From a virus, in IMG/VR virus record IMGVR_UViG_3300013233_000167, positions 1-64,000 of that record: a stretch of DNA of 64,000 nt; one strand, given 5' to 3'. Shown in pieces: positions 1 through 64,000 of the stretch (position 1 is its first letter; each line of letters begins with the position of its first letter). The notes below the pieces were generated by a model. The model did no database searches. It worked only from the letters and a program-made list of their open reading frames with translations, and was not told the origin of the DNA. The position numbers were made by a program, and so were the translations under genes.

Positions 1-174
1 TATCTGCCCGGTGTCGGCGTCGCTCCACGGAAGGGCCTGTCCGAGAGGCTGGCTCGCAATCTCTTGGTCGAGCTGCGGCGGGATCAGGACGCCGTTCACC
101 TCAACGATCCTCGTTCCGAATCCAAACACCCCTCCCAAGGGGGCGGTTTTGACGATGCGTGAAGGGCAAGACAT
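1..174 (-). CDS. hypothetical protein, C-terminus beyond window
   Basis: Only the first 58 codons lie in the window; the gene runs off the left edge. The ATG at 174 follows a perfect AAGGAG Shine-Dalgarno six bases upstream, which fixes the start. The visible part starts MSCPSRIVKTAPL and then reads as a Gly/Val-rich segment (GGVFGFGTRIVEVNGVLIPP) with no signal peptide, zinc motif or membrane segment. I do not recognise it. Downstream position after a secreted-protein gene suggests a late virion or accessory product, which is inference only. Confidence 0.65.
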   Translation of the reverse strand, partial: MSCPSRIVKTAPLGGVFGFGTRIVEVNGVLIPPQLDQEIASQPLGQALPWSDADTGQI

Positions 175-267
175 GAACAACTCCTTGGACTCTAGGCGCG
201 CATACGATCACACAACTTCTCGATTAGCTTGATTAGCTTGATTCGACAGGAAGCAAACCTAATGCGT

Positions 268-972
268 CTAAGGTCGCTTGACCCAAACGGGGCTGATCGA
301 AATGCTCGCCACGTCGAAAAAATGCGTCATGGGCCAAGCATGACCATCCGGCCAGTGAGACACCTGCCAGTCGATGTCGAGAACCACGGCCACCTCAGTA
401 CCGGGTGCCGTACCGGGTATCCAACTGGGACTCAGATCGTCGTATTGGAACGGTCCGGGAGGACTCGAAGATCCAGGTCCCCAATAGACCGTCTGATCAC
501 CGGCCGCGTAGGCAGATTCCCAAGTATCGGTGTCCAAATACTGAGCAGGAGTCGCCGGTGCCGTCGGCCCCCAGTTGGTGATCGCCTGACTCGTCCAAGC
601 CCATCCAGCAAAGTAGATTCCCGGAGGCGATTGTCCCAGCGGAAGGTCAGCGGGCTCGAAGCGAAGCTTGATCTGAGCACCGTCCCAAACGGCGGGCGGC
701 GCGTAAGGAATTCCAGGATGCGACACGCTAGAACGATTCTGTCCACCCGAGACGACCTGACCGTCGAGGGTGTAACGCACGCGCAACACATAGGCGGACG
801 AATCATCTCCGTCCGGGAGCGGAGGGATCTTGAAAGTACCGAGCGCCTGATCCCCGTAGACGCGGCCCTGGAAAGCAAACGCGGGGCGCTGCGTCTGCGT
901 TGCGCCAGAGAACTGAGAAGTAAACAACACGGAGGCAACGAACGCCGCGATGGCTATGTAGCTAGGTTTCAT
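268..972 (-). CDS. secreted hypothetical protein
   Basis: A 234-residue protein. The start at 972 is chosen because it gives a classical signal peptide (MKPSYIAIAAFVASVLF then TSQFSGA, with a likely cleavage near residue 24). The mature part is rich in Pro, Gly, Trp and acidic residues and lacks Cys, suggesting an exported beta-rich protein. No Shine-Dalgarno precedes the ATG, unlike most neighbours, so translation may rely on coupling or be weak. I recognise no family. It could be a virion decoration or an envelope-targeted product. Confidence 0.7.
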   Translation of the reverse strand: MKPSYIAIAAFVASVLFTSQFSGATQTQRPAFAFQGRVYGDQALGTFKIPPLPDGDDSSAYVLRVRYTLDGQVVSGGQNRSSVSHPGIPYAPPAVWDGAQIKLRFEPADLPLGQSPPGIYFAGWAWTSQAITNWGPTAPATPAQYLDTDTWESAYAAGDQTVYWGPGSSSPPGPFQYDDLSPSWIPGTAPGTEVAVVLDIDWQVSHWPDGHAWPMTHFFDVASISISPVWVKRP

Positions 973-1007
973 GTTTGGGTATTCGGGTAGGTGTTTTGGT
1001 TCATGGC

Positions 1008-1166
1008 CTATGAGCGAGACGCGCGCAGGCATTCAATCGTGCAGTAAGGGCCTGTGCTGTTCTGACCGTACCACTTCATGCCCACGACGCGCATCACAGC
1101 CCCACAGTGTTGGCACCAGCCTTGCGAGGGGGAGAATCCCGAGCTGTTTTCGTCAGGGTGTCTCAC
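1008..1166 (-). CDS. small zinc-ribbon-like protein
   Basis: A 52-codon reading frame with a GTG start at 1166 that overlaps the end of the preceding gene. It encodes two cysteine pairs, WCQHCGA near residues 17-23 and PYCTIEC near residues 40-46, the spacing of a small zinc ribbon. The frame fills an otherwise empty gap between two genes of the same strand. The start has no good Shine-Dalgarno, so an internal start is possible. Function unknown; a nucleic-acid-binding zinc protein is the simplest guess. Confidence 0.5.
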   Translation of the reverse strand: MRHPDENSSGFSPSQGWCQHCGAVMRVVGMKWYGQNSTGPYCTIECLRASRS

Positions 1167-1434
1167 AGGGCCAGTCTACAAAGTGTGGGTATCGAGCGCA
1201 GCACGCCCCACAGAAAAGCTCCCAGCTCGCAGGCAACCGACCACGGCGCATGATCTCGTCCCACAGCGCCTCCGGCTTCCCGCGCCGCACGATGCGCACG
1301 GTGCTGCAACCCGCGCACGTCAGCCGCAGAGACTTGACGCGCCGAACACCGCGCGAGATCAGCCACGCGCCCTCATCTGATATCGGGTACACCGACGGGA
1401 CGATACAAGGCGAAGAGCGTGCGGACGAGCGCAC
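1153..1434 (-). CDS. small zinc-ribbon-like protein
   Basis: The conserved-looking half carries TCAGC and, about 35 residues later, FCGACC, a pattern of two CxxC pairs expected of a zinc ribbon. Length is 93 codons from the GTG at 1434, but that start would overlap the preceding gene by 62 bases, so the true start may be a non-ATG codon nearer 1376. The protein ends HFVDWPCETP. It lies in a run of short, overlapping minus-strand genes. Family not recognised. Confidence 0.55.
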   Translation of the reverse strand: MRSSARSSPCIVPSVYPISDEGAWLISRGVRRVKSLRLTCAGCSTVRIVRRGKPEALWDEIMRRGRLPASWELFCGACCARYPHFVDWPCETP

Positions 1435-1576
1435 GATCAGCAGCCGTGAGACGCCGCTTGATAGCCGTGAGCTGAACGCGGTGATCGTGCTGGAGCGTAG
1501 CGTGTCGGATCAGCCACCACAGACGCCTCTGATCCGGGTCTCGACTGAGCGATCTGGAGAAGCTCAGCAGGTTCAT
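1373..1576 (-). CDS. hypothetical protein (67 aa)
   Basis: Starts at the ATG at 1576, which overlaps the previous stop codon in an ATGA arrangement, implying translational coupling. The product starts MNLLSFSRSLSRDPDQRRLW and is strongly basic, with helical-looking segments and no cysteines. A longer GTG-started version is possible, but it would run far into the preceding gene. I do not recognise it; a small nucleic-acid-binding protein would fit its charge. Confidence 0.6.
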   Translation of the reverse strand: MNLLSFSRSLSRDPDQRRLWWLIRHATLQHDHRVQLTAIKRRLTAADRALVRTLFALYRPVGVPDIR

Positions 1577-1851
1577 CCGCCGACCATCCCTGTGCGGTCC
1601 TCGATCCTCTGCGCCAGCCACTCGACCCCACGCTCCGCGAGTGCAGGGTCGGGACGCAAAGGGCGTCGATCTACGGCGGGCAATCGCTCGTCTCGTAGGG
1701 AGGGAGTGTGACCCCCCACGACAGCGAGTCTGGAAACTGGTGCTTTCAGGTCGTTTCGTGGACCCAGGTATCCGTGAGGGAGCCCCATCTCGATCTCCAT
1801 TAGACGCCACGGCATCACTCGGCCCAACGACCTATACAGCGTGCCCTCCAT
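1573..1851 (-). CDS. hypothetical protein (92 aa)
   Basis: The ATG at 1851 is chosen because AGGTGG lies eight bases upstream; a GTG twelve bases earlier is an alternative. The product starts MEGTLYRSLGRVMPWRLMEI and is Arg/Pro rich. Its stop overlaps the next gene's start (ATGA) and its start lies close behind the stop of the gene at 1871, so it belongs to one operon. No recognisable domain. Confidence 0.6.
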   Translation of the reverse strand: MEGTLYRSLGRVMPWRLMEIEMGLPHGYLGPRNDLKAPVSRLAVVGGHTPSLRDERLPAVDRRPLRPDPALAERGVEWLAQRIEDRTGMVGG

Positions 1852-1870
1852 CGCTTCCACCACCTGAGCA

Positions 1871-2476
1871 TCACACCGCCTCCGTGGACTGCGTGTCGCG
1901 GACCGGGGTGTTGGAGATGCTGCCGTCCTTCCCTCCTCGCAAAGAGTGAGCGCAACCGTCGCTAAGGCCCACGAGCGCGTCGCGCCAGGCTTCAGCTTTC
2001 TCTACTGGAATCTGCGCGCTGTAGTGGCTGTTGATCGCGCCAATGCTCACCTTCCGGGACCGGCTGATCTTGCTCAGCGCATCGCCCAACGCCGCCTCTA
2101 GTTTCTCGATGCGCTTCTTGTCATCGCTAAACTTTCTGCGCACGCGAAGGGAATAGTCTACATATTCAGAAAATGGAGGCGGATCCGCAAGTTCATCATC
2201 CGATGCACCAATATTCCGCATGTGGTCCTTCCAAGGGATGCGCTCTGTTTCGAACACGTCGCCCAGCACAACCCCGAAGCAAATATTAGTCACCGACTCG
2301 TCCCAACCATCACCAGCGGCGAGTCGGAATTCCTCCAACTCTGTTGCGGCTGCATCCTCGGCCTCGGCGCATGTTTCGTGTAGGTCGAAGCCTGTCTCGG
2401 GCGAATATGAGAAATAGACATTGGCCATAGTTCCGATCAACGTCAGTTCCGCTTCTTCTACTGTGTCGTCAGGCAT
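1871..2476 (-). CDS. hypothetical protein with coiled-coil segment
   Basis: Start ATG at 2476 follows a GAGGAG ribosome site. The 201-residue protein has an acidic N-terminal part containing GTMANVYFSYSPETGF and an Ala/Glu-rich stretch, a pattern I associate with small phage proteins that handle a display-type sequence; the central part has a charged heptad-like run (RRKFSDDKKRIEKLEAALG). No catalytic motif is visible. Function unknown. Confidence 0.7.
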   Translation of the reverse strand: MPDDTVEEAELTLIGTMANVYFSYSPETGFDLHETCAEAEDAAATELEEFRLAAGDGWDESVTNICFGVVLGDVFETERIPWKDHMRNIGASDDELADPPPFSEYVDYSLRVRRKFSDDKKRIEKLEAALGDALSKISRSRKVSIGAINSHYSAQIPVEKAEAWRDALVGLSDGCAHSLRGGKDGSISNTPVRDTQSTEAV

Positions 2477-2511
2477 CAGCCTTGCTCCTCGTATTTCTCG
2501 GATCCACGCCG

Positions 2512-2901
2512 TCACTGAACGCCGCTGATGACAATCGAGTTCGAGAGGTTGAATCCGTTGGTGGTCGCGTCCCGATACCACGCCTGCGCGGTGGAGCCTG
2601 CGGGCGGCAGGTCGAACGTCGCAGCACCCGTGCCGTCGTAGACATTGGGGGACGACCGCTGCGCCGCTCCCAACAGGACGCACAGCTCGCCGTCACCAAA
2701 CGGGATCGGGTCTCCGAACGCACCGTTTGAGTAGATGACGATGCAGGTAGTCATCGGTGGACCTCCGAAGCTCTGCAACGAATCCGGGGTCTCGGCCAAC
2801 GTGGCTCCCGGTCCCGCACTGTTGGGGCTCGTGTCGCATTCGGTAGCGAGAGCACAGGGGAGCGTCGCGGCGAATAGGCAAAACAGGATGAAGTTTCTCA
2901 T
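2512..2901 (-). CDS. secreted protein with Planctomycete-like C-terminal tail
   Basis: A 129-residue protein starting at the ATG at 2901, giving a signal peptide MRNFILFCLFAATLPCALA. The mature protein ends in AQAWYRDATTNGFNLSNS followed by a short beta strand. That Trp-Tyr-Arg-Asp then FNLS arrangement resembles the repeated C-terminal domain I know from secreted proteins of marine Planctomycetota. Two Cys pairs could form disulfides. No Shine-Dalgarno is visible. I infer recent acquisition from, or mimicry of, a host exoprotein; the enzymatic role, if any, is unknown. Confidence 0.75.
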   Translation of the reverse strand: MRNFILFCLFAATLPCALATECDTSPNSAGPGATLAETPDSLQSFGGPPMTTCIVIYSNGAFGDPIPFGDGELCVLLGAAQRSSPNVYDGTGAATFDLPPAGSTAQAWYRDATTNGFNLSNSIVISGVQ

Positions 2902-2950
2902 TTCTGATTGGGGTTGAAGGGTTGTTGGAAAAGAAAGTGAATCGCAGTCG

Positions 2951-3442
2951 TCACGCGCTCGGGGAATCCTCGGGCGTCTGGTCATGCGGCGGCTCCTCGG
3001 TGGGCTCTGAGAACACATCAGCGAGCACGCGCCCCACAGGCGTCAGGGCCGTGATCTCGCGCCCGTACCACTGCTCGCGCGCCTTGAGGGCGCGGTCGTA
3101 CGTGGCGAGGCAGCCCGTCAGGTACTCAGCGAGGATGAAGTCCGGGGTGTCGGACCCGTTCTCGGCGCAGTGCCGGTTGATCGTCTTCTCGAACTCGGCC
3201 CGCATCTCGTGGCGCTCGGGCGCTGATCCGGCCAGCCAGTTCGAGACCTGCGTGAGCTTGCCATTCAGGTCGTCGAGGCGTTTCTCTGGGTCGATGTGGT
3301 CAAGCATCGAATCGACCTGTGCGTTCGCAGCAAGGTCGTCTTGGATCGCCGCCTCGTAGGCGGCTATGCTCTCGGGGCTCTCCTGCTCGCCGCTCCGTAC
3401 CATTGAGCGGTAGAGCGCCAATGCTTCTGTGATCTTGGTCAT
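2951..3442 (-). CDS. conserved phage hypothetical protein
   Basis: Start ATG at 3442 overlaps the previous stop (ATGA). The 163-residue, acidic, helical protein contains the stretch NGSDTPDFILAEYLTGCL followed by a charged helix ending REQWYG. I recognise this from many phage and prophage proteins annotated only as hypothetical. No signal peptide. It sits next to a small zinc-finger gene, a pairing common in phage accessory blocks. Function unknown. Confidence 0.8.
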   Translation of the reverse strand: MTKITEALALYRSMVRSGEQESPESIAAYEAAIQDDLAANAQVDSMLDHIDPEKRLDDLNGKLTQVSNWLAGSAPERHEMRAEFEKTINRHCAENGSDTPDFILAEYLTGCLATYDRALKAREQWYGREITALTPVGRVLADVFSEPTEEPPHDQTPEDSPSA

Positions 3443-3666
3443 CGGTTCGTCGGTAGGTTGAGCTGGCGGAGGTCCGTCTCGACGTGGGGATCCCACTCGT
3501 GCTTGACGGCTCGGGCCAGCAGTTCTCGGGTGAAGATGAGTTCCTGCATGATGGGATGCTCGGTGCAGACGCGGATGTGGGCTTCGAGGATCTCTCGGGG
3601 GATCGGCTTCGCGCCCACGTACTTCTCGCCACAGAACGCGCAGTTGAGCTTCTCGTGCTCAGTCAT
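3439..3666 (-). CDS. small zinc-finger protein
   Basis: A 75-residue protein, MTEHEKLNCAFCGEKYVG then EILEAHIRVCTEHP: a CxxC pair followed by H-x3-C, the arrangement of a small CCHC-type zinc finger frequent in phage genomes. The remainder is helical with RELLARAVKHEW. It overlaps both neighbours by a few bases and is therefore operonic. It probably binds nucleic acid or a protein partner; no experimental role is known to me. Confidence 0.8.
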   Translation of the reverse strand: MTEHEKLNCAFCGEKYVGAKPIPREILEAHIRVCTEHPIMQELIFTRELLARAVKHEWDPHVETDLRQLNLPTNR

Positions 3667-4069
3667 CCCGCGCCTCCATGTCGAAGCCCTCGGTCGTCAC
3701 GTTGATCTTGATCCCAGGAATGCGCACGGTGTCGCCCGCGCTGACGTACAGGGTGTTGAAGGTGAAGTCGCCTCCCCCTCCGTGCAGGCTCGCACGGAGC
3801 GTGCACACGTTCCGCCCGGTGCCGAGGTCGCTGACCAGCACCTCCTTGATCCACCCCGTTCCGCACAGGTCGAACTCGATGACGCCGCGCTCACCGTCGC
3901 GCGGGTGTGATTCACCGCGACCAATCAGCACGTTCGCGTCCGAGAAGAGCTGGATCTCCAGGTGCGAGTCCTCAAAGCCGCGCTCGGCCGCCTCCCGCAC
4001 AACGATGGGCGGAGCTGCCGCGACGGCGACGGCCGCCGTGCAGAGCTTGAGGAAGTCACGGCGGAGCAT
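3659..4069 (-). CDS. exported protein with Tat-like leader
   Basis: A 136-residue protein beginning MLRRDFLKLCTAAVAVAAAP, which has the twin arginine, hydrophobic stretch and Ala-rich cleavage region of a Tat signal peptide. The mature part looks beta-rich (LHGGGGDFTFNTLYVSAGD). The start at 4069 is fixed by a TAATG overlap with a tiny upstream membrane gene. A phage protein sent through the Tat route would fold before export; possible roles are envelope modification or virion coat, neither shown. Family not recognised. Confidence 0.7.
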   Translation of the reverse strand: MLRRDFLKLCTAAVAVAAAPPIVVREAAERGFEDSHLEIQLFSDANVLIGRGESHPRDGERGVIEFDLCGTGWIKEVLVSDLGTGRNVCTLRASLHGGGGDFTFNTLYVSAGDTVRIPGIKINVTTEGFDMEARDD

Positions 4070-4158
4070 TACCACCAATCTCCATTCGTTGCGCAGTCGT
4101 GCATCACGCAGAGCACGAGCACCGCCAAGCTGCCGTAGATGAGCACGCTGAGAATCAT
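4069..4158 (-). CDS. 29-residue membrane peptide
   Basis: A 30-codon frame, MILSVLIYGSLAVLVLCVMH then DCATNGDWW. Its ATG overlaps the upstream stop (ATGA) and its TAA overlaps the next ATG (TAATG), so it is coupled on both sides, strong evidence that it is a real gene despite its size. It is one hydrophobic helix of about 19 residues with a short polar tail, suggesting a single-pass inner-membrane peptide. It could assist lysis or the exported neighbour. Confidence 0.75.
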   Translation of the reverse strand: MILSVLIYGSLAVLVLCVMHDCATNGDWW

Positions 4159-4589
4159 CGCTTCGCCAACCACACGTTCATCGGGATGTTGTAGTGCAGC
4201 ACGCCTCCTGGCGAGAGCTGCGCCATGCGAAACTTGCCCTTGAAGCCGGACAGCTCACCGAAGAGCCGCTGCACCGTCTTGTCAATCACGGACGCGGCGA
4301 CATAAACGGCCGGTATCTGAGGCATCCGCTCCAAGATCTCCTTGTAGATCGGCAGCTCGGTATCGTCGTGCAGACTCGCCGAGACGTGCACGCCCTCGTG
4401 CCGGTCCGGGCCGTACAGGTCACGACTCACGATCATCCGAATCCCCACCGCGAAGTCGAAGACATGCCGCTGTTGCGCGCCCGGCCGTCCGTCGCCTTCC
4501 GTACCGTCATACGGTCCTGCGTCGATCGCCTCTTGGAAGCGGGCGCGCATCGTGTCGAACGACTCGTTGTTGAGGGGTACGGTCGGCAT
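4155..4589 (-). CDS. hypothetical protein (144 aa)
   Basis: ATG at 4589 overlaps the preceding stop as TGATG. The product contains QQRHVFDFAVGIRMIVSRDL and KEILERMPQIPAVYVAASV and looks like a soluble alpha/beta protein. It is moderately acidic, has no cysteines and no signal peptide. It lies between a common small phage gene and the membrane peptide. Not recognised. Confidence 0.75.
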   Translation of the reverse strand: MPTVPLNNESFDTMRARFQEAIDAGPYDGTEGDGRPGAQQRHVFDFAVGIRMIVSRDLYGPDRHEGVHVSASLHDDTELPIYKEILERMPQIPAVYVAASVIDKTVQRLFGELSGFKGKFRMAQLSPGGVLHYNIPMNVWLAKR

Positions 4590-4789
4590 CACTTGGCTAC
4601 ATGGGCGCGTACTATGCAGTCCTTGGCTTCGAGGAGCTTACGCAGACCCACGGTCGTCTCGGCGTTGCTGGGGGCCGACGTGGCGATCTGATGCGCTAGG
4701 TCGTGGAACGGCTTCGACGTGGCTTGCAGGTGCTCGGGAAGATGCTCGTATGCGAAGAACTGGAGGAGTGCTTGGGTTGCGGGGTGCAT
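4589..4789 (-). CDS. small conserved phage protein
   Basis: A 66-residue protein with LLQFFAYEHLPEHLQATSKP and a C-terminal TVGLRKLLEAKDCIVRAHVA. I recognise this pair of motifs from short hypothetical genes in many actinobacterial and proteobacterial phages. Start ATG at 4789 overlaps the stop of the GroES gene (TAATG). It is all-alpha in appearance; the role is unknown. Confidence 0.85.
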   Translation of the reverse strand: MHPATQALLQFFAYEHLPEHLQATSKPFHDLAHQIATSAPSNAETTVGLRKLLEAKDCIVRAHVAK

Positions 4790-5220
4790 TACTTGGCCTT
4801 GGATTTCAGGGAGGACTTCTTCTTGCGGGCGATCTGGACGGACTCCGGTTGGAGCGCGTCGTCGTCGCTCACCTTGGTCATGCAGTCGGGCTCGTGCATC
4901 GCCTTGAGCGCCACGTCACCGTACTTGAGGTCGTGGCCCGCATACTGACCGAAGATCACCCGGTCGCCAACCTCGACGCTCAGCGGCACGCGCTCGCCCG
5001 ACAAGGGAGAGCGTGCACCGGGTCCGCGCGCGACCACGGTGCCGGACTGCGCCGTCATGTTCTGCGTCGTGGCCTCGGGCAACAGAATGCCGCCGCTCGT
5101 GACCTTCTCGGCCGTGTCGAGCGCCACGATCACCACGTCGTTGAGGGGCTCGAAGAGCCGCACGATCTTCTTGAGGTCGTCCGGCGAGATAGGGGTGATT
5201 TCAGTCAGTTGATTGGTCAT
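4789..5220 (-). CDS. groES: GroES-like co-chaperonin
   Basis: The 143-residue protein contains the GroES core: LNDVVIVALDTAEKVTSGGI then LPEA (mobile loop region), GTVVARGPG and EVGDRVIFGQYAG. GroES caps the GroEL folding chamber in the cytoplasm; phage versions such as T4 gp31 let large capsid proteins fold with host GroEL. Compared with about 97 residues for bacterial GroES this copy has an N-terminal extension of about 25 residues and a Lys-rich C-terminal tail. No GroEL gene is visible in the window, so it must use the host chamber. Confidence 0.92.
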   Translation of the reverse strand: MTNQLTEITPISPDDLKKIVRLFEPLNDVVIVALDTAEKVTSGGILLPEATTQNMTAQSGTVVARGPGARSPLSGERVPLSVEVGDRVIFGQYAGHDLKYGDVALKAMHEPDCMTKVSDDDALQPESVQIARKKKSSLKSKAK

Positions 5221-5227
5221 CAGAGAG

Positions 5228-5698
5228 TCATAGTTGCGGTGGGTACTTGGCGTTGCCGTCGTAGATAGGTCCGTGGAGGTCTTTAGACGCTCCCGGATTC
5301 GTGGTCGGGAACGGCATCCACGGATGGCCGAGCCACGCGATCAGTTCCTTGCCGACGCCCTCGGGGTCTTGGACGAAGGCTTCGTAGCTGACCAGCTTCA
5401 CCGGAGCGTCGAGCGCCACGACAGCGTTGAAGACGCCCTTGCGACACGCGGCCTCCGGCCATGCTCCCGGTTCGAGGTTGATCTTCTTCATGCTCAGCAC
5501 CCGCACCCTCGGGTTGCGGACCGGGATGATGAAGCGCGTGTTGCCGGTCTCGAACACCGGGGCAGGCTCGCTGCCGTGCCAGACCGTGCACTTCTCCCCC
5601 TGCCAGTTGGGGTCGCGGCGACGCTGACGAATGCAGCGCAGCACCATCGCCCGAATGACGTGGTTACCGGAGCGCGGGAGTCCACAGATCAGGATCAC
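5228..5698 (-). CDS. sulfotransferase-like protein
   Basis: Starts with GTG at 5698, seven bases after AGGA. The protein opens LICGLPRSGNHVIRAMV, the 5-prime-phosphosulfate binding loop of sulfotransferases, and continues with RFIIPVRNPRVRVLSM (Arg and Ser of the 3-prime-phosphate site) and LVSYEAFVQDPEGVGKELIA, the standard C-terminal pattern. Sulfotransferases move sulfate from PAPS to sugars or proteins. At 156 residues it is short for the family. The dispersed 17-bp palindrome lies nine bases upstream of its start. Substrate unknown; a surface-sugar modification is a guess. Confidence 0.8.
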   Translation of the reverse strand: MILICGLPRSGNHVIRAMVLRCIRQRRRDPNWQGEKCTVWHGSEPAPVFETGNTRFIIPVRNPRVRVLSMKKINLEPGAWPEAACRKGVFNAVVALDAPVKLVSYEAFVQDPEGVGKELIAWLGHPWMPFPTTNPGASKDLHGPIYDGNAKYPPQL

Positions 5699-5707
5699 GA
5701 CGCGATC

Positions 5708-5724
5708 CTGGACGCTGGGTCCAG
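5708..5724. repeat. 17-bp dispersed palindrome, copy A
   Basis: CTGGACGCTGGGTCCAG on the plus strand: arms CTGGAC and GTCCAG around GCTGG. It lies nine bases upstream of the sulfotransferase start and between that gene and a terminator. Four further copies occur in the window. Confidence 0.85.
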
Positions 5725-5728
5725 CCTA

Positions 5729-5751
5729 GAAAGAGGCCCTCGCGGGGCCTT
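5729..5751 (-). terminator. probable Rho-independent terminator
   Basis: On the minus strand AGGCCC and GGGCCT form a six-pair stem with a CGCGA loop, followed by CTTTCT. It lies just after the stop of the gene at 5776 and before the sulfotransferase gene. Short U tract, so strength is uncertain. Confidence 0.55.
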
Positions 5752-5775
5752 AGATGGCGTTTGTCGCACGGGCTC

Positions 5776-6036
5776 CTAGGTGTGGGGGTTCAGAACCGTA
5801 GGGCCGTTACACTCGGGGAGCCCTCCCGAACTGACATCAGGATCTCGCTTCTCGTAGCTTATTTTCGGCAGGTCTCCACGCAACCGAGCAGCAGCCTGCT
5901 GAGCAGCCAGCTCATCGTCGCCGAAATCCCAGACAGCACGGTCGTCCACGCAGCTATCGGCTTCTCTCCCAACCACTTCGGCAGCGCGGATGTGCAGATC
6001 CTCGTCCTTGTGGATAAATGTAGTGATGTACGTCAC
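5776..6036 (-). CDS. small hypothetical protein
   Basis: GTG at 6036 is preferred because GAGGAAA precedes it at usual spacing; a GTG at 6051 overlapping the upstream stop is the alternative. The product starts VTYITTFIHKDEDLHIRAAE, similar in style to short phage proteins with a THKHG-like opening, and has a region DDELAAQQAAARL. About 86 residues, acidic, soluble. The gene is last before a terminator. Function unknown. Confidence 0.7.
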   Translation of the reverse strand: MTYITTFIHKDEDLHIRAAEVVGREADSCVDDRAVWDFGDDELAAQQAAARLRGDLPKISYEKRDPDVSSGGLPECNGPTVLNPHT

Positions 6037-6047
6037 GAATGATTTCC

Positions 6048-6488
6048 TCACGTTTCAGAGGAGGGCTTCTTCGGCCCTCTGTTTCGGATATAGCCCGCCA
6101 TTCCTTCGAGGAACTTGGGCACCTCGGCCGCGTCCATGCTCGACACGTAACTCGCCAGAGCCTTATCGTCTTGATCGACGCCGGGCTCACCGAAGCGGGT
6201 CACGAGAAGCACGAATCCACGCCGACTTGGTAGACGGCGATCAATCTCCATCGCCAATGTTTGCAGCACCGCCTCCTGCGCGATGTCAGCAGGGACCGGC
6301 GTGGTGTGCGCGTTCAACTTGCAGCCGCTCTCCTTCGTGGGAGTCTCTCCGATGCAGCTATCGAGACGCTTCCCGCAGTAGTGGCACTTATGCGCACGCT
6401 TGCAGTCGCGGCGGCGCACCGACTCCTCGAAGATCGCGTCGTCGTTGTACTCTTCGAGTTCAATGGGGAGGTCAATGGGGTAACTCAT
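6048..6488 (-). CDS. hypothetical protein with CxxC pair
   Basis: Start ATG at 6488 overlaps the preceding stop (ATGA). The 146-residue protein has RRRDCKRAHKCHYCGKRLDS then CIG and GCKLNAH, enough Cys/His for one zinc site near residues 23-55. The C-terminal half (GFVLLVTRFGEPG) looks alpha/beta. It may be a small phage regulator or a nucleic-acid-binding protein; I do not recognise the family. Confidence 0.7.
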   Translation of the reverse strand: MSYPIDLPIELEEYNDDAIFEESVRRRDCKRAHKCHYCGKRLDSCIGETPTKESGCKLNAHTTPVPADIAQEAVLQTLAMEIDRRLPSRRGFVLLVTRFGEPGVDQDDKALASYVSSMDAAEVPKFLEGMAGYIRNRGPKKPSSET

Positions 6489-7174
6489 GCGAGAGTCCTC
6501 ACGCGCACACGCTCGCGCTCGATGTACCAGACCGCCTTGGCGAGATCTCGGTCGTGCTCTTCTCCGGGCTTGAGCCCTGCGCGCCACACGTACTTCATAG
6601 CCGCCGCGATGTTCGCGGTCATGTGCTCATTCACGTCGGTGCACTCGATCCCCGCAGGGTGACTGCAATAATGTGCGGGGTGATTCACAGGGTCGGATAC
6701 TTTTGCAGAAGCTCCTTCGCCCACGCGACCAAATCGACCACCCGCGAACCTGTTCTCATCTTCAGCCTTCTCAAGCAAAGTGAACCGTACCGATGCGTCG
6801 GCCATCGGTTCCGCGCTGTACTGCAACTCACACGGCGTTTCGCGGATCTCAAACTCCGCGAGAACTTTGCCGTCCTGCACAAGACGCACCCAGGATGCGG
6901 GCTTGCCTTCAATCTCATCGACAACAACAGCCGTAGTCGCAGAATCATGCAGCGGCGCAGAGAGCGGATCCGGCTGCTTGTCCTCCTCACGACAACGCCT
7001 GAACGCAATGCCCGCGCGCGCAAGGGCTCCCTCTATATACCGCGCGCGAGCCTCCGGCAAACACGCCTTGCTGTGCCCGAGGGTTTCGGTGCGGTAGCAA
7101 CAGCCATAGCGGCTCTCTGCGCCTTCGTCCCCGCTCTTCTCCAGCGGGACACCTAGTTCATATATCTGGGTCAT
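6485..7174 (-). CDS. DUF3310-domain protein
   Basis: The 229-residue protein ends with a clear DUF3310 domain: VNHPAHYCSHPAGIECTDVN then AAAMKYVWRAGLKPG and a helix DLAKAVWYIERE. The domain is widespread in phages, sometimes called nucleotide-kinase-like, without firm biochemistry. The first 150 residues form a separate region rich in Cys, Glu and Arg and including ASWVRLVQDGKVLAEFEIRE, which may be a beta domain. The fusion of an uncharacterised N-terminal domain to DUF3310 is notable. Confidence 0.8.
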   Translation of the reverse strand: MTQIYELGVPLEKSGDEGAESRYGCCYRTETLGHSKACLPEARARYIEGALARAGIAFRRCREEDKQPDPLSAPLHDSATTAVVVDEIEGKPASWVRLVQDGKVLAEFEIRETPCELQYSAEPMADASVRFTLLEKAEDENRFAGGRFGRVGEGASAKVSDPVNHPAHYCSHPAGIECTDVNEHMTANIAAAMKYVWRAGLKPGEEHDRDLAKAVWYIERERVRVRTLA

Positions 7175-7247
7175 GCTCGATACCTCCCCGAACGATGATC
7201 GGGATAACGGAGGAGCCGCACTCAGGGGGGCGGCACGGACTCCCCCT

Positions 7248-7289
7248 CACGACATCGCGGTTAGTCCATCACGACATCACGGTCAGTCT
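7248..7289. repeat. 22-bp tandem imperfect repeat
   Basis: Two adjacent copies, CACGACATCGCGGTTAGTC and CACGACATCACGGTCAGTC, start 22 bases apart in the gap upstream of the DUF3310 gene. They differ at two positions. Location upstream of an operon start suggests tandem operator sites. Confidence 0.5.
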
Positions 7290-7336
7290 AACAGCTAAAC
7301 GTAGCCTCGACAACGCTAGATCGTCGCATTTCTCCC

Positions 7337-7353
7337 AAAGCGCCGAGAGGCGC
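7337..7353 (-). terminator. weak terminator-like hairpin
   Basis: On the minus strand GCGCC, TCTC loop, GGCGC is followed by TTT, immediately after the stop at 7357. Five pairs and three U only, so it may act weakly. Confidence 0.3.
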
Positions 7354-7356
7354 GGT

Positions 7357-7773
7357 TCAGCGGTCCCCGGCGGCCTTCTTGGCGGCCTTCTTGGCGGGCT
7401 CGATCCCCTGACCACGCAGGACGCTCTCCAGGTCCATCTGAACGGCGCTGAACGCCTCATCGGCGTCCTCACCCGCATACGTGGTGGTCGGCTCCACAGG
7501 CTCCTCTGTGGACTCATCGACCCCTGCCAACTCCGCAGGGATGTCGTGGGTAGGGCCGCCGTGCTCGTGGAAGAACAGCACCACCATGTCCTGCATGGTC
7601 TTGCGGATCTCACGCAGCTCCTCATCCTGGCGAGTGTCCTCCTTCGCGTCGGATTCCAACGCGGAGACACGAGAGACGAGTTCGATATGACTGACTGCGA
7701 ACCAGCTCGCTATGCCGATCACCGCCGTCCCAAGGGACGTGAGCATAGCTTTGGTAGAGACGTTGACTTGCAT
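7357..7773 (-). CDS. membrane-anchored protein, possible lysis factor
   Basis: A 138-residue protein with one N-terminal hydrophobic helix (MLTSLGTAVIGIASWFAVSH) followed by a charged, probably coiled-coil stretch (RQDEELREIRKTMQDMV) and a disordered acidic tail ending in KKAAKKAAGDR. That topology fits an N-in or N-out single-pass protein such as a spanin-like or holin-accessory protein. The gene is in a run of small membrane protein genes. No direct homology recognised. Confidence 0.65.
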   Translation of the reverse strand: MQVNVSTKAMLTSLGTAVIGIASWFAVSHIELVSRVSALESDAKEDTRQDEELREIRKTMQDMVVLFFHEHGGPTHDIPAELAGVDESTEEPVEPTTTYAGEDADEAFSAVQMDLESVLRGQGIEPAKKAAKKAAGDR

Positions 7774-7776
7774 GGC

Positions 7777-8337
7777 TCAGTCCTTGCCGAGTGTTTCAAT
7801 CGAGAGATCGCAGACGGGCGCGATATTGACAGCGTAGACCATGAGCCCGATCGGCGTCGGCTTGCCATTGTAGATCGGGATCTTCCACGCACGGAAAGCG
7901 CGATCCTCGCCACCCCAGCGCAACGTCGTCAAGTAACCGTACATGCCTTCGCCGGTGCGGATCACCACGGCGTCATCGGCGCGACACCGCGCTACTTGTT
8001 CAGCCGGGTAGAACTCGTCCGGCAAGTGCCCCACCATGTCGGACGGCGTGAGATCGAAACCCTTTGCCGCGTACTCGTTCACGCGAAGGTAATGGCTGTC
8101 CAACGACTTGAAGACGAGAAGCGCGGGGATGAAATGGAAGAGGCGCTCCAGCTCGTAGACGGCTTTGTCACGCGCTTCTTCGGCCGCTATGCGCGCGCTC
8201 TCCGCGCGTTCGAGGCGCTCGTCAAGCCCCCGAGCTTCGTAAAGGATCCGTTCGGATTCGTTACGCCCCGTGCGCAAACGGAGCACGGACGGACGTTCAC
8301 CGACATGCCTACGCACTACGCTCTCGATAAGACCCAT
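7777..8337 (-). CDS. PAS-domain protein
   Basis: Strong GGGAGGTGAT site before the ATG at 8337. Residues 1-60 form a charged helix (RIAAEEARDKAVYELERL). Residues about 68-170 match a PAS fold: PALLVFKSLDSHYLRVNEYA, then DMVGHLPDEFYPAEQVARCR and DDAVVIRTGEG, ending in a strand (LMVYAVNI). PAS domains bind small ligands or mediate signalling. There is no attached kinase, GGDEF or HTH, so this is a stand-alone sensor or adaptor with a coiled-coil N-terminus. It sits among membrane and lysis-type genes. Confidence 0.8.
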   Translation of the reverse strand: MGLIESVVRRHVGERPSVLRLRTGRNESERILYEARGLDERLERAESARIAAEEARDKAVYELERLFHFIPALLVFKSLDSHYLRVNEYAAKGFDLTPSDMVGHLPDEFYPAEQVARCRADDAVVIRTGEGMYGYLTTLRWGGEDRAFRAWKIPIYNGKPTPIGLMVYAVNIAPVCDLSIETLGKD

Positions 8338-8338
8338 A

Positions 8339-8614
8339 TCACCTCCCCCCTACGTTGCCGTTTGAAGACTCCACGCGCTCGATCTCGTGCGCTGCCGCTT
8401 TCACAACAGAGCTGACCACGTACGTCGAGATCGTTCCGCCGACAAGAACCAACACGCCTACGAGCAGGCCAACCTTCACGACCAACACGCCCATCTGCAC
8501 GCGGATCTCCATGATCGCGTCTTCGAGCGCGTCCTGGCGTCGATTCGACGACTCCATGTGCGCGATAATGAGCTTCCGGTAGTCCTGGAAGCTGCCGTCC
8601 TGTTCGTCGCTCAT
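8339..8614 (-). CDS. holin-like or XhlA-like membrane protein
   Basis: A 91-residue protein: an amphipathic N-terminal part (MESSNRRQDALEDAIMEIRV) followed by one hydrophobic segment (VLVVKVGLLVGVLVLVGGTI) and a polar tail. This order is that of hemolysin XhlA-like phage lysis proteins, although I cannot confirm homology. AAGGTGACC precedes the ATG. It overlaps the ribosome site of the PAS gene, so the two are co-translated. Confidence 0.65.
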   Translation of the reverse strand: MSDEQDGSFQDYRKLIIAHMESSNRRQDALEDAIMEIRVQMGVLVVKVGLLVGVLVLVGGTISTYVVSSVVKAAAHEIERVESSNGNVGGR

Positions 8615-8769
8615 TTAGTCTGGTCACCTTGCTCGAAGCCGCAGTTATACGAGCGCGAGGCCCGTCACCGACGAGATGTAAGTCCCGTCTGTGACGGGTT
8701 GATGTCGCGGACCCACAAGGACCGCTCAGAGAACTCTCCGAAGCGCAAGCGCCTCGTCGAACGTGCAGA

Positions 8770-9198
8770 TCACGGGGTCGGGGGCGAAGGGGGGGCATCG
8801 CGCATCTCCGACTTCGCCATTCCTCGGGAGATCGTGTAGCTGAGCGCGATCGCCGTGACGGCGAACACGAGCGACATCTTCACGGACTCGGGCATCGGCA
8901 CGTCGCCGCCCTTGAGCATGTCGAGCAGCACGGGGGTCACTCCCAAGCCAGCAGCTCCCGCCGACAGCTTGAACTCAGTGGACTTCAATCCCGTCGAGGG
9001 AGTGCCGTCACCGTTTCGAGTTTCCGTCTTCGCCATGCCGCGTGAGACGTTGTAACCGACGACCATGAGAGTAACGCAAGCGATCAGCGTCATCACCATC
9101 TTCTCGGACATGCCGTCGCCACCTTTGAGCATCTCCATCATTACGGGTAACGCGCCAAGCACGCCAGCCGCTCCGGTAATCTTGAGTTCAGATTTCAT
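8770..9198 (-). CDS. internally duplicated holin-like membrane protein
   Basis: The 142-residue protein is two copies of one unit. Copy 1 runs ELKITGAAGVLGALPVMMEM, LKGGDGMSEKMVM, a membrane helix, then SRGMAKTE. Copy 2 runs EFKLSAGAAGLGVTPVLLDM, LKGGDVPMPESVKM, a membrane helix, then SRGMAKSE. Each unit has two hydrophobic segments, so about four in total. Single-unit relatives would be small phage membrane proteins of holin type. Tandem fusion implies gene duplication inside this phage lineage. Confidence 0.75.
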   Translation of the reverse strand: MKSELKITGAAGVLGALPVMMEMLKGGDGMSEKMVMTLIACVTLMVVGYNVSRGMAKTETRNGDGTPSTGLKSTEFKLSAGAAGLGVTPVLLDMLKGGDVPMPESVKMSLVFAVTAIALSYTISRGMAKSEMRDAPPSPPTP

Positions 9199-9251
9199 CG
9201 AATGACCTTCGTTCGGGTTGTGATGCAGTCTCGACCGATGGTCCGAGGAGA

Positions 9252-9278
9252 GCCCCGCCCAAAACAGTCGAGCGGGGC
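9252..9278 (-). terminator. terminator-like hairpin
   Basis: On the minus strand GCCCCGC pairs with GCGGGGC across a 13-base loop, followed by TCTCCTC. It lies directly after the stop at 9292. Strong stem, weak U tract. Confidence 0.45.
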
Positions 9279-9291
9279 CGTGTGAAGCCGA

Positions 9292-9951
9292 TCAGACCAA
9301 CAGCAGTGCGTTGAGCAGGAAGCCAGCGGCCTTCTGCGTTACGGACGCCTGGAGGGAGTTGATGATCCCCGCTTCGGCGACACGCTGATCTGCGAACTCC
9401 GCGATCGTGTCGGCGTTGGCCTGCATGGCCGCCGCCATCGCCAACGGAGTCATGCCCCGGTACAGCTCCTTGAGCCTACCGCGCGACGATCCACTGAGCC
9501 GCGTCTTGACCGCGCCGATCGCGGTATCGACGGCCATGAACGCCAGCGGCGCTTTCCACGCCTCCAACCAGTCGTCGAGGTCTTCCGGCACCTCGCCGTT
9601 AGGGGGCAGCGTACCGGGCACCACGTCATCGACCGGCGGGTTCGCCAGCAGGTCCATGATGCGGTCGTAGCCCACGTCACCCAGGGAAGCCACCACTTCG
9701 GTAGCAGCCGGTGCTGCGGGGCTGGAATCAGTTTCAGTAGCGGCAGGCTCCTCGGTGCCGCCGGATCCCGCAGTCTCGGTTTCGGTAGCAGCCGGTGCTG
9801 CGCTAGGAGTAGTGGCACCGGCCACCGCCTCCGCCTGCGCATCGTTCCAACCGGCCGTCCAGTCCGCGTTGTCAGTGCCGCCCGAGAAGGGGTTCTCCGT
9901 CAGGGCAGTTCCGGCTGCGTGCGCAGCCTTGCCGTCATCGTATGCGCTCAT
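9292..9951 (-). CDS. protein with RMF-like N-terminus and low-complexity linker
   Basis: 219 residues. The first 40 (YDDGKAAHAAGTALTENPFS then DWTAGWNDA) follow the G-x-x-A...NP...W-x-x-GW pattern of ribosome modulation factor-like domains found in many phage proteins. An Ala/Thr/Glu/Pro linker (residues 40-90) leads to a helical C-terminal domain with LDDWLEAWKAPLAFMAVDTA and RGMTPLAMAAAMQANADTI. Repeats of ATETE/PAATE occur in the linker. It is probably a virion or cytoplasmic accessory protein; role unknown. Confidence 0.65.
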   Translation of the reverse strand: MSAYDDGKAAHAAGTALTENPFSGGTDNADWTAGWNDAQAEAVAGATTPSAAPAATETETAGSGGTEEPAATETDSSPAAPAATEVVASLGDVGYDRIMDLLANPPVDDVVPGTLPPNGEVPEDLDDWLEAWKAPLAFMAVDTAIGAVKTRLSGSSRGRLKELYRGMTPLAMAAAMQANADTIAEFADQRVAEAGIINSLQASVTQKAAGFLLNALLLV

Positions 9952-9957
9952 GTCCTG

Positions 9958-10263
9958 CTACTCCGTGGGTTGCGGAGCGGGCGTCGCCGTCTCCGGGTTG
10001 TAGAAGCGATCGAGCTGGTCCCACGCGGCCTTGTCCGCCGCGATCACCCCGAGGATGGCTGCGCGATTCACGCTGCCATCCGGGTTCGTCCAGTTCGGAT
10101 CGTTCTCGGTGATGGATTCGATCGCGCTCTCCAGCAAGAGAGCTTGCGACGTGGGTACGGCCTGCAACTCAGCAGGCGTCATCGCAGACGCCATCGTGCG
10201 ACAGCTCGTTAGGCCGAGCAGTAGAAAAGCACTAATGGCGCAAGAGTAAAGTACGTTCTTCAT
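9958..10263 (-). CDS. putative lipoprotein
   Basis: ATG at 10263 gives a lipoprotein signal, MKNVLYSCAISAFLLLGLTS with C at residue 21, so the mature N-terminus would be an acylated Cys. The 101-residue protein continues with a helical acidic domain and a Pro/Thr tail (NPETATPAPQPTE). Phage lipoproteins can act as outer-membrane spanins or exclusion proteins; position next to membrane genes agrees with a lysis or envelope role. Confidence 0.7.
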   Translation of the reverse strand: MKNVLYSCAISAFLLLGLTSCRTMASAMTPAELQAVPTSQALLLESAIESITENDPNWTNPDGSVNRAAILGVIAADKAAWDQLDRFYNPETATPAPQPTE

Positions 10264-10288
10264 AGGTTCTCCTTGTGAAAGGTTTCGA

Positions 10289-11662
10289 TCACGCAGTCTG
10301 CTTGATCCCTCGATGGTAGGCCGAACAAGCACCATCCAACGAGAGACGAGCATTGTAGGCTCGATGTGTATTAGTTACGAACCATGTGGCATCACCTACC
10401 TCCGACTTCCACACAGCGGGTGTCTCCTCACCGTTAGGACCATGATGCCAAACCGCCTTGCGATCCATAACTTCACTGCGCTCATCGTCCGACAGCCGCA
10501 CCTTACCTCGTTTGAGCACATTCATCGCTGGCACGCGGACCTTCTCGTCCACGAACCTCACCGGACCGAGGCCCGGGGTCGCGTCTAAGTAACGGTGCAG
10601 GGCGCGAGGGTATTCGAGCAAGGGCTCGACCTCCACTTCCGTGACGGTCGCGCGCACCGTGGGGTTGTGTCCCCACGTACGCAGCGCGATTAGCTTTCGA
10701 GACGCGCATCCCGTCTCGTCGATCAACGGCGCGTTGTTACGGCGCGTCCGTTCGATGAACGTCACGACCTTCCGACAACGCTCCCACGTTTCGTCCGTCC
10801 ACTCTCGGAGTGGAGTCGCCTTCATGCTAAGCACGTATCGCGCGGCCTTCTTGCCTTCGAGCAACGGACCGCGCTTGGAACGTCGCGTCGTGGCGATCGC
10901 TTCGCGCAGTGCGGACGACCGCAGATGTGCTCGCAACTCACCGGCTCGCATGTTCACAAGCCGTTGGAACTTCTCGTATAGCTGCGCACGGTCACGACTC
11001 AGATCCGCCTCGGATCCGCTGCGGTTCCGCTGCGGTAAGTGCGCGGGACGCCAGTGCTCTTCAAGATCCGGTGCCTCCCAGATGTCGAACGTCTCGAACA
11101 ACTCAAACGCATCGTCGCCTTCCAAAAAATCGAGCCACGCTTCGTCGATCGACTCCTGAGCGCCACCACCAGCATCCGCTCCCTGCGGGTCCTCAGCGCC
11201 CGTCTGCGATCCGGGTCTCTCGTCATCGGCGGGCTCTTCGGGCGGAGGCTCTTCGCCTCCCGGGGCAGCCGGAACCGTAGGCTGGTCAGGGTCGTCCACA
11301 ATACCGGGAGAACGTACCTCGCCGGTCGGCGTCACGATCAGGGTCTTGACCTTGAACTGACGCTTGGTCTTCGACATCGCGGTCGGCGATTCGTCACCCA
11401 CCGAGATGCGCATGTCGTAGTACGCCTGGAGGTCGTCGCGGTAGAAGGGCGGATCGTCCATGCGATCGTCCGTCTCCGGCTCCTGCGGGGGCGGTCCCTC
11501 ACCGTCCGGCGGACCGTCCTCTCCGTCTCCGGGCTTCGGCTTCTCCTCGTCGTCTGCCTTGGGCTTCTCGTCCTTGCTCTTGTCGTCCTTAGGCTTCGGC
11601 TTCTCCTCGCCGTCCTTTTCGGGCGGCCCCGTCTCCTTCTTCTTGGAGGCGGGGCTTACGCC
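10289..11662 (-). CDS. -1 frameshift extension / downstream head-associated protein
   Basis: This frame is open from the slippery site at 11662 to the stop at 10289 (457 codons), with no ATG, GTG or TTG until the ATG at 11461. The first 67 codons encode a Lys/Glu/Pro hinge (KPKPKDDKSKDEKPK). The globular part contains RTRRNNAPLIDETGCASRKL then IALRTWGHNP and ends AYNARLSLDGACSAYHRGIK, motifs I recall from uncharacterised phage structural proteins. I annotate it as the C-terminal part of a fusion with the gene at 11656..13749; separate initiation at 11461 (390 aa) is the alternative, with GGAG twelve bases upstream. Confidence 0.7.
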   Translation of the reverse strand, partial: GVSPASKKKETGPPEKDGEEKPKPKDDKSKDEKPKADDEEKPKPGDGEDGPPDGEGPPPQEPETDDRMDDPPFYRDDLQAYYDMRISVGDESPTAMSKTKRQFKVKTLIVTPTGEVRSPGIVDDPDQPTVPAAPGGEEPPPEEPADDERPGSQTGAEDPQGADAGGGAQESIDEAWLDFLEGDDAFELFETFDIWEAPDLEEHWRPAHLPQRNRSGSEADLSRDRAQLYEKFQRLVNMRAGELRAHLRSSALREAIATTRRSKRGPLLEGKKAARYVLSMKATPLREWTDETWERCRKVVTFIERTRRNNAPLIDETGCASRKLIALRTWGHNPTVRATVTEVEVEPLLEYPRALHRYLDATPGLGPVRFVDEKVRVPAMNVLKRGKVRLSDDERSEVMDRKAVWHHGPNGEETPAVWKSEVGDATWFVTNTHRAYNARLSLDGACSAYHRGIKQTA

Positions 11663-11668
11663 TTTTTT
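11626..11668 (-). promoter_or_regulatory. -1 programmed ribosomal frameshift signal
   Basis: On the minus strand: heptamer A AAA AAG (11668 to 11662) in the zero frame, the same heptamer as E. coli dnaX; a six-base spacer GCGTAA containing the zero-frame stop; then GCCCCG, CCTCC, loop AAGAAGAA, GGAGA, CGGGGC, a stem of six pairs, one mismatch and four pairs. A purine-rich AAGAAGG lies just upstream and could act as the internal Shine-Dalgarno stimulator. Confidence 0.75.
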
Positions 11669-13749
11669 CCGTCGCCTTCTTCGTCAGCGGCCTCGTACGC
11701 ACGACGCGACGCCGCGCCAGGGTGATCGGATTCCGTGGTGAAGTACCGCTTGAAAATCTGGAGCGCCATCTGCTCGCCGCTCAAGCGCGAAAGGACCAAG
11801 AAAAACATGAGCGAAGCGTTGCTCGGGACTTCTTGAAGGTAGCTGTGGAGCTTCGGGTACACGCGCGCGAGGTTACGCAGGAAGATCTGGAACGCTCTCT
11901 TCGGCTGCCGCGACACCACGTCTTGTGCGTCCGGGATCGCGGAGGCGTCGTCGGCGTTGAGGCCGAAGAACTTGGGCAGCGCCTCTCTCGGGATCGACGC
12001 GATGGCCTTCCGAGTACGCTTGAACACCGCGTCCTGCGGACCCTTGAAGTCGGGCATCTCCCTCTTGAACATCCGCAGCGCCTTGCCCGAGACCTTGAAC
12101 GCGCCCTTGCGTGCGGGCTTCTCCTCTCTGTCGAATCCGAGCGTTGGCGTCTCCTTCTGCCGCTCGATCAGCTCACGCGACAACGAGCCGAAGACTCCCA
12201 TGCGGAGCTGGTGCCAATGCTCGCTGCCCTGCTCCACGTCGGGGTACTGCTCGTCCACCATCTCGCCCGCGCGCTCCAACAGGGCGTCGCGTTCGTCTCG
12301 TTCATCAAGCGCCTCCAAACGCTCGCTGTTGTTCTCCTCGATGAGCGTATCGCGCTCGTCCGTGTGCTCGGTCTCTCCCTCAATGAGCGTCGGGCGCGCG
12401 CACGGGACTCCACACTCAGCCGCGTAGTCACGCAGGTACGACTCGACCATGAGGTCGCGTTCGGCGGGAAGCTCCTCGTACATCTCGCCGAGTGCCGCGA
12501 TCCCTTCCAGAACTTCATCGTACGGATGGGGCACCACCCATGCGGCATCGCGCACCGACACGACCGTCTGGCCGTCCTCGTGCACCACGCCCCACGCGCC
12601 GTAGTCCGAGCTGACCGCTTGGGCCTCTTCGTCCACGGCGTCTTCCACTCCTTCCGACAGACCTTCCTGACGCGCCTCCCACGAGTCACACGTCATCTCC
12701 GGTCCGACACCGTATGCGTACAGCGTGCAGTAGTAGTCATCGCCATGCTTGGCGCGGTAGTAGCGACACATCGCGCACGCACCGTGCGCAGTCTCACCAT
12801 CACCGACGATGCGATAGTTGCGCGGGCGCTGCGGAGCTTTGTCGTACTCGACGTACGCCTCATCGAGCGACTCGACCTCGGGCATCCACGTCCGTTCGTC
12901 TTCCGATACCCAGGTTATGCCGTTCGGGTCTTTGACGCACGCGCCATCGTCAACGCTCACCAACGTCTCGAAGATGTCGTCACCTGCGACCACGCAAAGC
13001 GCCGCGCGGCTGAGTCCGCCTTGTTCGCACACCGCGTCGTACTCATCGCGCGAGTCCGGTAGCAGTGACTCCATGCTCTGCTTCACGCCCGGCAACTTCA
13101 CATCACCGCTATTCTCTCCGCTCGGCTTGTCGGTCTGCAATTCCGGATCCTTCTGCTCCTTCGCGGATCCGGTCGCCGTGCAGTCGAGGATCGTGAACTC
13201 GAACGTCTCTTCTCCGTTGTGCTCGCCCGCTTCGATCAGCTTCTCGAACGTCGTGAACCCCGCGATGCCCGCGCGCATCTTGCGCACCTCTTCGGAGTTG
13301 ATCTTTCCCTCGAAGATAGCGAGGTACTTGTTGCCCTTCTCCAACACCGTCTCGACGAACCGCTCGAAGAGATGTCCGCTCGACTTGATGATCCAACCTT
13401 CCATCTGCGTCGCGGCGACGCCGTTCTTAGAACGTGAGTATTCGGGACGCTTATTGATGAAGTGCGTGGCGAACGCGCGCACATCCTTACGATCAACCTC
13501 TTTCGCGTCGTCCGGGTTTCCGCTTCCATCGGTCGCGTGTGTGTGTTGTGCAGCGAACTCCAAGATCGCGCCGACGTATCCCGGGTGGTGCTTGTTCTCG
13601 TCCTCGGGGATCGCGTCGGGATCGAGCTGGAAGAGCTTCTCTTCGAGACCCTCGCGTCCACGGAGCGCCTTGGTGGCCTTGCGGAATGACTCGCCAATCT
13701 TACGAGCGGCGAACAGGGTGCGTTGATACGTTTTCTTGAGCGAAGACAT
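11656..13749 (-). CDS. head maturation protease-like structural protein
   Basis: 697 residues in the zero frame; ATG at 13749 after GAGGAG. The N-terminal third has MEGWIIKSSGHLFERFVETV and a region up to FTILDCTATG that resembles XkdF-like phage serine protease or prohead protease domains, though the catalytic residues are not clear. Near residue 345 a Cys cluster CAMCRYYRA...CTLYAYGVGPEMTCDSW resembles a cofactor or metal motif seen in phage prohead proteins. The C-terminal 200 residues are helical and charged. It probably acts in head assembly. The stop overlaps a -1 frameshift signal. Confidence 0.6.
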   Translation of the reverse strand: MSSLKKTYQRTLFAARKIGESFRKATKALRGREGLEEKLFQLDPDAIPEDENKHHPGYVGAILEFAAQHTHATDGSGNPDDAKEVDRKDVRAFATHFINKRPEYSRSKNGVAATQMEGWIIKSSGHLFERFVETVLEKGNKYLAIFEGKINSEEVRKMRAGIAGFTTFEKLIEAGEHNGEETFEFTILDCTATGSAKEQKDPELQTDKPSGENSGDVKLPGVKQSMESLLPDSRDEYDAVCEQGGLSRAALCVVAGDDIFETLVSVDDGACVKDPNGITWVSEDERTWMPEVESLDEAYVEYDKAPQRPRNYRIVGDGETAHGACAMCRYYRAKHGDDYYCTLYAYGVGPEMTCDSWEARQEGLSEGVEDAVDEEAQAVSSDYGAWGVVHEDGQTVVSVRDAAWVVPHPYDEVLEGIAALGEMYEELPAERDLMVESYLRDYAAECGVPCARPTLIEGETEHTDERDTLIEENNSERLEALDERDERDALLERAGEMVDEQYPDVEQGSEHWHQLRMGVFGSLSRELIERQKETPTLGFDREEKPARKGAFKVSGKALRMFKREMPDFKGPQDAVFKRTRKAIASIPREALPKFFGLNADDASAIPDAQDVVSRQPKRAFQIFLRNLARVYPKLHSYLQEVPSNASLMFFLVLSRLSGEQMALQIFKRYFTTESDHPGAASRRAYEAADEEGDGKKA

Positions 13750-13849
13750 CGCGTCTCCTCGTCGCGGGGTTGCGGGCAGAGGCGAAGGGGGAATCCCAAC
13801 AGCCATAGAATGCCACGCGACGAGGTGCACGTCTACAGGGCAGGTCCGT

Positions 13850-13866
13850 CTGGACCCAGCGTCCAG
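13850..13866. repeat. 17-bp dispersed palindrome, copy B
   Basis: CTGGACCCAGCGTCCAG on the plus strand, i.e. the 17-mer in minus orientation. It lies in the 119-base gap, 100 bases upstream of the start at 13749 and just after the stop at 13869. Confidence 0.85.
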
Positions 13867-13868
13867 GA

Positions 13869-14387
13869 TCAGCCCCCGAGGGGTCTCCCGGCGTGGTCGA
13901 TGAGCTGCTGAGCCGCGCCCGGACCGACGACAGCGAGGCGACTCTGTTGCGCTTGGCTCCACTGCGCGAACTCACGGCGGAAGCTCTCCTCCGCCTGCGC
14001 GGCACCGCGCTTGTTGAACTCCTCGAACTTCTCCCACGCCTCCGCGACCGTCTCCACGTAGATGTTGAATCGGTACTCGCGGCGAACCTGACCCATGCCT
14101 TGCGGCGGCGGGGGCGTGTTGGCAGTCAGCATCCCGAGCCCCTGGAACTTGCTCCACTTCTCCGGCGGAGAACCTTCCGTGATGTCGAACTCGATCATGC
14201 TGAGGCGGCCCAGCTCGCGGCCCGTCTCGGGGTGGCAGTCGTAGCGATGATGAACAGTCTCGCGCACGCAGAAGCGCAATGGCTGGTTCACCGCCACGTC
14301 AGCGGAACCGGCCTGAGAGGACACGCTGCCTTCGATCTGTTTGCTAGGGCCTTTGGGTGCTTCGTCGGTTTCTTGGTCGTCGGTCAT
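13869..14387 (-). CDS. hypothetical protein (172 aa)
   Basis: An acidic N-terminal tail leads to RFCVRETVHHRYDCHPETGR and GRLSMIEFDITEGSPPEKWS, then REYRFNIYVETVAEAWEKFE and a coiled-coil-like helix. It looks like a conserved phage protein of unknown role. ATG at 14387 is preceded by AGGAGAACC. It lies between a DNA-binding gene and the protease-like head gene, so an assembly role is possible. Confidence 0.7.
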   Translation of the reverse strand: MTDDQETDEAPKGPSKQIEGSVSSQAGSADVAVNQPLRFCVRETVHHRYDCHPETGRELGRLSMIEFDITEGSPPEKWSKFQGLGMLTANTPPPPQGMGQVRREYRFNIYVETVAEAWEKFEEFNKRGAAQAEESFRREFAQWSQAQQSRLAVVGPGAAQQLIDHAGRPLGG

Positions 14388-14400
14388 GTGGTTCTCCTAG

Positions 14401-14874
14401 TCATTTCTTCCAGTTGGTTTGGACCACGAGGCCCAGATGTTCTTGTTCCCACTCTAAGCGCTTCTCGATCGCAAGACGACGTGCACCCCGCACTCCATTC
14501 GCTGCCACCGAGTAGCTAGTATGCAAAACTCGACCATTCGCACGCAAGTAAACGTGGAAGTCGTCGTAGTCCACGGCCCGCCCATGACGGTTCACCGTCT
14601 TCCTACGGGTCACGCCCGATGGCAAGTTGCCCTTGGTGCGCTTCCGACCCACCGGCCACCGAAAACATTGCGCCGGTCCTAACTTCTCCCGCGTCTCTTC
14701 GACCCACTCCCTAGCGCACGCTTTTCCCTTACAAATACTACGGTTACTCGCATCGCCGAACCACTTCGAGTAACGCTTTCCGCTTCGCATCACACGCGCG
14801 TACCACCCATGCTGTGATCGCCAACGGCCATTTGACTGTCGGTACTCTTGGTCTATCCGCAAGACGCCGTTCAC
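14401..14874 (-). CDS. AP2-like DNA-binding protein
   Basis: 157 basic residues with two related halves. The first contains GWYARVMRSGKRYSKWFGD and, after a helix start at CAREWVEETR, the second contains GVTRRKTVNRHGRAVDYDD then FHVYLRANGRVLHTSYS and a helix RRLAIEKRLEWEQE. The three-strand plus helix pattern with W/Y-x-A/V-R...G is typical of AP2/ERF-type DNA-binding domains found in phage and homing endonuclease proteins. No HNH nuclease motif is visible, so this is a stand-alone DNA-binding protein. Target unknown. Confidence 0.6.
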   Translation of the reverse strand: MNGVLRIDQEYRQSNGRWRSQHGWYARVMRSGKRYSKWFGDASNRSICKGKACAREWVEETREKLGPAQCFRWPVGRKRTKGNLPSGVTRRKTVNRHGRAVDYDDFHVYLRANGRVLHTSYSVAANGVRGARRLAIEKRLEWEQEHLGLVVQTNWKK

Positions 14875-15278
14875 GATGCAATAACCGGATCGAACGCAGA
14901 CATGTGCGCAGCCGCGATGTCATACAAGCGCTCCACCACACGCTGAAAAATCAGCGCGCTGTTCCGGCCGCAGAAGTGAAGCTGATAATCGTCACCCTGC
15001 CCAACCGTAAGATCCATGCAGCCGTCCCACTTCAACGACCCATACATGAACACTTGCGCGTCGTCCAACCCGGTCGAGAAGGTCAACGGAGAGTCGGCCC
15101 CCTGTTGCGTGAACTGCACCGGACCCTTCCCGTTGACGGGACCTGCGACGATCTCCAATATCACGTAATTCATCCAGCGCGTGCCGATGCAGCAGAACAC
15201 GACGAACTCATCCTTCAAAGTCGCTTCATCCAACGGAGGAAACGCTCGCGGCATCTGGCTAGGCGTAAGATCTAACAT
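14871..15278 (-). CDS. hypothetical protein (135 aa)
   Basis: Starts at the ATG at 15278, overlapping the end of the ThyX gene by seven bases. The product begins MLDLTPSQMPRAFPPLDEAT and contains KDEFVVFCCIGTRWMNYVIL, suggesting an alpha/beta fold, and GDDYQLHFCGRNSALIFQRV. No signal or metal motif. Not recognised. Confidence 0.7.
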   Translation of the reverse strand: MLDLTPSQMPRAFPPLDEATLKDEFVVFCCIGTRWMNYVILEIVAGPVNGKGPVQFTQQGADSPLTFSTGLDDAQVFMYGSLKWDGCMDLTVGQGDDYQLHFCGRNSALIFQRVVERLYDIAAAHMSAFDPVIAS

Positions 15279-16441
15279 CCCGCGACGACCTCCCCTATCC
15301 CATCGGTCGAGGGCACGAGATTGAATTCCGCGAAGTCCTCGACCCACTTCGTCGTCTTGAGGGCTCGAAGAACGTAGCCGTACAGCACGCGGATCTCAGC
15401 GTCGGCGTAAGGAGAGCAACGCATGGCGATCATGCGCTTCCACTGCGCCACGGACGCGGAAAAGATCAGCTCGGTGTGGAGCGCGTTGCCGAGGTAGCCG
15501 CGAGCTGCGCCGCGCGCTTGTTTGCGCGCGGTGTGCTTGTCGATGCCCTGCGCCTCGCAGGCCGCTTGCAGTTTGTATGCCGCGTCCCGATAGACCCAGC
15601 GCGCGTAACCCTCCGCCGCATGGGGTTCCTCCGAACCGTAGAAACCCACCTTACGCGGTCTCGGATCCTCTGAGCTGTCCGTACGCAAACGCTCAACGTC
15701 GTCGTTGTATCGCGTGGTCAACGGATGCTCCACCCACGGGCTGTCGCTCTCGTCCACATACCGAGTGCTGCGTTGACTGACAGCCGTGCGAAACTTGTGA
15801 CGCACTTGCTCGTGGCTCATGCCACGCGATCCTCCGAGCAACAGCGACACCCACGCCTGCTCCTGACTGACCGGGATTACATTCTCCCAGTACAGATTGG
15901 CCTGCGGTCCTACATCCAGATTCTCTGGCGCATCCACGATTTGCGGAGCGAGTATGTGGGCTTCTTTTCTAAGAATCCAAGGGAGCCACTTTTCGATGCG
16001 CGCATCGACTCCAATCTGCGGCGTCCAGTCATCCCACTCCACCACGGCACGCAAGTTACTCGTGATGTACACCTCGTCGATCTCAGGCAGATAATTCTCA
16101 ATCCACACACCCGGACGATTCGCAAGAGCCACCACGAAATCCGACGAGCGAAGAAAATCACCCTCGTCCACAACGTCGCAGTCATAGTTGAGATGTAGAC
16201 AGATAGTAAAATTCGCGTGCTCCCACACGGAGCCGTGACCGACCTCCGCGATGTGCTTGTGATACGCGGCCGAGCTACGCCCCTTGCCGAGCGAGTCATA
16301 ACAGACGCGCCCAGCAAGCTCGACGAGCCGCTCCAGCGTCGTGCCTTGAAGCTGGTCGTCCTTGGGGGTTCCCATGCGCGCGGGCGCGTGAGTCTCGTCG
16401 CCGTCGAAGACGACCTCTGCATAGATATTCTCGTCATACAT
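15272..16441 (-). CDS. thyX: flavin-dependent thymidylate synthase
   Basis: The 389-residue protein carries the ThyX signature RHKFRTAVSQRSTRY around residue 213 (R-H-x-x-x-x-x-x-S-x-x-S-x-R-Y) and an N-terminal HGSVWEHANFTICL. ThyX makes dTMP from dUMP using methylene-tetrahydrofolate, FAD and NADPH. It is longer than the usual 220-300 residues, with an insertion before the signature and a longer C-terminus. Phages use it to raise the thymidine nucleotide pool during replication. Unusually it sits among head genes rather than in the replication block. Confidence 0.9.
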   Translation of the reverse strand: MYDENIYAEVVFDGDETHAPARMGTPKDDQLQGTTLERLVELAGRVCYDSLGKGRSSAAYHKHIAEVGHGSVWEHANFTICLHLNYDCDVVDEGDFLRSSDFVVALANRPGVWIENYLPEIDEVYITSNLRAVVEWDDWTPQIGVDARIEKWLPWILRKEAHILAPQIVDAPENLDVGPQANLYWENVIPVSQEQAWVSLLLGGSRGMSHEQVRHKFRTAVSQRSTRYVDESDSPWVEHPLTTRYNDDVERLRTDSSEDPRPRKVGFYGSEEPHAAEGYARWVYRDAAYKLQAACEAQGIDKHTARKQARGAARGYLGNALHTELIFSASVAQWKRMIAMRCSPYADAEIRVLYGYVLRALKTTKWVEDFAEFNLVPSTDGIGEVVAGC

Positions 16442-16486
16442 TAGAATGACCTCCTCGATGAGAAGGGAATGGGGAGCGGTCTAGTC

Positions 16487-17200
16487 TTATTCGACGCGGG
16501 GTCCGAACTCCAGGAAAGCATCGTGGACGCGGACGGCGAAGTCGCCTTGCGGATCGCTACCCAGCTCTTCGGCCAGGTATCCCACGACCTCTTCGTCCAC
16601 GATGCCGATCGCCATCTTCGGATCCATGCAGCGCGCCACGAACGGGCACGGTCCCGCAAAGTCCTCCACCTGAGAAGCGTGCTGCACGTACATGATGAAA
16701 ACGGTGTCGCCGTCCTCGTCCATGTCCGGGTTGATGCGCATCCCCACGAGCGTCAGCAACGCACTCGTCGGTCCCGCATCCTCCTCGGGCAGCGGCGTCG
16801 TGATCCACTGACGGAGCTGGTCCATCACGGTCGCGCGGTTGAACGCTGCGATCTGCATCTGCGTACCCTGCACCGCCTTGTGATAGGTGAGCATGAAGCC
16901 GCCTTGCTGAATCAGCTTGCCCTCCTTGACGCGCAGCACCTTCGAGATGTTGAAGATGCTGCCCTGAATGACCGTCGCCTCCGGCCACGCATAGTCAACT
17001 CCCCGCTTTATCTGGGGAGCACTTGACAGGTCGGACGGTTCGGGTTGTCCGAGGAACATGTGCACGGCCGTCGCCACCTCGCTGCTCTCGCGCGCGACGA
17101 GCGGCGTGCCAGGAGGGACGACGCACACAAATCCTCCTTCGATGCGCTGAACGTGCATCGAGCTGAACGGAGGTGTACTTGAGACGATTTCGATATTCAC
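16487..17200 (-). CDS. hypothetical protein (237 aa)
   Basis: A soluble acidic protein, starting MNIEIVSSTPPFSSMHVQRI, with GGFMLTYHKAVQGTQMQIAA and ALLTLVGMRINPDMDEDGDT. Seven or more predicted beta strands, no Cys pairs of note. Its start overlaps the stop of the membrane gene at 17197 (ATGA). It could be a structural head or connector protein by position, but no motif supports this. Confidence 0.7.
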   Translation of the reverse strand: MNIEIVSSTPPFSSMHVQRIEGGFVCVVPPGTPLVARESSEVATAVHMFLGQPEPSDLSSAPQIKRGVDYAWPEATVIQGSIFNISKVLRVKEGKLIQQGGFMLTYHKAVQGTQMQIAAFNRATVMDQLRQWITTPLPEEDAGPTSALLTLVGMRINPDMDEDGDTVFIMYVQHASQVEDFAGPCPFVARCMDPKMAIGIVDEEVVGYLAEELGSDPQGDFAVRVHDAFLEFGPRVE

Positions 17201-17592
17201 GTCCGAGTCTCCTTCGCGCGGTCGAGAGGTCCGATCGGTACGGGCTGTCCGGCAGCAGCAGCCGCCACGTCTTCGGGCGGAAGCGGGGCCTGCGACAGTA
17301 GGATCATATAGCGAAACGGATCAGGCTGCATCTTGCGAGCGTACAGACAGTAGGCCGCCAACGTGAGCCCCACGAGCCCGAGCGCCACGCCCTTGCCGGG
17401 CCGCTCCAAGAGACTGAGCGCCACACCGCCTCCGATGAGCGACAGGTACGCCCACATCGGACAGCGCCACGTCAGCCACGCGAGCGCGCGACCCCACAGC
17501 GGGAAGGTGTCGGCGGCGCGCACCGGCATCTCCTCGTCGGGGTCGAAGCCTGCGTCGTCGTACAGTTGACTGAATCTCGGGTCAGTCGCCAT
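17197..17592 (-). CDS. membrane protein (131 aa)
   Basis: A cytoplasmic N-terminus (PRFSQLYDDAGFDPDEEM) is followed by two hydrophobic helices, WAYLSLIGGGVALSLLE and GVALGLVGLTLAAYCLYA, separated by a short RPGKG turn, then a polar tail. The hairpin topology fits a two-pass inner-membrane protein. It overlaps the zinc-protein gene by eleven bases. Function unknown. Confidence 0.7.
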   Translation of the reverse strand: MATDPRFSQLYDDAGFDPDEEMPVRAADTFPLWGRALAWLTWRCPMWAYLSLIGGGVALSLLERPGKGVALGLVGLTLAAYCLYARKMQPDPFRYMILLSQAPLPPEDVAAAAAGQPVPIGPLDRAKETRT

Positions 17593-17908
17593 CGGGGTCC
17601 TCTTGGATCAAGCGGATGCAGTGATGCACGCCGTCGAGTCGCTGAATCGTTCGGTCCAGCTCCTCTTGATGATCTTGCAGCCACAAGCATCCGCACTCGT
17701 GACAGTAGATCGAGATCGAGGCGCTACGACCACTCCCTGCTGTGAGCTTGAGCCTGCGGCCCTCTGGCAGCTCCTCACAGCCCGCGCACGGCTTCTTGTG
17801 CCGCGTCGTCACGTCCTCGACCTCGATCCTCAAAGGTCCGTGGAAGAGGCCGTAGTGCTTCGGCTGAATGCGCTTGTTGCGGGGCTTCACGACACGAAGA
17901 CTCCGCAC
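17582..17908 (-). CDS. small zinc-binding protein
   Basis: GTG start at 17908 with GAGGA about ten bases upstream. The 108-residue basic protein has CAGCEELPEGRRLKL then ISIYCHECGCLW, two CxxC pairs about 30 residues apart, typical of a zinc ribbon. The N-terminal 20 residues are Arg/Lys rich. It is probably a nucleic-acid-binding accessory protein; not recognised further. Confidence 0.65.
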   Translation of the reverse strand: MRSLRVVKPRNKRIQPKHYGLFHGPLRIEVEDVTTRHKKPCAGCEELPEGRRLKLTAGSGRSASISIYCHECGCLWLQDHQEELDRTIQRLDGVHHCIRLIQEDPDGD

Positions 17909-17972
17909 GGGGGGTTGATCCTCGTAAGGAGTCTGTGAATGGGGTGGGGACTCGTTCGCGCCATAGGGCCGA

Positions 17973-18506
17973 TCAGTTCGCCTCGCGGATCATCGCCTTG
18001 TACTTGTCGTCCTTCGGCGTCGTATTCTGCAACACGGCGTCGGCGAACTGGTCGGCATTGAACTTCTCCCCGCGCTCTTCGGCGAGCTTCCTCGCCTGCT
18101 CGATGGCCTCGTCCTTCCACGCAGGCGTGCGCTTGCCCTTCTGCAAGTCGTAGTCCACGCGCAGCGGTCCTTCCTCGAACGAACCCCGAGCACGCATCCT
18201 CAGCGCGTTGGCGGCGAAGATCTTCTCCATGTCGCCCATCGCGCCCTTGGCGAACGCGGCGAACCGCGCGACCTCCATGTGCGTCTGCAATACCTCGCCG
18301 TCCTCTGGCAGTCCCGACAGCTCCTCGCGGAACGTATCGACCGCCTCCATGAGCGTCTCGGCTGCCGCTTGGATCGCGGACGGGTCGAGCAAGCTCCTGT
18401 TGGATTCTACGCGGATCACTTCCGCCGCTGCGGCCTTCGTCTTAGTCGCGGTCTTGCGCTTCGCTATCTTCTTCCGCGTCGCCGTCTTTTTCTTCGCCTG
18501 TGCCAT
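17973..18506 (-). CDS. H1-like tailed hypothetical protein
   Basis: ATG at 18506 after GGAG. Residues 1-35 are a Lys/Ala/Thr tail (AQAKKKTATRKKIAKRKTAT) like histone H1 or AlgP tails; residues 45-177 form a helical domain including AAAETLMEAVDTFREELSGL. The tail is the same type as on the ParB-like, RecA-like and ssDNA-binding proteins here. The helical domain could be scaffolding-like given its place beside portal and head genes, but no family is recognised. Confidence 0.7.
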   Translation of the reverse strand: MAQAKKKTATRKKIAKRKTATKTKAAAAEVIRVESNRSLLDPSAIQAAAETLMEAVDTFREELSGLPEDGEVLQTHMEVARFAAFAKGAMGDMEKIFAANALRMRARGSFEEGPLRVDYDLQKGKRTPAWKDEAIEQARKLAEERGEKFNADQFADAVLQNTTPKDDKYKAMIREAN

Positions 18507-18614
18507 GCCTAGTCTCCGTTGTCTCACCCACGAGGGTATCTGGGTCCGGTCGTCAATCCCACCGACAGAGTGCTGGTGGTTAGAAGTTGTATCGACTGTC
18601 GATCAGTCGTTTCT

Positions 18615-18812
18615 TTAGGGGTTTTCGCGCTTGTCCGTGGCTTCGCCTTCCGTGACCTTGCCGCCGGGGTCCTTGGGCGCGACTCCTCCCGAGGTGAGTC
18701 CCCCGAGAGAGCTGTCCTCGACGAGTGCGCCGGGCTTGTTGACCTTGCCTTCGGTCACGTCCGCCTTGGCGTTCACGTCGCCGCCGATCACGTTGCGTTT
18801 CTCGTCTGTCAC
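18615..18812 (-). CDS. small Gly/Val-rich protein
   Basis: The GTG at 18812 is chosen because AGGAGAG precedes it at ideal spacing; a longer version from 18908 lacks a ribosome site. The 65-residue product, VTDEKRNVIGGDVNAKADVT then GKVNKPGALVEDS, has a regular Gly/Val/Lys pattern suggestive of an extended or beta-repeat virion protein. No homologue recognised. Confidence 0.6.
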   Translation of the reverse strand: MTDEKRNVIGGDVNAKADVTEGKVNKPGALVEDSSLGGLTSGGVAPKDPGGKVTEGEATDKRENP

Positions 18813-19155
18813 GTTGCTCTCCTGTTGTCGTCTGCGTGCGCGCGACTCCGGACCGTCTCCCGACCGCCAACCGGCGGGGCGCGAGTTGATGGGTAGTCGC
18901 TGGCTCATCGTAGTGGAAGGGGTAAGAGAACCCCCGATGCTTTTGGGCCTCCCGGCTCGCTCTATGCACTGAGTTCACCGACCGATTCCCACGCCCTTCG
19001 GAGGCTCTCCGTAAGGATACCCCATTTCGAGGAAAGATGAGGGGCCGAGTTGAAGAATCATCGACCCACGGACTACCACCGACCGCTGGGGGATTGGGGA
19101 GGGCCAGTACGGCCAGTAGAGGGGGGTATGTGTCGTCTCCGCGCCCGAGCGAATA
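18813..19155. other. 343-base gap without a confident gene
   Basis: Between the head morphogenesis gene and the small gene at 18812. It contains a direct repeat GGCCAGTA x2 near 19105, a G-rich/C-rich stretch and a 16-codon frame MGYPYGEPPKGVGIGR whose ATG is near 19025. No convincing promoter or terminator is seen. It may be a leader region or hold a missed short gene. Confidence 0.5.
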
Positions 19156-20040
19156 CTACCGCCCTTTTCGCTTCGGGGCGTTGTTTCGGCGCTTGATCGA
19201 CAGCAATTTTTTCAGGTGTTGCTCGCGCGTCGGACCCTCTGCGAGCACACGCAGCGCCTCGTCCGACCCCACCACCCTGACGAGCAGTCGATGGCGGCAA
19301 TTCGTCAGACAGACCGTGAGGCCGCTGCGAGGCGTCGTCGGCAGATTCTTCTTGTGGTATGGATTATTGTCCACGAGGTACTGACACGACTCACACACGC
19401 GCTTGTCCTTCTTGCCCACCCATCTGAACACCGAGGTTGCAGGCAAACCCATGACGCGCGCGGAATCGTAGAAGCTCTCCAGCGCGTCGATGTACATTCC
19501 GGTCCGACGGTCGAGCGGCATCTTATAGTCCTGCTCCGTCACCGCCTTGACGAACTTGTTGAGGAAGCGCATCTCGTGCTTGATCGCGCTCTTGAGCCAC
19601 TTCTCATCTCCAGCCGAGAACTCAATGGGGTCGTGCGGGTTGCGCCCCCGTATTCCCGCTGACCTCACTCCCGCCACGAATACATCACGCCATGCACGCT
19701 TCATCACGCGCGACGAGTCTTGCTGAAAGTCCGTGTTCCAGGTCTCGCCGCGATCGTGCGCCATCACGAGCGGAAGCATCTCGGCGAACGCACGCTTCTT
19801 GATGCGCTTGAGCGCCCGCTTCCCAACCGTCACGCCCTTCTTGCGCGCGTTGGCGAACTCCTGCGGGCGGAGAAAGGAGTCCATCGTCTTGTCCTTGTCG
19901 AAAAAAACGAGATCGACCTCCTTGGCCGCGCCGACGTACTTGCCCTCATCGAGCGGCCACCCCGCTTCCTCCGCAATCGTGAACGACGGTAGAAAGATGA
20001 ACAGGTCGTCGTACTGAACGAGATCTCGAACGTCGGTCAT
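19156..20040 (-). CDS. Mu gpF/SPP1 gp7-like head morphogenesis protein
   Basis: ATG at 20040. The 294-residue protein has a helical middle and a C-terminal region KDKRVCESCQYLVDNNPYHK...LTVCLTNCRHRLLVRVV. The CxxC followed by P-rich spacer and C-x3-C-R-H is the signature of phage Mu F-like minor head proteins, which bind the portal and help capsid assembly. The gene is directly downstream of portal and an IHF-like gene, the expected position. A basic C-terminal tail ends KRRNNAPKRKGR. Confidence 0.8.
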   Translation of the reverse strand: MTDVRDLVQYDDLFIFLPSFTIAEEAGWPLDEGKYVGAAKEVDLVFFDKDKTMDSFLRPQEFANARKKGVTVGKRALKRIKKRAFAEMLPLVMAHDRGETWNTDFQQDSSRVMKRAWRDVFVAGVRSAGIRGRNPHDPIEFSAGDEKWLKSAIKHEMRFLNKFVKAVTEQDYKMPLDRRTGMYIDALESFYDSARVMGLPATSVFRWVGKKDKRVCESCQYLVDNNPYHKKNLPTTPRSGLTVCLTNCRHRLLVRVVGSDEALRVLAEGPTREQHLKKLLSIKRRNNAPKRKGR

Positions 20041-20483
20041 TCCACGTCGCCGAGCTGGCGGGCGGCTGCCTCCCGGATCTGCCTCGTGGTCGTACGCACG
20101 AGTGACTTGCCGTTGGGGTTCGACTTGTTCCTCCGTGCCGTCTGCAAGCTCCGCTTCCCCTTCGTATTGCACGGGGCCATGATCTTCACTTGATGGCGGA
20201 AGCCACGCGACGGCACGAACACAGGGATGCTGTACGGGAAGCCATCGTTGTAGCGGTTGCACTTCTCCGCGCGCTGCTCCAGCCACGGTCCAATCTTCCC
20301 GAGACCTGGGATCAGGACCGGCTTCCCGACGCACACCTCGTCGGCGACGTTCTCGATCCAATACGTCAGGAACTTGAGTCCCTGTTCGCTAGAGATGCAC
20401 GCCGAGCCCGCCGCGTCGTCAATCGTGCGGACCAGCGTTTCACGTTCCTCGCCGCGTTTCAAGTAAGGTAAGCTAACTTTCAT
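20037..20483 (-). CDS. HU/IHF-like DNA-binding protein
   Basis: 148 residues. Residues 30-100 follow the HU/IHF pattern: an initial helix (EQGLKFLTYWIENVADEV), then GKPVLIPGLGKIGPWLEQRA (cf. VxIPGFGxF), then basic arm-like RYNDGFPYSIPVFVPSRGFR with the Pro at the arm tip. The C-terminal 40 residues are Lys/Arg rich. It lies between portal and head morphogenesis genes and overlaps both. Such proteins bend DNA and could assist packaging or nucleoid handling. Confidence 0.65.
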   Translation of the reverse strand: MKVSLPYLKRGEERETLVRTIDDAAGSACISSEQGLKFLTYWIENVADEVCVGKPVLIPGLGKIGPWLEQRAEKCNRYNDGFPYSIPVFVPSRGFRHQVKIMAPCNTKGKRSLQTARRNKSNPNGKSLVRTTTRQIREAAARQLGDVE

Positions 20484-22564
20484 CTGCGTCCGGGCAGTTC
20501 TCCAGTGGTCCGAGCCTCGTAGGGTTTGCTGCTCTCAACAGCCGCTCCCGCGAGTGCAGCTCCCGCGCTCTTCTGCTCGGTCACCTTACCTGCCCGCTCC
20601 TTGTTGATTTTTTTTCGTTCGTCGAGGATCTTCTGCGCGCGGTTGCGCGCGTCGATGAACGCCTCGGCGATCTGTTCGTCCGTGGGCTCGTCCTGACCCT
20701 CATTGAGTTCAATCGTGATCGTGAGCGCCTCCTGTGAGGCATCGCGCAGGACCGTCACATCCTCCCACAGCGCCTTGATTTCAGGATCTTCATCGAAGTC
20801 GTCCTCGAAGAGCTGCGTCGCACTACCCACGACCTCAACCGGCAAGAGCGACGGGTCGATCTGCTGACGCGCACGTTCCGCTGCCTCGTCGGCCGCTAGG
20901 TCAGAGAAGTTGCGGACGTGCCCCTGCAAGCGCGGCGACGCCTCCAGGCATTGCTTCACCCACGACAGTTGCTCCTCTTCCGTGAGCAGCGTCTTGTACA
21001 GCTCTGCCGACTTGTGCTCATCGTCGAGCACCTGAGCCCGCTGCGTAGGCGTCATGGCCGCGAGACCCGCCTTGGTCTTGTCGTCCTTGGCCTCGATGGG
21101 CTTCTCTGAGGTCTGCTGCACGAGACGCAACACCATCTCCTCGGGGAGCTTGGCAAAGTTGATGAGGATATAGATGGCCCACATACGCGCATCGAGCTGC
21201 AAGTCGTTCTTGAGACCGCTCATCGTCTGCACGATCTCATAGCGCATACGCACCAACTCCAGACGCTCGAACTCGTCGAGGTAAGAAATGGGCGACATCT
21301 GAACGAGATACTCGTTGTCGCGCTTCGTCGGATCGTAGCGGTCCTTGTTCTCCGGCGACGCGAGCAACGTAAAGTGCACGTCGAGCAGTTGGCGCGCTCC
21401 GTACACAATCGCACGCTGGATGCGCTTGGCCGAGCGCGCGAAGCGAATGTCCTGTTGTTGGAGCGTCGCCTTCGCGTCGATCTCGCCCTCGAATCCGAAG
21501 TACGCCTTCGGAGCGGACGCGGCACCGAAGAAGGCGTCGCGGAAGTGTTCGAGGTCGTAGATGTCGCCGACGTTGCCGCCGCCTTGCAGGGTCTCGATGC
21601 GCGTGCTTGAGTCGGCGCGGATCGGGTAGAAGATGTCCTCCAGCGGAGTCAGCGGGTTCCACTGCTTCTTGTACGTCGCGCTCGCGGGGTCGATCAGCTC
21701 CGTCTTCTTGAGACGCTTGCGCCACTGGTTGACGTACCGCATGGCCTCGTGATCTTCGAGGCTCCCTACGTCCACGAGGATCACGTTGCGATCCGGGATG
21801 CGGCGCAAGCGGTACATGAGGAGCGAGTCCTCAATAAGCGTCATGGTCCGCCACTCACGAAAGAACTGCTCGCACAGCCCCGTGCCGTAGCCATCCTCCT
21901 CGTTCTTTCCGAGCAAGCGAAAATGAATGTAGTCCCACGGGAAGCTCGTGTCCGCGCCGTCCGGGTGAAGAGCCTTGCGGAACTTCGCACCCTGCTCCTT
22001 GAAGCCGACGAGGCGGCCGTACTTGTCCTCCACGCGGGTCATGTTGTGCTGACTCGCGTAGCGCCAGCCAAGCACGCCCTTCTCGGAAGCGTAGAGCAGT
22101 CGCTGGAACGAGTCGCCGTACTTACACATGCGGCGCGTGACGGCAAAGATCGTGTCCTCGATCTTGCAGTTCTGGAGGCAGGCGTTCCCGGCCTCGATCA
22201 TGTGCCGAGCCTTCGACTCGATCCAGACCCGCACTCCCCTGTCGTAGTCTGGCTGCGTGGACTCCTCGCTGTAGACGGACAGCACGGCGGCCACGAGACC
22301 GAAGGCGTCCATCTCGTCGAAGATGTCGTACCTGCGTCGGCGATCCGAAGCCAAGCTGGAAAGCCGGTCAAGCTCCCGGAACGACGCGAATTCGTCCCCG
22401 CGCTCGTCGAACCCGAAGTCGTAGCTGACCGGCCGTGTCTGTCGTCCGAAAAGTCCGTAGAGCTTCCAGAAAGCAGGGAGACGGTGGGGCTGGGTCGGGC
22501 GCTGAGTCCTCCGGGGGGTGCCCCCCGGCTGCGTCCTTACGTTTCTGGTTTCGTTCTCCGGCAC
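20480..22564 (-). CDS. portal protein
   Basis: 694 residues with hallmarks of the T4 gp20-type portal family: VTRRMCKYGDSFQRLLYASE, PWDYIHFRLLGKNEEDGYGT, RIPDRNVILVDVGSLEDHEA and KAYFGFEGEIDAKATLQQQD. Portal rings form the DNA entry channel and dock the terminase. The gene directly follows the large terminase gene. The C-terminal 150 residues are acidic and helical, and a Lys-rich segment closes the protein. Assignment is by motif order and context. Confidence 0.88.
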   Translation of the reverse strand: MPENETRNVRTQPGGTPRRTQRPTQPHRLPAFWKLYGLFGRQTRPVSYDFGFDERGDEFASFRELDRLSSLASDRRRRYDIFDEMDAFGLVAAVLSVYSEESTQPDYDRGVRVWIESKARHMIEAGNACLQNCKIEDTIFAVTRRMCKYGDSFQRLLYASEKGVLGWRYASQHNMTRVEDKYGRLVGFKEQGAKFRKALHPDGADTSFPWDYIHFRLLGKNEEDGYGTGLCEQFFREWRTMTLIEDSLLMYRLRRIPDRNVILVDVGSLEDHEAMRYVNQWRKRLKKTELIDPASATYKKQWNPLTPLEDIFYPIRADSSTRIETLQGGGNVGDIYDLEHFRDAFFGAASAPKAYFGFEGEIDAKATLQQQDIRFARSAKRIQRAIVYGARQLLDVHFTLLASPENKDRYDPTKRDNEYLVQMSPISYLDEFERLELVRMRYEIVQTMSGLKNDLQLDARMWAIYILINFAKLPEEMVLRLVQQTSEKPIEAKDDKTKAGLAAMTPTQRAQVLDDEHKSAELYKTLLTEEEQLSWVKQCLEASPRLQGHVRNFSDLAADEAAERARQQIDPSLLPVEVVGSATQLFEDDFDEDPEIKALWEDVTVLRDASQEALTITIELNEGQDEPTDEQIAEAFIDARNRAQKILDERKKINKERAGKVTEQKSAGAALAGAAVESSKPYEARTTGELPGRR

Positions 22565-22596
22565 TATTCGTCCTCCGTTATGCGGTGGCGGGCAGT

Positions 22597-25500
22597 CTAC
22601 ACGTTGGACCGTAGGTCATCCCAGGTCTTCCTAGCCGCACCGATGGGCTCCCGATCCGTGTCGGGAGGCCGGGTGTCATTGGCGGCGCGCGCCGTCTGTC
22701 CGACCCGCGTGCGGGGCTCGAACTCCAGATCCGCCACCGACTCGTGCATGGCGCGCTCATCGTTCAGGCAGAGCCACACGACGCCCGCCACCGCGTCACT
22801 CACGTCCTTAGAATTGTGAACGAACACCCCTGCGGTGAGCGCGAAGTTCTCGGTTCCCGGGACCGAGAGGTCATACACGTCTCTCAGGGATCCTTGACGA
22901 ACCTCCACTACGCGATGGTTGCGCCGACGAAGCGCCGCCAACCGGCGTTCGACGAGACTCACGCTGCACTGAAACCTGGCAGCGGCCTCTCGTTGCGTGC
23001 AGCCCGTCTCAGCAATATGTGCGACGATATCTTCGGCCACCACGTCGCCTCGACGCCGAGCCGCGATCGCAAACGCGACGGTCCGTTTGCCAATCTCCGA
23101 CGCCACTCTTCGATGCTTGGCCGATTTGTTGTACTTCGTGATATTAGCGGTTCCGGTGCGCCGACCCAAAACCGTCGCACGCGCGTCCCTCGCCGAAGCA
23201 AACTCAGGGTCGAGATTCAGCTCCGTCATGTTCTTCCGCGAAAAGGCGCGGCCTTCGGGCGACCGCGCATAAGCAACGGCGCGCTCCCTACGCTTTGCCT
23301 CGAACACCGGATCCGCTCTCCGTGCGCACAGCTCCAGCGCGTGCATCCGCGAATGCTCTTCCGCAGGCATCAAGCACAGCGCACGAGGATCATTGTTCGG
23401 CTTCCCCTTCTCGTGGTGCATCACGCCATCTCCGAACTGATTGCCCGTATATCGACCCGGGTACTTCCACCTACCGACCATCCGATGCGTGAAGTGCCAC
23501 TTCTCCGAAGCAGGACACCAATACAATTCATACCCACGCATCCCATCACGATTCGACACCTTGCGATACAAAGGCATCAACGAATCTTCGGGTCGCAAGT
23601 CACCAGCTTCCCTATACGTTCCGTCCCGCAGCATCCAGCGGTGATCGGGTGTGCAGCACACTTCCTGTCCGTTGTCGAGAACCACGGTCACGGTCCGAGC
23701 ACGACGACACGTCAAACGCGGACGCACGGCACGACCCGCCGAGACCTTCCCTTTCGCCATCGTGTACACGTAGATATCCTCGTGCGCGTAATCGCGCGCG
23801 AGTTCCCGAAGCGTAACTTCGCATCCGTTCAACAACGACACCTTCGTATCACCGTCAAAACAGCCCTTTCCTCCCTGCGTGGACTTCTGCGGGTGGTCCA
23901 CCTTGTTCTTGCCCTTGAGATTGATAATGCGCTTCAAATCCAGCACTTCGTCGATGTAGGGCTTGTACTCGTACATTGAGATCCGGCGATCGAAGTGCGC
24001 GCTCCGAAGCGACAGGTAGGCGTCCTCCTTGCGGTCAACGGACTGGTGCCCCGCGTCTATGTGGTGCTTCTTGAGGATCTGAATCGAGTCGCTCGACTGA
24101 AACTGGTCGTACGTGACCTTGGCGATCGAGAAGATGCGGTTGAGAAACAAGATGAATGCCCGCACCTTCGAGAGATCGACCTCGCCTCCGTTGGGAGCCC
24201 TGACCCGCAGCATGAGGTCGATGATGATAAATGGGTTCGAGACGGTCGAGACCAACCCCTCGGCGTCGATCCTCTCCACCTTCACCGATCCGGCGACGTG
24301 CCCCATAGCGATCCCGAGCGCGTCGTCCGTGAGCCCGATATCAACATGAATGAAACGCGGGCACTTCGGATTCAGGCGCGGGACGTGCTTCGACCCCACC
24401 ACGCGCACGACGCGCTTGGCGATGAAGCTCTCTTCGATCAGCGAGTCGTCGTCGATGTCGCAGATGATCTCGGTACGCGAGAACGGATGCCGCATATTCT
24501 CCGACACAGCCTCGTGTACTGACGCTCGGTCTCGAATCAGCGGCGAGACGTTGAACGTGGCGACGCCCGCCATGTCGCGCAGAGCTTGGTCCAGGTCTTC
24601 GTCGAACGACTTCCGCAGCTCCAACGGCACGTCGATGACTCGTGCGCCCTTACGAGGCTCCTCGCCGGGTTCCAGAATCCGCGACGAGGATCGACGATCA
24701 CCAACCTCGACGTTGAAGCCCGGAAACGTATAGCGGCTCTTCGGCTTACATTCCCACAGCGCGTAGTCCGAGACGAACGTATGCTGCGCGTGGTCACCGC
24801 CCATCACCGTCCGCAAGTGCTCTTCCAGGAACGAAGTCTGCGCGTTGCGCGAGCTGATGAGAAACAGCATCCCGGGAAGCACCCCGCCGGGTCGGCCAAA
24901 GCGCGACTGGAGGCGTGTGTACGTCGCGTTGTAGAGATCGTACGCCTGCCCGATCGTCTTGCCCGTCTCCTTGTCCTCCTTCTCCATCATAAAGTTCGCC
25001 TCGTCCATGAGGAAGGCGAACAGGTCGAGACCGAGAGCGTGTCCCGCGCGAGAACCAGCCATGACCTGAATCTTCTTGCGAGCAACCGGCTCGAAGTCGA
25101 TCGGCGCATCTTTCCTCGGATCGCGCGGACAGTGTTCGGAGAAGTAATCGCTGTTGTCGATGTAGCCACGCAGTTTGTAGAAGCCAGCGCCCGTCGCTTG
25201 CGTGAGCGTCTTCGAGTAGACACCGAACACGATCTTCTCGTCGGGCAGCAACCCGTAGTACCTAGAAGCGTCGCGCAAGCACGACAGCACGCAGAGCTTG
25301 TAGCCCATCGCCACGTCCGACACCGTGGTCTTGCCAGTTCCGATTGCACCTGTGAGCACCCACTCGAAGACGGGCGATCCAGGACGGAAGACCTCGTACA
25401 GATCTTCCTTCCAACGTGGGTGCAGGAACGACGCGGCACGGCCGAAGTAGTAATCGTCCTCGATGAACTCCTCGATCGTTGGTGGCTGTCGCAGGTAGTC

Positions 25501-25746
25501 CACCTCCCACAACAGGCTGTGCAACGACGTGTCCGCCTGACCGTCCACAATCGCTTCCGCGAGCCACTCCACTACGAGCGCGCGTTCAGGTTTGGACAGC
25601 CCGTTGAACAGATCGCGGTCTCCGTACAACGTCTCCTCGGCAACGCGGTTGAAAAGCTGTACGTGCTCGTCGCGCAGCACGCGGGTCGCTTGAATAGAGC
25701 CCTTTCCTGCGCGGATGACCTTCGGCTTGGGTCTACGATGCACCAC
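22597..25746 (-). CDS. terL: terminase large subunit with intein
   Basis: 1049 codons starting at GTG 25746 after AGAGG. Walker A is GAIGTGKT (residues 133-140), Walker B LFAFLMDEA (242-250), and the nuclease begins at HVDIGLTDDALGIAMGH (467 on) and continues with KDVSDAVAG after the intein. The ATPase drives DNA into the prohead and the nuclease cuts concatemers. A 350-residue intein occupies residues 629-978, leaving a spliced protein of 699 residues, normal for the family. It overlaps the putative small subunit gene by 14 bases. Confidence 0.92.
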   Translation of the reverse strand: MVHRRPKPKVIRAGKGSIQATRVLRDEHVQLFNRVAEETLYGDRDLFNGLSKPERALVVEWLAEAIVDGQADTSLHSLLWEVDYLRQPPTIEEFIEDDYYFGRAASFLHPRWKEDLYEVFRPGSPVFEWVLTGAIGTGKTTVSDVAMGYKLCVLSCLRDASRYYGLLPDEKIVFGVYSKTLTQATGAGFYKLRGYIDNSDYFSEHCPRDPRKDAPIDFEPVARKKIQVMAGSRAGHALGLDLFAFLMDEANFMMEKEDKETGKTIGQAYDLYNATYTRLQSRFGRPGGVLPGMLFLISSRNAQTSFLEEHLRTVMGGDHAQHTFVSDYALWECKPKSRYTFPGFNVEVGDRRSSSRILEPGEEPRKGARVIDVPLELRKSFDEDLDQALRDMAGVATFNVSPLIRDRASVHEAVSENMRHPFSRTEIICDIDDDSLIEESFIAKRVVRVVGSKHVPRLNPKCPRFIHVDIGLTDDALGIAMGHVAGSVKVERIDAEGLVSTVSNPFIIIDLMLRVRAPNGGEVDLSKVRAFILFLNRIFSIAKVTYDQFQSSDSIQILKKHHIDAGHQSVDRKEDAYLSLRSAHFDRRISMYEYKPYIDEVLDLKRIINLKGKNKVDHPQKSTQGGKGCFDGDTKVSLLNGCEVTLRELARDYAHEDIYVYTMAKGKVSAGRAVRPRLTCRRARTVTVVLDNGQEVCCTPDHRWMLRDGTYREAGDLRPEDSLMPLYRKVSNRDGMRGYELYWCPASEKWHFTHRMVGRWKYPGRYTGNQFGDGVMHHEKGKPNNDPRALCLMPAEEHSRMHALELCARRADPVFEAKRRERAVAYARSPEGRAFSRKNMTELNLDPEFASARDARATVLGRRTGTANITKYNKSAKHRRVASEIGKRTVAFAIAARRRGDVVAEDIVAHIAETGCTQREAAARFQCSVSLVERRLAALRRRNHRVVEVRQGSLRDVYDLSVPGTENFALTAGVFVHNSKDVSDAVAGVVWLCLNDERAMHESVADLEFEPRTRVGQTARAANDTRPPDTDREPIGAARKTWDDLRSNV
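22813..23862 (-). other. intein in terminase large subunit (HNH type)
   Basis: Starts Cys (CFDGDTKVSLLNG, block A), block B EVCCTPDHRWML with TxxH, and ends GTENFALTAGVFVHN before Ser+1. Between them, GVMHHEKGKPNNDPRALCLM then EEHSRMH is an HNH endonuclease core, and QREAAARFQCSVSLVERRLA is a C-terminal HTH. Insertion point GGKG|SKDVSDA lies at the nuclease active region. Full-length, with all splicing residues present, so splicing is expected. Confidence 0.92.
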
Positions 25747-26539
25747 GGTCCGACCTCTTTCGGGCAGGCTTGCGGCTCACACCCTTCTTCTTGGTCTTCT
25801 TCTTGGTCTTCTTCTTGGTCTTCTTCTTGGTCTTCTTCTTGGTCTTCTTCTTGGTCTTCTTCTTGGTCTTCTTCTTGGTCTTCTTCTTGGTCTTCCGCTT
25901 CGCCTTCTTCTTGAACCCTCCGCCGTTCGCCAACGTCTCGCGGAACTGTGCGCGGAACTCCTCGCGCGCAGCAGGCAAGCGGGGGGCGAGCTTGGAGATC
26001 GCGGTGCGGATACGCTCACGCGCCAAGATCTGCTCGGCCTCCGTCTGTCCGAGTTCCTCGTAGTCCACAGAACGCGCGGATTCCTCATCCCGAAAGAGCG
26101 TTTCGAGCTGGTTATCCATGCCTCGATGAGACGCAATCCGAAAGTCGTTTAGGCCCACGCCGGACATCACCGTCTTGGCAGCATCTACTTGCACCTTCGT
26201 CGGTTCCGGCTGCTTCACCATGAAGTTGCCGCGACTGTCGCGCTGTGCGTTGCCCGCCTTGTCGCGGTGGTATTCCGGTCCTGCGAGCGCGAGCGTCAAC
26301 ACCGCAGTCGCGGGGTCAATGAGCCGGTGAAGACTTCGGCGGATGAAGAACTTAGCGCGTACCTTGAGCGCATCGTGATGATCGAACTCATCCTTGAGCA
26401 GACGCAGCTCGACTTGAATGTCTTCGCGCTCGAAGAACGTACCGACAGCCTCCAGGGGGATTCCGGCCTCCAACAACGCCGCCGGACCCTCGAAGAAGGC
26501 TAGGTTGACGAGCGAGAGTTCATCTTCCGTCAGCGCCAC
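25733..26539 (-). CDS. putative small terminase subunit with TKKK repeat tail
   Basis: 268 residues. Residues 1-200 are an acidic helical domain (MALTEDELSLVNLAFFEGPA; TKVQVDAAKTVMSGVGLND), in the position of the small terminase subunit immediately before terL. Residues 218-256 are nine tandem TKKK units and a Lys/Arg tail, which would bind DNA strongly. The assignment rests on context and domain style, not on a sequence match I can verify. Slippage of the 12-bp repeat would change tail length without breaking frame. Confidence 0.55.
   Translation of the reverse strand: MALTEDELSLVNLAFFEGPAALLEAGIPLEAVGTFFEREDIQVELRLLKDEFDHHDALKVRAKFFIRRSLHRLIDPATAVLTLALAGPEYHRDKAGNAQRDSRGNFMVKQPEPTKVQVDAAKTVMSGVGLNDFRIASHRGMDNQLETLFRDEESARSVDYEELGQTEAEQILARERIRTAISKLAPRLPAAREEFRAQFRETLANGGGFKKKAKRKTKKKTKKKTKKKTKKKTKKKTKKKTKKKTKKKTKKKGVSRKPARKRSDRGAS
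25784..25891. repeat. nine-unit 12-bp tandem repeat
   Basis: Nine perfect copies of TTCTTCTTGGTC-type 12-mers inside the putative small terminase gene encode TKKK units. Length 108 bp. Such a repeat is prone to replication slippage in steps of four residues. Confidence 0.95.
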
Positions 26540-26542
26540 GAC

Positions 26543-27028
26543 TTAGCTTTGCCCGGGACCCTTGAACTCGTTGCCGTCGCTCGTGGCGGCGTTGCCGTCG
26601 GGGAACAGCGGTTGCTGACCCGGAAGGTCTTCCTTGACGGGCGCTCCGTCGGCATCCGTAGTCAGAGGAGCCCGCGCAGCATCGCGCTCCGCCACGGCTG
26701 CCACGAGTCGCATATTGAGATTCTCACACGACGCCTCCAGATCGTTGATCCGCTGGAGCATATCAGCCTTCTCTTGTGCGTGCTCACCGATTGCCTCGCG
26801 GCGACCTTCTTCCTTGGCGTGCTCCAACATCGCGGGAACGGTGTCGCCCTCGGGAGCGGCTTCCTGCGGGGCCTCGTCGTGCGTCTGCATAAGACGCTCG
26901 ACCAGTAACGCGACGTTGGCGCAGACCTTCGGATCCACCTCCATCGTCGGGAACTCGTTGCCGATGGCTTGGCGCGCAAGCACCCCCATGTTCGCGGCGT
27001 CTTGGATGAGCTGAGTGTCGTTTGGCAT
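26543..27028 (-). CDS. hypothetical coiled-coil protein (161 aa)
   Basis: Acidic, starts MPNDTQLIQDAANMGVLARQ. A central coiled coil (EKADMLQRINDLEASCENLN) follows an Ala/Glu/Pro stretch, and the C-terminus is disordered (QQPLFPDGNAATSDGNEFKG). Next to the packaging genes. Possibly a scaffold or packaging accessory protein; unrecognised. Confidence 0.65.
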   Translation of the reverse strand: MPNDTQLIQDAANMGVLARQAIGNEFPTMEVDPKVCANVALLVERLMQTHDEAPQEAAPEGDTVPAMLEHAKEEGRREAIGEHAQEKADMLQRINDLEASCENLNMRLVAAVAERDAARAPLTTDADGAPVKEDLPGQQPLFPDGNAATSDGNEFKGPGQS

Positions 27029-27038
27029 AGCATTGCTC

Positions 27039-27425
27039 CTAGTAGTCTTTCTCCCACAGATTATGAGAGGTTTGAAAACGGACAGCGAAGTCTGTACGCG
27101 CCGGGTGCATCTCGCCCGTCGTTGGGCTGCGATACTCCCGAGGGTTCCGCTCGTAAGTGGTGAGGGTGCCGACGTTGCAGAAGACGACCGAGCCCCCCGG
27201 TGATCCGAGGGCGAGGCGCATCCGAGCGAGCAAAAAGTCCCAGATCGCCTCCGTCTCCGCGTACGTCAGTCCGAACTCCTCCGCGATTGCCCGCGTGATG
27301 GGCGTCTTGGAGATTTTCGCAGCATCGTCTGCACTAGGTCGTCGAGCAAGAGCATTCCTAACACCTCGCCGCTTGGGCGAGTCATCGTCAGGATTGGTCC
27401 CTTTTGTGGTTTTGGTTGAAGCCAT
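27039..27425 (-). CDS. HU-like DNA-binding protein
   Basis: 128 residues from the ATG at 27425. After a basic tail (MASTKTTKGTNPDDDSPKRR) residues 41-125 match HU: ITRAIAEEFGLTYAETEAIW (helix 1), SVVFCNVGTLTTYERNPREY (strands, cf. GFGxF...R), then a Pro-containing arm SPTTGEMHPARTDFAVRFQT. The first 53 codons overlap the nuclease gene's 3-prime end in another frame by 160 bases. No good Shine-Dalgarno is seen, so coupling is likely. Likely a DNA-bending or nucleoid protein. Confidence 0.75.
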   Translation of the reverse strand: MASTKTTKGTNPDDDSPKRRGVRNALARRPSADDAAKISKTPITRAIAEEFGLTYAETEAIWDFLLARMRLALGSPGGSVVFCNVGTLTTYERNPREYRSPTTGEMHPARTDFAVRFQTSHNLWEKDY

Positions 27426-28933
27426 TCGAGAGTCTTGGCGCGTATCAGCACGTACGTTTTCCGTCGGTTGCGTGAGAAAATCAAGAGTGGGTGGGCATTT
27501 TCCCAGGTCTCGGCCTGCGCGACGCACTGATCCCACCACGCCCACAGCGGGTACTTCGGCTGCTCGAACATGCGCTCCATCTCGCGACAGCCCTTGTCGC
27601 CCTCGATCTTCTTGCAGTTGTGGACAACGATCCCGCCCTCGATCACGTAGGTCTCGTCCTCTTCCACACTCAGATTCCAAACCTCTCTCCTCCCTTCCGT
27701 CAGAGACCACGGACTACGCAGGCGCGTGAAAATTCGACTGCGGCGCAGATCATACACAGGCTCAGTGCGCTCGTCAGACAAACACGACGCAGCTCGATGG
27801 TCAGCGAACCCTCCGTTACCCCACACCGCTGAACGGAAGCGATCCAAACTGCTACGTGCGACCTGTACCGAATACAACGGACGCGGCCTCTTCCGCTCAC
27901 CACTCGCAATCAGCGACACACCAACCCTAGAGAATACGCCAAGCCGTAGCAACGCAAACTGTACTTCCAACGCTAAGCGACGGCTCACAGTCTCACTGCG
28001 CGCAAACCCCGGCCCACGGCAACCATTGCCCTCGAAGTATCCGCGAAGCAACGCTGCGACCAAAGACTTCGACCGCCACACATGTAGGCCCAGCCGCTTC
28101 TGTGCACTCCCCGAACCCATCCACGATTTGAAACAGTGAGCCAGCGCCGTCGAGGAGACGCTCACTGTCACTGCTTTCGTCTCCTCGTATGCGTAAACGA
28201 CCGACGCCTCTCCGAACACCTGCTCCAGCATCCTCCTAACGAACTCGATGTACTCCGTCTCCGCCTCGTGAAACGTCCACGTCACACTACCCACCTCGGC
28301 CCGGCCCTCCGCCGCATACAGACCCAACAGGCGCATGAGGTCTTCGTCAACACGAACGCGCGAAACTGCAACGGGCCGGGCCTTCGGCCCGCGACTCTTC
28401 GCAGGATACGTCGGCACACGTAGCCACTTTGCCTGACTGTCGGCTCTATTCGATAGCAAGCTCATGTGCGATAGCGAACGCGCTTCCCTCGCAGGCCGCC
28501 ACCCACCATCGAAGTCTTCCACAGGATGCGAAGCGGTGACAACGATCGGCTCCGTCATCGCCTCACACAGCAGCTCACCCGACGTAGAAGTCTTCTTGCT
28601 GAAAACATCGGTAACTTTCCTAAACCGCCCGCGATGTGTCAGAACACGATCCCCCACCGACAACGACTCGATAGGTCGGAACCCCTCACGAGTCATTACC
28701 AACGTACCGCGACCGAAACACTCGACCGCGAACGGCCAATCGCCCGAGTGGCGCGGATTCACGTCGAGGTCACCCTTCCGGTCCCACCCCTCCATCGGTG
28801 CAACGATGGTGCTCTTCGGACGCATCGGCAGCGTCGTGTAATGCGCGTCGAGCGGCGTAGCGAACCACCAATGCGAGAGCACTCGGCAGCACTCCAGCAT
28901 GAACCTCTGACCTTTGCCGCGCCCCTCAGCCAC
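27266..28933 (-). CDS. PD-(D/E)XK nuclease with intein
   Basis: 555 codons from GTG 28933 (ATG 28900 is the alternative). Without the intein the protein is 187 residues: PMEGWDRKGDLDVNPRHSGD then WPFAVE joined to CKKIEG, a D...ExK arrangement (VECKK), followed by WWDQCVAQAE and PLLIFSRNRRKTYVLI. This resembles the small phage nucleases of PD-(D/E)XK type often called resolvase-like. It would cut DNA branches or host DNA before packaging. The intein splits the ExK motif itself. Confidence 0.75.
   Translation of the reverse strand: MAEGRGKGQRFMLECCRVLSHWWFATPLDAHYTTLPMRPKSTIVAPMEGWDRKGDLDVNPRHSGDWPFAVECFGRGTLVMTREGFRPIESLSVGDRVLTHRGRFRKVTDVFSKKTSTSGELLCEAMTEPIVVTASHPVEDFDGGWRPAREARSLSHMSLLSNRADSQAKWLRVPTYPAKSRGPKARPVAVSRVRVDEDLMRLLGLYAAEGRAEVGSVTWTFHEAETEYIEFVRRMLEQVFGEASVVYAYEETKAVTVSVSSTALAHCFKSWMGSGSAQKRLGLHVWRSKSLVAALLRGYFEGNGCRGPGFARSETVSRRLALEVQFALLRLGVFSRVGVSLIASGERKRPRPLYSVQVARSSLDRFRSAVWGNGGFADHRAASCLSDERTEPVYDLRRSRIFTRLRSPWSLTEGRREVWNLSVEEDETYVIEGGIVVHNCKKIEGDKGCREMERMFEQPKYPLWAWWDQCVAQAETWENAHPLLIFSRNRRKTYVLIRAKTLEWLQPKPQKGPILTMTRPSGEVLGMLLLDDLVQTMLRKSPRRPSRGQSRRSSD
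27617..28720 (-). other. intein in PD-(D/E)XK nuclease (LAGLIDADG type)
   Basis: 368 residues: block A CFGRGTLVMTREGFRPIES, block B IVVTASHPVEDF, LAGLIDADG motifs LLGLYAAEG and LLRGYFEGNG, and terminal WNLSVEEDETYVIEGGIVVH then N before Cys+1. Insertion is between Glu and Cys-Lys-Lys of the catalytic VECKK, so the nuclease is dead until splicing. Confidence 0.92.
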
Positions 28934-29045
28934 CGGAAGCCTCCGTCTTGAGGCCCATCGGCACGATCGCGCGCGGGTCCAACGTCAGCTTGGAGAGCGC
29001 CAGCATGATCGCCTGGCGGTCGGCCGCTTCAATCTCGTGCTTCAT
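28926..29045 (-). CDS. 39-residue hypothetical protein
   Basis: A short frame whose ATG overlaps the stop of the gene at 29042 (ATGA) and whose TGA overlaps the GTG of the nuclease gene. Product MKHEIEAADRQAIMLALSKL then DPRAIVPMGLKTEA. The tight coupling on both sides argues it is translated. Acidic helical start; no function assigned. Confidence 0.7.
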   Translation of the reverse strand: MKHEIEAADRQAIMLALSKLTLDPRAIVPMGLKTEASGG

Positions 29046-29278
29046 TCCGCCTCCGTCACTTCGAGCCAAGCCCCGTCAGGGTCGTTGTTGGACGAGATCC
29101 GAAACGAGCGACCGTCGCGGAGCGTCACAGTCAACGCCTCCGACTTGCGCCCCGACATGAACGTCGCCTTCCCAATCTCAGGCGCGACGACCAAATTCAA
29201 CGCCTGCACCAATTTCAACGCCCGTGCGCGCTGACCGTCGCTCGGGGTGTCACCTACAAACTCCACGGTCACGCTCAT
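29042..29278 (-). CDS. small hypothetical protein (78 aa)
   Basis: Starts MSVTVEFVGDTPSDGQRARA and contains LTVTLRDGRSFRISSNNDPD, an alpha/beta pattern. Overlaps the SbcC gene's stop by the ATGA rule and is coupled downstream. No recognised family; co-transcription with recombination genes is its only clue. Confidence 0.75.
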   Translation of the reverse strand: MSVTVEFVGDTPSDGQRARALKLVQALNLVVAPEIGKATFMSGRKSEALTVTLRDGRSFRISSNNDPDGAWLEVTEAE

Positions 29279-31197
29279 AATTCCTCCAACGTAGCGACGC
29301 CCTTCTCATGGTGCACGACTAGCAGACGATCCGTCGCTGCCTTGAGAACGTCCGAATGAGTCACGAGCGTCACAGGACAGGTAGCGGAGATCTCGTGCAG
29401 TAGCTCCACCACCGACTCCTCCCCCGCCTCGTCGAGCCCGTCAAACAGCTCGTCGGCGAAGAGCTGATCGAAGCTCTTAGCGAACCGACGGCCCACGATC
29501 TCACGGAACGCAAGCAGAATAGCGAGGTCGAGACGCTTTCGCTGACCCTTCGACGCGCCCGCATAAGTGATGGTGCATCCCGGGATTACGGCCACGACGC
29601 TCAGCTCCTCGCGCTCGCCTCCGCCCTTGAGCTGCCGAGTAGCTGACAGCCTCACCGACGCCCCCGAGCCCAAGAGCCGCTGCGCGAAGCGCGTGGCGAC
29701 CCGATTGATCTCCGGGATCTCGTTCTCGATCAGGAAGCTCCTGAGCCCACCGGGGCCGAAGCCCTCGACCCAGAACTCCAGCCAGTCAGCGGTTAGCTGC
29801 ATATCCGCGTCCTCCAGGACGCTCACCTCCAGAGCTTCCCGGAGCCCCAGGATGCGGTCCTGGACGGCCTCACGTCGCCCCTGTGCGCGTTCGTGCTCTC
29901 GCAGGGCTGCCGCGACCGCCTTGGCCCGGCCCTCCACGACGCGCAGCCACGCCCGCAGGTCGGCCTCCCACTCCCGCAGCTCTCCCTTGGCTGCCGCAAG
30001 CTCGGGCAGACTCGGCGGAGCAGGCTCGCGGAGAGCCGTCAGCGAGTCTCTCAGGGCCGCCTCCTCGCTCCTGAGCGCCTCCACGTCGTCCCGGGCAGAA
30101 TCACGCAGTACGAGAGCCGCACGCTCTGACCGCAGCTTGAGCGCCTTGGGGACCGCCTGCTCGCAGGTGGGACACTTGCCGCTGAGCTTCCCCCACCGCT
30201 TGATCGCCTCTTGAGCCGCGCTCGCGTCCGCACTACGCGCTCCCCGCTCCTCAGCCTTGGACCGGCGCTTCCCCTCCAAGCTCCGGCGCTCCATCCGGTA
30301 GGCGTCCTGCGCCTCCTGATGCGCGTCTCTCACGCCCTGCGCCGCCTCTTCCTCGGCCGCCACGCCCTCTTGAGCCACCTCGACCGAGCCCTCGATCCTC
30401 TCCTGCTGGATGGCCGACAACTGATGCAGCATCCTGGATCTCTTCCACCGGAACTCCGTGTCGTCCTCGTCCTCATCCACGAGCCCCGCCAGAGCCGTTT
30501 CCTGTTCTTCGATCCGGCTCATCAGGGTGGCGCGCTTCCGATCCCCGACCGCCAGCTCTTCCGACAGGTCCCGCAGTCGGCTACGCGCGCGCACCTGCGC
30601 AGCCGCGTACATCTCCATCCCGAGCAGCTTGTCCAAGATGGCCTTGCGCTCCGTGTCGGTCGCGGAGAAGAAACTCTTCACGTCCTCGCGCGCCCCAAAC
30701 GCGATCGACGAGATGAACGCTCGGTAGTCCATGCCGAGGATGTCCTTGATCGCGGCGTTCGTCATAGAGTCCCGCCCGCGCGTCACGTCCTCGCCGTCCA
30801 CAATGAGCCGCGCCTTGTTGCCCTCGATCGGGTGGCCCCGATACCGCTCGATCCGCACCGGCACCGTGCCGCCCACGATGTTGACAACGCCGTAGCTTCC
30901 GTCCGTAGGTCTGGCGGGCCTTCCCTTCGTGTCGGTAATCAACTCGACCTCGCCGCTGCCCTTGGGTCGAAACAGCAGCCGGATCAGATCGTCCTTGCCG
31001 TAGCGGTCGCGCAACGGTCGATCGAAACACACCCACGACAGGCCGTCCAAGATGTACGACTTGCCCGCGCCGTTTGACGCGCAGCCCGGGTGGTCGTGCA
31101 TCACACCTTCGATGCCCGTAAGTCCAGGCTTCGATAAGTCGAACTCGACGTGCTCGAACGGGCCGAGATTGTGAAGGATCGTGGGGCCGAACTTCAT
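29275..31197 (-). CDS. sbcC: SbcC/Rad50/gp46-like recombination ATPase
   Basis: 640 residues: N-terminal HPGCASNGAGKSYILDG with Walker A, two coiled coils (about 190-330 and 360-460) separated by a zinc hook KCPTCEQAVP near residue 342, and a C-terminal ATP lobe with GASKGQRKRLDLAILLAFRE (signature) and LFADELFDGLDEAGEES (Walker B). With the SbcD gene at 32382 it forms the end-processing complex that recombination-dependent phages use to make single strands. Short coiled coils compared with bacterial SbcC, as in T4 gp46. Confidence 0.93.
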   Translation of the reverse strand: MKFGPTILHNLGPFEHVEFDLSKPGLTGIEGVMHDHPGCASNGAGKSYILDGLSWVCFDRPLRDRYGKDDLIRLLFRPKGSGEVELITDTKGRPARPTDGSYGVVNIVGGTVPVRIERYRGHPIEGNKARLIVDGEDVTRGRDSMTNAAIKDILGMDYRAFISSIAFGAREDVKSFFSATDTERKAILDKLLGMEMYAAAQVRARSRLRDLSEELAVGDRKRATLMSRIEEQETALAGLVDEDEDDTEFRWKRSRMLHQLSAIQQERIEGSVEVAQEGVAAEEEAAQGVRDAHQEAQDAYRMERRSLEGKRRSKAEERGARSADASAAQEAIKRWGKLSGKCPTCEQAVPKALKLRSERAALVLRDSARDDVEALRSEEAALRDSLTALREPAPPSLPELAAAKGELREWEADLRAWLRVVEGRAKAVAAALREHERAQGRREAVQDRILGLREALEVSVLEDADMQLTADWLEFWVEGFGPGGLRSFLIENEIPEINRVATRFAQRLLGSGASVRLSATRQLKGGGEREELSVVAVIPGCTITYAGASKGQRKRLDLAILLAFREIVGRRFAKSFDQLFADELFDGLDEAGEESVVELLHEISATCPVTLVTHSDVLKAATDRLLVVHHEKGVATLEEL

Positions 31198-31877
31198 GGC
31201 GTCCAGAGAACTTCCGTCGTTTTCCTATGCGTCGCGCCCACTACCGTCGTCACCGGCTGGAACGGCAGCCAAGAAGCTCCGGCGCTCTCACATACCATCA
31301 CTTGACCCTCACGAGCGCGGCACCAACACGCCAATCGTCGGTAGTCTGCTATTCGATGTGGATACTGCTTTCCTTGATCGACATACGGAGGGTCGATAAA
31401 CCATGTTGCCGTCACGTTCGGTGCCTGCGCGTAGTCTCCGTGAATCACCTTCCAGTGTCGGATGTACTCCACCTGCTGCGCCAAGCGATCACGAGCGGGC
31501 TCTCCCCATGTTCCGAACCTTCGATTGGACGCGCGACCCCCCATCGTGCGCTTCGGCACCGAACTGCCTTGATTGATCCAGAACCCAATCAACCACTTGG
31601 CCTCGTCGCACACGTTCAGATCATGCACGTCGTCGCCGATTTCCAACAAGGGCAGTGCCGCGATCTCGTCCGCAGGCGTCCGAATGAGATATGACCAGAT
31701 TCCCGCCACGTATGGGCTCGAATCTACCAAGACCACCTTCCGCTCAAAGTGACGGATTGCGTACCCGGCGGCCCCTGCAAAGGGCTCGACGATCATGTCA
31801 TACTCCGGATTTGGGTAATGCGTCGCGCGCATGAACTTTGCACCGAAGTATAGAATGAACACGCGCAGTTTCACCAC
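31194..31877 (-). CDS. dam: Dam-like DNA adenine methyltransferase
   Basis: The GTG at 31877 follows GGAGG by seven bases. The 227-residue protein opens VKLRVFILYFGAKF, has the SAM motif IVEPFAGAAGYAIRHF and the catalytic DPPY (ATWFIDPPYVDQGKQYPHR). That is the D12 class order. Methylation of phage DNA may block restriction or guide host mismatch repair. It is inserted between sbcC and two small genes before sbcD, so it is expressed with recombination functions. Target sequence not known. Confidence 0.88.
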   Translation of the reverse strand: MVKLRVFILYFGAKFMRATHYPNPEYDMIVEPFAGAAGYAIRHFERKVVLVDSSPYVAGIWSYLIRTPADEIAALPLLEIGDDVHDLNVCDEAKWLIGFWINQGSSVPKRTMGGRASNRRFGTWGEPARDRLAQQVEYIRHWKVIHGDYAQAPNVTATWFIDPPYVDQGKQYPHRIADYRRLACWCRAREGQVMVCESAGASWLPFQPVTTVVGATHRKTTEVLWTP

Positions 31878-32143
31878 GAGTGACCCTCCAGCTCGGCGCG
31901 TTCGAGACCAAGCTCCCCGGAGTCGGTGAGGCACGCCTTGTGGTACGTGACGCCCTTCTGACCGATAAGCTCCGAGAAGACCGACCCCTGCTCGCTGTCG
32001 AACGGATAACACAGCTTCAACGCACCCTCTTCGTCCTCGATCCAAAACGCAGGTGGATATCCTTTAGGGCGCGTGACTTTGACGACGAACTCTTCCCTCG
32101 TGTAGACCTCATCAACCAATCTCGCCTTCGGCACCTTCACCAT
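31871..32143 (-). CDS. hypothetical protein (90 aa)
   Basis: ATG at 32143 in a TGATG overlap. The product MVKVPKARLVDEVYTREEFV then FWIEDEEGALKLCYPFDSEQ is a small beta-rich protein. Stop overlaps the dam start. It resembles none I know; the tight operon position between sbcD and dam is the only hint. Confidence 0.7.
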   Translation of the reverse strand: MVKVPKARLVDEVYTREEFVVKVTRPKGYPPAFWIEDEEGALKLCYPFDSEQGSVFSELIGQKGVTYHKACLTDSGELGLERAELEGHSW

Positions 32144-32382
32144 CACGAAACCTCCCCAACAAGAGCGTTCGTATAACCTACTGCGTCACCATTGATACAA
32201 ACGATATACGTATTCCAACCGATCCTCCAATCGAACTTGTACGGCTTGACCTCCACAGTTGCATGCGCAGCCTCCGGCCAACTCTCCACGAGATGCGCGC
32301 GCAACGCCTCGAAGTCGGACAACTCAACGACCTCCTTCATCGACGCTACTAAACCACCCCGATGCGGCCGATATTTGAACAT
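32143..32382 (-). CDS. small conserved phage protein
   Basis: 79 residues, MFKYRPHRGGLVASMKEVVE with VKPYKFDWRIGWNTYIVCIN and GDAVGYTNA. The KPYxxDxRIGWxTYxV motif is one I recall from short hypothetical phage proteins. ATG at 32382 in a TGATG overlap with the sbcD stop. Role unknown. Confidence 0.8.
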   Translation of the reverse strand: MFKYRPHRGGLVASMKEVVELSDFEALRAHLVESWPEAAHATVEVKPYKFDWRIGWNTYIVCINGDAVGYTNALVGEVS

Positions 32383-33380
32383 CACAAAACCTCCTGTAGC
32401 AGTTCGAGCCCGAGCGTCACCAGCTCTTCCGACCCCTCGGCCTCCGTGTGCGCAACATAGCGACGCAGCAACTCCTCACTCGTCTCCGCCGTCGAGACCT
32501 CCAGACGCGGCGGTTCCTCATCGTCGAACGTGATGGCCTCGCACTCCACCCACGCGGTCTTCTGCTTCGCATGAGCGGTGAGCGTCTCTGCGAGTCCCGG
32601 ATCGCTGCACACGCGCACGAAGTCGCCCGCTTGAATGGCCTCGATGTCGGACATGTCCTCGACCTTGTGGAATCGCGGCGACATCTCGTTCTCGATGAAC
32701 TCGATCTCGTTCGTCTCCGTGTCGAGAATCCAAAATCCGCGCACACCATCGGCGTCGCCGAAGTGATGCTGCATCGGCGCACCCGCGTACTGAATATTAG
32801 GGCTGAACTCCATCTGCTCGTGAATGTCGCCGAGGAAGATCCGGTCCCACCGCTGCGGTCGTAGATCCTTCTTCGCTTTGCCCACATCGGCCGGTACTGC
32901 GCCCTCGATCATCGTGTGGCTGAACAGATAACGCGCCTCCTTGGTACGTGATACCTCACCGATCGCCTTCCGGTAGGCGTCCGGGTCGTCGATCCACGGC
33001 ACGTACGCGAACGGTCCATCGGTGCCGGGCTCGTCCCACACCTGCACGTTGCCAAGGAGCGCCTGGAGGGAATTGATCGACGCCTCGCGTCCGTAGATGT
33101 CGTGGTTGCCCGCGAGCGCCGCCACCCAATTTAGCTGTTCGGCCGCGTACGCGAACGCGCGGCACGTCCGGTCGAGTACCGGAACCGGGATGGACCGGCG
33201 CGGGTCGAAGATGTCGCCGAGCGCCAACAGCCCTTCGCACTCCCGCTCTACAGCGGTGTCGATGATCCACAGGAAACACCGCACCTGATCAGAGAGCCTG
33301 GACGTGATGCCCTCTTCGGTCATGTGCGAGAGCTTCGACTGCTCGGCGAACTGCTGGTCGCCCGTGATCGCTACCTTCAT
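32382..33380 (-). CDS. sbcD: SbcD/Mre11/gp47-like nuclease
   Basis: 332 residues from the ATG at 33380. The metallophosphatase motifs are present: MKVAITGDQQFAEQ (D8), LALGDIFDPR, ALAGNHDIYG, YLFSHTMIEG and FLGDIHEQMEF. The nuclease subunit pairs with SbcC to trim DNA ends. The gene order sbcD, two small genes, dam, sbcC resembles T4-like phages with insertions. The C-terminal 100 residues are the capping/SbcC-binding region. Confidence 0.92.
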   Translation of the reverse strand: MKVAITGDQQFAEQSKLSHMTEEGITSRLSDQVRCFLWIIDTAVERECEGLLALGDIFDPRRSIPVPVLDRTCRAFAYAAEQLNWVAALAGNHDIYGREASINSLQALLGNVQVWDEPGTDGPFAYVPWIDDPDAYRKAIGEVSRTKEARYLFSHTMIEGAVPADVGKAKKDLRPQRWDRIFLGDIHEQMEFSPNIQYAGAPMQHHFGDADGVRGFWILDTETNEIEFIENEMSPRFHKVEDMSDIEAIQAGDFVRVCSDPGLAETLTAHAKQKTAWVECEAITFDDEEPPRLEVSTAETSEELLRRYVAHTEAEGSEELVTLGLELLQEVL

Positions 33381-33808
33381 GCTTCTTCGTTTACGGTTCC
33401 CACGACCGGCAGCTTGCTCAGTCGATCGAAGTCCTTGTCTTCGCGTCGTACCCACTTGCCCGTGATCGGCTGGGCAGCCTTCATGCCGGACGCTGAGATC
33501 AGCACCCACTCGGGCGTGTGGACAATCCGCTTCATCGCCTTGTGGTCGTTCGCCGACATCGTGGGCCAATCCGAGAAGTCGAACTGCTTGACCTCCTGGT
33601 ACGCGACGCTCGTGTCCCAGCCGCGAATCACACCGGGGCGTCCGTACTTGAAGATCAGCTTCTTGAACTCTTCACCGAGTTCCACGCGTGCACCCGCGAG
33701 CGATGTGAGGTCCATCGTGCAGACGTTGCCGTCGATGCGCGTGTGGTTGTGATGCCGAACGGTCTGCCACCCGGAGAAGATGTCTGCGTCACTTAGAGAT
33801 CCAAGCAT
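33377..33808 (-). CDS. hypothetical protein (143 aa)
   Basis: ATG 33808 after GGAGGT. Begins MLGSLSDADIFSGWQTVRHH and contains LIFKYGRPGVIRGWDTSVAY and SADDHKAMKRIVHTPEWVLI-like stretches. Alpha/beta, no metal motif. It is in the replication operon between sbcD and a conserved phage gene. Unrecognised. Confidence 0.65.
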   Translation of the reverse strand: MLGSLSDADIFSGWQTVRHHNHTRIDGNVCTMDLTSLAGARVELGEEFKKLIFKYGRPGVIRGWDTSVAYQEVKQFDFSDWPTMSANDHKAMKRIVHTPEWVLISASGMKAAQPITGKWVRREDKDFDRLSKLPVVGTVNEEA

Positions 33809-34776
33809 ACCTCGTACCTCCTTCCGTCGCATTCGCCTTCCGTGGGTCCAACCCACGTCGCGGGCACGATGACGCGCTTTCCATCCGGGTACTTCTCGCG
33901 GTCGAACTTGTACTTCTCCGATCGCAGAATACGAAAATGACGGCGGCGCGAATGCGGCACAGGCGACTTGTGGCTCGACTCCGGCATCCCGAGCTTCTCA
34001 CGTATCTCGTGCGGCTGTAACAGCACGTACTGGTCGCGCTCGTGGCTGCGCAGGAACTCCGGCCCCTTGGCCTTCTTCTTCCTCGGACGCTCGGCGCTAC
34101 GCTTCACGACGAATCTATTCGGCGTGTTGAAATACGCGACCTCTTCGAGCGCGGTCTTCGCATTGATGGCGGCGCTGTGCGACATGCGCGGCCAATCACC
34201 CGACTTGACGCATAGCTGTCTCCACTGCGACGGCGACAAGTACATCTGCTTCTTGTCCGCAACGAACGCGAGCCCGAGTTCGGACTCGTAGCAGATTGAC
34301 GGAGCGCCCGTCTCTTCATTCGTGCCCATCCACGCCCGCTTGATGCGCGACACCGTGACCATGCTCGCCGTCCGAGGGAGACTGTCCGCGTTCTTCTTCG
34401 CCAGCTCCGCAACCTCCGCCCCGTCGTATCCATACTCCTCGGACGACGTGCCCATGAGGAAGCTCTCGATGAAGACGCGCTCGCAGTTGAGCCCTGTCTG
34501 TCCCGGCTCCGCGTCGATGATAAGCAAGACAGATGCGGTGTCCTCCACGGCCACTATGGGGAACGGCAAGAAGAAGTTGTTCATCACGAACTCCACGCCG
34601 CCCACCATCCCGTAGTCATCCATGCCGCCCTTCGCCTTCGCGTCCTCGGCCGCCGTGGTCTCATGCCACCGCTGCGGGAAGTCGAAGAGCGCCGCTTTCT
34701 TGAGGTAGCCGCGCAGTTCCGCGCTCGGGAACTGACGCTCCACCACGGAGCACAGACGATCGAAAAACCTACCCAC
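33793..34776 (-). CDS. conserved phage protein (327 aa)
   Basis: GTG start 34776 follows GGAG by seven bases and overlaps the previous stop. The protein has FFDRLCSVVERQFPSAELRG and ends with HSRRRHFRILRSEKYKFDRE then KRVIVPATWVGP, a motif I know from uncharacterised phage proteins of roughly this size. Helical start, beta-rich end. Co-transcribed with replication genes; role unknown. Confidence 0.8.
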   Translation of the reverse strand: MGRFFDRLCSVVERQFPSAELRGYLKKAALFDFPQRWHETTAAEDAKAKGGMDDYGMVGGVEFVMNNFFLPFPIVAVEDTASVLLIIDAEPGQTGLNCERVFIESFLMGTSSEEYGYDGAEVAELAKKNADSLPRTASMVTVSRIKRAWMGTNEETGAPSICYESELGLAFVADKKQMYLSPSQWRQLCVKSGDWPRMSHSAAINAKTALEEVAYFNTPNRFVVKRSAERPRKKKAKGPEFLRSHERDQYVLLQPHEIREKLGMPESSHKSPVPHSRRRHFRILRSEKYKFDREKYPDGKRVIVPATWVGPTEGECDGRRYEVCLDL

Positions 34777-35245
34777 GGGTCGTCTCCGGGAGCAGGAGTC
34801 TCGGCGTCTTGTTGCCCTCGATCGCTTGGACGATCTTCGGGATGAGATTCTCGGCGACGGTCGATCCGTCCGGCAGAACGAGGTGCGCAAGGAATGCTTC
34901 CTCGAACGTCTCGATCTCACACTCGATCGCTTCCATCTTCGCCTTGACGACGAGGTTGAGCGCGCGCCACCGCTGACGCTGTTCTTGCTCCCACGCCTTG
35001 AGTGACTGCGCGGTAGAGCGCATACGGCCGGTCTCCGTCAGCATGAACTTGTCGTCCGACTGATCCGGGACATCGACGAAGAAGCGAACGTGGCGACCAT
35101 CGAACTCGAACGCGACCATCGCCTTGCCCTGGCCCTTGTGCCATCCAGTCTGGAAGCCGTCCGCTCCGTAGCGCGTCAGCGTCCGTTCGATCTCCGCCTT
35201 CGACCTCTCGACGGAGACGCTGGTATCCTGTGCGTAGCGACCCAT
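34769..35245 (-). CDS. conserved hypothetical protein (158 aa)
   Basis: ATG at 35245. The protein has DTSVSVERSKAEIERTLTRY, AMVAFEFDGRHVRFFVDVPD and QRWRALNLVVKAKMEAIECE then FEEAFLAHLVLPDGSTVAEN, a motif order that I recognise from a very widespread family in phages and mobile elements with no assigned function. Its abundance argues a useful replication-side role. Confidence 0.85.
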   Translation of the reverse strand: MGRYAQDTSVSVERSKAEIERTLTRYGADGFQTGWHKGQGKAMVAFEFDGRHVRFFVDVPDQSDDKFMLTETGRMRSTAQSLKAWEQEQRQRWRALNLVVKAKMEAIECEIETFEEAFLAHLVLPDGSTVAENLIPKIVQAIEGNKTPRLLLPETTRG

Positions 35246-35255
35246 AAGCGAAATA

Positions 35256-36260
35256 CTACCGTGACGCCGGGACTTTTCCCCTCTTCGGACGGGCATTTTT
35301 TGACGCACGAGAGAACGGGCGTGTGTACTTCGTGTGCGATCCGATTTGCAAACCAAGCCCTGCGGCCTTTAGAACGCGGCAAAACGCCTTCCAATCGACC
35401 GCCGGGGGCTCCTCGTCCACCCGGGAAATCAAGGAGTCGGTGGGGCCGAACGAAGTCCGCAGGTCTATCCCCTGGATGACGCGCTCGATGCGTTTCCGGT
35501 CTCGAATCAGATGCGCCTCAGCCTTCGACCGACGGGTCCGCGTCCCCAGGAACGCACACAGAGACGCGAGCTGATCGTGAGGCTCGCGGCAGATACGGAT
35601 GTCCCAATGAACGCGCTCGAACAGCTTGGGAAGCGTCTTCTTCCCCATGCCGTGCACGCCCTTGATCTTGTCGGACGGGTCGCCGAGCAACGCCTTGTAC
35701 AGCAGGAACGTGTCGGTCGAGACGCCCGTGCGCGCATAGAAATTGCCCGCGTCGATCATCTCCTTATTCGTAAGATCCCAGACACGAGCGCCCCATCCAA
35801 TCGTCTGCCACATGTCCTTATCGGACGTGACGATGATCGGGCGCTCGCCTCGGTCGATGTAGATGCGCGCCAACGCACCCAGCACGTCGTCAGCCTCTCG
35901 CTGTCTATAGCATAGGCACATCACGCCGAGCGTCTGGAGGGCTGCCTTGACTGTGCGAATCTGCTCGAACGCCTCGATCTTCTGATCTTCCGTCTCGAAC
36001 GGGTACGCCACCTCGTCCGTCTCCGGCTTCTCTTTGTAGCCGGGGATCAGTCGGTAGCGTCGCGGCGGCGGCGAGTGGTCAAAACACGCGACGATCCGTC
36101 CGGCCTGCACGGCACGCTCGCCCAACAGACTGCTCAGCAGATTGAGCGATCCGTGAACACCTCCCGTGAAGGGCAGGTCGTTCGCAACCTCATCAACTGC
36201 CGCCGCCATGATGCAGCGCACGATGATCGAGTTGCTGTCCAAAAGAAGAGGGTCCGACAT
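35256..36260 (-). CDS. FEN-family 5'-3' exonuclease
   Basis: 334 residues from ATG 36260 after GAGG. PIN/FEN motifs: PLLLDSNSIIVRC (D8), VACFDHSPPPRRYRLIPGYK, READDVLGALARIY, IIVTSDKDMWQ, and the helix-turn-helix GDPSDKIKGVHGMGKKT. This is the T4 RNase H/T7 gp6-like enzyme that removes RNA primers. A Lys/Arg-rich C-terminus follows. Palindrome copy C lies 15 bases upstream. Confidence 0.9.
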   Translation of the reverse strand: MSDPLLLDSNSIIVRCIMAAAVDEVANDLPFTGGVHGSLNLLSSLLGERAVQAGRIVACFDHSPPPRRYRLIPGYKEKPETDEVAYPFETEDQKIEAFEQIRTVKAALQTLGVMCLCYRQREADDVLGALARIYIDRGERPIIVTSDKDMWQTIGWGARVWDLTNKEMIDAGNFYARTGVSTDTFLLYKALLGDPSDKIKGVHGMGKKTLPKLFERVHWDIRICREPHDQLASLCAFLGTRTRRSKAEAHLIRDRKRIERVIQGIDLRTSFGPTDSLISRVDEEPPAVDWKAFCRVLKAAGLGLQIGSHTKYTRPFSRASKNARPKRGKVPASR

Positions 36261-36275
36261 AACAAGCCTCGATCT

Positions 36276-36292
36276 CTGGACCCAGCGTCCAG
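36276..36292. repeat. 17-bp dispersed palindrome, copy C
   Basis: CTGGACCCAGCGTCCAG on the plus strand (minus orientation of the 17-mer), in the gap between the ParB-like stop and the exonuclease start, 15 bases before the ATG and next to a G6/C6 hairpin at about 36305. Confidence 0.85.
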
Positions 36293-36348
36293 GCGTAGAT
36301 GCCGGGGGGCCGAAACCCCCCAACTCACGCTACGACCGAGAGGCGTCC

Positions 36349-37593
36349 CTACTCTTCGGTGCTGCGTGCTTCGTGGCGCGCAGCTTCGTTGGCGACGATA
36401 GTGTTGAAGATCTCGTTGATCTTCTTGTCACGTACCGGATCCTCCATCTCCTCCTCGTGGATCGAGGGGAGCAGCAGCTCCTCAAGGTCTCCACGGCACC
36501 ACAGTAGAGCGCCAAGCGCACCACGAACTTCATGGTAGTCGATGCTTCCGATCTCGTCACCCTCGGCACTATTGAGCGAATAAGCGAGCGATCCGATCTG
36601 GAGCTTCTTCTCTGTCGGAGGACGCCACGCAACCGCAGCGCGCTCCGCAGGCTTGCCGCCCTTCGTCTTGGTCGCGTCCTTGCCGGTCGTATCCTTCGTG
36701 ACCGCTTCACGCTCCAAACGCTTACGCTCGCGGCGGATATCAGCGGCCGACGTGTGCGGACCGACCTCGTTCTCCATCGCCTTCTGGATCTTCGGCGGGA
36801 GGCGATGCAACTCCAACGCGGCCTTAGCGGAGAACTCGCCCGTAGCGACCTTCTCCTGAATCGTCGTGCTCGTGTCCTGGAGGTCGATCGAGCGCTGCAC
36901 CTTCTTCGGGTGCAGACCCATCTCCTTCGCCACGCGCTCCGGCGTCCAGCCCTTCTTCTGGAGACGCACCACCTGACGCCCGATGTCGATGATGTTTAGG
37001 TTCGAGCGTCCGTCCGGCGAATTCTCCGCGACCGCAACCGCGATCGCCTTGTCGTCGTCACCTTCGAGGTCTGAACGGATGATGATCGGGACATGAGCCC
37101 ACGCGCGCGTGCCCACCGCCTTCGCGGCCTTGAGACGACGCTCACCAGCGACCAGCTCGAAGTTCTTACCGTCACCAGCGGGGCGCACAACCAGCGGCTC
37201 GATGATGCCGTCGGAACGGATGCTGCGCGTCAGCTCCGTAACGTCACCGACGCCCGCACTCCTCACGTTCTGTAAGAGCTTCACCAGCTTGATGCGCGAG
37301 CCCTCGACGAACCCAGATGCAGCGCGCTTGCTCGGCTTGCGTCCGTCGGCGGTGATGACGTTGACGCCGTTGATCTGATAGCCGTCGGTCGGCATCCCCT
37401 TCGGCATAGACGCGGGCGCTGCCTTGCGCGCCGTCTTCTTCTTGGCGACCTTCTTGCGCGCAGTCTTCTTCTTGGCGACCTTCTTGCGCGCAGTCTTCTT
37501 CTTGGCGACCTTCTTGCGCGCAGTCTTCTTCTTGGTGGCGGCTTTGCGGACGGACGCCTTCTTGGCGACCTTCTTCTTCGCAGTCGTAGTCAT
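36349..37593 (-). CDS. ParB-like protein with H1-like tail
   Basis: 414 residues. Residues 1-60 are a KKKTARKKVA repeat tail. Residues 100-200 hold the ParB/Srx fold: SIRSDGIIEPLVVRP, FELVAGERRLKAAKAVG (GERR at 150-153) and IAVAVAENSPDGRSNLNIID. A helix-turn-helix follows (GWTPERVAKEMGLHPKKVQR). ParB proteins bind palindromic sites and spread; the C-terminal dimer domain is not recognised. There is no ParA gene in view, so it may be a replication or regulatory factor. It lies directly upstream of palindrome copy C. Confidence 0.85.
   Translation of the reverse strand: MTTTAKKKVAKKASVRKAATKKKTARKKVAKKKTARKKVAKKKTARKKVAKKKTARKAAPASMPKGMPTDGYQINGVNVITADGRKPSKRAASGFVEGSRIKLVKLLQNVRSAGVGDVTELTRSIRSDGIIEPLVVRPAGDGKNFELVAGERRLKAAKAVGTRAWAHVPIIIRSDLEGDDDKAIAVAVAENSPDGRSNLNIIDIGRQVVRLQKKGWTPERVAKEMGLHPKKVQRSIDLQDTSTTIQEKVATGEFSAKAALELHRLPPKIQKAMENEVGPHTSAADIRRERKRLEREAVTKDTTGKDATKTKGGKPAERAAVAWRPPTEKKLQIGSLAYSLNSAEGDEIGSIDYHEVRGALGALLWCRGDLEELLLPSIHEEEMEDPVRDKKINEIFNTIVANEAARHEARSTEE
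37423..37533. repeat. 30-bp tandem repeat encoding KKKTARKKVA
   Basis: Three full and one partial copies of a 30-bp unit inside the ParB-like gene, giving a lysine/alanine tail. The repeat is almost perfect at DNA level, so it is recent or maintained by slippage. Confidence 0.9.
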
Positions 37594-37678
37594 AGTTGGT
37601 TCTCCTCAGCGTTGTCCGAGGGCAGAGTTAGGAATTCGGTCTTAGCGGTAGGTAGGATCGGGCGAAGGGCCTCGGGTG

Positions 37679-39736
37679 TCAACTGTCGTCCTCATCCTCC
37701 AGGTCCGCCGACACGCCTTTCTTGTCGAGCAGGTACTTCTCCACACCCCCGGCCAACGACACCGCCTTGAGGGCAGCGTTCGCGCCGGAGCAGAAGCCCG
37801 GGTCACCCATGCGGTCGAACCAGTCGCCCCGCTTGAAGGCCCCGTCGGACCACGGGACGAGGATTCTCCCCGGTCCCTTGGCCTTCTTGATGATCCCGGC
37901 TTCGGTCAGCAGGTGTTGAGCGGTCAGCTCCACGCTCGGCCCGTGCGTGAAGTCCAGCACCCACTCCGTCCGCCGGTGAGGCGGCGCGAGTCGGCACTTG
38001 TCCGTGATGGTGGAGATCTTGTAGCCGGTGGGCGCGATGCCCTTCGCACGCTTCGCGGGCAGCCTGCCGATCACCCGATTCGCCACCCGCTGAGACGCCG
38101 CGAACTTCACGGCCCGGCCTCCAGTCGTGTCGGTCTGCGGGCCACCCCAGCTAGAGAAGCCTCCGATCTTCGAGCGGTTCTGGTTGATCCACATGACGTG
38201 GGCGCGGACCTTGGCGATCTCCCGAAACATCTTGCGGCAGCCCTTCGACATGATTCGCGCGTGGAGGCCAACGAACGAGTCTGTCATCTTCCCCTCCAAC
38301 TCGTCCTTCGGCACAGCCGCCGCGATCGAGTCCCACACGATAAGCGTCGGTGCGCCGGGGTCGCGGGTCTTGAGGTCGTTTAGGATCGCCCACGTCGCCT
38401 CCCAGCCCTCTTCCGCGTGCGCGGGCGCGAGGTAGATGAGACGCTCCGGGTCGATGCCGACGTTAGCCATCTTCGCAGCGTCGAGCGCGACCTCGTAGTC
38501 GAGAAGCACCGGGATACCGCCCGTCCGCTGACACTGACGAATCGCCATGTGCGCAAGCGCCGACTTGCCGCAGTTGTGGATCACAAGACCCTCAGCGATG
38601 TAGTTGCGGTACGGGTCCTCCATCTTGATGTCGTAGGTAGGCTTGATACCGACCGGAGTGATCGACACCACGCGGTCCTCCACGACCACGTACCTAAGAT
38701 TGCTGTCAGTCTCTAACGCATGTTCGCGGTTGTGCGCATCACCATCCACGACGACGAGGTTGTCTCTGTCGTCGTTCGACCAGTCCTCGTCGATATGGTG
38801 GACGTGCTGATCGGGGCGTAGGAACTTCATGTCGAAGAAGTCATCCGCGTCGAGACGGGCCTTGTACTCGTCGAGCGTCAGGCCGTTCATCTCGGCCTCG
38901 ATGATGGCGCGAGACATCGACGGCTGTGCAGCCCTCGCTCTCGCGTGGTTCGGATGAAATCTGACCGACAAATGCTTTCGGAAGTTTGATCTGGAAGCGG
39001 GGTCGTCGGACTGCCAATGCGTCTGGTTGTGCAAGTACAGCACGTCACCAACCGACACCTCCTCCAACGAACGGTAGCGACCCCCTACGTACATCTTGTG
39101 ATCGAGCGTCGCTGTTAGCTGCGCACCTGACTCGGTAACGACTTCCAAGCACTCGCGCTCTCCGGTCTTCACCACGTCAATGATCCGCGATTGCACGATG
39201 CGATGATCGTCGTTCATCGCAGGCGCGTGGAACGTCGCACCTTCGGGTGCAAAGCGATTCTTGCCCTTGCCCGGCACCGCGATTCGATGGAAGCGTTCGT
39301 ACAGACGCTCGATCGTTCCGCCCTTGCAGTTGATGAGTTTCCCGTCCGCTTGACGCACCTGATAGCCGATGAACGTCTCGGCCCAAGAGCATCCTTCGTC
39401 TCCGTACACCTCACTCGCACGCCCAACTGCCCAGCCGCCACCAAGCACGCGGTCAAGATCTGGGAAGCCTGACGGGATCCACTCCTTCACTTCGGAGAGC
39501 GAGTCTGCTTGTCCCAACACCGTCACCACGCTGTCGGTCTTCGTGCCGAGACGCTTCTTGATGGCCTTGACCATCGAGTCGGTATCGGACGGCTTCGCCT
39601 TGCGCGAGGTCTTCTTCTTCTTACTCGCGGCTGCGCCGGACTTTGCGGGCGACCTTCTTGCGTCCTTTTTTCTTGACGGTCTTTTTGCGGCCGTCTTTGC
39701 GGCGTGGGAAGTCTTCGCTTTGTCCTTGAGGCCCAT
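37679..39736 (-). CDS. recA: RecA/UvsX-like recombinase with intein
   Basis: 685 codons, ATG 39736 after AAGGTG. Residues 1-50 are a Lys-rich H1-like tail; then IPSGFPDLDRVLGGGWAVGR and the P-loop GDEG|CGKS, split by the intein, then PVLLDYEVALDAAKMANVGI, LIVWDSIAAAVPKDELEG and MWINQNRSKIGG, in RecA order. Spliced length about 412. It catalyses strand exchange in recombination-dependent replication. The 5-prime end overlaps the preceding gene by 116 bases. Confidence 0.9.
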   Translation of the reverse strand: MGLKDKAKTSHAAKTAAKRPSRKKDARRSPAKSGAAASKKKKTSRKAKPSDTDSMVKAIKKRLGTKTDSVVTVLGQADSLSEVKEWIPSGFPDLDRVLGGGWAVGRASEVYGDEGCSWAETFIGYQVRQADGKLINCKGGTIERLYERFHRIAVPGKGKNRFAPEGATFHAPAMNDDHRIVQSRIIDVVKTGERECLEVVTESGAQLTATLDHKMYVGGRYRSLEEVSVGDVLYLHNQTHWQSDDPASRSNFRKHLSVRFHPNHARARAAQPSMSRAIIEAEMNGLTLDEYKARLDADDFFDMKFLRPDQHVHHIDEDWSNDDRDNLVVVDGDAHNREHALETDSNLRYVVVEDRVVSITPVGIKPTYDIKMEDPYRNYIAEGLVIHNCGKSALAHMAIRQCQRTGGIPVLLDYEVALDAAKMANVGIDPERLIYLAPAHAEEGWEATWAILNDLKTRDPGAPTLIVWDSIAAAVPKDELEGKMTDSFVGLHARIMSKGCRKMFREIAKVRAHVMWINQNRSKIGGFSSWGGPQTDTTGGRAVKFAASQRVANRVIGRLPAKRAKGIAPTGYKISTITDKCRLAPPHRRTEWVLDFTHGPSVELTAQHLLTEAGIIKKAKGPGRILVPWSDGAFKRGDWFDRMGDPGFCSGANAALKAVSLAGGVEKYLLDKKGVSADLEDEDDS
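38573..39391 (-). other. intein in RecA (HNH type)
   Basis: 273 residues, inserted in Walker A between Gly and Cys-Gly-Lys-Ser. Block A is atypical (CSWAETFIGYQV rather than CxxxDT); block B is GAQLTATLDHKMYV; an HNH core HVHHIDEDWSNDDRDNL lies near residue 311 and the end is YDIKMEDPYRNYIAEGLVIH then N before Cys+1. Confidence 0.9.
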
Positions 39737-40001
39737 GCTCTATCACCTTCTCGCAGTGCTTGATGAGTCGCGTCGTGCTCACGTCGAGCAATGGTTGCAA
39801 CTCAGCTCGGTCTTGAATCTCACAGAGAACAGCGCGGCGCAGCTCAACGTACAGAATGCGGTCGATCTCGTCGCGCTCCACTTCCGGCTCGTCCCCAAGC
39901 GTGCGCGTCAGCGATACCGACGGCTTGAAGGAGTCGTACTGCGAGATCCAGATCACCGCGCCTCGGCGCACCGTGATCGTGTCGCCTGCTCGTAGTGCCA
40001 T
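39621..40001 (-). CDS. hypothetical protein overlapping recA
   Basis: 126 residues, starting MALRAGDTITVRRGAVIWIS, with EPEVERDEIDRILYVELRRA and a Lys/Arg tail (KKTVKKKGRKKVARKVRRSR). The first two thirds look like a real soluble protein. Its last 39 codons are read in a second frame over the recA start, which is plausible because both are low-complexity basic tails. No good ribosome site is seen at 40001. Confidence 0.6.
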   Translation of the reverse strand: MALRAGDTITVRRGAVIWISQYDSFKPSVSLTRTLGDEPEVERDEIDRILYVELRRAVLCEIQDRAELQPLLDVSTTRLIKHCEKVIEHGPQGQSEDFPRRKDGRKKTVKKKGRKKVARKVRRSRE

Positions 40002-40020
40002 GCCGTTCTTGAAGGGTAGT

Positions 40021-40064
40021 GGGTGACCCCGCTCTACCGATGGTTCAGCAGTTCGAGGTCACCC
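40021..40064. repeat. 44-base inverted repeat
   Basis: GGGTGACC and GGTCACCC, a perfect eight-base arm pair, flank a 28-base loop in the 82-base gap after the single-strand-binding gene. It would form a long-loop hairpin in RNA; the loop resembles a tRNA D-arm fragment, but no whole tRNA can be drawn. Confidence 0.6.
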
Positions 40065-40083
40065 GGGGAGGGGAGGGTCAGTC

Positions 40084-41442
40084 TCACTTACCTCGACGAG
40101 TCGTCTTCTTTGACGCCTTATTCTTCGTAGCGGCCTTCTTCTTGGTCGCGGCCTTCGACTTGGCCGGAGACTTTTTCTTGGTCGCGGCCTTCGACTTGGC
40201 CGGAGACTTCTTGCGGATCTGAGTCGCGGCCTTCGGGCGACGCGGCATCGACTTCTTAGCGGCGGCCTTCTTCTTGGAAGCCTTCTTATTGGAAGCCTTC
40301 TTATTGGAAGCCTTCTTCTTGCCGCGACGCACAGCCGGTTCGGCCTCTTCGGGTTCATCTTCCTCTTCCGGCTCCGGCTCCTCTTCTTCCTCGACGATCT
40401 CCACGTCGTCCACGTCCATCATCCACGGATCGTCGGGATCGTCATCTTCGCCGAGGATCACCAATAGGTACTCGCCTTCGTTGTCCGGGTCTTCGCCCCA
40501 GGACTGAACAACGCCTTGCGCCTCTTCCTCTTCGCCGTCCTCATCCTCGACCGTGAAGCTCACGACGGTCGAACCGAACTCGATCCCCTCGGGCGGGTCT
40601 TCGAGCATGTCCTCTTCGCCTTCGTCGGCCTCTTCTTCTTCGGCCTCTTCTTCTTCGTCCTCTTCTTCTTCGTCCTCTTCTTCTTCGTCCTCTTCTTCTT
40701 CGGCGTCGGCGTCGTCAGTCTCGCCGCCTTCCGCGAGGGCTTCGAGGTCAGCCATGAACTCCTCGGGGATCTCCTCGTTGGTGAGCCCCTCGTACGCGGC
40801 GATATAGTCCTCCAGGTCGAACGGGAAGAAATGGGTCGCCTGATCGAACGTGTGCGACAGCTCGACTAGACGCTCGTACAAGTCCTCGTCATCGACGATG
40901 GGCTCGGGATCCATCTTGTCCGGCTTCCATTCAGTATTGACGCCCTTGCCCTCTTTCTTGAGCAGGATATCGCGGCCGGAGTCAGCGTCCGTGATATCTT
41001 CGCCGTAGTCGTCATCGACGATCAGATCGACGATGTACTGATACACCTTGTAGGGCAGGCGGAAAATGCGCAAGTTCGGATTCGAGGCCGTACCCTCGTC
41101 ACCGCGCACGATGCAAGGAGTCCAATACTCCGACGAGCGGTTGCAGTATTCCTTCGCTTGATCCTTCTCCGACTTCTCACCCGTCTGATAGATCTCGTCG
41201 AGGCGATCCCAAAGCGGGTCTTTGACACCGAACGTGCACGGAGCAGTGACGCTCTTCTTCATCTCCTTGATGTAGAACGACTTGAATTCCTTCGCCGGGT
41301 CTTCTCCGTGGCAAGGCAAGAGACGTAGCCGTCCCTTCGTCCAGTCTTTTTTGTCGATCACCACACCCTTACGGGTCAGTGCTTTTTTTCGGCCTAGCAT
41401 CTTCTCGCGGAATGCCGCGCTGCTCTTCTTCGCTTTCACCAT
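40084..41442 (-). CDS. gp32-like single-stranded DNA-binding protein
   Basis: 452 residues. The N-terminal part has LRLLPCHGEDPAKEFKSFYI, KEYCNRSSEYWTPCIVRG and NLRIFRLPYKVYQYIVDLIV, then DSGRDILLKKEGKGVNTEWK, the pattern of T4 gp32-like phage SSBs. After residue 240 come an acidic Asp/Glu block (about 50 residues), a beta segment, another acidic block, and a Lys/Ala/Ser repeat tail (KSPAKSKAATKKK). The acidic tail would recruit replisome proteins and the basic tail would hold DNA, an unusual combination. A candidate promoter precedes the gene. Confidence 0.8.
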   Translation of the reverse strand: MVKAKKSSAAFREKMLGRKKALTRKGVVIDKKDWTKGRLRLLPCHGEDPAKEFKSFYIKEMKKSVTAPCTFGVKDPLWDRLDEIYQTGEKSEKDQAKEYCNRSSEYWTPCIVRGDEGTASNPNLRIFRLPYKVYQYIVDLIVDDDYGEDITDADSGRDILLKKEGKGVNTEWKPDKMDPEPIVDDEDLYERLVELSHTFDQATHFFPFDLEDYIAAYEGLTNEEIPEEFMADLEALAEGGETDDADAEEEEDEEEEDEEEEDEEEEAEEEEADEGEEDMLEDPPEGIEFGSTVVSFTVEDEDGEEEEAQGVVQSWGEDPDNEGEYLLVILGEDDDPDDPWMMDVDDVEIVEEEEEPEPEEEDEPEEAEPAVRRGKKKASNKKASNKKASKKKAAAKKSMPRRPKAATQIRKKSPAKSKAATKKKSPAKSKAATKKKAATKNKASKKTTRRGK

Positions 41443-41463
41443 GTCTCGTTGTCCTCGCTTCGT

Positions 41464-41491
41464 GTTGTAGAATCGCGCTGTGCCCTGTCGA
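41464..41491 (-). promoter_or_regulatory. candidate sigma70-type promoter of the SSB gene
   Basis: On the minus strand TCGACA (5 of 6 matches to the -35 box), a 16-base spacer, then TACAAC (4 of 6 to the -10 box). The gap carries no other gene and the ATG at 41442 follows with a GAGGA ribosome site. Confidence 0.4.
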
Positions 41492-41514
41492 ACGCCGAGG
41501 CGCTACTTGTCGGG

Positions 41515-42015
41515 CTAGGTTGATTCGCTTTTTCCGATGAGCGTCCGAACCATTGAGACCCGGTGGTTGACCGCATCCCGCACAGCTCGAACCGCACCAT
41601 ATTCCTTCTTCCTAGCACGAAGCGCAATCCTAAAGGACCTAATTTTTGAGTCCTGATTCAGCCTCGCCCGGATCATCGCTTCGGTGGGCTCCACACACTC
41701 GTCGTGCTCGTACCAGTGCCGATACACGAGGTACTGCCGCCCCTCCTCCCGGTCATAACGCTCCTCGGCCTTTCGCAGCCGTTCGAGCGCACGCTCTGTC
41801 TGGTAGCCCCAAAACGCACACTGCGCCGGGGCCTTCCGTCCCGCCTCCCACAGATCCTCGGGATCGGTCGGGATGCCCAGCACCTCCTGCATGTCAAAGG
41901 TGACGGTCTCGCCGTTCTCCAGCCGCACCTGGAGGGACTCCACGTCGCTCAGCGTGTCGGCCGCGTTGCGCAGCACCACCGCTTTCGTGCGCTGACTCTT
42001 CCTACGTGCAGGCAT
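41515..42015 (-). CDS. UvsY-like recombination mediator
   Basis: 166 residues from the ATG at 42015. The helical charged order RALERLRKAEERYDREEGRQ, YLVYRHWYEHDECVEPTEAM and RVSMVRTLIGKS resembles UvsY-type phage recombination mediators in length, helical content and place beside SSB and RecA genes. UvsY loads the recombinase on gp32-coated DNA. Sequence evidence is moderate because the family is divergent. Confidence 0.6.
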   Translation of the reverse strand: MPARRKSQRTKAVVLRNAADTLSDVESLQVRLENGETVTFDMQEVLGIPTDPEDLWEAGRKAPAQCAFWGYQTERALERLRKAEERYDREEGRQYLVYRHWYEHDECVEPTEAMIRARLNQDSKIRSFRIALRARKKEYGAVRAVRDAVNHRVSMVRTLIGKSEST

Positions 42016-42418
42016 CGGCGTCCGTGAGGGCGAGCAGTTCATCCGCCGTGTACTGCGCGTACTGCGCCAACCAGCCGTTCGTGAACACCGTCTCGATGTC
42101 GTCGTCGGCAGGCAGCCTCTCGATCAACGAGGGGATACGTTCGGGGTGTTCCGAGTGTCGGAACACGAGCGCGAGCCAATCACACACAGGCGCGCGCGAA
42201 CTCGAAGTCAGTCGGTCCGCGAACCCTTCCAACACGCCCACGTCGAGACCTTGGTACAGAAAGACGCTGCTCGTGATCGTCGTACGAAGCGCCATGACCT
42301 CCGCGAACTTCCCGCACGTCATGTTGTCGCGCAGCAACAGGTACACGAACGCAACGAGTCGTCGGCGGTCTGCGACGGTGCCAGACGCTTGCGCGAGCGC
42401 AGCCCTGCGTTCCGGCAT
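42002..42418 (-). CDS. conserved phage protein (138 aa)
   Basis: ATG 42418. The stretch RLVAFVYLLLRDNMTCGKFA is one I recognise from short proteins in phage replication operons. Helical with several Cys. It sits between the polymerase and the UvsY-like gene, so a replisome-accessory role is plausible but unproven. Confidence 0.75.
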   Translation of the reverse strand: MPERRAALAQASGTVADRRRLVAFVYLLLRDNMTCGKFAEVMALRTTITSSVFLYQGLDVGVLEGFADRLTSSSRAPVCDWLALVFRHSEHPERIPSLIERLPADDDIETVFTNGWLAQYAQYTADELLALTDADACT

Positions 42419-42441
42419 CCGCGACACAACGCCCTCTCGAC

Positions 42442-45378
42442 CTATGCGTCCAGCTTGGCTTCCATCTTCTTCCACAGCTCCTCCTCGTCGAAGTCGTCGG
42501 GATCGAACCCAACGAGAGTCTTCCAGTTCACGCCGATCTCGCAATCGGAGACGATCGGCACCTTGAGCCACGACCAGTCGAGGCCGGGCAGAACTTCCGC
42601 TGACAGCTCGACGACGTGCTCCATGACGTACTTGGCGAGCGCCATCACCTCGTACGCCTCATCGACATATAGGTCGAATATGATGGAATCGTGCACGGTC
42701 AGGATCATCTTCGAGAGGTAGCCCTTCTCCTGCATCTCGTTCCAGATCAGCACGAGCGACATGAGCGTCATCTCGGACGCGCCGTTCTGCACCGGGAAGT
42801 TGACGGACTGTCGGAGCGCACGCGAGACGATCTGATCGTCCTCGCTGAACACCTCGGGGATGCGGCGGCGTCGGCCCGTGAAGCTCTCCAGATAGCCGGA
42901 CGCGCACACTTCGGCCTCCAGGGCCTCGATGCCCGCCTTGAGCTTCGGACGCACCTCGAAGTACCGCTCGACCAACGCCTCGCACTCGTCCAGGCTAAGG
43001 AAATCGCCTTCCTTGCGCAGCGCGGCCTGGAGGGCCGGGGGTCCTCCTCCGTACAGGATTCCGAAGTTGATCCGCTTGGCCTGCGTGCGGCGTCGTTTCT
43101 GCTCGTGTGAGTCGAGAGCCTCGTACTGCTCCTTCGTCATGCTGAACAGGTCGAGCGCCGTGTTGAGGTGCATATCCTCTCCACGGATGTACGTGTCGAT
43201 CATCGCCGTCTCGTTGAAGAGACTCGCGGCGACGCGCAGCTCGACCTGCGAATAATCAGCCTGACCGATCAGCCCCTCGTCACCGAAGCGCGACACGTAC
43301 GCTGACTTGATGAGCGCGCCGCCCTTGTTCGGGATGTTCTGTAGGTTGGGATCGTCCGACGACAGGCGGCCCGTCACCGTTCCGTGGATGTTGAAGTTGC
43401 CGTGGATGCGTCCGAACGGATCGAGGTTGTACTTGAGCGGCTTGACGAACGTGCCGAACAGCGTCTCGGCCTCACGGTATTGAAGGATGAGAGGGCACAG
43501 CTCGTTGCCGTTGCGCTCAAGCTCGTGCAGCACCTCCGCATCCGTGGAGAACAGGTTCCACTCTTCCGCCTTTACGGACGCGCGCACTGACGACTGAAAG
43601 CGCGGCTTCGATCCTTTGCGCTTCGCGCGCCACTTCGCCACGGCGTTGTTGTAGCGGAGCGCCACGCGCTCGCGTCCGCCTTTCGTCAGGTGGATGGGCG
43701 TCTCTCCCATGATCCCGAACAGCACTTGCTGTAGCTGTGGTCCCGAGCCCGGGTTGAATACACCCGCGTCGCCGATCTTGTTCGGGTCGCTCGCGTAGTC
43801 CTTGACCTCCGGGAACTCCGCGACCTCCTGCCGCTTCACCGCCATCTCCGTCGTGTACTTCTCGTCGAGCAGCTCCACAACGTCGGGGTCGATCTGCGCG
43901 CCCTCGAACTCCATGTCGGCCAACGCAGCCGACAGCGCAGGCAGGAACGTCTCGGCAAGCATCTGTAGCTGCGGGTTCGACGTGTAGTCGGGATGCTCAA
44001 GGAGCGCATCGTCCACGCGAAGCGTCACGTCGGCGTCCATCGCCGCATACGGGAACAGGATGTCGCCCGGGATGTTGGCGAAGCTGCCTCCGCGTTTCGG
44101 GTTGGCCTCGGGGTGAGTGGCCCGGTACTGCCCCATCGGCTCGTCGTAGCCGCCCATGCCCGTGAAGCCGTACGCGAGCTGCTTCAAGCCGTGCGTACCC
44201 TTGCGCTCATCGAGGACGAGGTGCGTGAGCATCGTGTCTCGGTAGTTGACGAGCGCATAGCCGGTCGCCTCCAGCATGTGCTTGTGATCGAACTTGCCGT
44301 TCTGGAGCACCTTCTCAATCTCGGGGTCTTCGAGCAGCCCTCCGATCAGCTCGAACAACTCCTCGCGCTCGTGCTCCATCGGTCCGCCGATGCGCCACGG
44401 ACTGTCCTGGTGATCGAGCGGAATCACGTATGCCTCGCCGACGCGGTTGGTGAGCGAGAAGCACAGGAGCGCCGGGAACTCAGTTTGGAACCAGTAGAGC
44501 GAGCCCGTCTCGGTATCTACCGCGACCTTGGTGCCGTCCTCGCGGTAGAAGTCGATCAGCTCGCGCACGCCGTCAAGCGTGTCGAGCACGAAGTATTCAC
44601 CCTCGCCCGGCAGCGACTCGTAGTCACCGAGAGCCACGTCGCGCACCATCTCGAACGCCTCGATGAAGCGCGGCATCTCGTGGTCCATCCGACACACGTA
44701 CGCAGGGTGAATGCACGCCACTACCTTGATGTCCTCGAACCCCTCGATCGAGCAGTCGAGTACACGGCCGTTGAACGTCGTGATGCCTGTCTGTCCCGTC
44801 AGGTACTCAAGCGCCACGCCGCCGAGCGCGACCAACACCTTTGGCTTGCGCGCCTTGATCTCTCGATAGAGATGCGGAAGGCAGCTCTGCGCAATCGTCT
44901 TGCCCGGCTTCTTGTTGCGAGGCGGGCGACAGCGCGCGATGTTCGTGAAGCCAAACTGACTCTTGCTCAGCAGAGCATCGCCCTTGTCGTCAACCGTAGT
45001 GTCGCACAGCGCCTCGATGGCTCCTCGCAGCAACGTGCCCGACTGACCCACGAACGGCGTCGCGGTCTTGTCCTCGTTCGCGCCCGGAGCTTCGCCGACG
45101 CATAGGACATCCACTGGCGACCAACCGTCTTCCTGCACGCAGCGGTTGCGTACTGCGTGGCCCTCGGGCTCTTTGGCAAGGATCTTCTCCGCGTCGCGGT
45201 TGTAATCGCCGCCGCACGGAAAGTCCGGGCTCCACGGGAACAGCGGACACCACCGACACCCAGACTTCGGCTCATCGCCCGGCAAGACCAACGGTCGTGT
45301 CGCCGATATGACCTTCGTGCGAGCCTTCGTCTTGAGACCTACACGCCGGACTTTTCGCTTCCGGCGAGTGGTCGTCAC
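42442..45378 (-). CDS. polA: DNA polymerase I with N-terminal UDG-like domain
   Basis: 978 residues from GTG 45378 after GAGG. Residues 35-245 are a family-4-type uracil-DNA-glycosylase-like domain: Cys41, Cys44, Cys55 and Cys80 for a possible Fe-S cluster, VLCVGEAPGANEDKT (93-105), NIARCRPPRNKKP and ACIHPAY. Residues 285 on are a DnaQ-like exonuclease (VDTETGSLYW), then family A polymerase motifs DYSQVELRVAA (about 707), AKRINFGILYGGG and TVHDSII (about 893). The fusion couples base repair to synthesis. The usual VHDE is VHDS here. Confidence 0.92.
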   Translation of the reverse strand: MTTTRRKRKVRRVGLKTKARTKVISATRPLVLPGDEPKSGCRWCPLFPWSPDFPCGGDYNRDAEKILAKEPEGHAVRNRCVQEDGWSPVDVLCVGEAPGANEDKTATPFVGQSGTLLRGAIEALCDTTVDDKGDALLSKSQFGFTNIARCRPPRNKKPGKTIAQSCLPHLYREIKARKPKVLVALGGVALEYLTGQTGITTFNGRVLDCSIEGFEDIKVVACIHPAYVCRMDHEMPRFIEAFEMVRDVALGDYESLPGEGEYFVLDTLDGVRELIDFYREDGTKVAVDTETGSLYWFQTEFPALLCFSLTNRVGEAYVIPLDHQDSPWRIGGPMEHEREELFELIGGLLEDPEIEKVLQNGKFDHKHMLEATGYALVNYRDTMLTHLVLDERKGTHGLKQLAYGFTGMGGYDEPMGQYRATHPEANPKRGGSFANIPGDILFPYAAMDADVTLRVDDALLEHPDYTSNPQLQMLAETFLPALSAALADMEFEGAQIDPDVVELLDEKYTTEMAVKRQEVAEFPEVKDYASDPNKIGDAGVFNPGSGPQLQQVLFGIMGETPIHLTKGGRERVALRYNNAVAKWRAKRKGSKPRFQSSVRASVKAEEWNLFSTDAEVLHELERNGNELCPLILQYREAETLFGTFVKPLKYNLDPFGRIHGNFNIHGTVTGRLSSDDPNLQNIPNKGGALIKSAYVSRFGDEGLIGQADYSQVELRVAASLFNETAMIDTYIRGEDMHLNTALDLFSMTKEQYEALDSHEQKRRRTQAKRINFGILYGGGPPALQAALRKEGDFLSLDECEALVERYFEVRPKLKAGIEALEAEVCASGYLESFTGRRRRIPEVFSEDDQIVSRALRQSVNFPVQNGASEMTLMSLVLIWNEMQEKGYLSKMILTVHDSIIFDLYVDEAYEVMALAKYVMEHVVELSAEVLPGLDWSWLKVPIVSDCEIGVNWKTLVGFDPDDFDEEELWKKMEAKLDA

Positions 45379-45593
45379 TTCGGAAACCTCGGTCGCGGCA
45401 GCAAGTGAACCGCCGCGCGTTCAGCATGACGCTCGTAGCACAAGAGTCTCAGCCCACAGTCTCGACACGCAGCGCACCGTTCCGGTCTGGAGAAGCACTG
45501 CGGGGCGATGACGGGCGTGTCGAGCATCACTTTCAACGTCGTCCCTCCAACGTCTGCGGTGTCCTCATCGAACGGTCGCTGGCGCTTGGACAT
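45375..45593 (-). CDS. small Cys-rich protein
   Basis: 72 residues, MSKRQRPFDEDTADVGGTTL then CFSRPERCAACRDCGLRLLC, five Cys in a short span consistent with a zinc knuckle. Its first twenty codons overlap the 3-prime end of the preceding gene in another frame by 61 bases. ATGA-type overlap with the polymerase start. Unrecognised. Confidence 0.55.
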   Translation of the reverse strand: MSKRQRPFDEDTADVGGTTLKVMLDTPVIAPQCFSRPERCAACRDCGLRLLCYERHAERAAVHLLPRPRFPK

Positions 45594-45901
45594 TTCTGAT
45601 ACTCCTCCTCTCCCGTAGCCGCGCGCTTGACGATGAACGCCCCCGTCGCCATGACCTTCGACTTCAAGCGCACAAGGCTCCACGCAGAGTCGGCACGCGA
45701 GATCACGGCCGTCTCCGTCACGGTGAGCGCCGTCGCACCCTGCTCGTCCCGACTGAGCATCCGCACCGCGAACACGCAGCCTTGGTCGAGCTTGAAGACC
45801 TGGAAGCGTCTTGGTCTCGGATTCGGCTCTTCCGTCGTGGCCGGTGGTAGGTGGTCGAGGAGATCACCAGCTTCAATCAGGTCCCATTCGTCGTCTCGCA
45901 T
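45533..45901 (-). CDS. hypothetical protein (122 aa)
   Basis: MRDDEWDLIEAGDLLDHLPP then RFQVFKLDQGCVFAVRMLSR and a beta-rich region. No ribosome site is seen at the ATG at 45901. It lies in an 80-base-spaced gap after the primase gene. Unrecognised. Confidence 0.6.
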   Translation of the reverse strand: MRDDEWDLIEAGDLLDHLPPATTEEPNPRPRRFQVFKLDQGCVFAVRMLSRDEQGATALTVTETAVISRADSAWSLVRLKSKVMATGAFIVKRAATGEEEYQKCPSASDRSMRTPQTLEGRR

Positions 45902-45981
45902 TGGATCGTGGATGTTAGCGGTCTATAGGTGTTTTTGCCAGCAGCGCGGGGAGAAACCCCAATACCCACTAGATGTGGTGG

Positions 45982-47001
45982 TCAGTCGTGCGTGAGGCGC
46001 GCTCGGATGCGGTCACTCAGCGTCGGGGCAGCCTTGCGGGTGTGCATGAGCGCAGGCAGTTCGTCCCTGCGGGAGCACGGATCGCCGTGGTCGAAGTACA
46101 GCACCGTGATCTTCGGCACCCGGTCGCGCAGCAGCGCCGCGATCTCATCGACCTTCGCGCCTGTACCCGGGTCGAGGTTGATGACCAGTTCTTCGAGCCC
46201 GTGCTCTACCAGCCGCTCGATGAGCGCCGCCTGCGCATGACTCATCTCCTTGCCCATGAGCGCGAGCGCGTGCTTGTGCGCCGCGCAGTCCGTCGGACCC
46301 TCGACGAGAGCCACGACCTTCGCGCCCTTCACGCCGTCGTAGTTGAGCAGGCAGTGCTCGCGGCTGTAGTAACCTTCGCGCTTCGGCGGGTTCTTGCTCT
46401 TGACGCTGTGCTTGCCGCAGTAGCGCGTCGTCCAGTACACACGCAGCCCGTCCACCATGACGGGGAAGAGCAGGTAGCCCGAGTAGTCAAGGTCGCTGTA
46501 CTGCGCACCGCTCGGGCAGTAGTGCACGTCCATGCGCTCCGCGTCGTCCATGTCGAATCCGCGCTTCTCCCAATAGGAGAGCGCACGCTTCCACGGATAC
46601 TTCGTGACATCGACCTTCGACAGCGCGCGCGTACCGCGAGGCAGTCGGTGACGACGCAGATGCGAGGTAGCTTCGTCGCGGCGCTTCGTCAGCAACCCCT
46701 TCACGGTCTTCTTCACCGACTCGATTACGAGCGGCGGCTCTTTGCGAAGAATGACGCGCTCCATCGGCTTGATGAAGCCGCCGTTGATGTAGCGAAAGAG
46801 CTGCTCCAGGTTGCGGAACTTGAAGTCGCATCGGAAGCAACGGCCCTTCTGCCGCACGAGGTTGACGGCGAACTTCCTCTTGTCGCTGTCGGTGCCGATG
46901 CGGTCGATGCACGCCGGGCAGTGAAACGTGTACTCGGGGCCATTGCCGGAGTGTCGTCCGAGTCGCAGGTCGAGATACGAGAGGATCGTGTATCGCTTCA
47001 T
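45982..47001 (-). CDS. DNA primase (DnaG-type)
   Basis: 339 residues. A zinc finger YTFHCPACIDRIGTDSDKRK then CFRCDF (residues 24-65) precedes the primase core and a TOPRIM domain, KVVALVEGPTDCAAHKHALA (near 233) and ELVINLDPGTGAKVDEIAAL. It makes RNA primers for lagging-strand synthesis. The gene follows the helicase gene across a 48-residue coupled gene, and the two proteins probably act as one primosome. Confidence 0.9.
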   Translation of the reverse strand: MKRYTILSYLDLRLGRHSGNGPEYTFHCPACIDRIGTDSDKRKFAVNLVRQKGRCFRCDFKFRNLEQLFRYINGGFIKPMERVILRKEPPLVIESVKKTVKGLLTKRRDEATSHLRRHRLPRGTRALSKVDVTKYPWKRALSYWEKRGFDMDDAERMDVHYCPSGAQYSDLDYSGYLLFPVMVDGLRVYWTTRYCGKHSVKSKNPPKREGYYSREHCLLNYDGVKGAKVVALVEGPTDCAAHKHALALMGKEMSHAQAALIERLVEHGLEELVINLDPGTGAKVDEIAALLRDRVPKITVLYFDHGDPCSRRDELPALMHTRKAAPTLSDRIRARLTHD

Positions 47002-47144
47002 CCCTCTTGTGATATCCCAGCATCCACCAACTCCAACGCTAACTTCCGCGATATTGAAATCGAAAATGTGTCACCACCGACAGTCACAAACAGTTTCCAA
47101 CAACCAAACGTACGCGCAGTACCTACCGACAATCTACATTCCAT
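46998..47144 (-). CDS. 48-residue hypothetical protein
   Basis: MECRLSVGTARTFGCWKLFV then TVGGDTFSISISRKLALELV. GAGGAG at the end of the helicase gene is its ribosome site, and its TGA overlaps the primase ATG (ATGA). These features, plus the empty gap it fills, make it a convincing gene. Mixed alpha/beta; placed between helicase and primase, it may bridge them. Confidence 0.85.
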   Translation of the reverse strand: MECRLSVGTARTFGCWKLFVTVGGDTFSISISRKLALELVDAGISQEG

Positions 47145-47147
47145 AAG

Positions 47148-48665
47148 TTACTCCTCGTCTAGCAAAACCTTGTTAGTAATACGGTCAGATCTCCGACGCG
47201 CAACCTTCTTGCCAGCCTTCTTCTTCTTGAACCGCTTGCGCGCGCCCTTGCGCGTGATCCCCGCCTTGTCCTTGAGCCTCTTCGCGGTCTTCTTCCGCAC
47301 CGACGCAGCATCGACGGGCTTCGCGTAGTCGGCGCGCTTGTCGTCGATGCCGTCGAGCACCATCTTGGTTCCGGCCACGTCGTAGAGGCCAAGCGAACGC
47401 AGGCGGCACTGGTCGCGTTGGATCGCGCACTCAACGGTGCGGCCGTCCTCCTGGTTCCGCAGCGCAGCTCCGAACAACCGGCACTTGCGCTCGATGCGTT
47501 CGTCGTTCGACTGGCAGAACGCAATCGCAGCATCTACGATCGCCGCCTTCTCGAACGCCTCCGCGAAATCCTCGATGGTGATGATGTCCTTCTCCAACGC
47601 ACCACGGCTCGCCTGCGAACCAGTCCACAGCGCAGCGTTGTACTCACCGGCGAGCTGGCGGAGGTCTTCGTAGATGCCCGCTTGCTCGTGCCGCATCTCT
47701 CCGAGCCGTCGCTCGGGCTTCATAATGTCCGCGTAGTCCACGAGGATCAGGTCCGGGTGGAAGCCGCGTGCCGCGAGCAACGACAGGTGACTACGAATCT
47801 TCGACACCGATGCGCCGCGAGTCGGATAGTCCTTGACGAACAGTTGCCCGCGCACCGCGCGCCTCATGCGCTGTTCGAGACCGACGACGTAGCGTTCCAT
47901 GTCGGTCTTCTTGAACGCCACGCGGTCGCCCATGAGGCGGTCGTCGTAGCGGGCCGACACCTTGTCCTGACTCATCTCCAAGCTGTAGTGCGCGACCTTG
48001 TAGCGATGAACGGAGGTCAGCGCGCCGAACCCGAAGTTGATGAGCGTCGTGGACTTGCCGCGCTTGGGTGGCGCGAGCACCACGCCCATCTCGCCACGTC
48101 CGAGTCCTCCGTCCAGCATCGCGTCGAGATGCGGGATTCCGGTGCGGACCAGATCGGCCTCTTGAAGTTCCGGGTCACGGTAGCGCGCGAGGCGAGACGC
48201 CAACTCACCTCGGTAGTCCACGCCGATGTCGAGCAAGTCTTCCCCGACGAGCGCCGCCTCGTCGAACAGCGCTCGCAGGTCCCGGTCTCCCCGGTCAAGT
48301 TTGTCCGCTGCCTTGAGGGTCGCGTTGACGAGCGCCTGTTGCTTGCCGAACTCAATCAGCTTGAGCAGCACAGCCTGTGCATCGCTAACGTCCTCCTTGT
48401 AGAGCCGATCGAGCGTGCGCCGAACGCTCGGGAAGTCGTCCTCCGAGACCTGATCCTTGACCTCCTCGATCAACGTCGGCTGCTGGGGGAGCTTCGCGTG
48501 CTCATCGACGTGAACGAACAGCACCTCCGCGATCGTGCGCAGAGCGTCCGAGCTGTAGAACGTGTGGTCAAGCGCACTGCGATAGCGCAGCACCCCGCCG
48601 GGGATGCGCGTCAGGACCGCGAGCGAGTGTCTCTGGAAGGCATCTCCGAATTCGTAGCTACCCAT
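47148..48665 (-). CDS. dnaB: DnaB-family replicative helicase
   Basis: 505 residues. An N-terminal helical domain is followed by RecA-type motor motifs: LAPPKRGKSTTLINFGFGAL (Walker A, about 203), AHYSLEMSQDKVSARYDDRL, PDLILVDYADIMKP (Walker B) and AALWTGSQASRGALEKD. This is the ring helicase that unwinds the fork. The C-terminal 70 residues are Lys/Arg rich. It ends in the ribosome site of the 48-residue gene. Palindrome copy D lies 32 bases upstream of its start. Confidence 0.93.
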   Translation of the reverse strand: MGSYEFGDAFQRHSLAVLTRIPGGVLRYRSALDHTFYSSDALRTIAEVLFVHVDEHAKLPQQPTLIEEVKDQVSEDDFPSVRRTLDRLYKEDVSDAQAVLLKLIEFGKQQALVNATLKAADKLDRGDRDLRALFDEAALVGEDLLDIGVDYRGELASRLARYRDPELQEADLVRTGIPHLDAMLDGGLGRGEMGVVLAPPKRGKSTTLINFGFGALTSVHRYKVAHYSLEMSQDKVSARYDDRLMGDRVAFKKTDMERYVVGLEQRMRRAVRGQLFVKDYPTRGASVSKIRSHLSLLAARGFHPDLILVDYADIMKPERRLGEMRHEQAGIYEDLRQLAGEYNAALWTGSQASRGALEKDIITIEDFAEAFEKAAIVDAAIAFCQSNDERIERKCRLFGAALRNQEDGRTVECAIQRDQCRLRSLGLYDVAGTKMVLDGIDDKRADYAKPVDAASVRKKTAKRLKDKAGITRKGARKRFKKKKAGKKVARRRSDRITNKVLLDEE

Positions 48666-49587
48666 GCCAACGCACCCCCTCGACCCCTCTCAAGTCGCTG
48701 GACGCTGGGTCCAGGATCGACAGCGGGAAGAGTCTGGCGAGCAGTTGCGCGAGGCTATCCCAGGTGAACGGGCGGGCTCCGATGCGAAACGCTAGGTCAT
48801 GTTCGTACGACTCCGCGACCGCACACGCGGCCTTCATGCGCACGAGGTTCTTTTCGGTGCGCAATCGCAGCGACCCAAACTGTGCACTCAGCTCAGCGAA
48901 GAGTTTCGCGCGTCTCCCCTGTCCCTGCGCTTCGACGGCCAGCCACTCCATGCACGGCTTCGCCTCCGCGATCGCCTCCTGCCAGTCGGCCGCACCGTCG
49001 GCCACGTACGCGCGCACGTACGCGAGTCCAACCTCGAACTCAGCGAGGTAGAGATTCTGCCGCAAGTCCGCGAGCAACGTGCCGCTCGTCTGTCCGGTGT
49101 GTCGCTGTTGACGGAAGCGCCGCGACTGTTTGCCCTGGTAGGCGTAGTAGCGACGCAGTGCGTTTTCACCTTGCAGGTGAAGCGGTTGGAAGCCGATCTC
49201 TCGATTCTTCTCGACCCACGGTTTCATCGCCCACATGTTACCGGCGATGTAGGTCGCAACGTCAATGTCGTGTGCGAGCAAGTAAGACTCGACGGCGACG
49301 AACGAGTCGGAGTTGCGAGCTGATCGAGTGCGACGCGAACGTGTTCCAAGGATCTCTCGGTGCAGTCGGTCGTAGATCTCTTGGATCGTTTCGTCGCGGG
49401 GCGCGGCGATGGTCTCTTCGAGTTCCGCGATCTGCTCAGGCAGAGACCGGCGCGTACCCCAACGCACTGCAACGGGCTCGCATTGAACCCGGACTTCGCA
49501 CCGCTTGCACCCGAGGTCTTTGGAATCGTACTCCACGCCGAAACAGCGAGGCACTCCGTCGGGCGACGGTACGGGGGTTTTCTTCAC
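48658..49587 (-). CDS. hypothetical protein with Cys-rich N-terminus
   Basis: 309 residues from the ATG at 49587. The start has CFGVEYDSKDLGCKRCEVRV then QC, four Cys in a zinc-site spacing. The rest is helical and basic, with VEAQGQGRRAKLFAELSAQF. It lies just upstream of the DnaB-like helicase with overlapping ends, so a helicase-loader or replication initiation role is plausible. The 17-bp palindrome copy D is inside its 3-prime coding end (encoding LDPAS). Unrecognised. Confidence 0.65.
   Translation of the reverse strand: MKKTPVPSPDGVPRCFGVEYDSKDLGCKRCEVRVQCEPVAVRWGTRRSLPEQIAELEETIAAPRDETIQEIYDRLHREILGTRSRRTRSARNSDSFVAVESYLLAHDIDVATYIAGNMWAMKPWVEKNREIGFQPLHLQGENALRRYYAYQGKQSRRFRQQRHTGQTSGTLLADLRQNLYLAEFEVGLAYVRAYVADGAADWQEAIAEAKPCMEWLAVEAQGQGRRAKLFAELSAQFGSLRLRTEKNLVRMKAACAVAESYEHDLAFRIGARPFTWDSLAQLLARLFPLSILDPASSDLRGVEGVRWHG
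48698..48714. repeat. 17-bp dispersed palindrome, copy D
   Basis: CTGGACGCTGGGTCCAG on the plus strand, lying in the 3-prime end of the gene at 48658 and 32 bases upstream of the helicase ATG. Confidence 0.85.
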
Positions 49588-49633
49588 ACGCGCTCATCGT
49601 TGTGGAGGTCAATTCGATCATCACGCCCCGAGG

Positions 49634-49661
49634 TGTATCTACAGCCGGGGGGGCGCGTCAA
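49634..49661 (-). promoter_or_regulatory. candidate promoter upstream of 48658..49587
   Basis: On the minus strand TTGACG, a 16-base C-rich spacer, then GATACA. It sits in the 93-base gap between the UvsW-like gene and the gene starting at 49587. A second candidate with the same -35 style is at 51430..51456. Confidence 0.45.
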
Positions 49662-49680
49662 GAGCATGTGAAGTTTTTCT

Positions 49681-51276
49681 TCACGCAACTTCTTCGTCCC
49701 ACCGCTCGAACGGCAAGTCCAACGGCGCGTCCTTGTGCGCAGGCCAGTCCGTCCAGACCAGCACCTCGTAGCCCTCACCCTCCCAAGCATCAGCGCGCTT
49801 GGCCGCGTGCTCGCGCAGCGTGTCGTCGCACGTAGGCACGAAGTCAATCACCCACACGTCCTTGGTGTCGGCGCGCATTCCACGACCGATGCGCTGGCGG
49901 GAGTTCGTGTTGGCCGCCACACCTTCAGCGAGCACGATACCGTTGATGCCCGGGATGTCTTCACCCTCGTCCCAGATTCCAGTTGCGAGCACGAGCTTCA
50001 CGGTGCCGTTGCTCAGCGACTCCTTGGCGTGCGCACGGTCTGAGTTGTCACTCGCACCCCACACGCCGATGAACTCCGTGCCAGACTCTTCAAGCAGTGC
50101 GGCCAAGATGTCGAAGTGCTCTTTGTATCGACACATGAGCAGCGTCTTACGTCCGTGGTAAATCATCCACTGCGCCGCGCGCACCACGGCTGCGTTGTGC
50201 TGCTCGTTCTGCATGATGCCGAGCCTGTACGCGATGCGATACTTGTTCGGCTCTGGTGCTTTCTTCGACGTGCGCTTGAGCTTGCGCTTCTTATCGTCGC
50301 GCTCACGCATCTGCTCGGCTTCGTGCTCCACCTCGTCTTCGATATCTGGACCACTCACCGCGTCGCTCATCACCATGATAATCTTCGGCTTCGCGGCCAG
50401 CCCTGCTTCGATGAGTCCATCGGCCGCAACGTCAAACAAGATCGGACCCGTCGCACCGATCAACTTCATGTCTTCGATCTCGATGTCCTTCAACGGCGTG
50501 CCGCTGAATCCGTAACGACGTTGCGCGCCGGAGTTCATGGCGATGTCGTACCACATCGTTGAGGACGAGTGATGCGACTCGTCGAGGAACATCACCTCGT
50601 ACGTCTTGACGAGTTCGCGCAACCACGGATCAGCGGGAACCATGCCGCGCTTCTTCGTGCGCGTTGACTTCCAACGCTGCAACGTCTGTCCAGTAGCGAC
50701 GACGATGTTGCCTTCGATGCGTTTGCCATCGCCCGCCATCCCGACGGTGATCCAATCGTCGAAGTATTCACACGCACGCTCGTACATCTGGTTCAGCAGA
50801 CCCTTCTTCGGCACGAGGATGAGTGAACGCCACTGCTTCGTCTCCCACAAAAAACTCGCGGCCGTAAAGATCATCTCCGACTTGCCCGATCCAGTTGGAG
50901 ATTTTATGACGCCACGCTTATGCGCGAGCATCGCGTGCACGGCGTCCCATTGATGATCCCACAACCCGATGCCGGGTAACCAGCCGCGTTCGAGCGACGA
51001 GAGGTCAAATGACTTCTTGTCGTCGAATCCGCTGACAAAGACTTCGCGGTCGAGATCGTGCAGGTGGTCCACGACGCGCTGCGTGAGTCCGGCTGGGAAG
51101 CGGTTGGTGCCTCGCTCGAACAGCCGCACCATGCCGTCCCAACGCTTCTCCCGGTACGCCTTTGAGTACCACGGCTTCGGGTGCTTGAAGGCGAGACACG
51201 ACTCCAGCGTGTTCTCCGGCGCGTTGTGGAGTTCAGCCCACGCGCCTCTGACGTAGATGGCTGCTCTGCGCTTCAT
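49681..51276 (-). CDS. UvsW-like DEAD/DEAH helicase
   Basis: 531 residues. Motifs: VIKSPTGSGKSEMIFTAASF (Walker A, about 127), SLILVPKKGLLNQMYERACE, VMFLDESHH (about 235), RYGFSGTPLKD, and in domain 2 LLMCRYKEHFDILAALLEES, LVLATGIWDEGEDIPGINGI and NSRQRIGRGMR. The N-terminal region resembles UvsW, which regresses and migrates forks in recombination-dependent replication. The order of motifs is complete. Confidence 0.88.
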   Translation of the reverse strand: MKRRAAIYVRGAWAELHNAPENTLESCLAFKHPKPWYSKAYREKRWDGMVRLFERGTNRFPAGLTQRVVDHLHDLDREVFVSGFDDKKSFDLSSLERGWLPGIGLWDHQWDAVHAMLAHKRGVIKSPTGSGKSEMIFTAASFLWETKQWRSLILVPKKGLLNQMYERACEYFDDWITVGMAGDGKRIEGNIVVATGQTLQRWKSTRTKKRGMVPADPWLRELVKTYEVMFLDESHHSSSTMWYDIAMNSGAQRRYGFSGTPLKDIEIEDMKLIGATGPILFDVAADGLIEAGLAAKPKIIMVMSDAVSGPDIEDEVEHEAEQMRERDDKKRKLKRTSKKAPEPNKYRIAYRLGIMQNEQHNAAVVRAAQWMIYHGRKTLLMCRYKEHFDILAALLEESGTEFIGVWGASDNSDRAHAKESLSNGTVKLVLATGIWDEGEDIPGINGIVLAEGVAANTNSRQRIGRGMRADTKDVWVIDFVPTCDDTLREHAAKRADAWEGEGYEVLVWTDWPAHKDAPLDLPFERWDEEVA

Positions 51277-51429
51277 AGTCTCCCGTTCGACCGCTGGCCG
51301 AGGTGCCGGATGAGGAACCGCCCTCGACCCCCAAGGGCTCGTGAGTCCCGGAGGCCAAGGGCAGCGGGTCCCGCTCGGGTGTGATGACCTGCGAACCTTG
51401 GCGCGCGTAGATCCCCAAGCGAGGTGACC

Positions 51430-51456
51430 ATCTTAGCACACCGGATCCCCGGTCAA
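51430..51456 (-). promoter_or_regulatory. candidate promoter of the UvsW-like gene
   Basis: On the minus strand TTGACC, a 15-base spacer, then TAAGAT. It lies 154 bases before the ATG at 51276 with no other gene between. Confidence 0.45.
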
Positions 51457-51648
51457 CCCCTGCCGACTCGGGAAAACAAGCCTGCCGTTCTCGAACCGAG
51501 CGCACAACCCGGGGCGTGGGGGGTTTGGGGGGTTGGCCTCTCTGGACGCTGGGTCCACGAAGCGGCGAAGCCGTCTTCGGCGAGGAGGCTTCCCTCCAGG
51601 GAAGCCGAACTCCGGAGATTTCGGACCGTCTCGGCCGGGATATTTCAT
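51433..51648 (-). CDS. possible 71-residue Arg/Pro-rich protein
   Basis: ATG 51648 has GAGGT seven bases upstream. The product starts MKYPGRDGPKSPEFGFPGGK and has a basic run RRRRLRRFVDPASREA then PPNPPRPGL. It is compositionally odd and includes the 17-bp palindrome in coding form. It may be a spurious frame across a regulatory hairpin; a recent element fragment is another possibility. Confidence 0.35.
   Translation of the reverse strand: MKYPGRDGPKSPEFGFPGGKPPRRRRLRRFVDPASREANPPNPPRPGLCARFENGRLVFPSRQGLTGDPVC
51542..51558. repeat. 17-bp dispersed palindrome, copy E
   Basis: CTGGACGCTGGGTCCAC, one mismatch from the 17-mer at the last base, in the long region upstream of the UvsW-like gene, 265 bases from its ATG. 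Confidence 0.8.
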
Positions 51649-51743
51649 AAGCGTACCTCAATCTATAGCATCGTCCATTCGTCCTTTGGTCCAGAGGACG
51701 ACAGTAGGTAACGATAAGAAGGGGCCGCTTAGACGAAGGGCGC

Positions 51744-51788
51744 GCTATGCTCCCTATGCTCGCTATGCTCGCTATGCTCGCTATGCTC
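51744..51788. repeat. 9-bp five-unit tandem repeat
   Basis: Five head-to-tail copies of GCTATGCTC (one with C at position 1). Iteron-like spacing of 9 bp in the main non-coding region; function unknown. Confidence 0.85.
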
Positions 51789-51809
51789 GGAACGCGCGCG
51801 CGTGCCAAG

Positions 51810-51905
51810 TCATCTGAGTCCCGTCAACCCCAAGATGTAGTGGGGTTGGTTCACGCGAGCCACAAGAGCGCCGAATGCCCAAGACGCTGCTTCGAGGACG
51901 TTCAT
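51810..51905 (-). CDS. 31-residue hypothetical peptide
   Basis: MNVLEAASWAFGALVARVNQ then HYILGLTGLR. ATG overlaps the phosphoesterase stop (ATGA), giving coupling. The first half is a short hydrophobic/amphipathic helix. No homologue recognised. Confidence 0.6.
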   Translation of the reverse strand: MNVLEAASWAFGALVARVNQPHYILGLTGLR

Positions 51906-52570
51906 GTTGCAGTATTCGCCCTCATCCGCGCGGCCTCAAAGCAACGCCCCACGTCCGCGAATGATAGCAGTTGACCATGCACGTCCCACCCAACATCGAG
52001 TGCATTCGGCCGTTCCTTATGCTTCCCATGCGAGTGTCCGTGCAGTAGCAGCGTTCCGCTCGACTGACCCGGCCACTCCTCGTTAGAGACTTCCGGGAAA
52101 TGACGCATGAAGACTTGCTTGCCGTCGATGCGCAGATCCAGCCCGACGTATTCGTTCATCGTCTGAGGTACAAAGCTGACATGATCGGGGAGCTTACCCT
52201 GACGCGCAAGCTTGCGGAGAACCGTATCGTCATGGTTGCCTCCTATCAGGATAACCTGAAAACCTGACAGTCTACGCAGGGTTTCGATAGCCTTCGTGAC
52301 GCCGACATGAAAAAGTAGATCTCCGATAGAGTACACGATGTCTCGTCGGCCCACAGTGTCGCACCACTGCTCCAACAGTGCGGAGTTCATCTGATCGACA
52401 GTCTCCCAACAGTCAGCTCGTGACGAACCGTGGTCGGGATGCAGAATGCCCTCATGGCAAAAGTGATGATCCGCCGTGAACCACACGTTGTCGGGTTGGA
52501 AGTCAAGAGCAAGCACGGTGTTCGTCGGGGTAAGGCTCGCGCCGCCATCGAATCGGATTCCGAACCCCAT
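51902..52570 (-). CDS. calcineurin-like metallophosphoesterase
   Basis: 222 residues. Motifs: VWFTADHHFCHEGIL, YSIGDLLFHVG, LIGGNHDDTVLRKLA and TLLLHGHSHGKHKERP, the D-x-H, GD, GNHD, GHSHG order of calcineurin-like enzymes. Small phage versions resemble diadenosine tetraphosphatase or cyclic-nucleotide phosphodiesterases and could clear signalling nucleotides made in host defence; the substrate cannot be told from sequence. It lies between RecQ and the UvsW-like gene. Confidence 0.88.
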   Translation of the reverse strand: MGFGIRFDGGASLTPTNTVLALDFQPDNVWFTADHHFCHEGILHPDHGSSRADCWETVDQMNSALLEQWCDTVGRRDIVYSIGDLLFHVGVTKAIETLRRLSGFQVILIGGNHDDTVLRKLARQGKLPDHVSFVPQTMNEYVGLDLRIDGKQVFMRHFPEVSNEEWPGQSSGTLLLHGHSHGKHKERPNALDVGWDVHGQLLSFADVGRCFEAARMRANTAT

Positions 52571-52632
52571 CCCAAGGGTAAGCGGTCCCTGGTTATGACG
52601 ACGACGCGAGTACGGTACGAGTACGGTCGATT

Positions 52633-54954
52633 CTACTTATCTTCGGTGCGAAGAAAATAATCACGGAGCGCCTGCTTTCGTGCGTCCTCAGTACGCAGGC
52701 GCGCGTACGCGAGGAGCCGGTTGAACCGGGCGAAGTCACGGTCGCGCTTCTCCGCGATCCGATCCACCGGCATCTCTGCGGCCAGATCAGCGCGCCACTT
52801 GATGATTTTTACCGAGAGCCCCGCGACTGCCTTCCCGATGTTCAGTACGGCCTTACGATTGCCCTGGAGCGACTCAAGCGCGCGCGTCACGTAGTAGGTG
52901 GTGAGTCCCGACTGCTCCTTGAGTGCCGTCTTGTTGATCCACACTTCGAGCACGTTGGTCTTCTCGGTCGCATACGCGGGCTCGACGCAGCTCTCCGAGA
53001 ACGTGCGCCAGACGTGCACTATCTGCGGCTTCGCTTTACCGGGCTCCTCGATGGCTTGGCGGAGCGCCTCACGATCGACGGTGATCGGCACGCCTTCCTT
53101 GATGGAGCGGCGTTCGAGCAGACCCGCCGAGTGTAGTCGGTTCAGGATGACGCCCACTTGATCGGGGCTCAGTGCCGAGACCTTCTTGGCCGTGATCTCC
53201 TGCGAGAGTGCGTTGCGGTTCGTACGCATCGACTGACCGGGTTGCAGCATGGCGTGCAAGTGCTCCCACACGAGTTGGTAATGCTGCCACGGAGGGTTCT
53301 CGTTCTCGATCAGACGCATCTGCCACTCAGCCGAGCCTTGGTCGCCAAGCAGAATCGTCTCCGACACCTGACCGTCACGACCCGCGCGACCGATCTGCTG
53401 CGTGTAGTCCTCCAACGACCCAGGGAAGCCAAACAGCACGACGGTACGGATGTCTGGCACGTCGATGCCCATGCCGAACGCCGTGGTGGCGCACACGATG
53501 CGCGCACGCCCATTCTCGTCCGCGAAGTCGTCCTGAACTTCAATGCGCCTCTTGTCCGGCAGGCCCGCGTGGTACGCGACCGCGATGCCGTCGCCGTGGA
53601 TGTCCTCGCAGATCTCCGCCAGTTTGTGCGATCCGTTGCGCGACGAGCAGTAGACGAGGTGACGACCACCGCGCACGTCCATGTCGCGCGCTAGGCGGCG
53701 GAAAGTGCTCCACGAGTTGTTGTAGCCGCCGTCAATACCGCCGTCCTCGATCAAGTAGCGGAGGTTGTGACGAATCGGATCATCGACGAGGATCGTGACC
53801 TCTTCGCGGTCGAGCCCTAGCGACTGCACGATGTCTTCGACAACGATAGGAGTCGCGGTAGCCGTCATGGCGAGCACCTGGGGCCGCTCCTTTCCGTCGC
53901 TCAGCGAACGGATCAGTCGGTGGATGTGCATGTAGTCGGGACGGAACTGGTGCCCCCACTGTGAGCAGTTCGCTACGAGGATGCCTTCCGCGAAGTAGTT
54001 GTGATCGCCTTCGACCGTGAGCGAATACACGCGCGGACCGTCTTCGCCACCTCCGCCGCGTCTTCTAGGATCGCTTGCGATGAGAGTCTCAACACCAACC
54101 ACCCGAGACGCTTCAACTTGCGATCGCGCTTCCGGTCGAGTCGCGCCAGTGTCTCGGCTCGTTGAGCATCCGCGTAGCAAGTCTTGTCGCAGTAGCGCGC
54201 CTTCTCCCGAGCCCTTCTTGACGAGAGCTTCTTTCGGCAGTGCTCGCAACGCTTCATCACCGACCTCAACGTCTTTCGCTTCAACATAGCCTCGATGCTC
54301 CAACCAGATCTTATGGTCGCCCGTCACGTCCAAGACTCTCCCGTCAGCGAACCGCAAGCGAAAGAGTCCTCGACCTCCGACGCGAACAACTGCGTCGTTC
54401 AAAACACAACGTTTGACTTGCCTGCCGTCGCGGTCGCAAGCCACTACGAGGTCACCAACGTGCAACGTCTCGATCGCAACCTCGCCGTTCGGTGTACGCA
54501 CGCGAGTACCTGCCGGATGGCAACAATGCGCTTCATCGACTGCCACGATCGAAACGTCGGCTCGTTGGATGGTCGTAAGAAAGCTCCGCGCACCGATGCG
54601 CTCTGGTGAGATGTAAAGCAGCTTCGTCGAGCCGTTCACGAATCCCTCGACCGCATCCCACTGCTCGTCGTCGTCCATGATGGAGTTGATGCACGCGGCC
54701 GGGATGCCGCGCGACACCGCGTCGTCCACCTGATCCTTCATAAGCGCGATCAGCGGCGATACCACGATCGTCCCGCCTTCCTCCAGGAGTGCGGGAAGTT
54801 GGTACAGCAGAGACTTGCCGGTGCCGGTCGGCAGTACAGCGAGCACGTCGTCTCCTTCGCCGATACACGTCATCGCAGCGCGTTGGCTCTTGCGGAAGGA
54901 TTGGTAGCCCCACCGCGCGCGCAGCACTTCTCGCGCTTCGTCGAGTGTAAACAT
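52633..54954 (-). CDS. recQ: RecQ-family helicase with intein
   Basis: 773 codons from ATG 54954 (TGATG overlap). Motifs: VLAVLPTGTGKSLLYQLPAL, VVSPLIALMKDQVDDA, VAVDEAHC (interrupted by the intein) then CSQWGHQFRPDYMHI, VLAMTATATP, VYCSSRNGSHKLAEICEDIH, VAYHAGLPDKRRIEVQDDFA, VCATTAFGMGIDVPDIRTVV and QIGRAGRDGQ. The C-terminal zinc-binding region is not obvious and HRDC is absent. RecQ is rare in phages; it would restart forks or start recombination. Spliced length about 588. Confidence 0.92.
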   Translation of the reverse strand: MFTLDEAREVLRARWGYQSFRKSQRAAMTCIGEGDDVLAVLPTGTGKSLLYQLPALLEEGGTIVVSPLIALMKDQVDDAVSRGIPAACINSIMDDDEQWDAVEGFVNGSTKLLYISPERIGARSFLTTIQRADVSIVAVDEAHCCHPAGTRVRTPNGEVAIETLHVGDLVVACDRDGRQVKRCVLNDAVVRVGGRGLFRLRFADGRVLDVTGDHKIWLEHRGYVEAKDVEVGDEALRALPKEALVKKGSGEGALLRQDLLRGCSTSRDTGATRPEARSQVEASRVVGVETLIASDPRRRGGGGEDGPRVYSLTVEGDHNYFAEGILVANCSQWGHQFRPDYMHIHRLIRSLSDGKERPQVLAMTATATPIVVEDIVQSLGLDREEVTILVDDPIRHNLRYLIEDGGIDGGYNNSWSTFRRLARDMDVRGGRHLVYCSSRNGSHKLAEICEDIHGDGIAVAYHAGLPDKRRIEVQDDFADENGRARIVCATTAFGMGIDVPDIRTVVLFGFPGSLEDYTQQIGRAGRDGQVSETILLGDQGSAEWQMRLIENENPPWQHYQLVWEHLHAMLQPGQSMRTNRNALSQEITAKKVSALSPDQVGVILNRLHSAGLLERRSIKEGVPITVDREALRQAIEEPGKAKPQIVHVWRTFSESCVEPAYATEKTNVLEVWINKTALKEQSGLTTYYVTRALESLQGNRKAVLNIGKAVAGLSVKIIKWRADLAAEMPVDRIAEKRDRDFARFNRLLAYARLRTEDARKQALRDYFLRTEDK
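53968..54522 (-). other. mini-intein in RecQ
   Basis: 185 residues inserted in motif II after DEAHC: block A CHPAGTRVRTPNGEVAIETL, block B GRVLDVTGDHKIWLE, end VYSLTVEGDHNYFAEGILVA then N before Cys+1. The penultimate residue is Ala, not the usual His. No LAGLIDADG or HNH motif in this frame; a zinc-finger frame lies inside it. Confidence 0.9.
53973..54257 (-). CDS. nested zinc-finger ORF inside RecQ intein
   Basis: 94 residues in a different frame, lying wholly inside the intein. Start ATG 54257 has GAGGT five bases upstream. MKRCEHCRKKLSS then KARYCDKTCYADAQRAETLA gives C-x2-C ... C-x3-C, a zinc-finger pattern, followed by a basic helix LDRKRDRKLKRLG. Codons in this frame favour G/C at the third position as in the phage's other genes, while the intein frame is A/T-richer there. 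It could be a homing-nuclease remnant or an active overlapping gene. Confidence 0.5.
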   Translation of the reverse strand: MKRCEHCRKKLSSRRAREKARYCDKTCYADAQRAETLARLDRKRDRKLKRLGWLVLRLSSQAILEDAAEVAKTVRACIRSRSKAITTTSRKASS

Positions 54955-55325
54955 CACGCCCCCGTCTCTTTCGGAATCTCTTCTTCGACTCCATCACGAA
55001 CGCACACAATCTTCACGCCGCCCATCTGTACGTTGCGAAGGAGTTTGGCACCCTCTGCAAGCGTCAACGGATCAGCGTCGTAATCGAGGCTCGTGTACGG
55101 CGTGCTCGCGGTCATCACACCCAAGCAGTCGAGCCACGCCCACGCCTCGTCCACGTCCTCGCAAGGCTGCGCCTTCTGCGCTGACTTGACTAGCGGAATG
55201 ACCACCTGCGCTGCGCCGTCTTCCCGAGAACTAAACACACCTTCCGCCAGCGTCGGCAAACCCGCCAAGTAGAACCAAAGGCCGTTGAAATTCAGCTTCA
55301 CATAGTAATTGTTGGTTTTCATCAT
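54954..55325 (-). CDS. hypothetical protein (123 aa)
   Basis: Overlaps the stop of the DNA-binding gene (ATGA) and the RecQ start (TGATG). MMKTNNYYVKLNFNGLWFYL with DEAWAWLDCLGVMTASTPYT; mixed alpha/beta, no metal motif. Co-translated with RecQ, so possibly helicase-linked. Unrecognised. Confidence 0.7.
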   Translation of the reverse strand: MMKTNNYYVKLNFNGLWFYLAGLPTLAEGVFSSREDGAAQVVIPLVKSAQKAQPCEDVDEAWAWLDCLGVMTASTPYTSLDYDADPLTLAEGAKLLRNVQMGGVKIVCVRDGVEEEIPKETGA

Positions 55326-56005
55326 TTTTCATACCTCTTCGCTACGTTGTCGCGCCCCATCTGGCGGAGGCGTTCATAATCCTTCGTGAGTTTCAATGTA
55401 TGTGCCTTCGAGACCACACTCTTGACCGACCGCCTAACCTGTTGCGCGATCTCATAGTTCGACGCCAACGGATACATCTCGATCAACACGGACACCGAGC
55501 GCAGATCCCAACGCGGCATTTCGGTGTGCGCATCGCCGCGCTTACGAAGGAACGCCTTGTCCTTCGCTAGATACAGCCGCTTTGCGGTATCGACGATGAA
55601 CTCAAGCGTTCTCCCAAAAATAGCAGTCATGTCAGCATCCGTTCGCGCACCGTACACTCTCTTGAATTCTACAAGCTCTGCGTTCGACAACGGCGTCGAT
55701 GTCTTCGTTCGGTTGCGTAGCCTACCGATAGCGGCCGTCACATCTTTCTGGGTACGTCGCAGGATCACCGCGATCTGCTCCGTGGTCGCCACGCCGAGAA
55801 AGCTCTGGAGCTGCACCCTCTCCTGTTTTGACCAGCGCCCTTTGACGCGCGCACCTTGAAATAAAAACTGCACCCGTTTTTCAAGCGCGGGTCTCGTTCG
55901 CTGCATCTGACGCGCCAGTTGCGCTAACGGAAGTCGTGCGTACTTGCGCCGAATCATCTGGTCTTCCACGACAGAAAACCTACCCCTCTTTTTAGACATG
56001 CTCAT
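55322..56005 (-). CDS. Myb/SANT-like DNA-binding protein
   Basis: 227 residues from ATG 56005 (or 55999). Three or more short helix-turn-helix units: RFSVVEDQMIRRKYARLPLA, GRWSKQERVQLQSFLGVATT then QIAVILRRTQKDVTAAIGRL, and RWDLRSVSVLIEMYPLASNY then EIAQQVRRSVKSVVSKAHTL. Each has the W/F...I/L...R pattern of Myb/SANT-type repeats used by phages for DNA binding. It may be a transcription regulator of this region. No good Shine-Dalgarno is seen. Confidence 0.65.
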   Translation of the reverse strand: MSMSKKRGRFSVVEDQMIRRKYARLPLAQLARQMQRTRPALEKRVQFLFQGARVKGRWSKQERVQLQSFLGVATTEQIAVILRRTQKDVTAAIGRLRNRTKTSTPLSNAELVEFKRVYGARTDADMTAIFGRTLEFIVDTAKRLYLAKDKAFLRKRGDAHTEMPRWDLRSVSVLIEMYPLASNYEIAQQVRRSVKSVVSKAHTLKLTKDYERLRQMGRDNVAKRYEK

Positions 56006-56096
56006 AGCAAACAGCCGGTAGAAAAACACTCGAATCGGCCCATCAGCCAACCGATTCGAGTACGTATGGGTCAACGGCGAAGCGTCAGGGCTCGCG

Positions 56097-56483
56097 TCAC
56101 AGTTGGTCAATGACCGCGTTGTTATGATGCTTCTTCTTGTGCCACTTCTTGCCGATCGTGATCCAATCCCCGTTGGGATTTTGCCACTGGACGACCGACT
56201 TGCTGCCCAAGTCCACGATTCGATAACCCTCGTTCCCGACAGTTGTTACCGGACAGTCGGCACATCCTCCCGAGAAGTCTGGCGTGCCTTGCGTCGTTAC
56301 TCCGCTATTCGTGCCCTCGGTAAACGTCACTTTCAGGTTTCCGGTCGTCTGCGCCTCCAACGTCACGGTAACGGTGTGCGTTCCCGTGGCATTACTCCAC
56401 GTAGAGTTGTTCATCACGCCTGCCGCAAGGGCGGCCAAAGAAAGCGCAACGAAGGCTGCTAATCTAAGGATCCAATTTTTCAT
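56097..56483 (-). CDS. secreted beta-rich hypothetical protein
   Basis: 128 residues from ATG 56483, with a signal peptide MKNWILRLAAFVALSLAALA. The mature part is Thr/Gly rich (GTHTVTVTLEAQTTGNLKVT) with two Cys (CADC) and a basic tail (KKWHKKKHHNNAVIDQL). Likely exported. The His-rich end could bind a metal. Unrecognised. Confidence 0.65.
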   Translation of the reverse strand: MKNWILRLAAFVALSLAALAAGVMNNSTWSNATGTHTVTVTLEAQTTGNLKVTFTEGTNSGVTTQGTPDFSGGCADCPVTTVGNEGYRIVDLGSKSVVQWQNPNGDWITIGKKWHKKKHHNNAVIDQL

Positions 56484-57244
56484 TCTCGCAAGTCCTCTAG
56501 GGTTTGATCCACGAACGCCGTGTCGCCAGCCGCCTGCTTGGTCAGCTCTCGAAAGATCGACCACTTAGCAAGCATGTCGTCTTGCTTAGGCAACTGCTCT
56601 CCGGAGTCGTAAATCGCGGTGAGGACGCTCGTGGAATAGGCGTCGATCGCCAACCACGCCGCGCCCGGATCAGTGAGTGTCGAGATAAAGCTCACGACGG
56701 GCTGTAACTCTGTCTCCAACGCGACCGACGCTTCGCCAGCATACCAACGATCGTATTCACGTCGTTGGTAGCCGACGATGAAGACACGCAGAGCCAACTG
56801 TTCTCGATTTCGCGTCCACGCCTCTTGAAAGCCAGAGGTCTCCCACGCCCGACGCAACTGTTCGTCCGTGAACGCTGCATAAACGGGGACGTTCAAAATT
56901 TGCGTCGCCATATTATCGAACGTAGGCCGATACAGATCGCTATCTCGCGCCTCCTCATCTAACAGCACGAATGGAGATCCTTTGACGGGTATCCACGTCT
57001 CTGACGACTCTTCAACGGACTCTTGCTCTTGCTTGACGGGTATCTCGACCGTCATAGAGGTGCGCTCCGTAGCGGGCAGAACCTCCGAAGTGACCACCGC
57101 TACCCTATCTACGGGATCTCCCTCCACGGGGTTCTGTGACTCCTGTGACCATCGGAGCAGTGAGCACACGGTAACGAATCCGAGGACAAATACCAAAAGA
57201 CCTGCGACTACAGAAAATGCCTTCATAGTTTGCACCACGCTCAC
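56480..57244 (-). CDS. membrane-anchored extracytoplasmic protein
   Basis: 254 codons from GTG 57244, which overlaps the upstream stop (GTGA); ATG 57226 is the alternative. One N-terminal anchor (MKAFSVVAGLLVFVLGFVTV) then an acidic linker and a helical domain with RRAWETSGFQEAWTRNREQL. No cleavage-type end after the anchor, so a bitopic protein. It may be an envelope or superinfection factor; not recognised. Confidence 0.7.
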   Translation of the reverse strand: MSVVQTMKAFSVVAGLLVFVLGFVTVCSLLRWSQESQNPVEGDPVDRVAVVTSEVLPATERTSMTVEIPVKQEQESVEESSETWIPVKGSPFVLLDEEARDSDLYRPTFDNMATQILNVPVYAAFTDEQLRRAWETSGFQEAWTRNREQLALRVFIVGYQRREYDRWYAGEASVALETELQPVVSFISTLTDPGAAWLAIDAYSTSVLTAIYDSGEQLPKQDDMLAKWSIFRELTKQAAGDTAFVDQTLEDLRE

Positions 57245-57345
57245 AGAGCTTCGATGACGAGAAAAGGTTCCTCTACGAAGAGGAGCCGGACACGCTCAAC
57301 TGTACCACCAGGCTCAGAGCCAGCAACCCATTTTGCAATTTCCAT
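57241..57345 (-). CDS. 34-residue hypothetical protein
   Basis: MEIAKWVAGSEPGGTVERVR then FVEEPFLVIEAL. GAGGG lies about nine bases before the ATG and the TGA overlaps the next gene's GTG (GTGA). Fills a gap after a terminator and before the membrane gene, so it would be the first gene of the next transcript. Unrecognised. Confidence 0.55.
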   Translation of the reverse strand: MEIAKWVAGSEPGGTVERVRLLFVEEPFLVIEAL

Positions 57346-57388
57346 GTTTTGAGTCCCTCGACAACGCCCGCCAGGACACTTTTCCAAG

Positions 57389-57427
57389 AAAAAAGCGGCC
57401 TCCGGAGAACACTCCCCAAAGGCCGCT
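57389..57427 (-). terminator. strong Rho-independent terminator
   Basis: On the minus strand GCGGCCT and AGGCCGC pair (seven base pairs) with an inner GGAG/CTCC, followed by TTTTTT. It follows the gene ending at 57542 and separates the right-end block from the rest. Confidence 0.9.
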
Positions 57428-57541
57428 CGTCACCTGCATCACCTTTCAGATGACGCCTTCCGAACGCATTTCCCAAGTTCAAGTGCGGTCGCTTCATCCC
57501 GCACCAACCGCGTTCGGTCGGTCAATGTTCAGGGTCTAGTG

Positions 57542-58099
57542 TTAGAACCACGATGGGAGATCAGCCGTCTCCAATTCATGTTGGATAACGCGCGCCTCGG
57601 CTTGGACAGCATCCATGTAGCTGCCGTCTACGAGTGTCTGGAGGATGTCGTTCGCAACCTGCCGGGCCGCTTCCCGCCCGTCAACCACCACACAACCCTC
57701 AGGAGGACTCTCACGACGCGCCTTGCCCAAACCCGACACCACGTCGTCGAGTGCCTTCGCCAAAGTTGGCGCTTCGTTCCTGATCGTCTGAGCAGACACC
57801 GCGAACTTGTTTTCGTCACGGCTAGGATGGTTCGACAGCGTGCGTACGGTATTCCAGCCGTGGCCGTCGAACACCAGTACCTCCACAAAATACGGCTGTG
57901 GAAGTGCTTCCACGTACTCCGCTGGAGAGAGCTGGTCACTAAGTATCCGAGCTTGGAAAGTTCCTCGATGGAGCCCGATGCGCACGTCCACGAAGTAACT
58001 CGCGTCGTACGTGTAGTCTTCTGTGTTCTTCATACTCATAATTTCGACCAGCCGACTCCGGCGACTTGAGAGCCCTCGTGTATTTTTCAAGATGCTCAT
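57542..58099 (-). CDS. hypothetical protein (185 aa)
   Basis: ATG 58099 with GGAGGTGGAGCT upstream, overlapping the previous stop (ATGA). Contains DYTYDASYFVDVRIGLHRGT then VEVLVFDGHGWNTVRTLSNH and a helical end. A later ATG at 58036 is possible. Last gene before the terminator. Unrecognised. Confidence 0.7.
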   Translation of the reverse strand: MSILKNTRGLSSRRSRLVEIMSMKNTEDYTYDASYFVDVRIGLHRGTFQARILSDQLSPAEYVEALPQPYFVEVLVFDGHGWNTVRTLSNHPSRDENKFAVSAQTIRNEAPTLAKALDDVVSGLGKARRESPPEGCVVVDGREAARQVANDILQTLVDGSYMDAVQAEARVIQHELETADLPSWF

Positions 58100-58371
58100 A
58101 GCTCCACCTCCCCTCTGAGGTCCCAACACTCGTCACAGATCGGATCGCCCTGCGGCGAGGCCGCGACGCTCACCAGAGCCTCGTATTCTCCGCGCGATAG
58201 GAGGCCCCGCGCCAGTAGCTCATCAACGGCCGTCACCGCGTCAGGGTCCTCGGTGTAATAGCCCCACGCCTCGCACTCGTCGCACTTGCAGAGATAGCGC
58301 GACGACTCGCCCGTCGGCAGGTGCGTTGAGCCGCACCCGTCGCGGCCAACAATCCAGTTGCGCAGGCTCAC
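58096..58371 (-). CDS. small zinc-binding protein
   Basis: GTG 58371 overlaps the preceding stop (GTGA). 91 residues with CGSTHLPTGESSRYLCKCDE then CDECWDLRGE: two CxxC sets bracketing a helical middle (VTAVDELLARGLLSRGEYEA). A ClpX-type or GcrA-like zinc protein is possible, not shown. Confidence 0.65.
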   Translation of the reverse strand: MSLRNWIVGRDGCGSTHLPTGESSRYLCKCDECEAWGYYTEDPDAVTAVDELLARGLLSRGEYEALVSVAASPQGDPICDECWDLRGEVEL

Positions 58372-58655
58372 AGTTCCACCCCCGCAGCACTCTCCCAGGC
58401 CGACCACAGTTCGTCGATCAGGACGTTACGCGCGTCCCCATCGGACACCGCGATTGCGTGGATTCTAACTTCGAGTACAGAGGTTGCTGTATCAACGTCG
58501 AGCGTCCCTCTCGCCGGAAATCCGTTGCAGTCCAGCAGCAACACTCTGTCACCGCTCATTGACAGACCGACAAACCCGTAGGCCGCCCACCAGCGAGGCT
58601 CGCAGCCGCCCTCGGAATTGAAGCTAGGGAACTCGATTCTATTGCGCAGGCTCAT
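58368..58655 (-). CDS. hypothetical protein (95 aa)
   Basis: MSLRNRIEFPSFNSEGGCEP then WWAAYGFVGLSMSGDRVLLL. The MSLRN start is shared with the next gene (VSLRN), so the two may stem from a duplication. Stop and start overlap. Alpha/beta; not recognised. Confidence 0.65.
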   Translation of the reverse strand: MSLRNRIEFPSFNSEGGCEPRWWAAYGFVGLSMSGDRVLLLDCNGFPARGTLDVDTATSVLEVRIHAIAVSDGDARNVLIDELWSAWESAAGVEL

Positions 58656-60175
58656 GCGGACTTATCCAGAATGACCATGACGGTCTCGACGTTGGTGCCG
58701 GACTCCGTGAACGAGCCCGAGGTGATCGGTCGGATCTCCGCGCCAGCCCCTTCGAGGAACTGCGCAAACACTCCGTAGCGTCCTTTGTCACGGTAGGTAA
58801 TGGCCTTCGACATCACGGAGACCAGACGGCCGCCGGGCTTGAGGAACGTAAAGGCGTGCAGGACGTGTTCGACCTCTTGGCCGTTGCTGAACGGCGGGTT
58901 CATCACCACGGCGTCGAAGCCCTCGTCGTCGGGCGACACGTCGAAGAAGTCGCCGTAGCGAACGACCATGCGGCCCTCGTCGTACTTGTTGACGCGATCG
59001 GCGAGGTAGCCGAGCAGCTCGACGGACTGCGGGTCGTTCTCGATCGCCGTCACGCGGCTGCTGTTCGCACGAATCGCGGCGCGGACGATCGAGCCCCCAC
59101 CGGCCGACGGCTCCAGGACGCGATAGCCACGATCGAGCCCCGCAGCCTCAACCAGCTCGACCGCCAGATCCTCGGGCGTGTAGAACGCCTGTCGTGCGGC
59201 CTTATCAGTCTTCACCAGTGCGGTCGAGGTCTTGGGCCTCTCCGCTTGCGCGGCTCCCCACTGTGAGCGACGTGTTCCATGCGGCTCCGCGATCGCGCCC
59301 GGGTAGCGATGCGCCATGATGCGATTCATATCGTCGCGGTGCGCGGCGTTCAAGATCTTGATATGCGCCGTCCCCTTACGGTAGCAGATGATCGACATGA
59401 GCGGGTCGCCGCCGTCCGGGTTCGGCACGTCGTACCACTTGCCGTACTTCAACTCGCCGATGGTCCGCAGACCCGGTGACTCATGCGTCGGCGGAGCTTG
59501 TCCGCTCAAGATGCACAGCACACGTTCGAGGTCGTGGATATGTTCGTGGTGTCCGAGCCGCGTCCCGTCGCCCTGCATCGAGCGCGCCCACGGGTAGAAA
59601 GCGTTGGTCGTGATGATCTTCTTGCCAATGCGGCCGGGCTCGTTCGTCTTGTGGTCCCAGCTCAGCGCCTTGTAGACGGCCTCGACGCACCGCTCGAAGT
59701 ATTCGAGCTGGTTGTCATGCACGCCCTGGAAGACCGACTCGATGTTCTCGGCCGTCAGGTCCGGCAGCTCCTCTACCGAGCCTTTGGTCATGCCTTTGGT
59801 CATGCGCTCGTTACGACGGTAGGACTGCGATTGGCCGAGCTGCTCGAAGAGCTTGCGGCGCGTCTCGTGGTCCATGATCGTGTCGATGTTGGTAAGCTGA
59901 AAGAGCTGCACCCACACGAAGCGGTCGATCTCACGGTTGATGGCATCGACGTTGCGCTCGTCGTCGATCGCAAGGTACTCGCTCCCTGGGAACTGGACGG
60001 ACACGCCCGGCAGCGACACGTCGAAGCGGCTGAGCTGCGCCTTCGCCTTGCGCAGTTGCTCCGCCGTCTCCCGATAGATCCGCTGCGCGTTGTCACGCGC
60101 GGCCAGCAGGGCCTCGATGCTGATCGAGGGAATGAGTGCGTTGGTCTCGGCGTGCGGGATTTCGTTGGCGCTCAT
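58652..60175 (-). CDS. DUF4942-like and adenine methyltransferase protein
   Basis: 507 residues from ATG 60175. Residues 20-330 match the DUF4942 style: NREIDRFVWVQLFQLTNIDT, IMDHETRRKLFEQLG, LTAENIESVFQGVHDNQLEY then ERCVEAVYKALSWDHKTNEP and DLERVLCILSG. Residues 350-505 are a SAM methyltransferase: YRVLEPSAGGGSIVRAAI and AVVMNPPFSNGQEVEHVLHA. NPPF marks an N6-adenine (or N4-cytosine) enzyme. Two-domain proteins of this kind occur in phages and mobile elements and probably protect the phage DNA. Confidence 0.85.
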   Translation of the reverse strand: MSANEIPHAETNALIPSISIEALLAARDNAQRIYRETAEQLRKAKAQLSRFDVSLPGVSVQFPGSEYLAIDDERNVDAINREIDRFVWVQLFQLTNIDTIMDHETRRKLFEQLGQSQSYRRNERMTKGMTKGSVEELPDLTAENIESVFQGVHDNQLEYFERCVEAVYKALSWDHKTNEPGRIGKKIITTNAFYPWARSMQGDGTRLGHHEHIHDLERVLCILSGQAPPTHESPGLRTIGELKYGKWYDVPNPDGGDPLMSIICYRKGTAHIKILNAAHRDDMNRIMAHRYPGAIAEPHGTRRSQWGAAQAERPKTSTALVKTDKAARQAFYTPEDLAVELVEAAGLDRGYRVLEPSAGGGSIVRAAIRANSSRVTAIENDPQSVELLGYLADRVNKYDEGRMVVRYGDFFDVSPDDEGFDAVVMNPPFSNGQEVEHVLHAFTFLKPGGRLVSVMSKAITYRDKGRYGVFAQFLEGAGAEIRPITSGSFTESGTNVETVMVILDKSA

Positions 60176-60531
60176 CTTAGACTCCTGGGTTCGGACACCC
60201 ACAAACGAAGATCCACACTCCGCGTCAATTCCCTCCAGAACTCCGGAGGTTCTCCTACGAGCATCTTCACGTCTCGCCCTTTTTTGGAGTGACCAAAGAA
60301 TGCGATCGCGTTGTATAGCGTCAGATGGTCAATAGGATGCCCATCCCTATCCGTCGGATCGCATAGAATTTCAATTTGCTCCCACGTCACTCCGAGAGCT
60401 TGCTGTGCAACAGCAACGGCATGTGTGTCACAGCTCGATGAGTTCAACCGGAAACGAATTCGGTTTCCAATGCTGCGGCAGATCGCTGAGAATGCTTTTT
60501 GAAACGCATCCATTTGTGATTGATTCTTCAT
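60172..60531 (-). CDS. hypothetical protein (119 aa)
   Basis: ATG 60531 with GAGAG upstream; MRDN... at 60543 is an alternative. Contains NRIRFRLNSSSCDTHAVAVA, GVTWEQIEILCDPTDRDGHP and NAIAFFGHSKKGRDVKMLVG. Stop overlaps the methyltransferase start (ATGA). Alpha-helical. Unrecognised. Confidence 0.6.
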   Translation of the reverse strand: MKNQSQMDAFQKAFSAICRSIGNRIRFRLNSSSCDTHAVAVAQQALGVTWEQIEILCDPTDRDGHPIDHLTLYNAIAFFGHSKKGRDVKMLVGEPPEFWRELTRSVDLRLWVSEPRSLR

Positions 60532-60599
60532 ATTATCTCTCATCGACCGAAAACGAGACACATCTGAACCCTATCGCAAAAAAACCGACGGGGAGAAAA

Positions 60600-60698
60600 T
60601 CAAGCGTCTAGCATCCCCTTGCTGTGATCGCATTGGCAGAGCGCCGTGCAGTCGAGCGGATAGTTGACCGCGCCCGGGATCTCAATCCAGCCGTGACG
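60600..60698 (-). pseudogene. orphan frame after the gene at 60682
   Basis: A frame reads RRHGWIEIPGAVNYPLDCTA then CQCDHSKGMLDA and stops at 60600. It is in the +1 frame after the zinc-type end of the gene at 60682 and has no ATG or GTG start. It may be a frameshifted C-terminus or a gene with a rare start codon. Confidence 0.3.
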
Positions 60699-61038
60699 CC
60701 TGACACTTATCGCAGAGCATCGAGGGCAGATTGACGGGCTCGCTCCCGCAGGCGCACTTCTCCCAGATCTGTCCCCGGCTCACCAGAGCAGGTTGTTGCG
60801 GCTCGGGCCGTTTGGACTGCTCTGATTGCTCGGTCACCAAGGACTTCCGGCGCTCGCGGTGGAGGGCCATTTCTGCGCGGATCTCGTCGCTATACTGGGT
60901 ACCCCAGAAATCGCCGAATTGCACCGAATAGTCGGTCAGCAATTCCGTGTCGGTCATCGGATCGAACCCCGCTGCTGAGCAGCGGCCTTCATAGGCGGAT
61001 CGTGAGAGTGACGCCTGAAACCTGGCGTTGTTTTGCAT
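60682..61038 (-). CDS. hypothetical protein with zinc-ribbon end
   Basis: 118 residues, MQNNARFQASLSRSAYEGRC with SDEIRAEMALHRERRKSLVT and a C-terminal KCACGSEPVNLPSMLCDKC, a CxC...CxxC zinc site. The ATG at 61038 lacks a Shine-Dalgarno. Upstream is a 290-base gap with a GATAAT box near 61080 and a U6 tract but no clear promoter. The zinc end is cut off by a stop five codons later, see the orphan frame. Confidence 0.65.
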   Translation of the reverse strand: MQNNARFQASLSRSAYEGRCSAAGFDPMTDTELLTDYSVQFGDFWGTQYSDEIRAEMALHRERRKSLVTEQSEQSKRPEPQQPALVSRGQIWEKCACGSEPVNLPSMLCDKCQASRLD

Positions 61039-61328
61039 GGTTCTCGATTGGTTGAATGGGACTCAGACCCGCGACACAGGTATTATCGACGCCAGAGCGT
61101 TCACGACTGAGCAAATCCCCGAAATTCGAAGACCTCCAGAAAGGGCTCAGCGCATCCCGCCGCTACCTATCTGGGCATTCGGCCCAAAGCGGCTCACCGC
61201 GCCCTTGGCTGCGTCCAAAAGGATCCCGCACCTAAAACGTATCCTAAGAATCGTGTCGGGGCGGAAAAAAGGGCCTCAGCCGTCGCCGGGCGCGATTCCT
61301 CGGAACGAGCTGATTGTAAGATTGACGA

Positions 61329-61925
61329 TCACAAGACTAATTCTCCCATCACGAGCATATAGTTGTCGATCGGGATCCTCGCGCGCAGTCCGCAGTCCAC
61401 GAGCGCAAGGTAAACAGGACGCGCGTGCGGCCCGAGTCGTTGCAGCGGCAGGTTGGCGAGCCAATACGCCATCGGAGCAGTGATGCCCGGCGCACCCTCG
61501 AAGATCTCCTGCATGACGAAGCGATGCGCGTTCGCATCGAACTTCCAAACCGCGAGCGTCGTTCGTTCTTCGTTCGGATCGTAATCAGGACAAGGCCCTA
61601 ACATCGCCTCGCGGAACTGGTTGCCGCCCGCGTCGTAGTAGTCGTTCGGCCCCTCGTAGACGTAGGGCTCGACGCCCTCGAACACCCAACGGGTCGGATC
61701 CACGATGGAGCCGTCGTCGAGTTCGAGCCAGCCGTGTCGCTGGAAAGGTGCTCCGCTCTTGAAGCCCTCGACCGGACAGCCATCGCTCACCGGCCCGAGC
61801 CAGTGACCGTAGCGCAGCTCACCGCCGAAGACCTCCTGCACTGCACCTGCGATGCCGTAGCAGGCTCCGGGCCACTGCTCGATCGGGATGCCGATCCTCT
61901 CGGCCAGTGTGTGTACGTTCTTCAT
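61329..61925 (-). CDS. papain-like or transglutaminase-like conserved protein
   Basis: 198 residues. WPGACYGIAGAVQEVFGG puts a Cys at the start of a helix, FQRHGWLELDDGSIVDPTRW gives a His and an Asp on adjacent strands, and YGHWLGPV and YVYEGPNDYYDAGGNQFREA follow. This Cys-His-Asp order resembles papain-like folds and recurs in uncharacterised phage proteins. Catalysis is not demonstrated. Its stop is followed by a GTGA-overlapping 18-codon frame. Confidence 0.6.
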   Translation of the reverse strand: MKNVHTLAERIGIPIEQWPGACYGIAGAVQEVFGGELRYGHWLGPVSDGCPVEGFKSGAPFQRHGWLELDDGSIVDPTRWVFEGVEPYVYEGPNDYYDAGGNQFREAMLGPCPDYDPNEERTTLAVWKFDANAHRFVMQEIFEGAPGITAPMAYWLANLPLQRLGPHARPVYLALVDCGLRARIPIDNYMLVMGELVL

Positions 61926-62158
61926 GCGTCGTCTCGATCCTCAGTCATCTCAGGCGGTGCGCCACCGAGCAATCCAGGCGCACGGTTGCCAGTCCTGCCA
62001 CGCTGTCCCGAACCGAACCCTCTCGGCGCGCTCGACTCGAACGGTACCTCTTCTCGTATTCGCTTGCGTAGACAGCTCTTGCAGAACCTACCGTCGTTCG
62101 TGACCGCCTTGTTCTTGATGCAGTCCGCACAGAGACCATCTTCGCGCGCCTCGATCAT
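61922..62158 (-). CDS. small zinc-finger protein
   Basis: ATG 62158, 78 residues: EDGLCADCIKNKAVTNDGRF then CKSCLRKRIREE, two CxxC pairs 13 residues apart, a compact zinc knuckle, and a disordered Gly/Arg/Pro tail. Likely DNA- or RNA-binding. Overlaps both neighbours. Confidence 0.75.
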   Translation of the reverse strand: MIEAREDGLCADCIKNKAVTNDGRFCKSCLRKRIREEVPFESSAPRGFGSGQRGRTGNRAPGLLGGAPPEMTEDRDDA

Positions 62159-62367
62159 CCTCTCCGGGCCTCCTTCGACCTTGGCGTCTGCGGAAGATTG
62201 AGGAGCTTGTTGAGCACGCGCTCCGCCTCCCACCCGAGCTTCTGCGACGCCTCGTTGACAGCTCGTGCAGTCCCGTGCAGTCCCGCCTCGTGCAGTCGTC
62301 GCTGCATACTCACCAACTCAGCCGTCTCCGCCCGAACCGTCTCCCGTACCCGTCGTTCAGTCTCCAT
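62155..62367 (-). CDS. 70-residue helical protein
   Basis: METERRVRETVRAETAELVS with MQRRLHEAGLHGTARAVNEA and ERVLNKLLNLPQT. A charged, all-helical small protein, perhaps dimeric. Overlap with both neighbours shows operon membership. Unrecognised. Confidence 0.7.
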   Translation of the reverse strand: METERRVRETVRAETAELVSMQRRLHEAGLHGTARAVNEASQKLGWEAERVLNKLLNLPQTPRSKEARRG

Positions 62368-62863
62368 CGAGAATCTCCGGTGCGTCGAAGTCGGGGTGTT
62401 GGATGTCGGCGTCTTCCGTGAACGTGCTCGGCAACGGAGGTCCGCCGGTCAGGAACGGTGCGTTGACCGCGAAGCGGAAGATCCAGTGTGCGATGCCCGC
62501 GCGCGTCAGGCCCTTCGGCCGGACCTTGCGGTACACCTGCGCGGTGCGCTCTTGGTGCTCGGCGTGCAGACCTTCCGCGACCTTCAACTCGCGCACCACG
62601 AGCAGCACGGAGCCGTAGCACTCCTTCGTCTGCGCGTCCTCGGGTGCCTGCGCGCCCGCGTCGGACGGCGGGTTGTCGGGATCGGTCGGGTGGCACGTCA
62701 TGCCGGGAGCCTCGCCGGTACGGAGCCCTGCCCATAGCCGACGCAGGTTGCGCTTCGTGTACCAGCCACCGCTCGTGCGTTTTCCCTGGTTGGACTTGCG
62801 CCACGGGCAGGCGTCGCACGCGCGACTCTGATCGGCGACGATCGACTTGCGCTTCGTACTCAC
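62357..62863 (-). CDS. conserved phage zinc/Cys protein (168 aa)
   Basis: GTG 62863 overlaps the preceding stop (GTGA). SRACDACPWRKSNQGKRTSG then WYTKRNLRRLWAGLRTGEAP, GMTCHPTDPDNPP and a later ECYGSVLLVVRELKVAEGL. I recognise the CxxCPxRxS...WYT...CHPTDP motif set from phage proteins of unknown function. Several Cys suggest a metal or Fe-S site. Confidence 0.8.
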   Translation of the reverse strand: MSTKRKSIVADQSRACDACPWRKSNQGKRTSGGWYTKRNLRRLWAGLRTGEAPGMTCHPTDPDNPPSDAGAQAPEDAQTKECYGSVLLVVRELKVAEGLHAEHQERTAQVYRKVRPKGLTRAGIAHWIFRFAVNAPFLTGGPPLPSTFTEDADIQHPDFDAPEILDGD

Positions 62864-63291
62864 AGGACCGTCGAGGGGTTGCGTTCGTCGGCGTCTCTCA
62901 CGACCTGGATCACGGCGCTGACGAGCAGTTCGAGCTTCTTCTCCCACACGTCGTCGAGCCCGTAGTTGCGCGCGCTGCCCTCGGACCTCGACCAGTTGAT
63001 CGGCTTGTCGAGCATGTCCCTCGTCCCCGGCCATCCGAGTTCGTCGAGCTTCGCGGCCTGCGCGTCGATCTCGTCCTTCCAGTCGCGGATCGTGTAGAGC
63101 GCGAGCTGAAAGCGTGGGAGTCCGTAGTTGCAGCCGCCGTTGTTGAACCAGTCGTAGTAGACGCGGCCCATCGCGCTCAGCAGCTCGCCGTGCACCGTTG
63201 GTGCGCGACCCTCCTCGGGTACGAGCTTCGTGCTCAGCTCTTCGTACAGCGCCGTGTAGCGCCCGTTGTTGTTCCAGTAGGTATTCTTCAT
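62860..63291 (-). CDS. conserved phage protein (143 aa)
   Basis: MKNTYWNNNGRYTALYEELS with TVHGELLSAMGRVYYDWFNN and GCNYGLPRFQLALYTI. This NGxY...L...GE...R..YD.xNNG pattern occurs in many phage and prophage genes. Helical; role unknown. ATG 63291 is the start. Confidence 0.8.
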   Translation of the reverse strand: MKNTYWNNNGRYTALYEELSTKLVPEEGRAPTVHGELLSAMGRVYYDWFNNGGCNYGLPRFQLALYTIRDWKDEIDAQAAKLDELGWPGTRDMLDKPINWSRSEGSARNYGLDDVWEKKLELLVSAVIQVVRDADERNPSTVL

Positions 63292-63638
63292 GGCTTCTCC
63301 ACTACGAGCGTCTGCCCGAGCTTGATGTCGTTGATCCTCAACATCGGCAGGTCCATCGCCTCCCGTATCGTCTCCATGTGTTCGTCGATGCGCGCGAGCG
63401 TCAGCCGCCCGCCCTTGAAGATGTCGTGCCACGGCAAGGACGAGCCCGCCTTCGGGTTCAGCACTTGCAGGTGCGCCGGGTAGTAGACACGGGTTCCGCG
63501 ACCCTTCCGTCCGGTGTGACCCTCGCGCCAGACCAGCGACGTGCTTCCGTGCACGATCAAGACGCGCCCGTCTGCACCGTAGTCAACTCCGTGCCCTCCG
63601 CGCCGAGCGACGTGCTCCTCTTCGTACTTGAAGTCCAT
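63288..63638 (-). CDS. conserved phage protein (116 aa)
   Basis: MDFKYEEEHVARRGGHGVDY with ADGRVLIVHGSTSLVWREG, then TRVYYPAHLQVLN and a helical end. ATG 63638 overlaps the preceding TGA (TGATG). Beta-rich start. Unrecognised family but the RVLIVHGSTSLV stretch recurs in phages. Confidence 0.75.
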   Translation of the reverse strand: MDFKYEEEHVARRGGHGVDYGADGRVLIVHGSTSLVWREGHTGRKGRGTRVYYPAHLQVLNPKAGSSLPWHDIFKGGRLTLARIDEHMETIREAMDLPMLRINDIKLGQTLVVEKP

Positions 63639-64000
63639 CACAGCACCTCCGTTGGATCGAGCGCGATGCGCTTGCACTTGCGGCACAGTTTGGCGTCAGG
63701 TGAGATCTCCGGGTCGGGTGCGCCGCACGCCGACGTTGACTGGATCTCGGCCTTGCACAACGGCTGCGCGAAGCCCTCGCAGCTCCCGTAGTGGTACACC
63801 TGCCCGCCCCCGCGCAGGTGCACGAACTCACCGGGCGGAGCGGAGTAGACGGTCACGCGCGCATCGAGCACGTCGCGGGCCACGCCCTCGACCGGACGGT
63901 CGAACAGGTCCGCAAGGAGCAGCACGGAGATCAACCCCGAGACCACGCTCAGGTCCGTGCTCGCGTCTTCGTCGTTGAGCGCGATCCACTCGATTCCTTT
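63638..64000 (-). CDS. conserved phage protein, N-terminus beyond window
   Basis: The frame is open to base 64000 (KGIEWIALNDEDASTDLSVV), so the start lies outside. It continues VLLLADLFDRPVEGVARDVL and ends with a zinc-ribbon-like segment, CGAPDPEISPDAKLCRKCKR. The first part is a pattern I know from uncharacterised phage proteins. Unknown role. Confidence 0.75.
   Translation of the reverse strand, partial: KGIEWIALNDEDASTDLSVVSGLISVLLLADLFDRPVEGVARDVLDARVTVYSAPPGEFVHLRGGGQVYHYGSCEGFAQPLCKAEIQSTSACGAPDPEISPDAKLCRKCKRIALDPTEVL

Follow-up and report, generated by a model that had tools for sequence, protein, structure and literature searches.

Gene 1 of this uncultured, T4-related phage very probably ends in a programmed −1 ribosomal frameshift cassette, through which one gene would, again very probably, give two proteins in a fixed ratio. 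By computation from the sequence, the short product has 697 aa and the fusion with the downstream gene 2 has 1153 aa (696 + 457). Programmed −1 frameshifting is very likely because two independent uncultured relatives, L005 and L004, keep the junction, L004 with another heptamer. The heptamer is exchanged between relatives with its position, the stop and the stem retained, which indicates selection for the frameshift itself. Known phage frameshifts are found mostly in tail-assembly chaperones, coat or tail-tube genes. The present case would extend the list by a family of genes in uncultured phages of a lineage with a T4-type portal.

Organisation of the junction

The stretch of 64,000 nucleotides analysed here (the window) comes from an IMG/VR virus record of 74,460 bases. 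Its features relevant to the frameshift are collected in Table 1. On the minus strand, gene 1 ends in the zero frame with GAC GGA AAA AAG GCG TAA. The stem that follows the spacer consists of 6 + 4 pairs around one C·A mismatch and closes a loop of 8 nt. The 59 nt counted from the heptamer fold with −25.9 kcal/mol (z −3.9), better than 200 out of 200 shuffles. The anti-SD duplex of the SD-like element has a value that is ordinary within the window. The −1 frame stays open over 11683-10289; counted from 11662 it has 457 codons, and the first ATG, GTG or TTG among them is codon 68 (ATG 11461). GC content by codon position in the linker is 0.73/0.45/0.85 in the −1 frame, which resembles genes 1 and 2 and is coding-like. 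The gene 1 reading frame could be extended upstream to GTG 13962 (768 aa); the alignment of the relatives begins at about 13749.

Table 1. Coordinates of the junction elements and of the two genes in the window.
Feature	Position	Strand	Basis
Gene 1, zero frame, 697 aa	11656..13749	−	ATG 13749, stop TAA 11658-11656; homologues align
Weak SD-like element AAGAAGG, 6 nt 5′ of the heptamer	11675..11681	−	anti-SD duplex −5.2
Slippery heptamer A AAA AAG, zero frame	11662..11668	−	sequence; same in L005, swapped in L004
Spacer GCGTAA, 6 nt, including the zero-frame stop	11656..11661	−	sequence
3′ stem-loop GCCCCGCCTCC-8 nt-GGAGACGGGGC	11626..11655	−	arms 11655-11645 / 11636-11626
Gene 2, 457-codon extension in the −1 frame, via the probable frameshift	10289..11662	−	open frame
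Lys/Glu/Pro-rich linker, 67 startless codons	11462..11662	−	codon-position GC
Portable module of ~50 aa (DDPPFYRDDLQAYYDM...KTKRQFK...VTPTG)	11303..11470	−	recurs in G007, G009
DUF3140 domain (PF11338)	10727..10972	−	29.1 bits, cut-off 25
Conserved C-terminal domain, ~88 aa (RKAVWHHG-NGEE-PAVWK...)	10292..10555	−	alignment of relatives

An earlier sequence-only reading had proposed a dnaX-type −1 frameshift fusing the two reading frames, and this proposal is now well supported by the two relatives, the heptamer swap and the loss of the alternative start. Its description of the heptamer, the six-base spacer with the stop and the 6+4 stem with one mismatch was exact. The sequence also agrees with it on the 457-codon −1 frame, whose startless first 67 codons encode a Lys/Glu/Pro linker, and all the numbers it quoted were correct, including the 697-residue protein and the possible 1153-residue fusion.

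Conservation of the junction and alternative explanations

We looked for the same heptamer at this junction in the relatives and checked for loss of the heptamer and stem there. L005, a 156-kb record, shares 56% identity with gene 1 over aligned columns and 64% with gene 2; the gene 3′ of its junction is 52% identical to that of the window. Its heptamer (2246-2252) is the same A AAA AAG followed by the same stop, and the junction reads GAGGAGG GGGACGG AAAAAAG CCGTAA GCCCCGACTCC...GGAGTCGGGGC, with CCGTAA as the spacer. The stem is a perfect 11 bp in which the C·A mismatch of the window is replaced by an A-U pair, and the fold (z −5.4) is better than all 200 shuffles. The SD-like GAGGAGG has a duplex of −12.3 and belongs to the top 0.5% of codon positions.

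L004 is more divergent (31% identity in gene 1, 51% in gene 2; 36% and 54% in the upstream and downstream neighbour genes). It carries a different but canonical heptamer, A AAC CCT (19196-19202), at the equivalent position and spacing: CCA AAC CCT CGG TAG GCCCTCC...GGAGGGCC, with the spacer CGGTAG. Its stem, GGCCCTCC/GGAGGGCC, is unrelated to that of the window and the fold is weaker (z −2.5, four of 200 shuffles being as good). The SD-like AAGGAG reaches a duplex of −8.7 (top 6.5% of codon positions). Aligning the stems of the window, L005 and L004 gives three sequences, below the need of a covariation test. Only these three genomes have the junction, which is not shared by the more distant G007 and G009.

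Gene 2 could instead be made separately from ATG 11461 as a 390 aa protein, by its own ribosome binding site or by re-initiation, with the heptamer and stem incidental. This ATG is kept in L005, where GGAG precedes it by about 12 nt (duplex −6.6), and a DUF3140 protein could stand alone. However, where the window reads DR[M]DDPPFYRDD at ATG 11461, L004 reads DR[I]DDPPFYRDD with ATC, and it has no ATG, GTG or TTG before 19325, already within the conserved gene 2 domain. In L004, therefore, no usual start codon could give rise to the conserved beginning of gene 2. Conservation also extends upstream of the ATG, as the directly preceding EPETDDR is identical in L005, and a predicted helix of the module crosses ATG 11461. 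Since separate expression also leaves the heptamers, rare codons and stems unexplained, we consider it quite improbable, while some additional internal initiation may occur in the window and L005.

Two further explanations concern the A6 run itself. Transcriptional slippage, yielding mRNAs with an A gained or lost that fuse the frames, is highly improbable. The A6 run is present in both the window and L005, but a run of six is short for efficient slippage of this type. Thermus dnaX does provide a precedent for transcriptional slippage (PMC5009743); against it, L004 has A3C3 with no homopolymer and an equal frame relation, and the 3′ stem and upstream SD-like element suit ribosomal slippage. 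The A3C3 of L004 likewise argues against a homopolymer error as the shared explanation. That an assembly or sequencing error in the homopolymer, or gene decay, divides one reading frame is extremely improbable: the contig is metagenomic and has a homopolymer at the break, but the same break is found in three contigs, two with identical A6 and one lacking a homopolymer, each has a stop and a stem after the break, and genes 1 and 2 are still conserved. Judged on sequence grounds, neither internal initiation nor sequencing error nor transcriptional slippage fits the window, L005 and L004 together.

Codon usage and genome scanning

Each heptamer is built from rare, disfavoured codons. Among Lys codons, 8.8% of those in the window set and 7.3% of those in G002 are AAA; GGA accounts for 5.8% of Gly codons in G002, and CCA for 3.7% of Pro codons in G004. 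In the gene 1 frames of L005 and L004 the terminal heptamer is the lone in-frame X XXY YYZ.

We scanned all six frames for ends of reading frames of at least 80 codons that have an in-frame X XXY YYZ no further than about 45 nt from the stop and a −1 extension of at least 60 codons. In each of the three genomes the junction was the sole match with an extension of more than 370 codons, a startless stretch of at least 39 codons and a dG60 of −25 kcal/mol or below. The ATC of L004, the lone heptamers, the disfavoured codons, this standing out in the scan and the A3C3 of L004 are the reasons for FRAMESHIFTING.

An Rfam scan of 11400-11900 found no curated frameshift element and two sub-threshold sRNA matches on the plus strand; this negative result tells whether the element belongs to an RNA family already described and does not speak to the mechanism.

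As a separate observation, an open frame of 354 codons in G002 closes with two in-frame heptamers that overlap, GGGAAAG and AAAGGGT (L033, 16293-16302, plus strand), and its −1 extension measures 76 codons.

Proposed mechanism and known frameshift systems

We infer the frameshifting event, its efficiency and its purpose. The majority of ribosomes would read GGA AAA AAG GCG TAA and terminate, producing the 697-aa protein. A fraction would pause at A AAA AAG before the GC-rich stem, and also on the upstream SD-like element, at least in the relatives. The two lysyl-tRNAs would then re-pair one base back, and translation would proceed through K-K-G-V-S-P-A-S-K, the linker and gene 2 to the 1153-aa protein.

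The dnaX site of E. coli is A_AAA_AAG, which ranks with the −1 sites most prone to shifting in that species (PMC5009743); the phage host and its tRNA-Lys set may differ. The dnaX likeness covers this heptamer, the stem 5-6 nt 3′ and, at least in the relatives, the SD-like element 5′. An in-frame X XXY YYZ within the overlap of the reading frames is present in the window, L005 and L004. A 3′ structure, expected about 5-9 nt downstream, follows a spacer of 5-6 nt in all three (z −3.9, −5.4 and −2.5). The SD-like element, expected about 10 nt upstream, is strong in L005, moderate in L004 and weak in the window. Unlike dnaX, the phage genes are unrelated to it, the SD-like element of the window is weak and L004 uses A AAC CCT. 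In E. coli dnaX the frameshift yields the short product, whereas in the window phage it would yield the long one. The reversed dnaX type reported for Chlorobium, in which gamma ends at once behind the shift site and the frameshift gives tau (PMC5009743), is alike in that the short product terminates at a zero-frame stop directly past the shift site.

Phage frameshifts with two products are known from gene 10 of T3/T7, the major head protein of A2 and the Listeria phages PSA, A118 and A500 (PMC5009743). As in these coat and tail systems, one phage gene would give a short protein and, in lesser amount, a form lengthened at the C terminus. Unlike in these cases, no profile identifies gene 1 as a coat or tail-tube protein, and the extension is 457 aa long with no Ig-like domain match. 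The sequence-only reading had likened the junction to lambda G/GT. Both have a −1 shift site close to where the upstream reading frame ends and the analogy of two-product expression stands, but size and gene context differ, and neither gene 1 nor gene 2 has a PHROG or Pfam match to tail assembly chaperones; the likeness goes no further than this analogy. Retroviral Gag/Gag-Pol similarly combines a particle protein with a minor frameshift fusion bearing extra domains; there is no homology, and the likeness is an analogy only.

The purpose is much less certain than the frameshift, and is most likely to supply, in minor amount, a virion or prohead-core protein with an extended C terminus. The gene 2 domains (the portable module, DUF3140 and the C-terminal domain) would then enter the particle in a proportion to the short form that is fixed and low. 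Automated annotation would start gene 2 at ATG 11461 and leave out the linker together with some of the module, and the module of L004 would be cut in half.

Identity and context of gene 1

Homologues of gene 1 are found in L005 and L004, and partial ones in G007 and G009. PHROGs, Pfam and PDB searches assign no function to it: there is no Pfam match and no informative PHROG match. Among 50,697 phage records neither gene 1 nor gene 2 has a homologue, and G003 and G008, relatives by portal, have no recognisable genes 1 and 2.

Gene 1 had been described as a protease-like protein of the head region. No match to PF03420 or to any other Pfam family, and no informative PHROG match, backs the first term. 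It is unsupported because the T4-type prohead protease of the relatives is a different gene: in G002 this protease (PF03420) and the capsid protein (PF07068) are separate genes about 50 kb away, and G007 also encodes a T4-type prohead protease (PF03420) and a gp23-type capsid apart from its gene 1 homologue. The second term is plausible, given the putative protease sites and the presence, 7-12 kb upstream and in the same orientation, of genes for the terminase and a T4-type portal; the role itself we infer. The window encodes the T4-type portal (PF07230) and a replication module, and no capsid or protease gene was seen in its record. An apparent internal TGA in the G002 portal turned out to be its ordinary stop.

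In the same window the terminase large subunit contains an intein (PF14890; 22597-25746, minus strand), and the UvsX-like recombinase (37679-39736) has HNH-like matches mid-protein.

Linker and domains of gene 2

Gene 2 was not found in genome_contigs. DUF3140 is also recognised in L005 (26.4 bits). AlphaFold models from three sequences were poor (pLDDT 51.5 and 49.2) and the gene 2 structure model has no match in PDB, so we make no claim about the fold except for the small portable module, which is predicted to fold by itself (pLDDT ~80). G005/L007 encodes the C-terminal domain but no other part of gene 2. An AAAAAAG at L007 7960 falls within a small, unrelated gene and is a chance occurrence; the C-terminal domain is all that L007 shares.

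The module also occurs in two other settings. In G007 it follows a Lys/Glu/Pro-rich stretch in a 493-aa protein (L020, 4852-6333, plus strand), where it lies at the C-terminal side. The N-terminal part of this protein resembles an ADP-ribosyltransferase by eye, and Pfam gives no match for it; possibly the protein is a packaged, ejected Alt-like enzyme. In G009 the module lies within a 1328-aa AAA-ATPase protein encoded by one uninterrupted reading frame, and is preceded by a stretch weakly similar to the gene 1 middle domain (one comparison, E 0.003), an arrangement that speaks for the frameshift reading. This protein is a possible virion ATPase.

A possible prohead-core role

The T4-type prohead protease has the specificity (L/I)-x-E. 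A LIE site is mentioned for gp21 (PMC9026906). The gene 1 homologue of G007 contains 16 [ILV]DE sites against 2.1 expected. In the window the excess is modest (4 vs 1.0 in gene 1, 3 vs 0.6 in gene 2) and a control, the window DNA polymerase, has 4 vs 1.2, similar to gene 1; in L005 the sites are not enriched. The sites in the G007 homologue and the presence of a prohead protease elsewhere in G002 and G007 are what suggests a prohead-core or ejected role. We propose tentatively that gene 1 is a prohead core or ejected protein and that frameshifting determines what proportion is made in a form carrying cargo. It is possible, if rather doubtful, that in a Gag/Gag-Pol-like manner a gene 1 core is processed by the prohead protease and that frameshifting provides a set minor share of it with a head-targeting module that can be detached, together with DUF3140 and other cargo domains, which would be packaged and ejected into the host. 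If so, relatives would reach the same end without a frameshift, by in-frame fusion (G009) or with the module on other proteins (G007).

Several loci in the relatives are of note in themselves. In G007 a 2081-aa reading frame (L023, 2586-8831, minus strand), a gene 1 homologue in its N-terminal part, has its 16 [ILV]DE sites between small modules and looks like a prohead-core polyprotein that would be cut by a T4-type protease. The 1328-aa module and AAA ATPase protein of G009 (L046, 3103-7089, plus strand) has several LDE/IDE sites. In G002 one 559-aa reading frame (L034, 12543-14222, plus strand), directly upstream of the gp23-type capsid gene, apparently combines a T4-type prohead protease region with a scaffold-like tail containing LDE/IDE sites.
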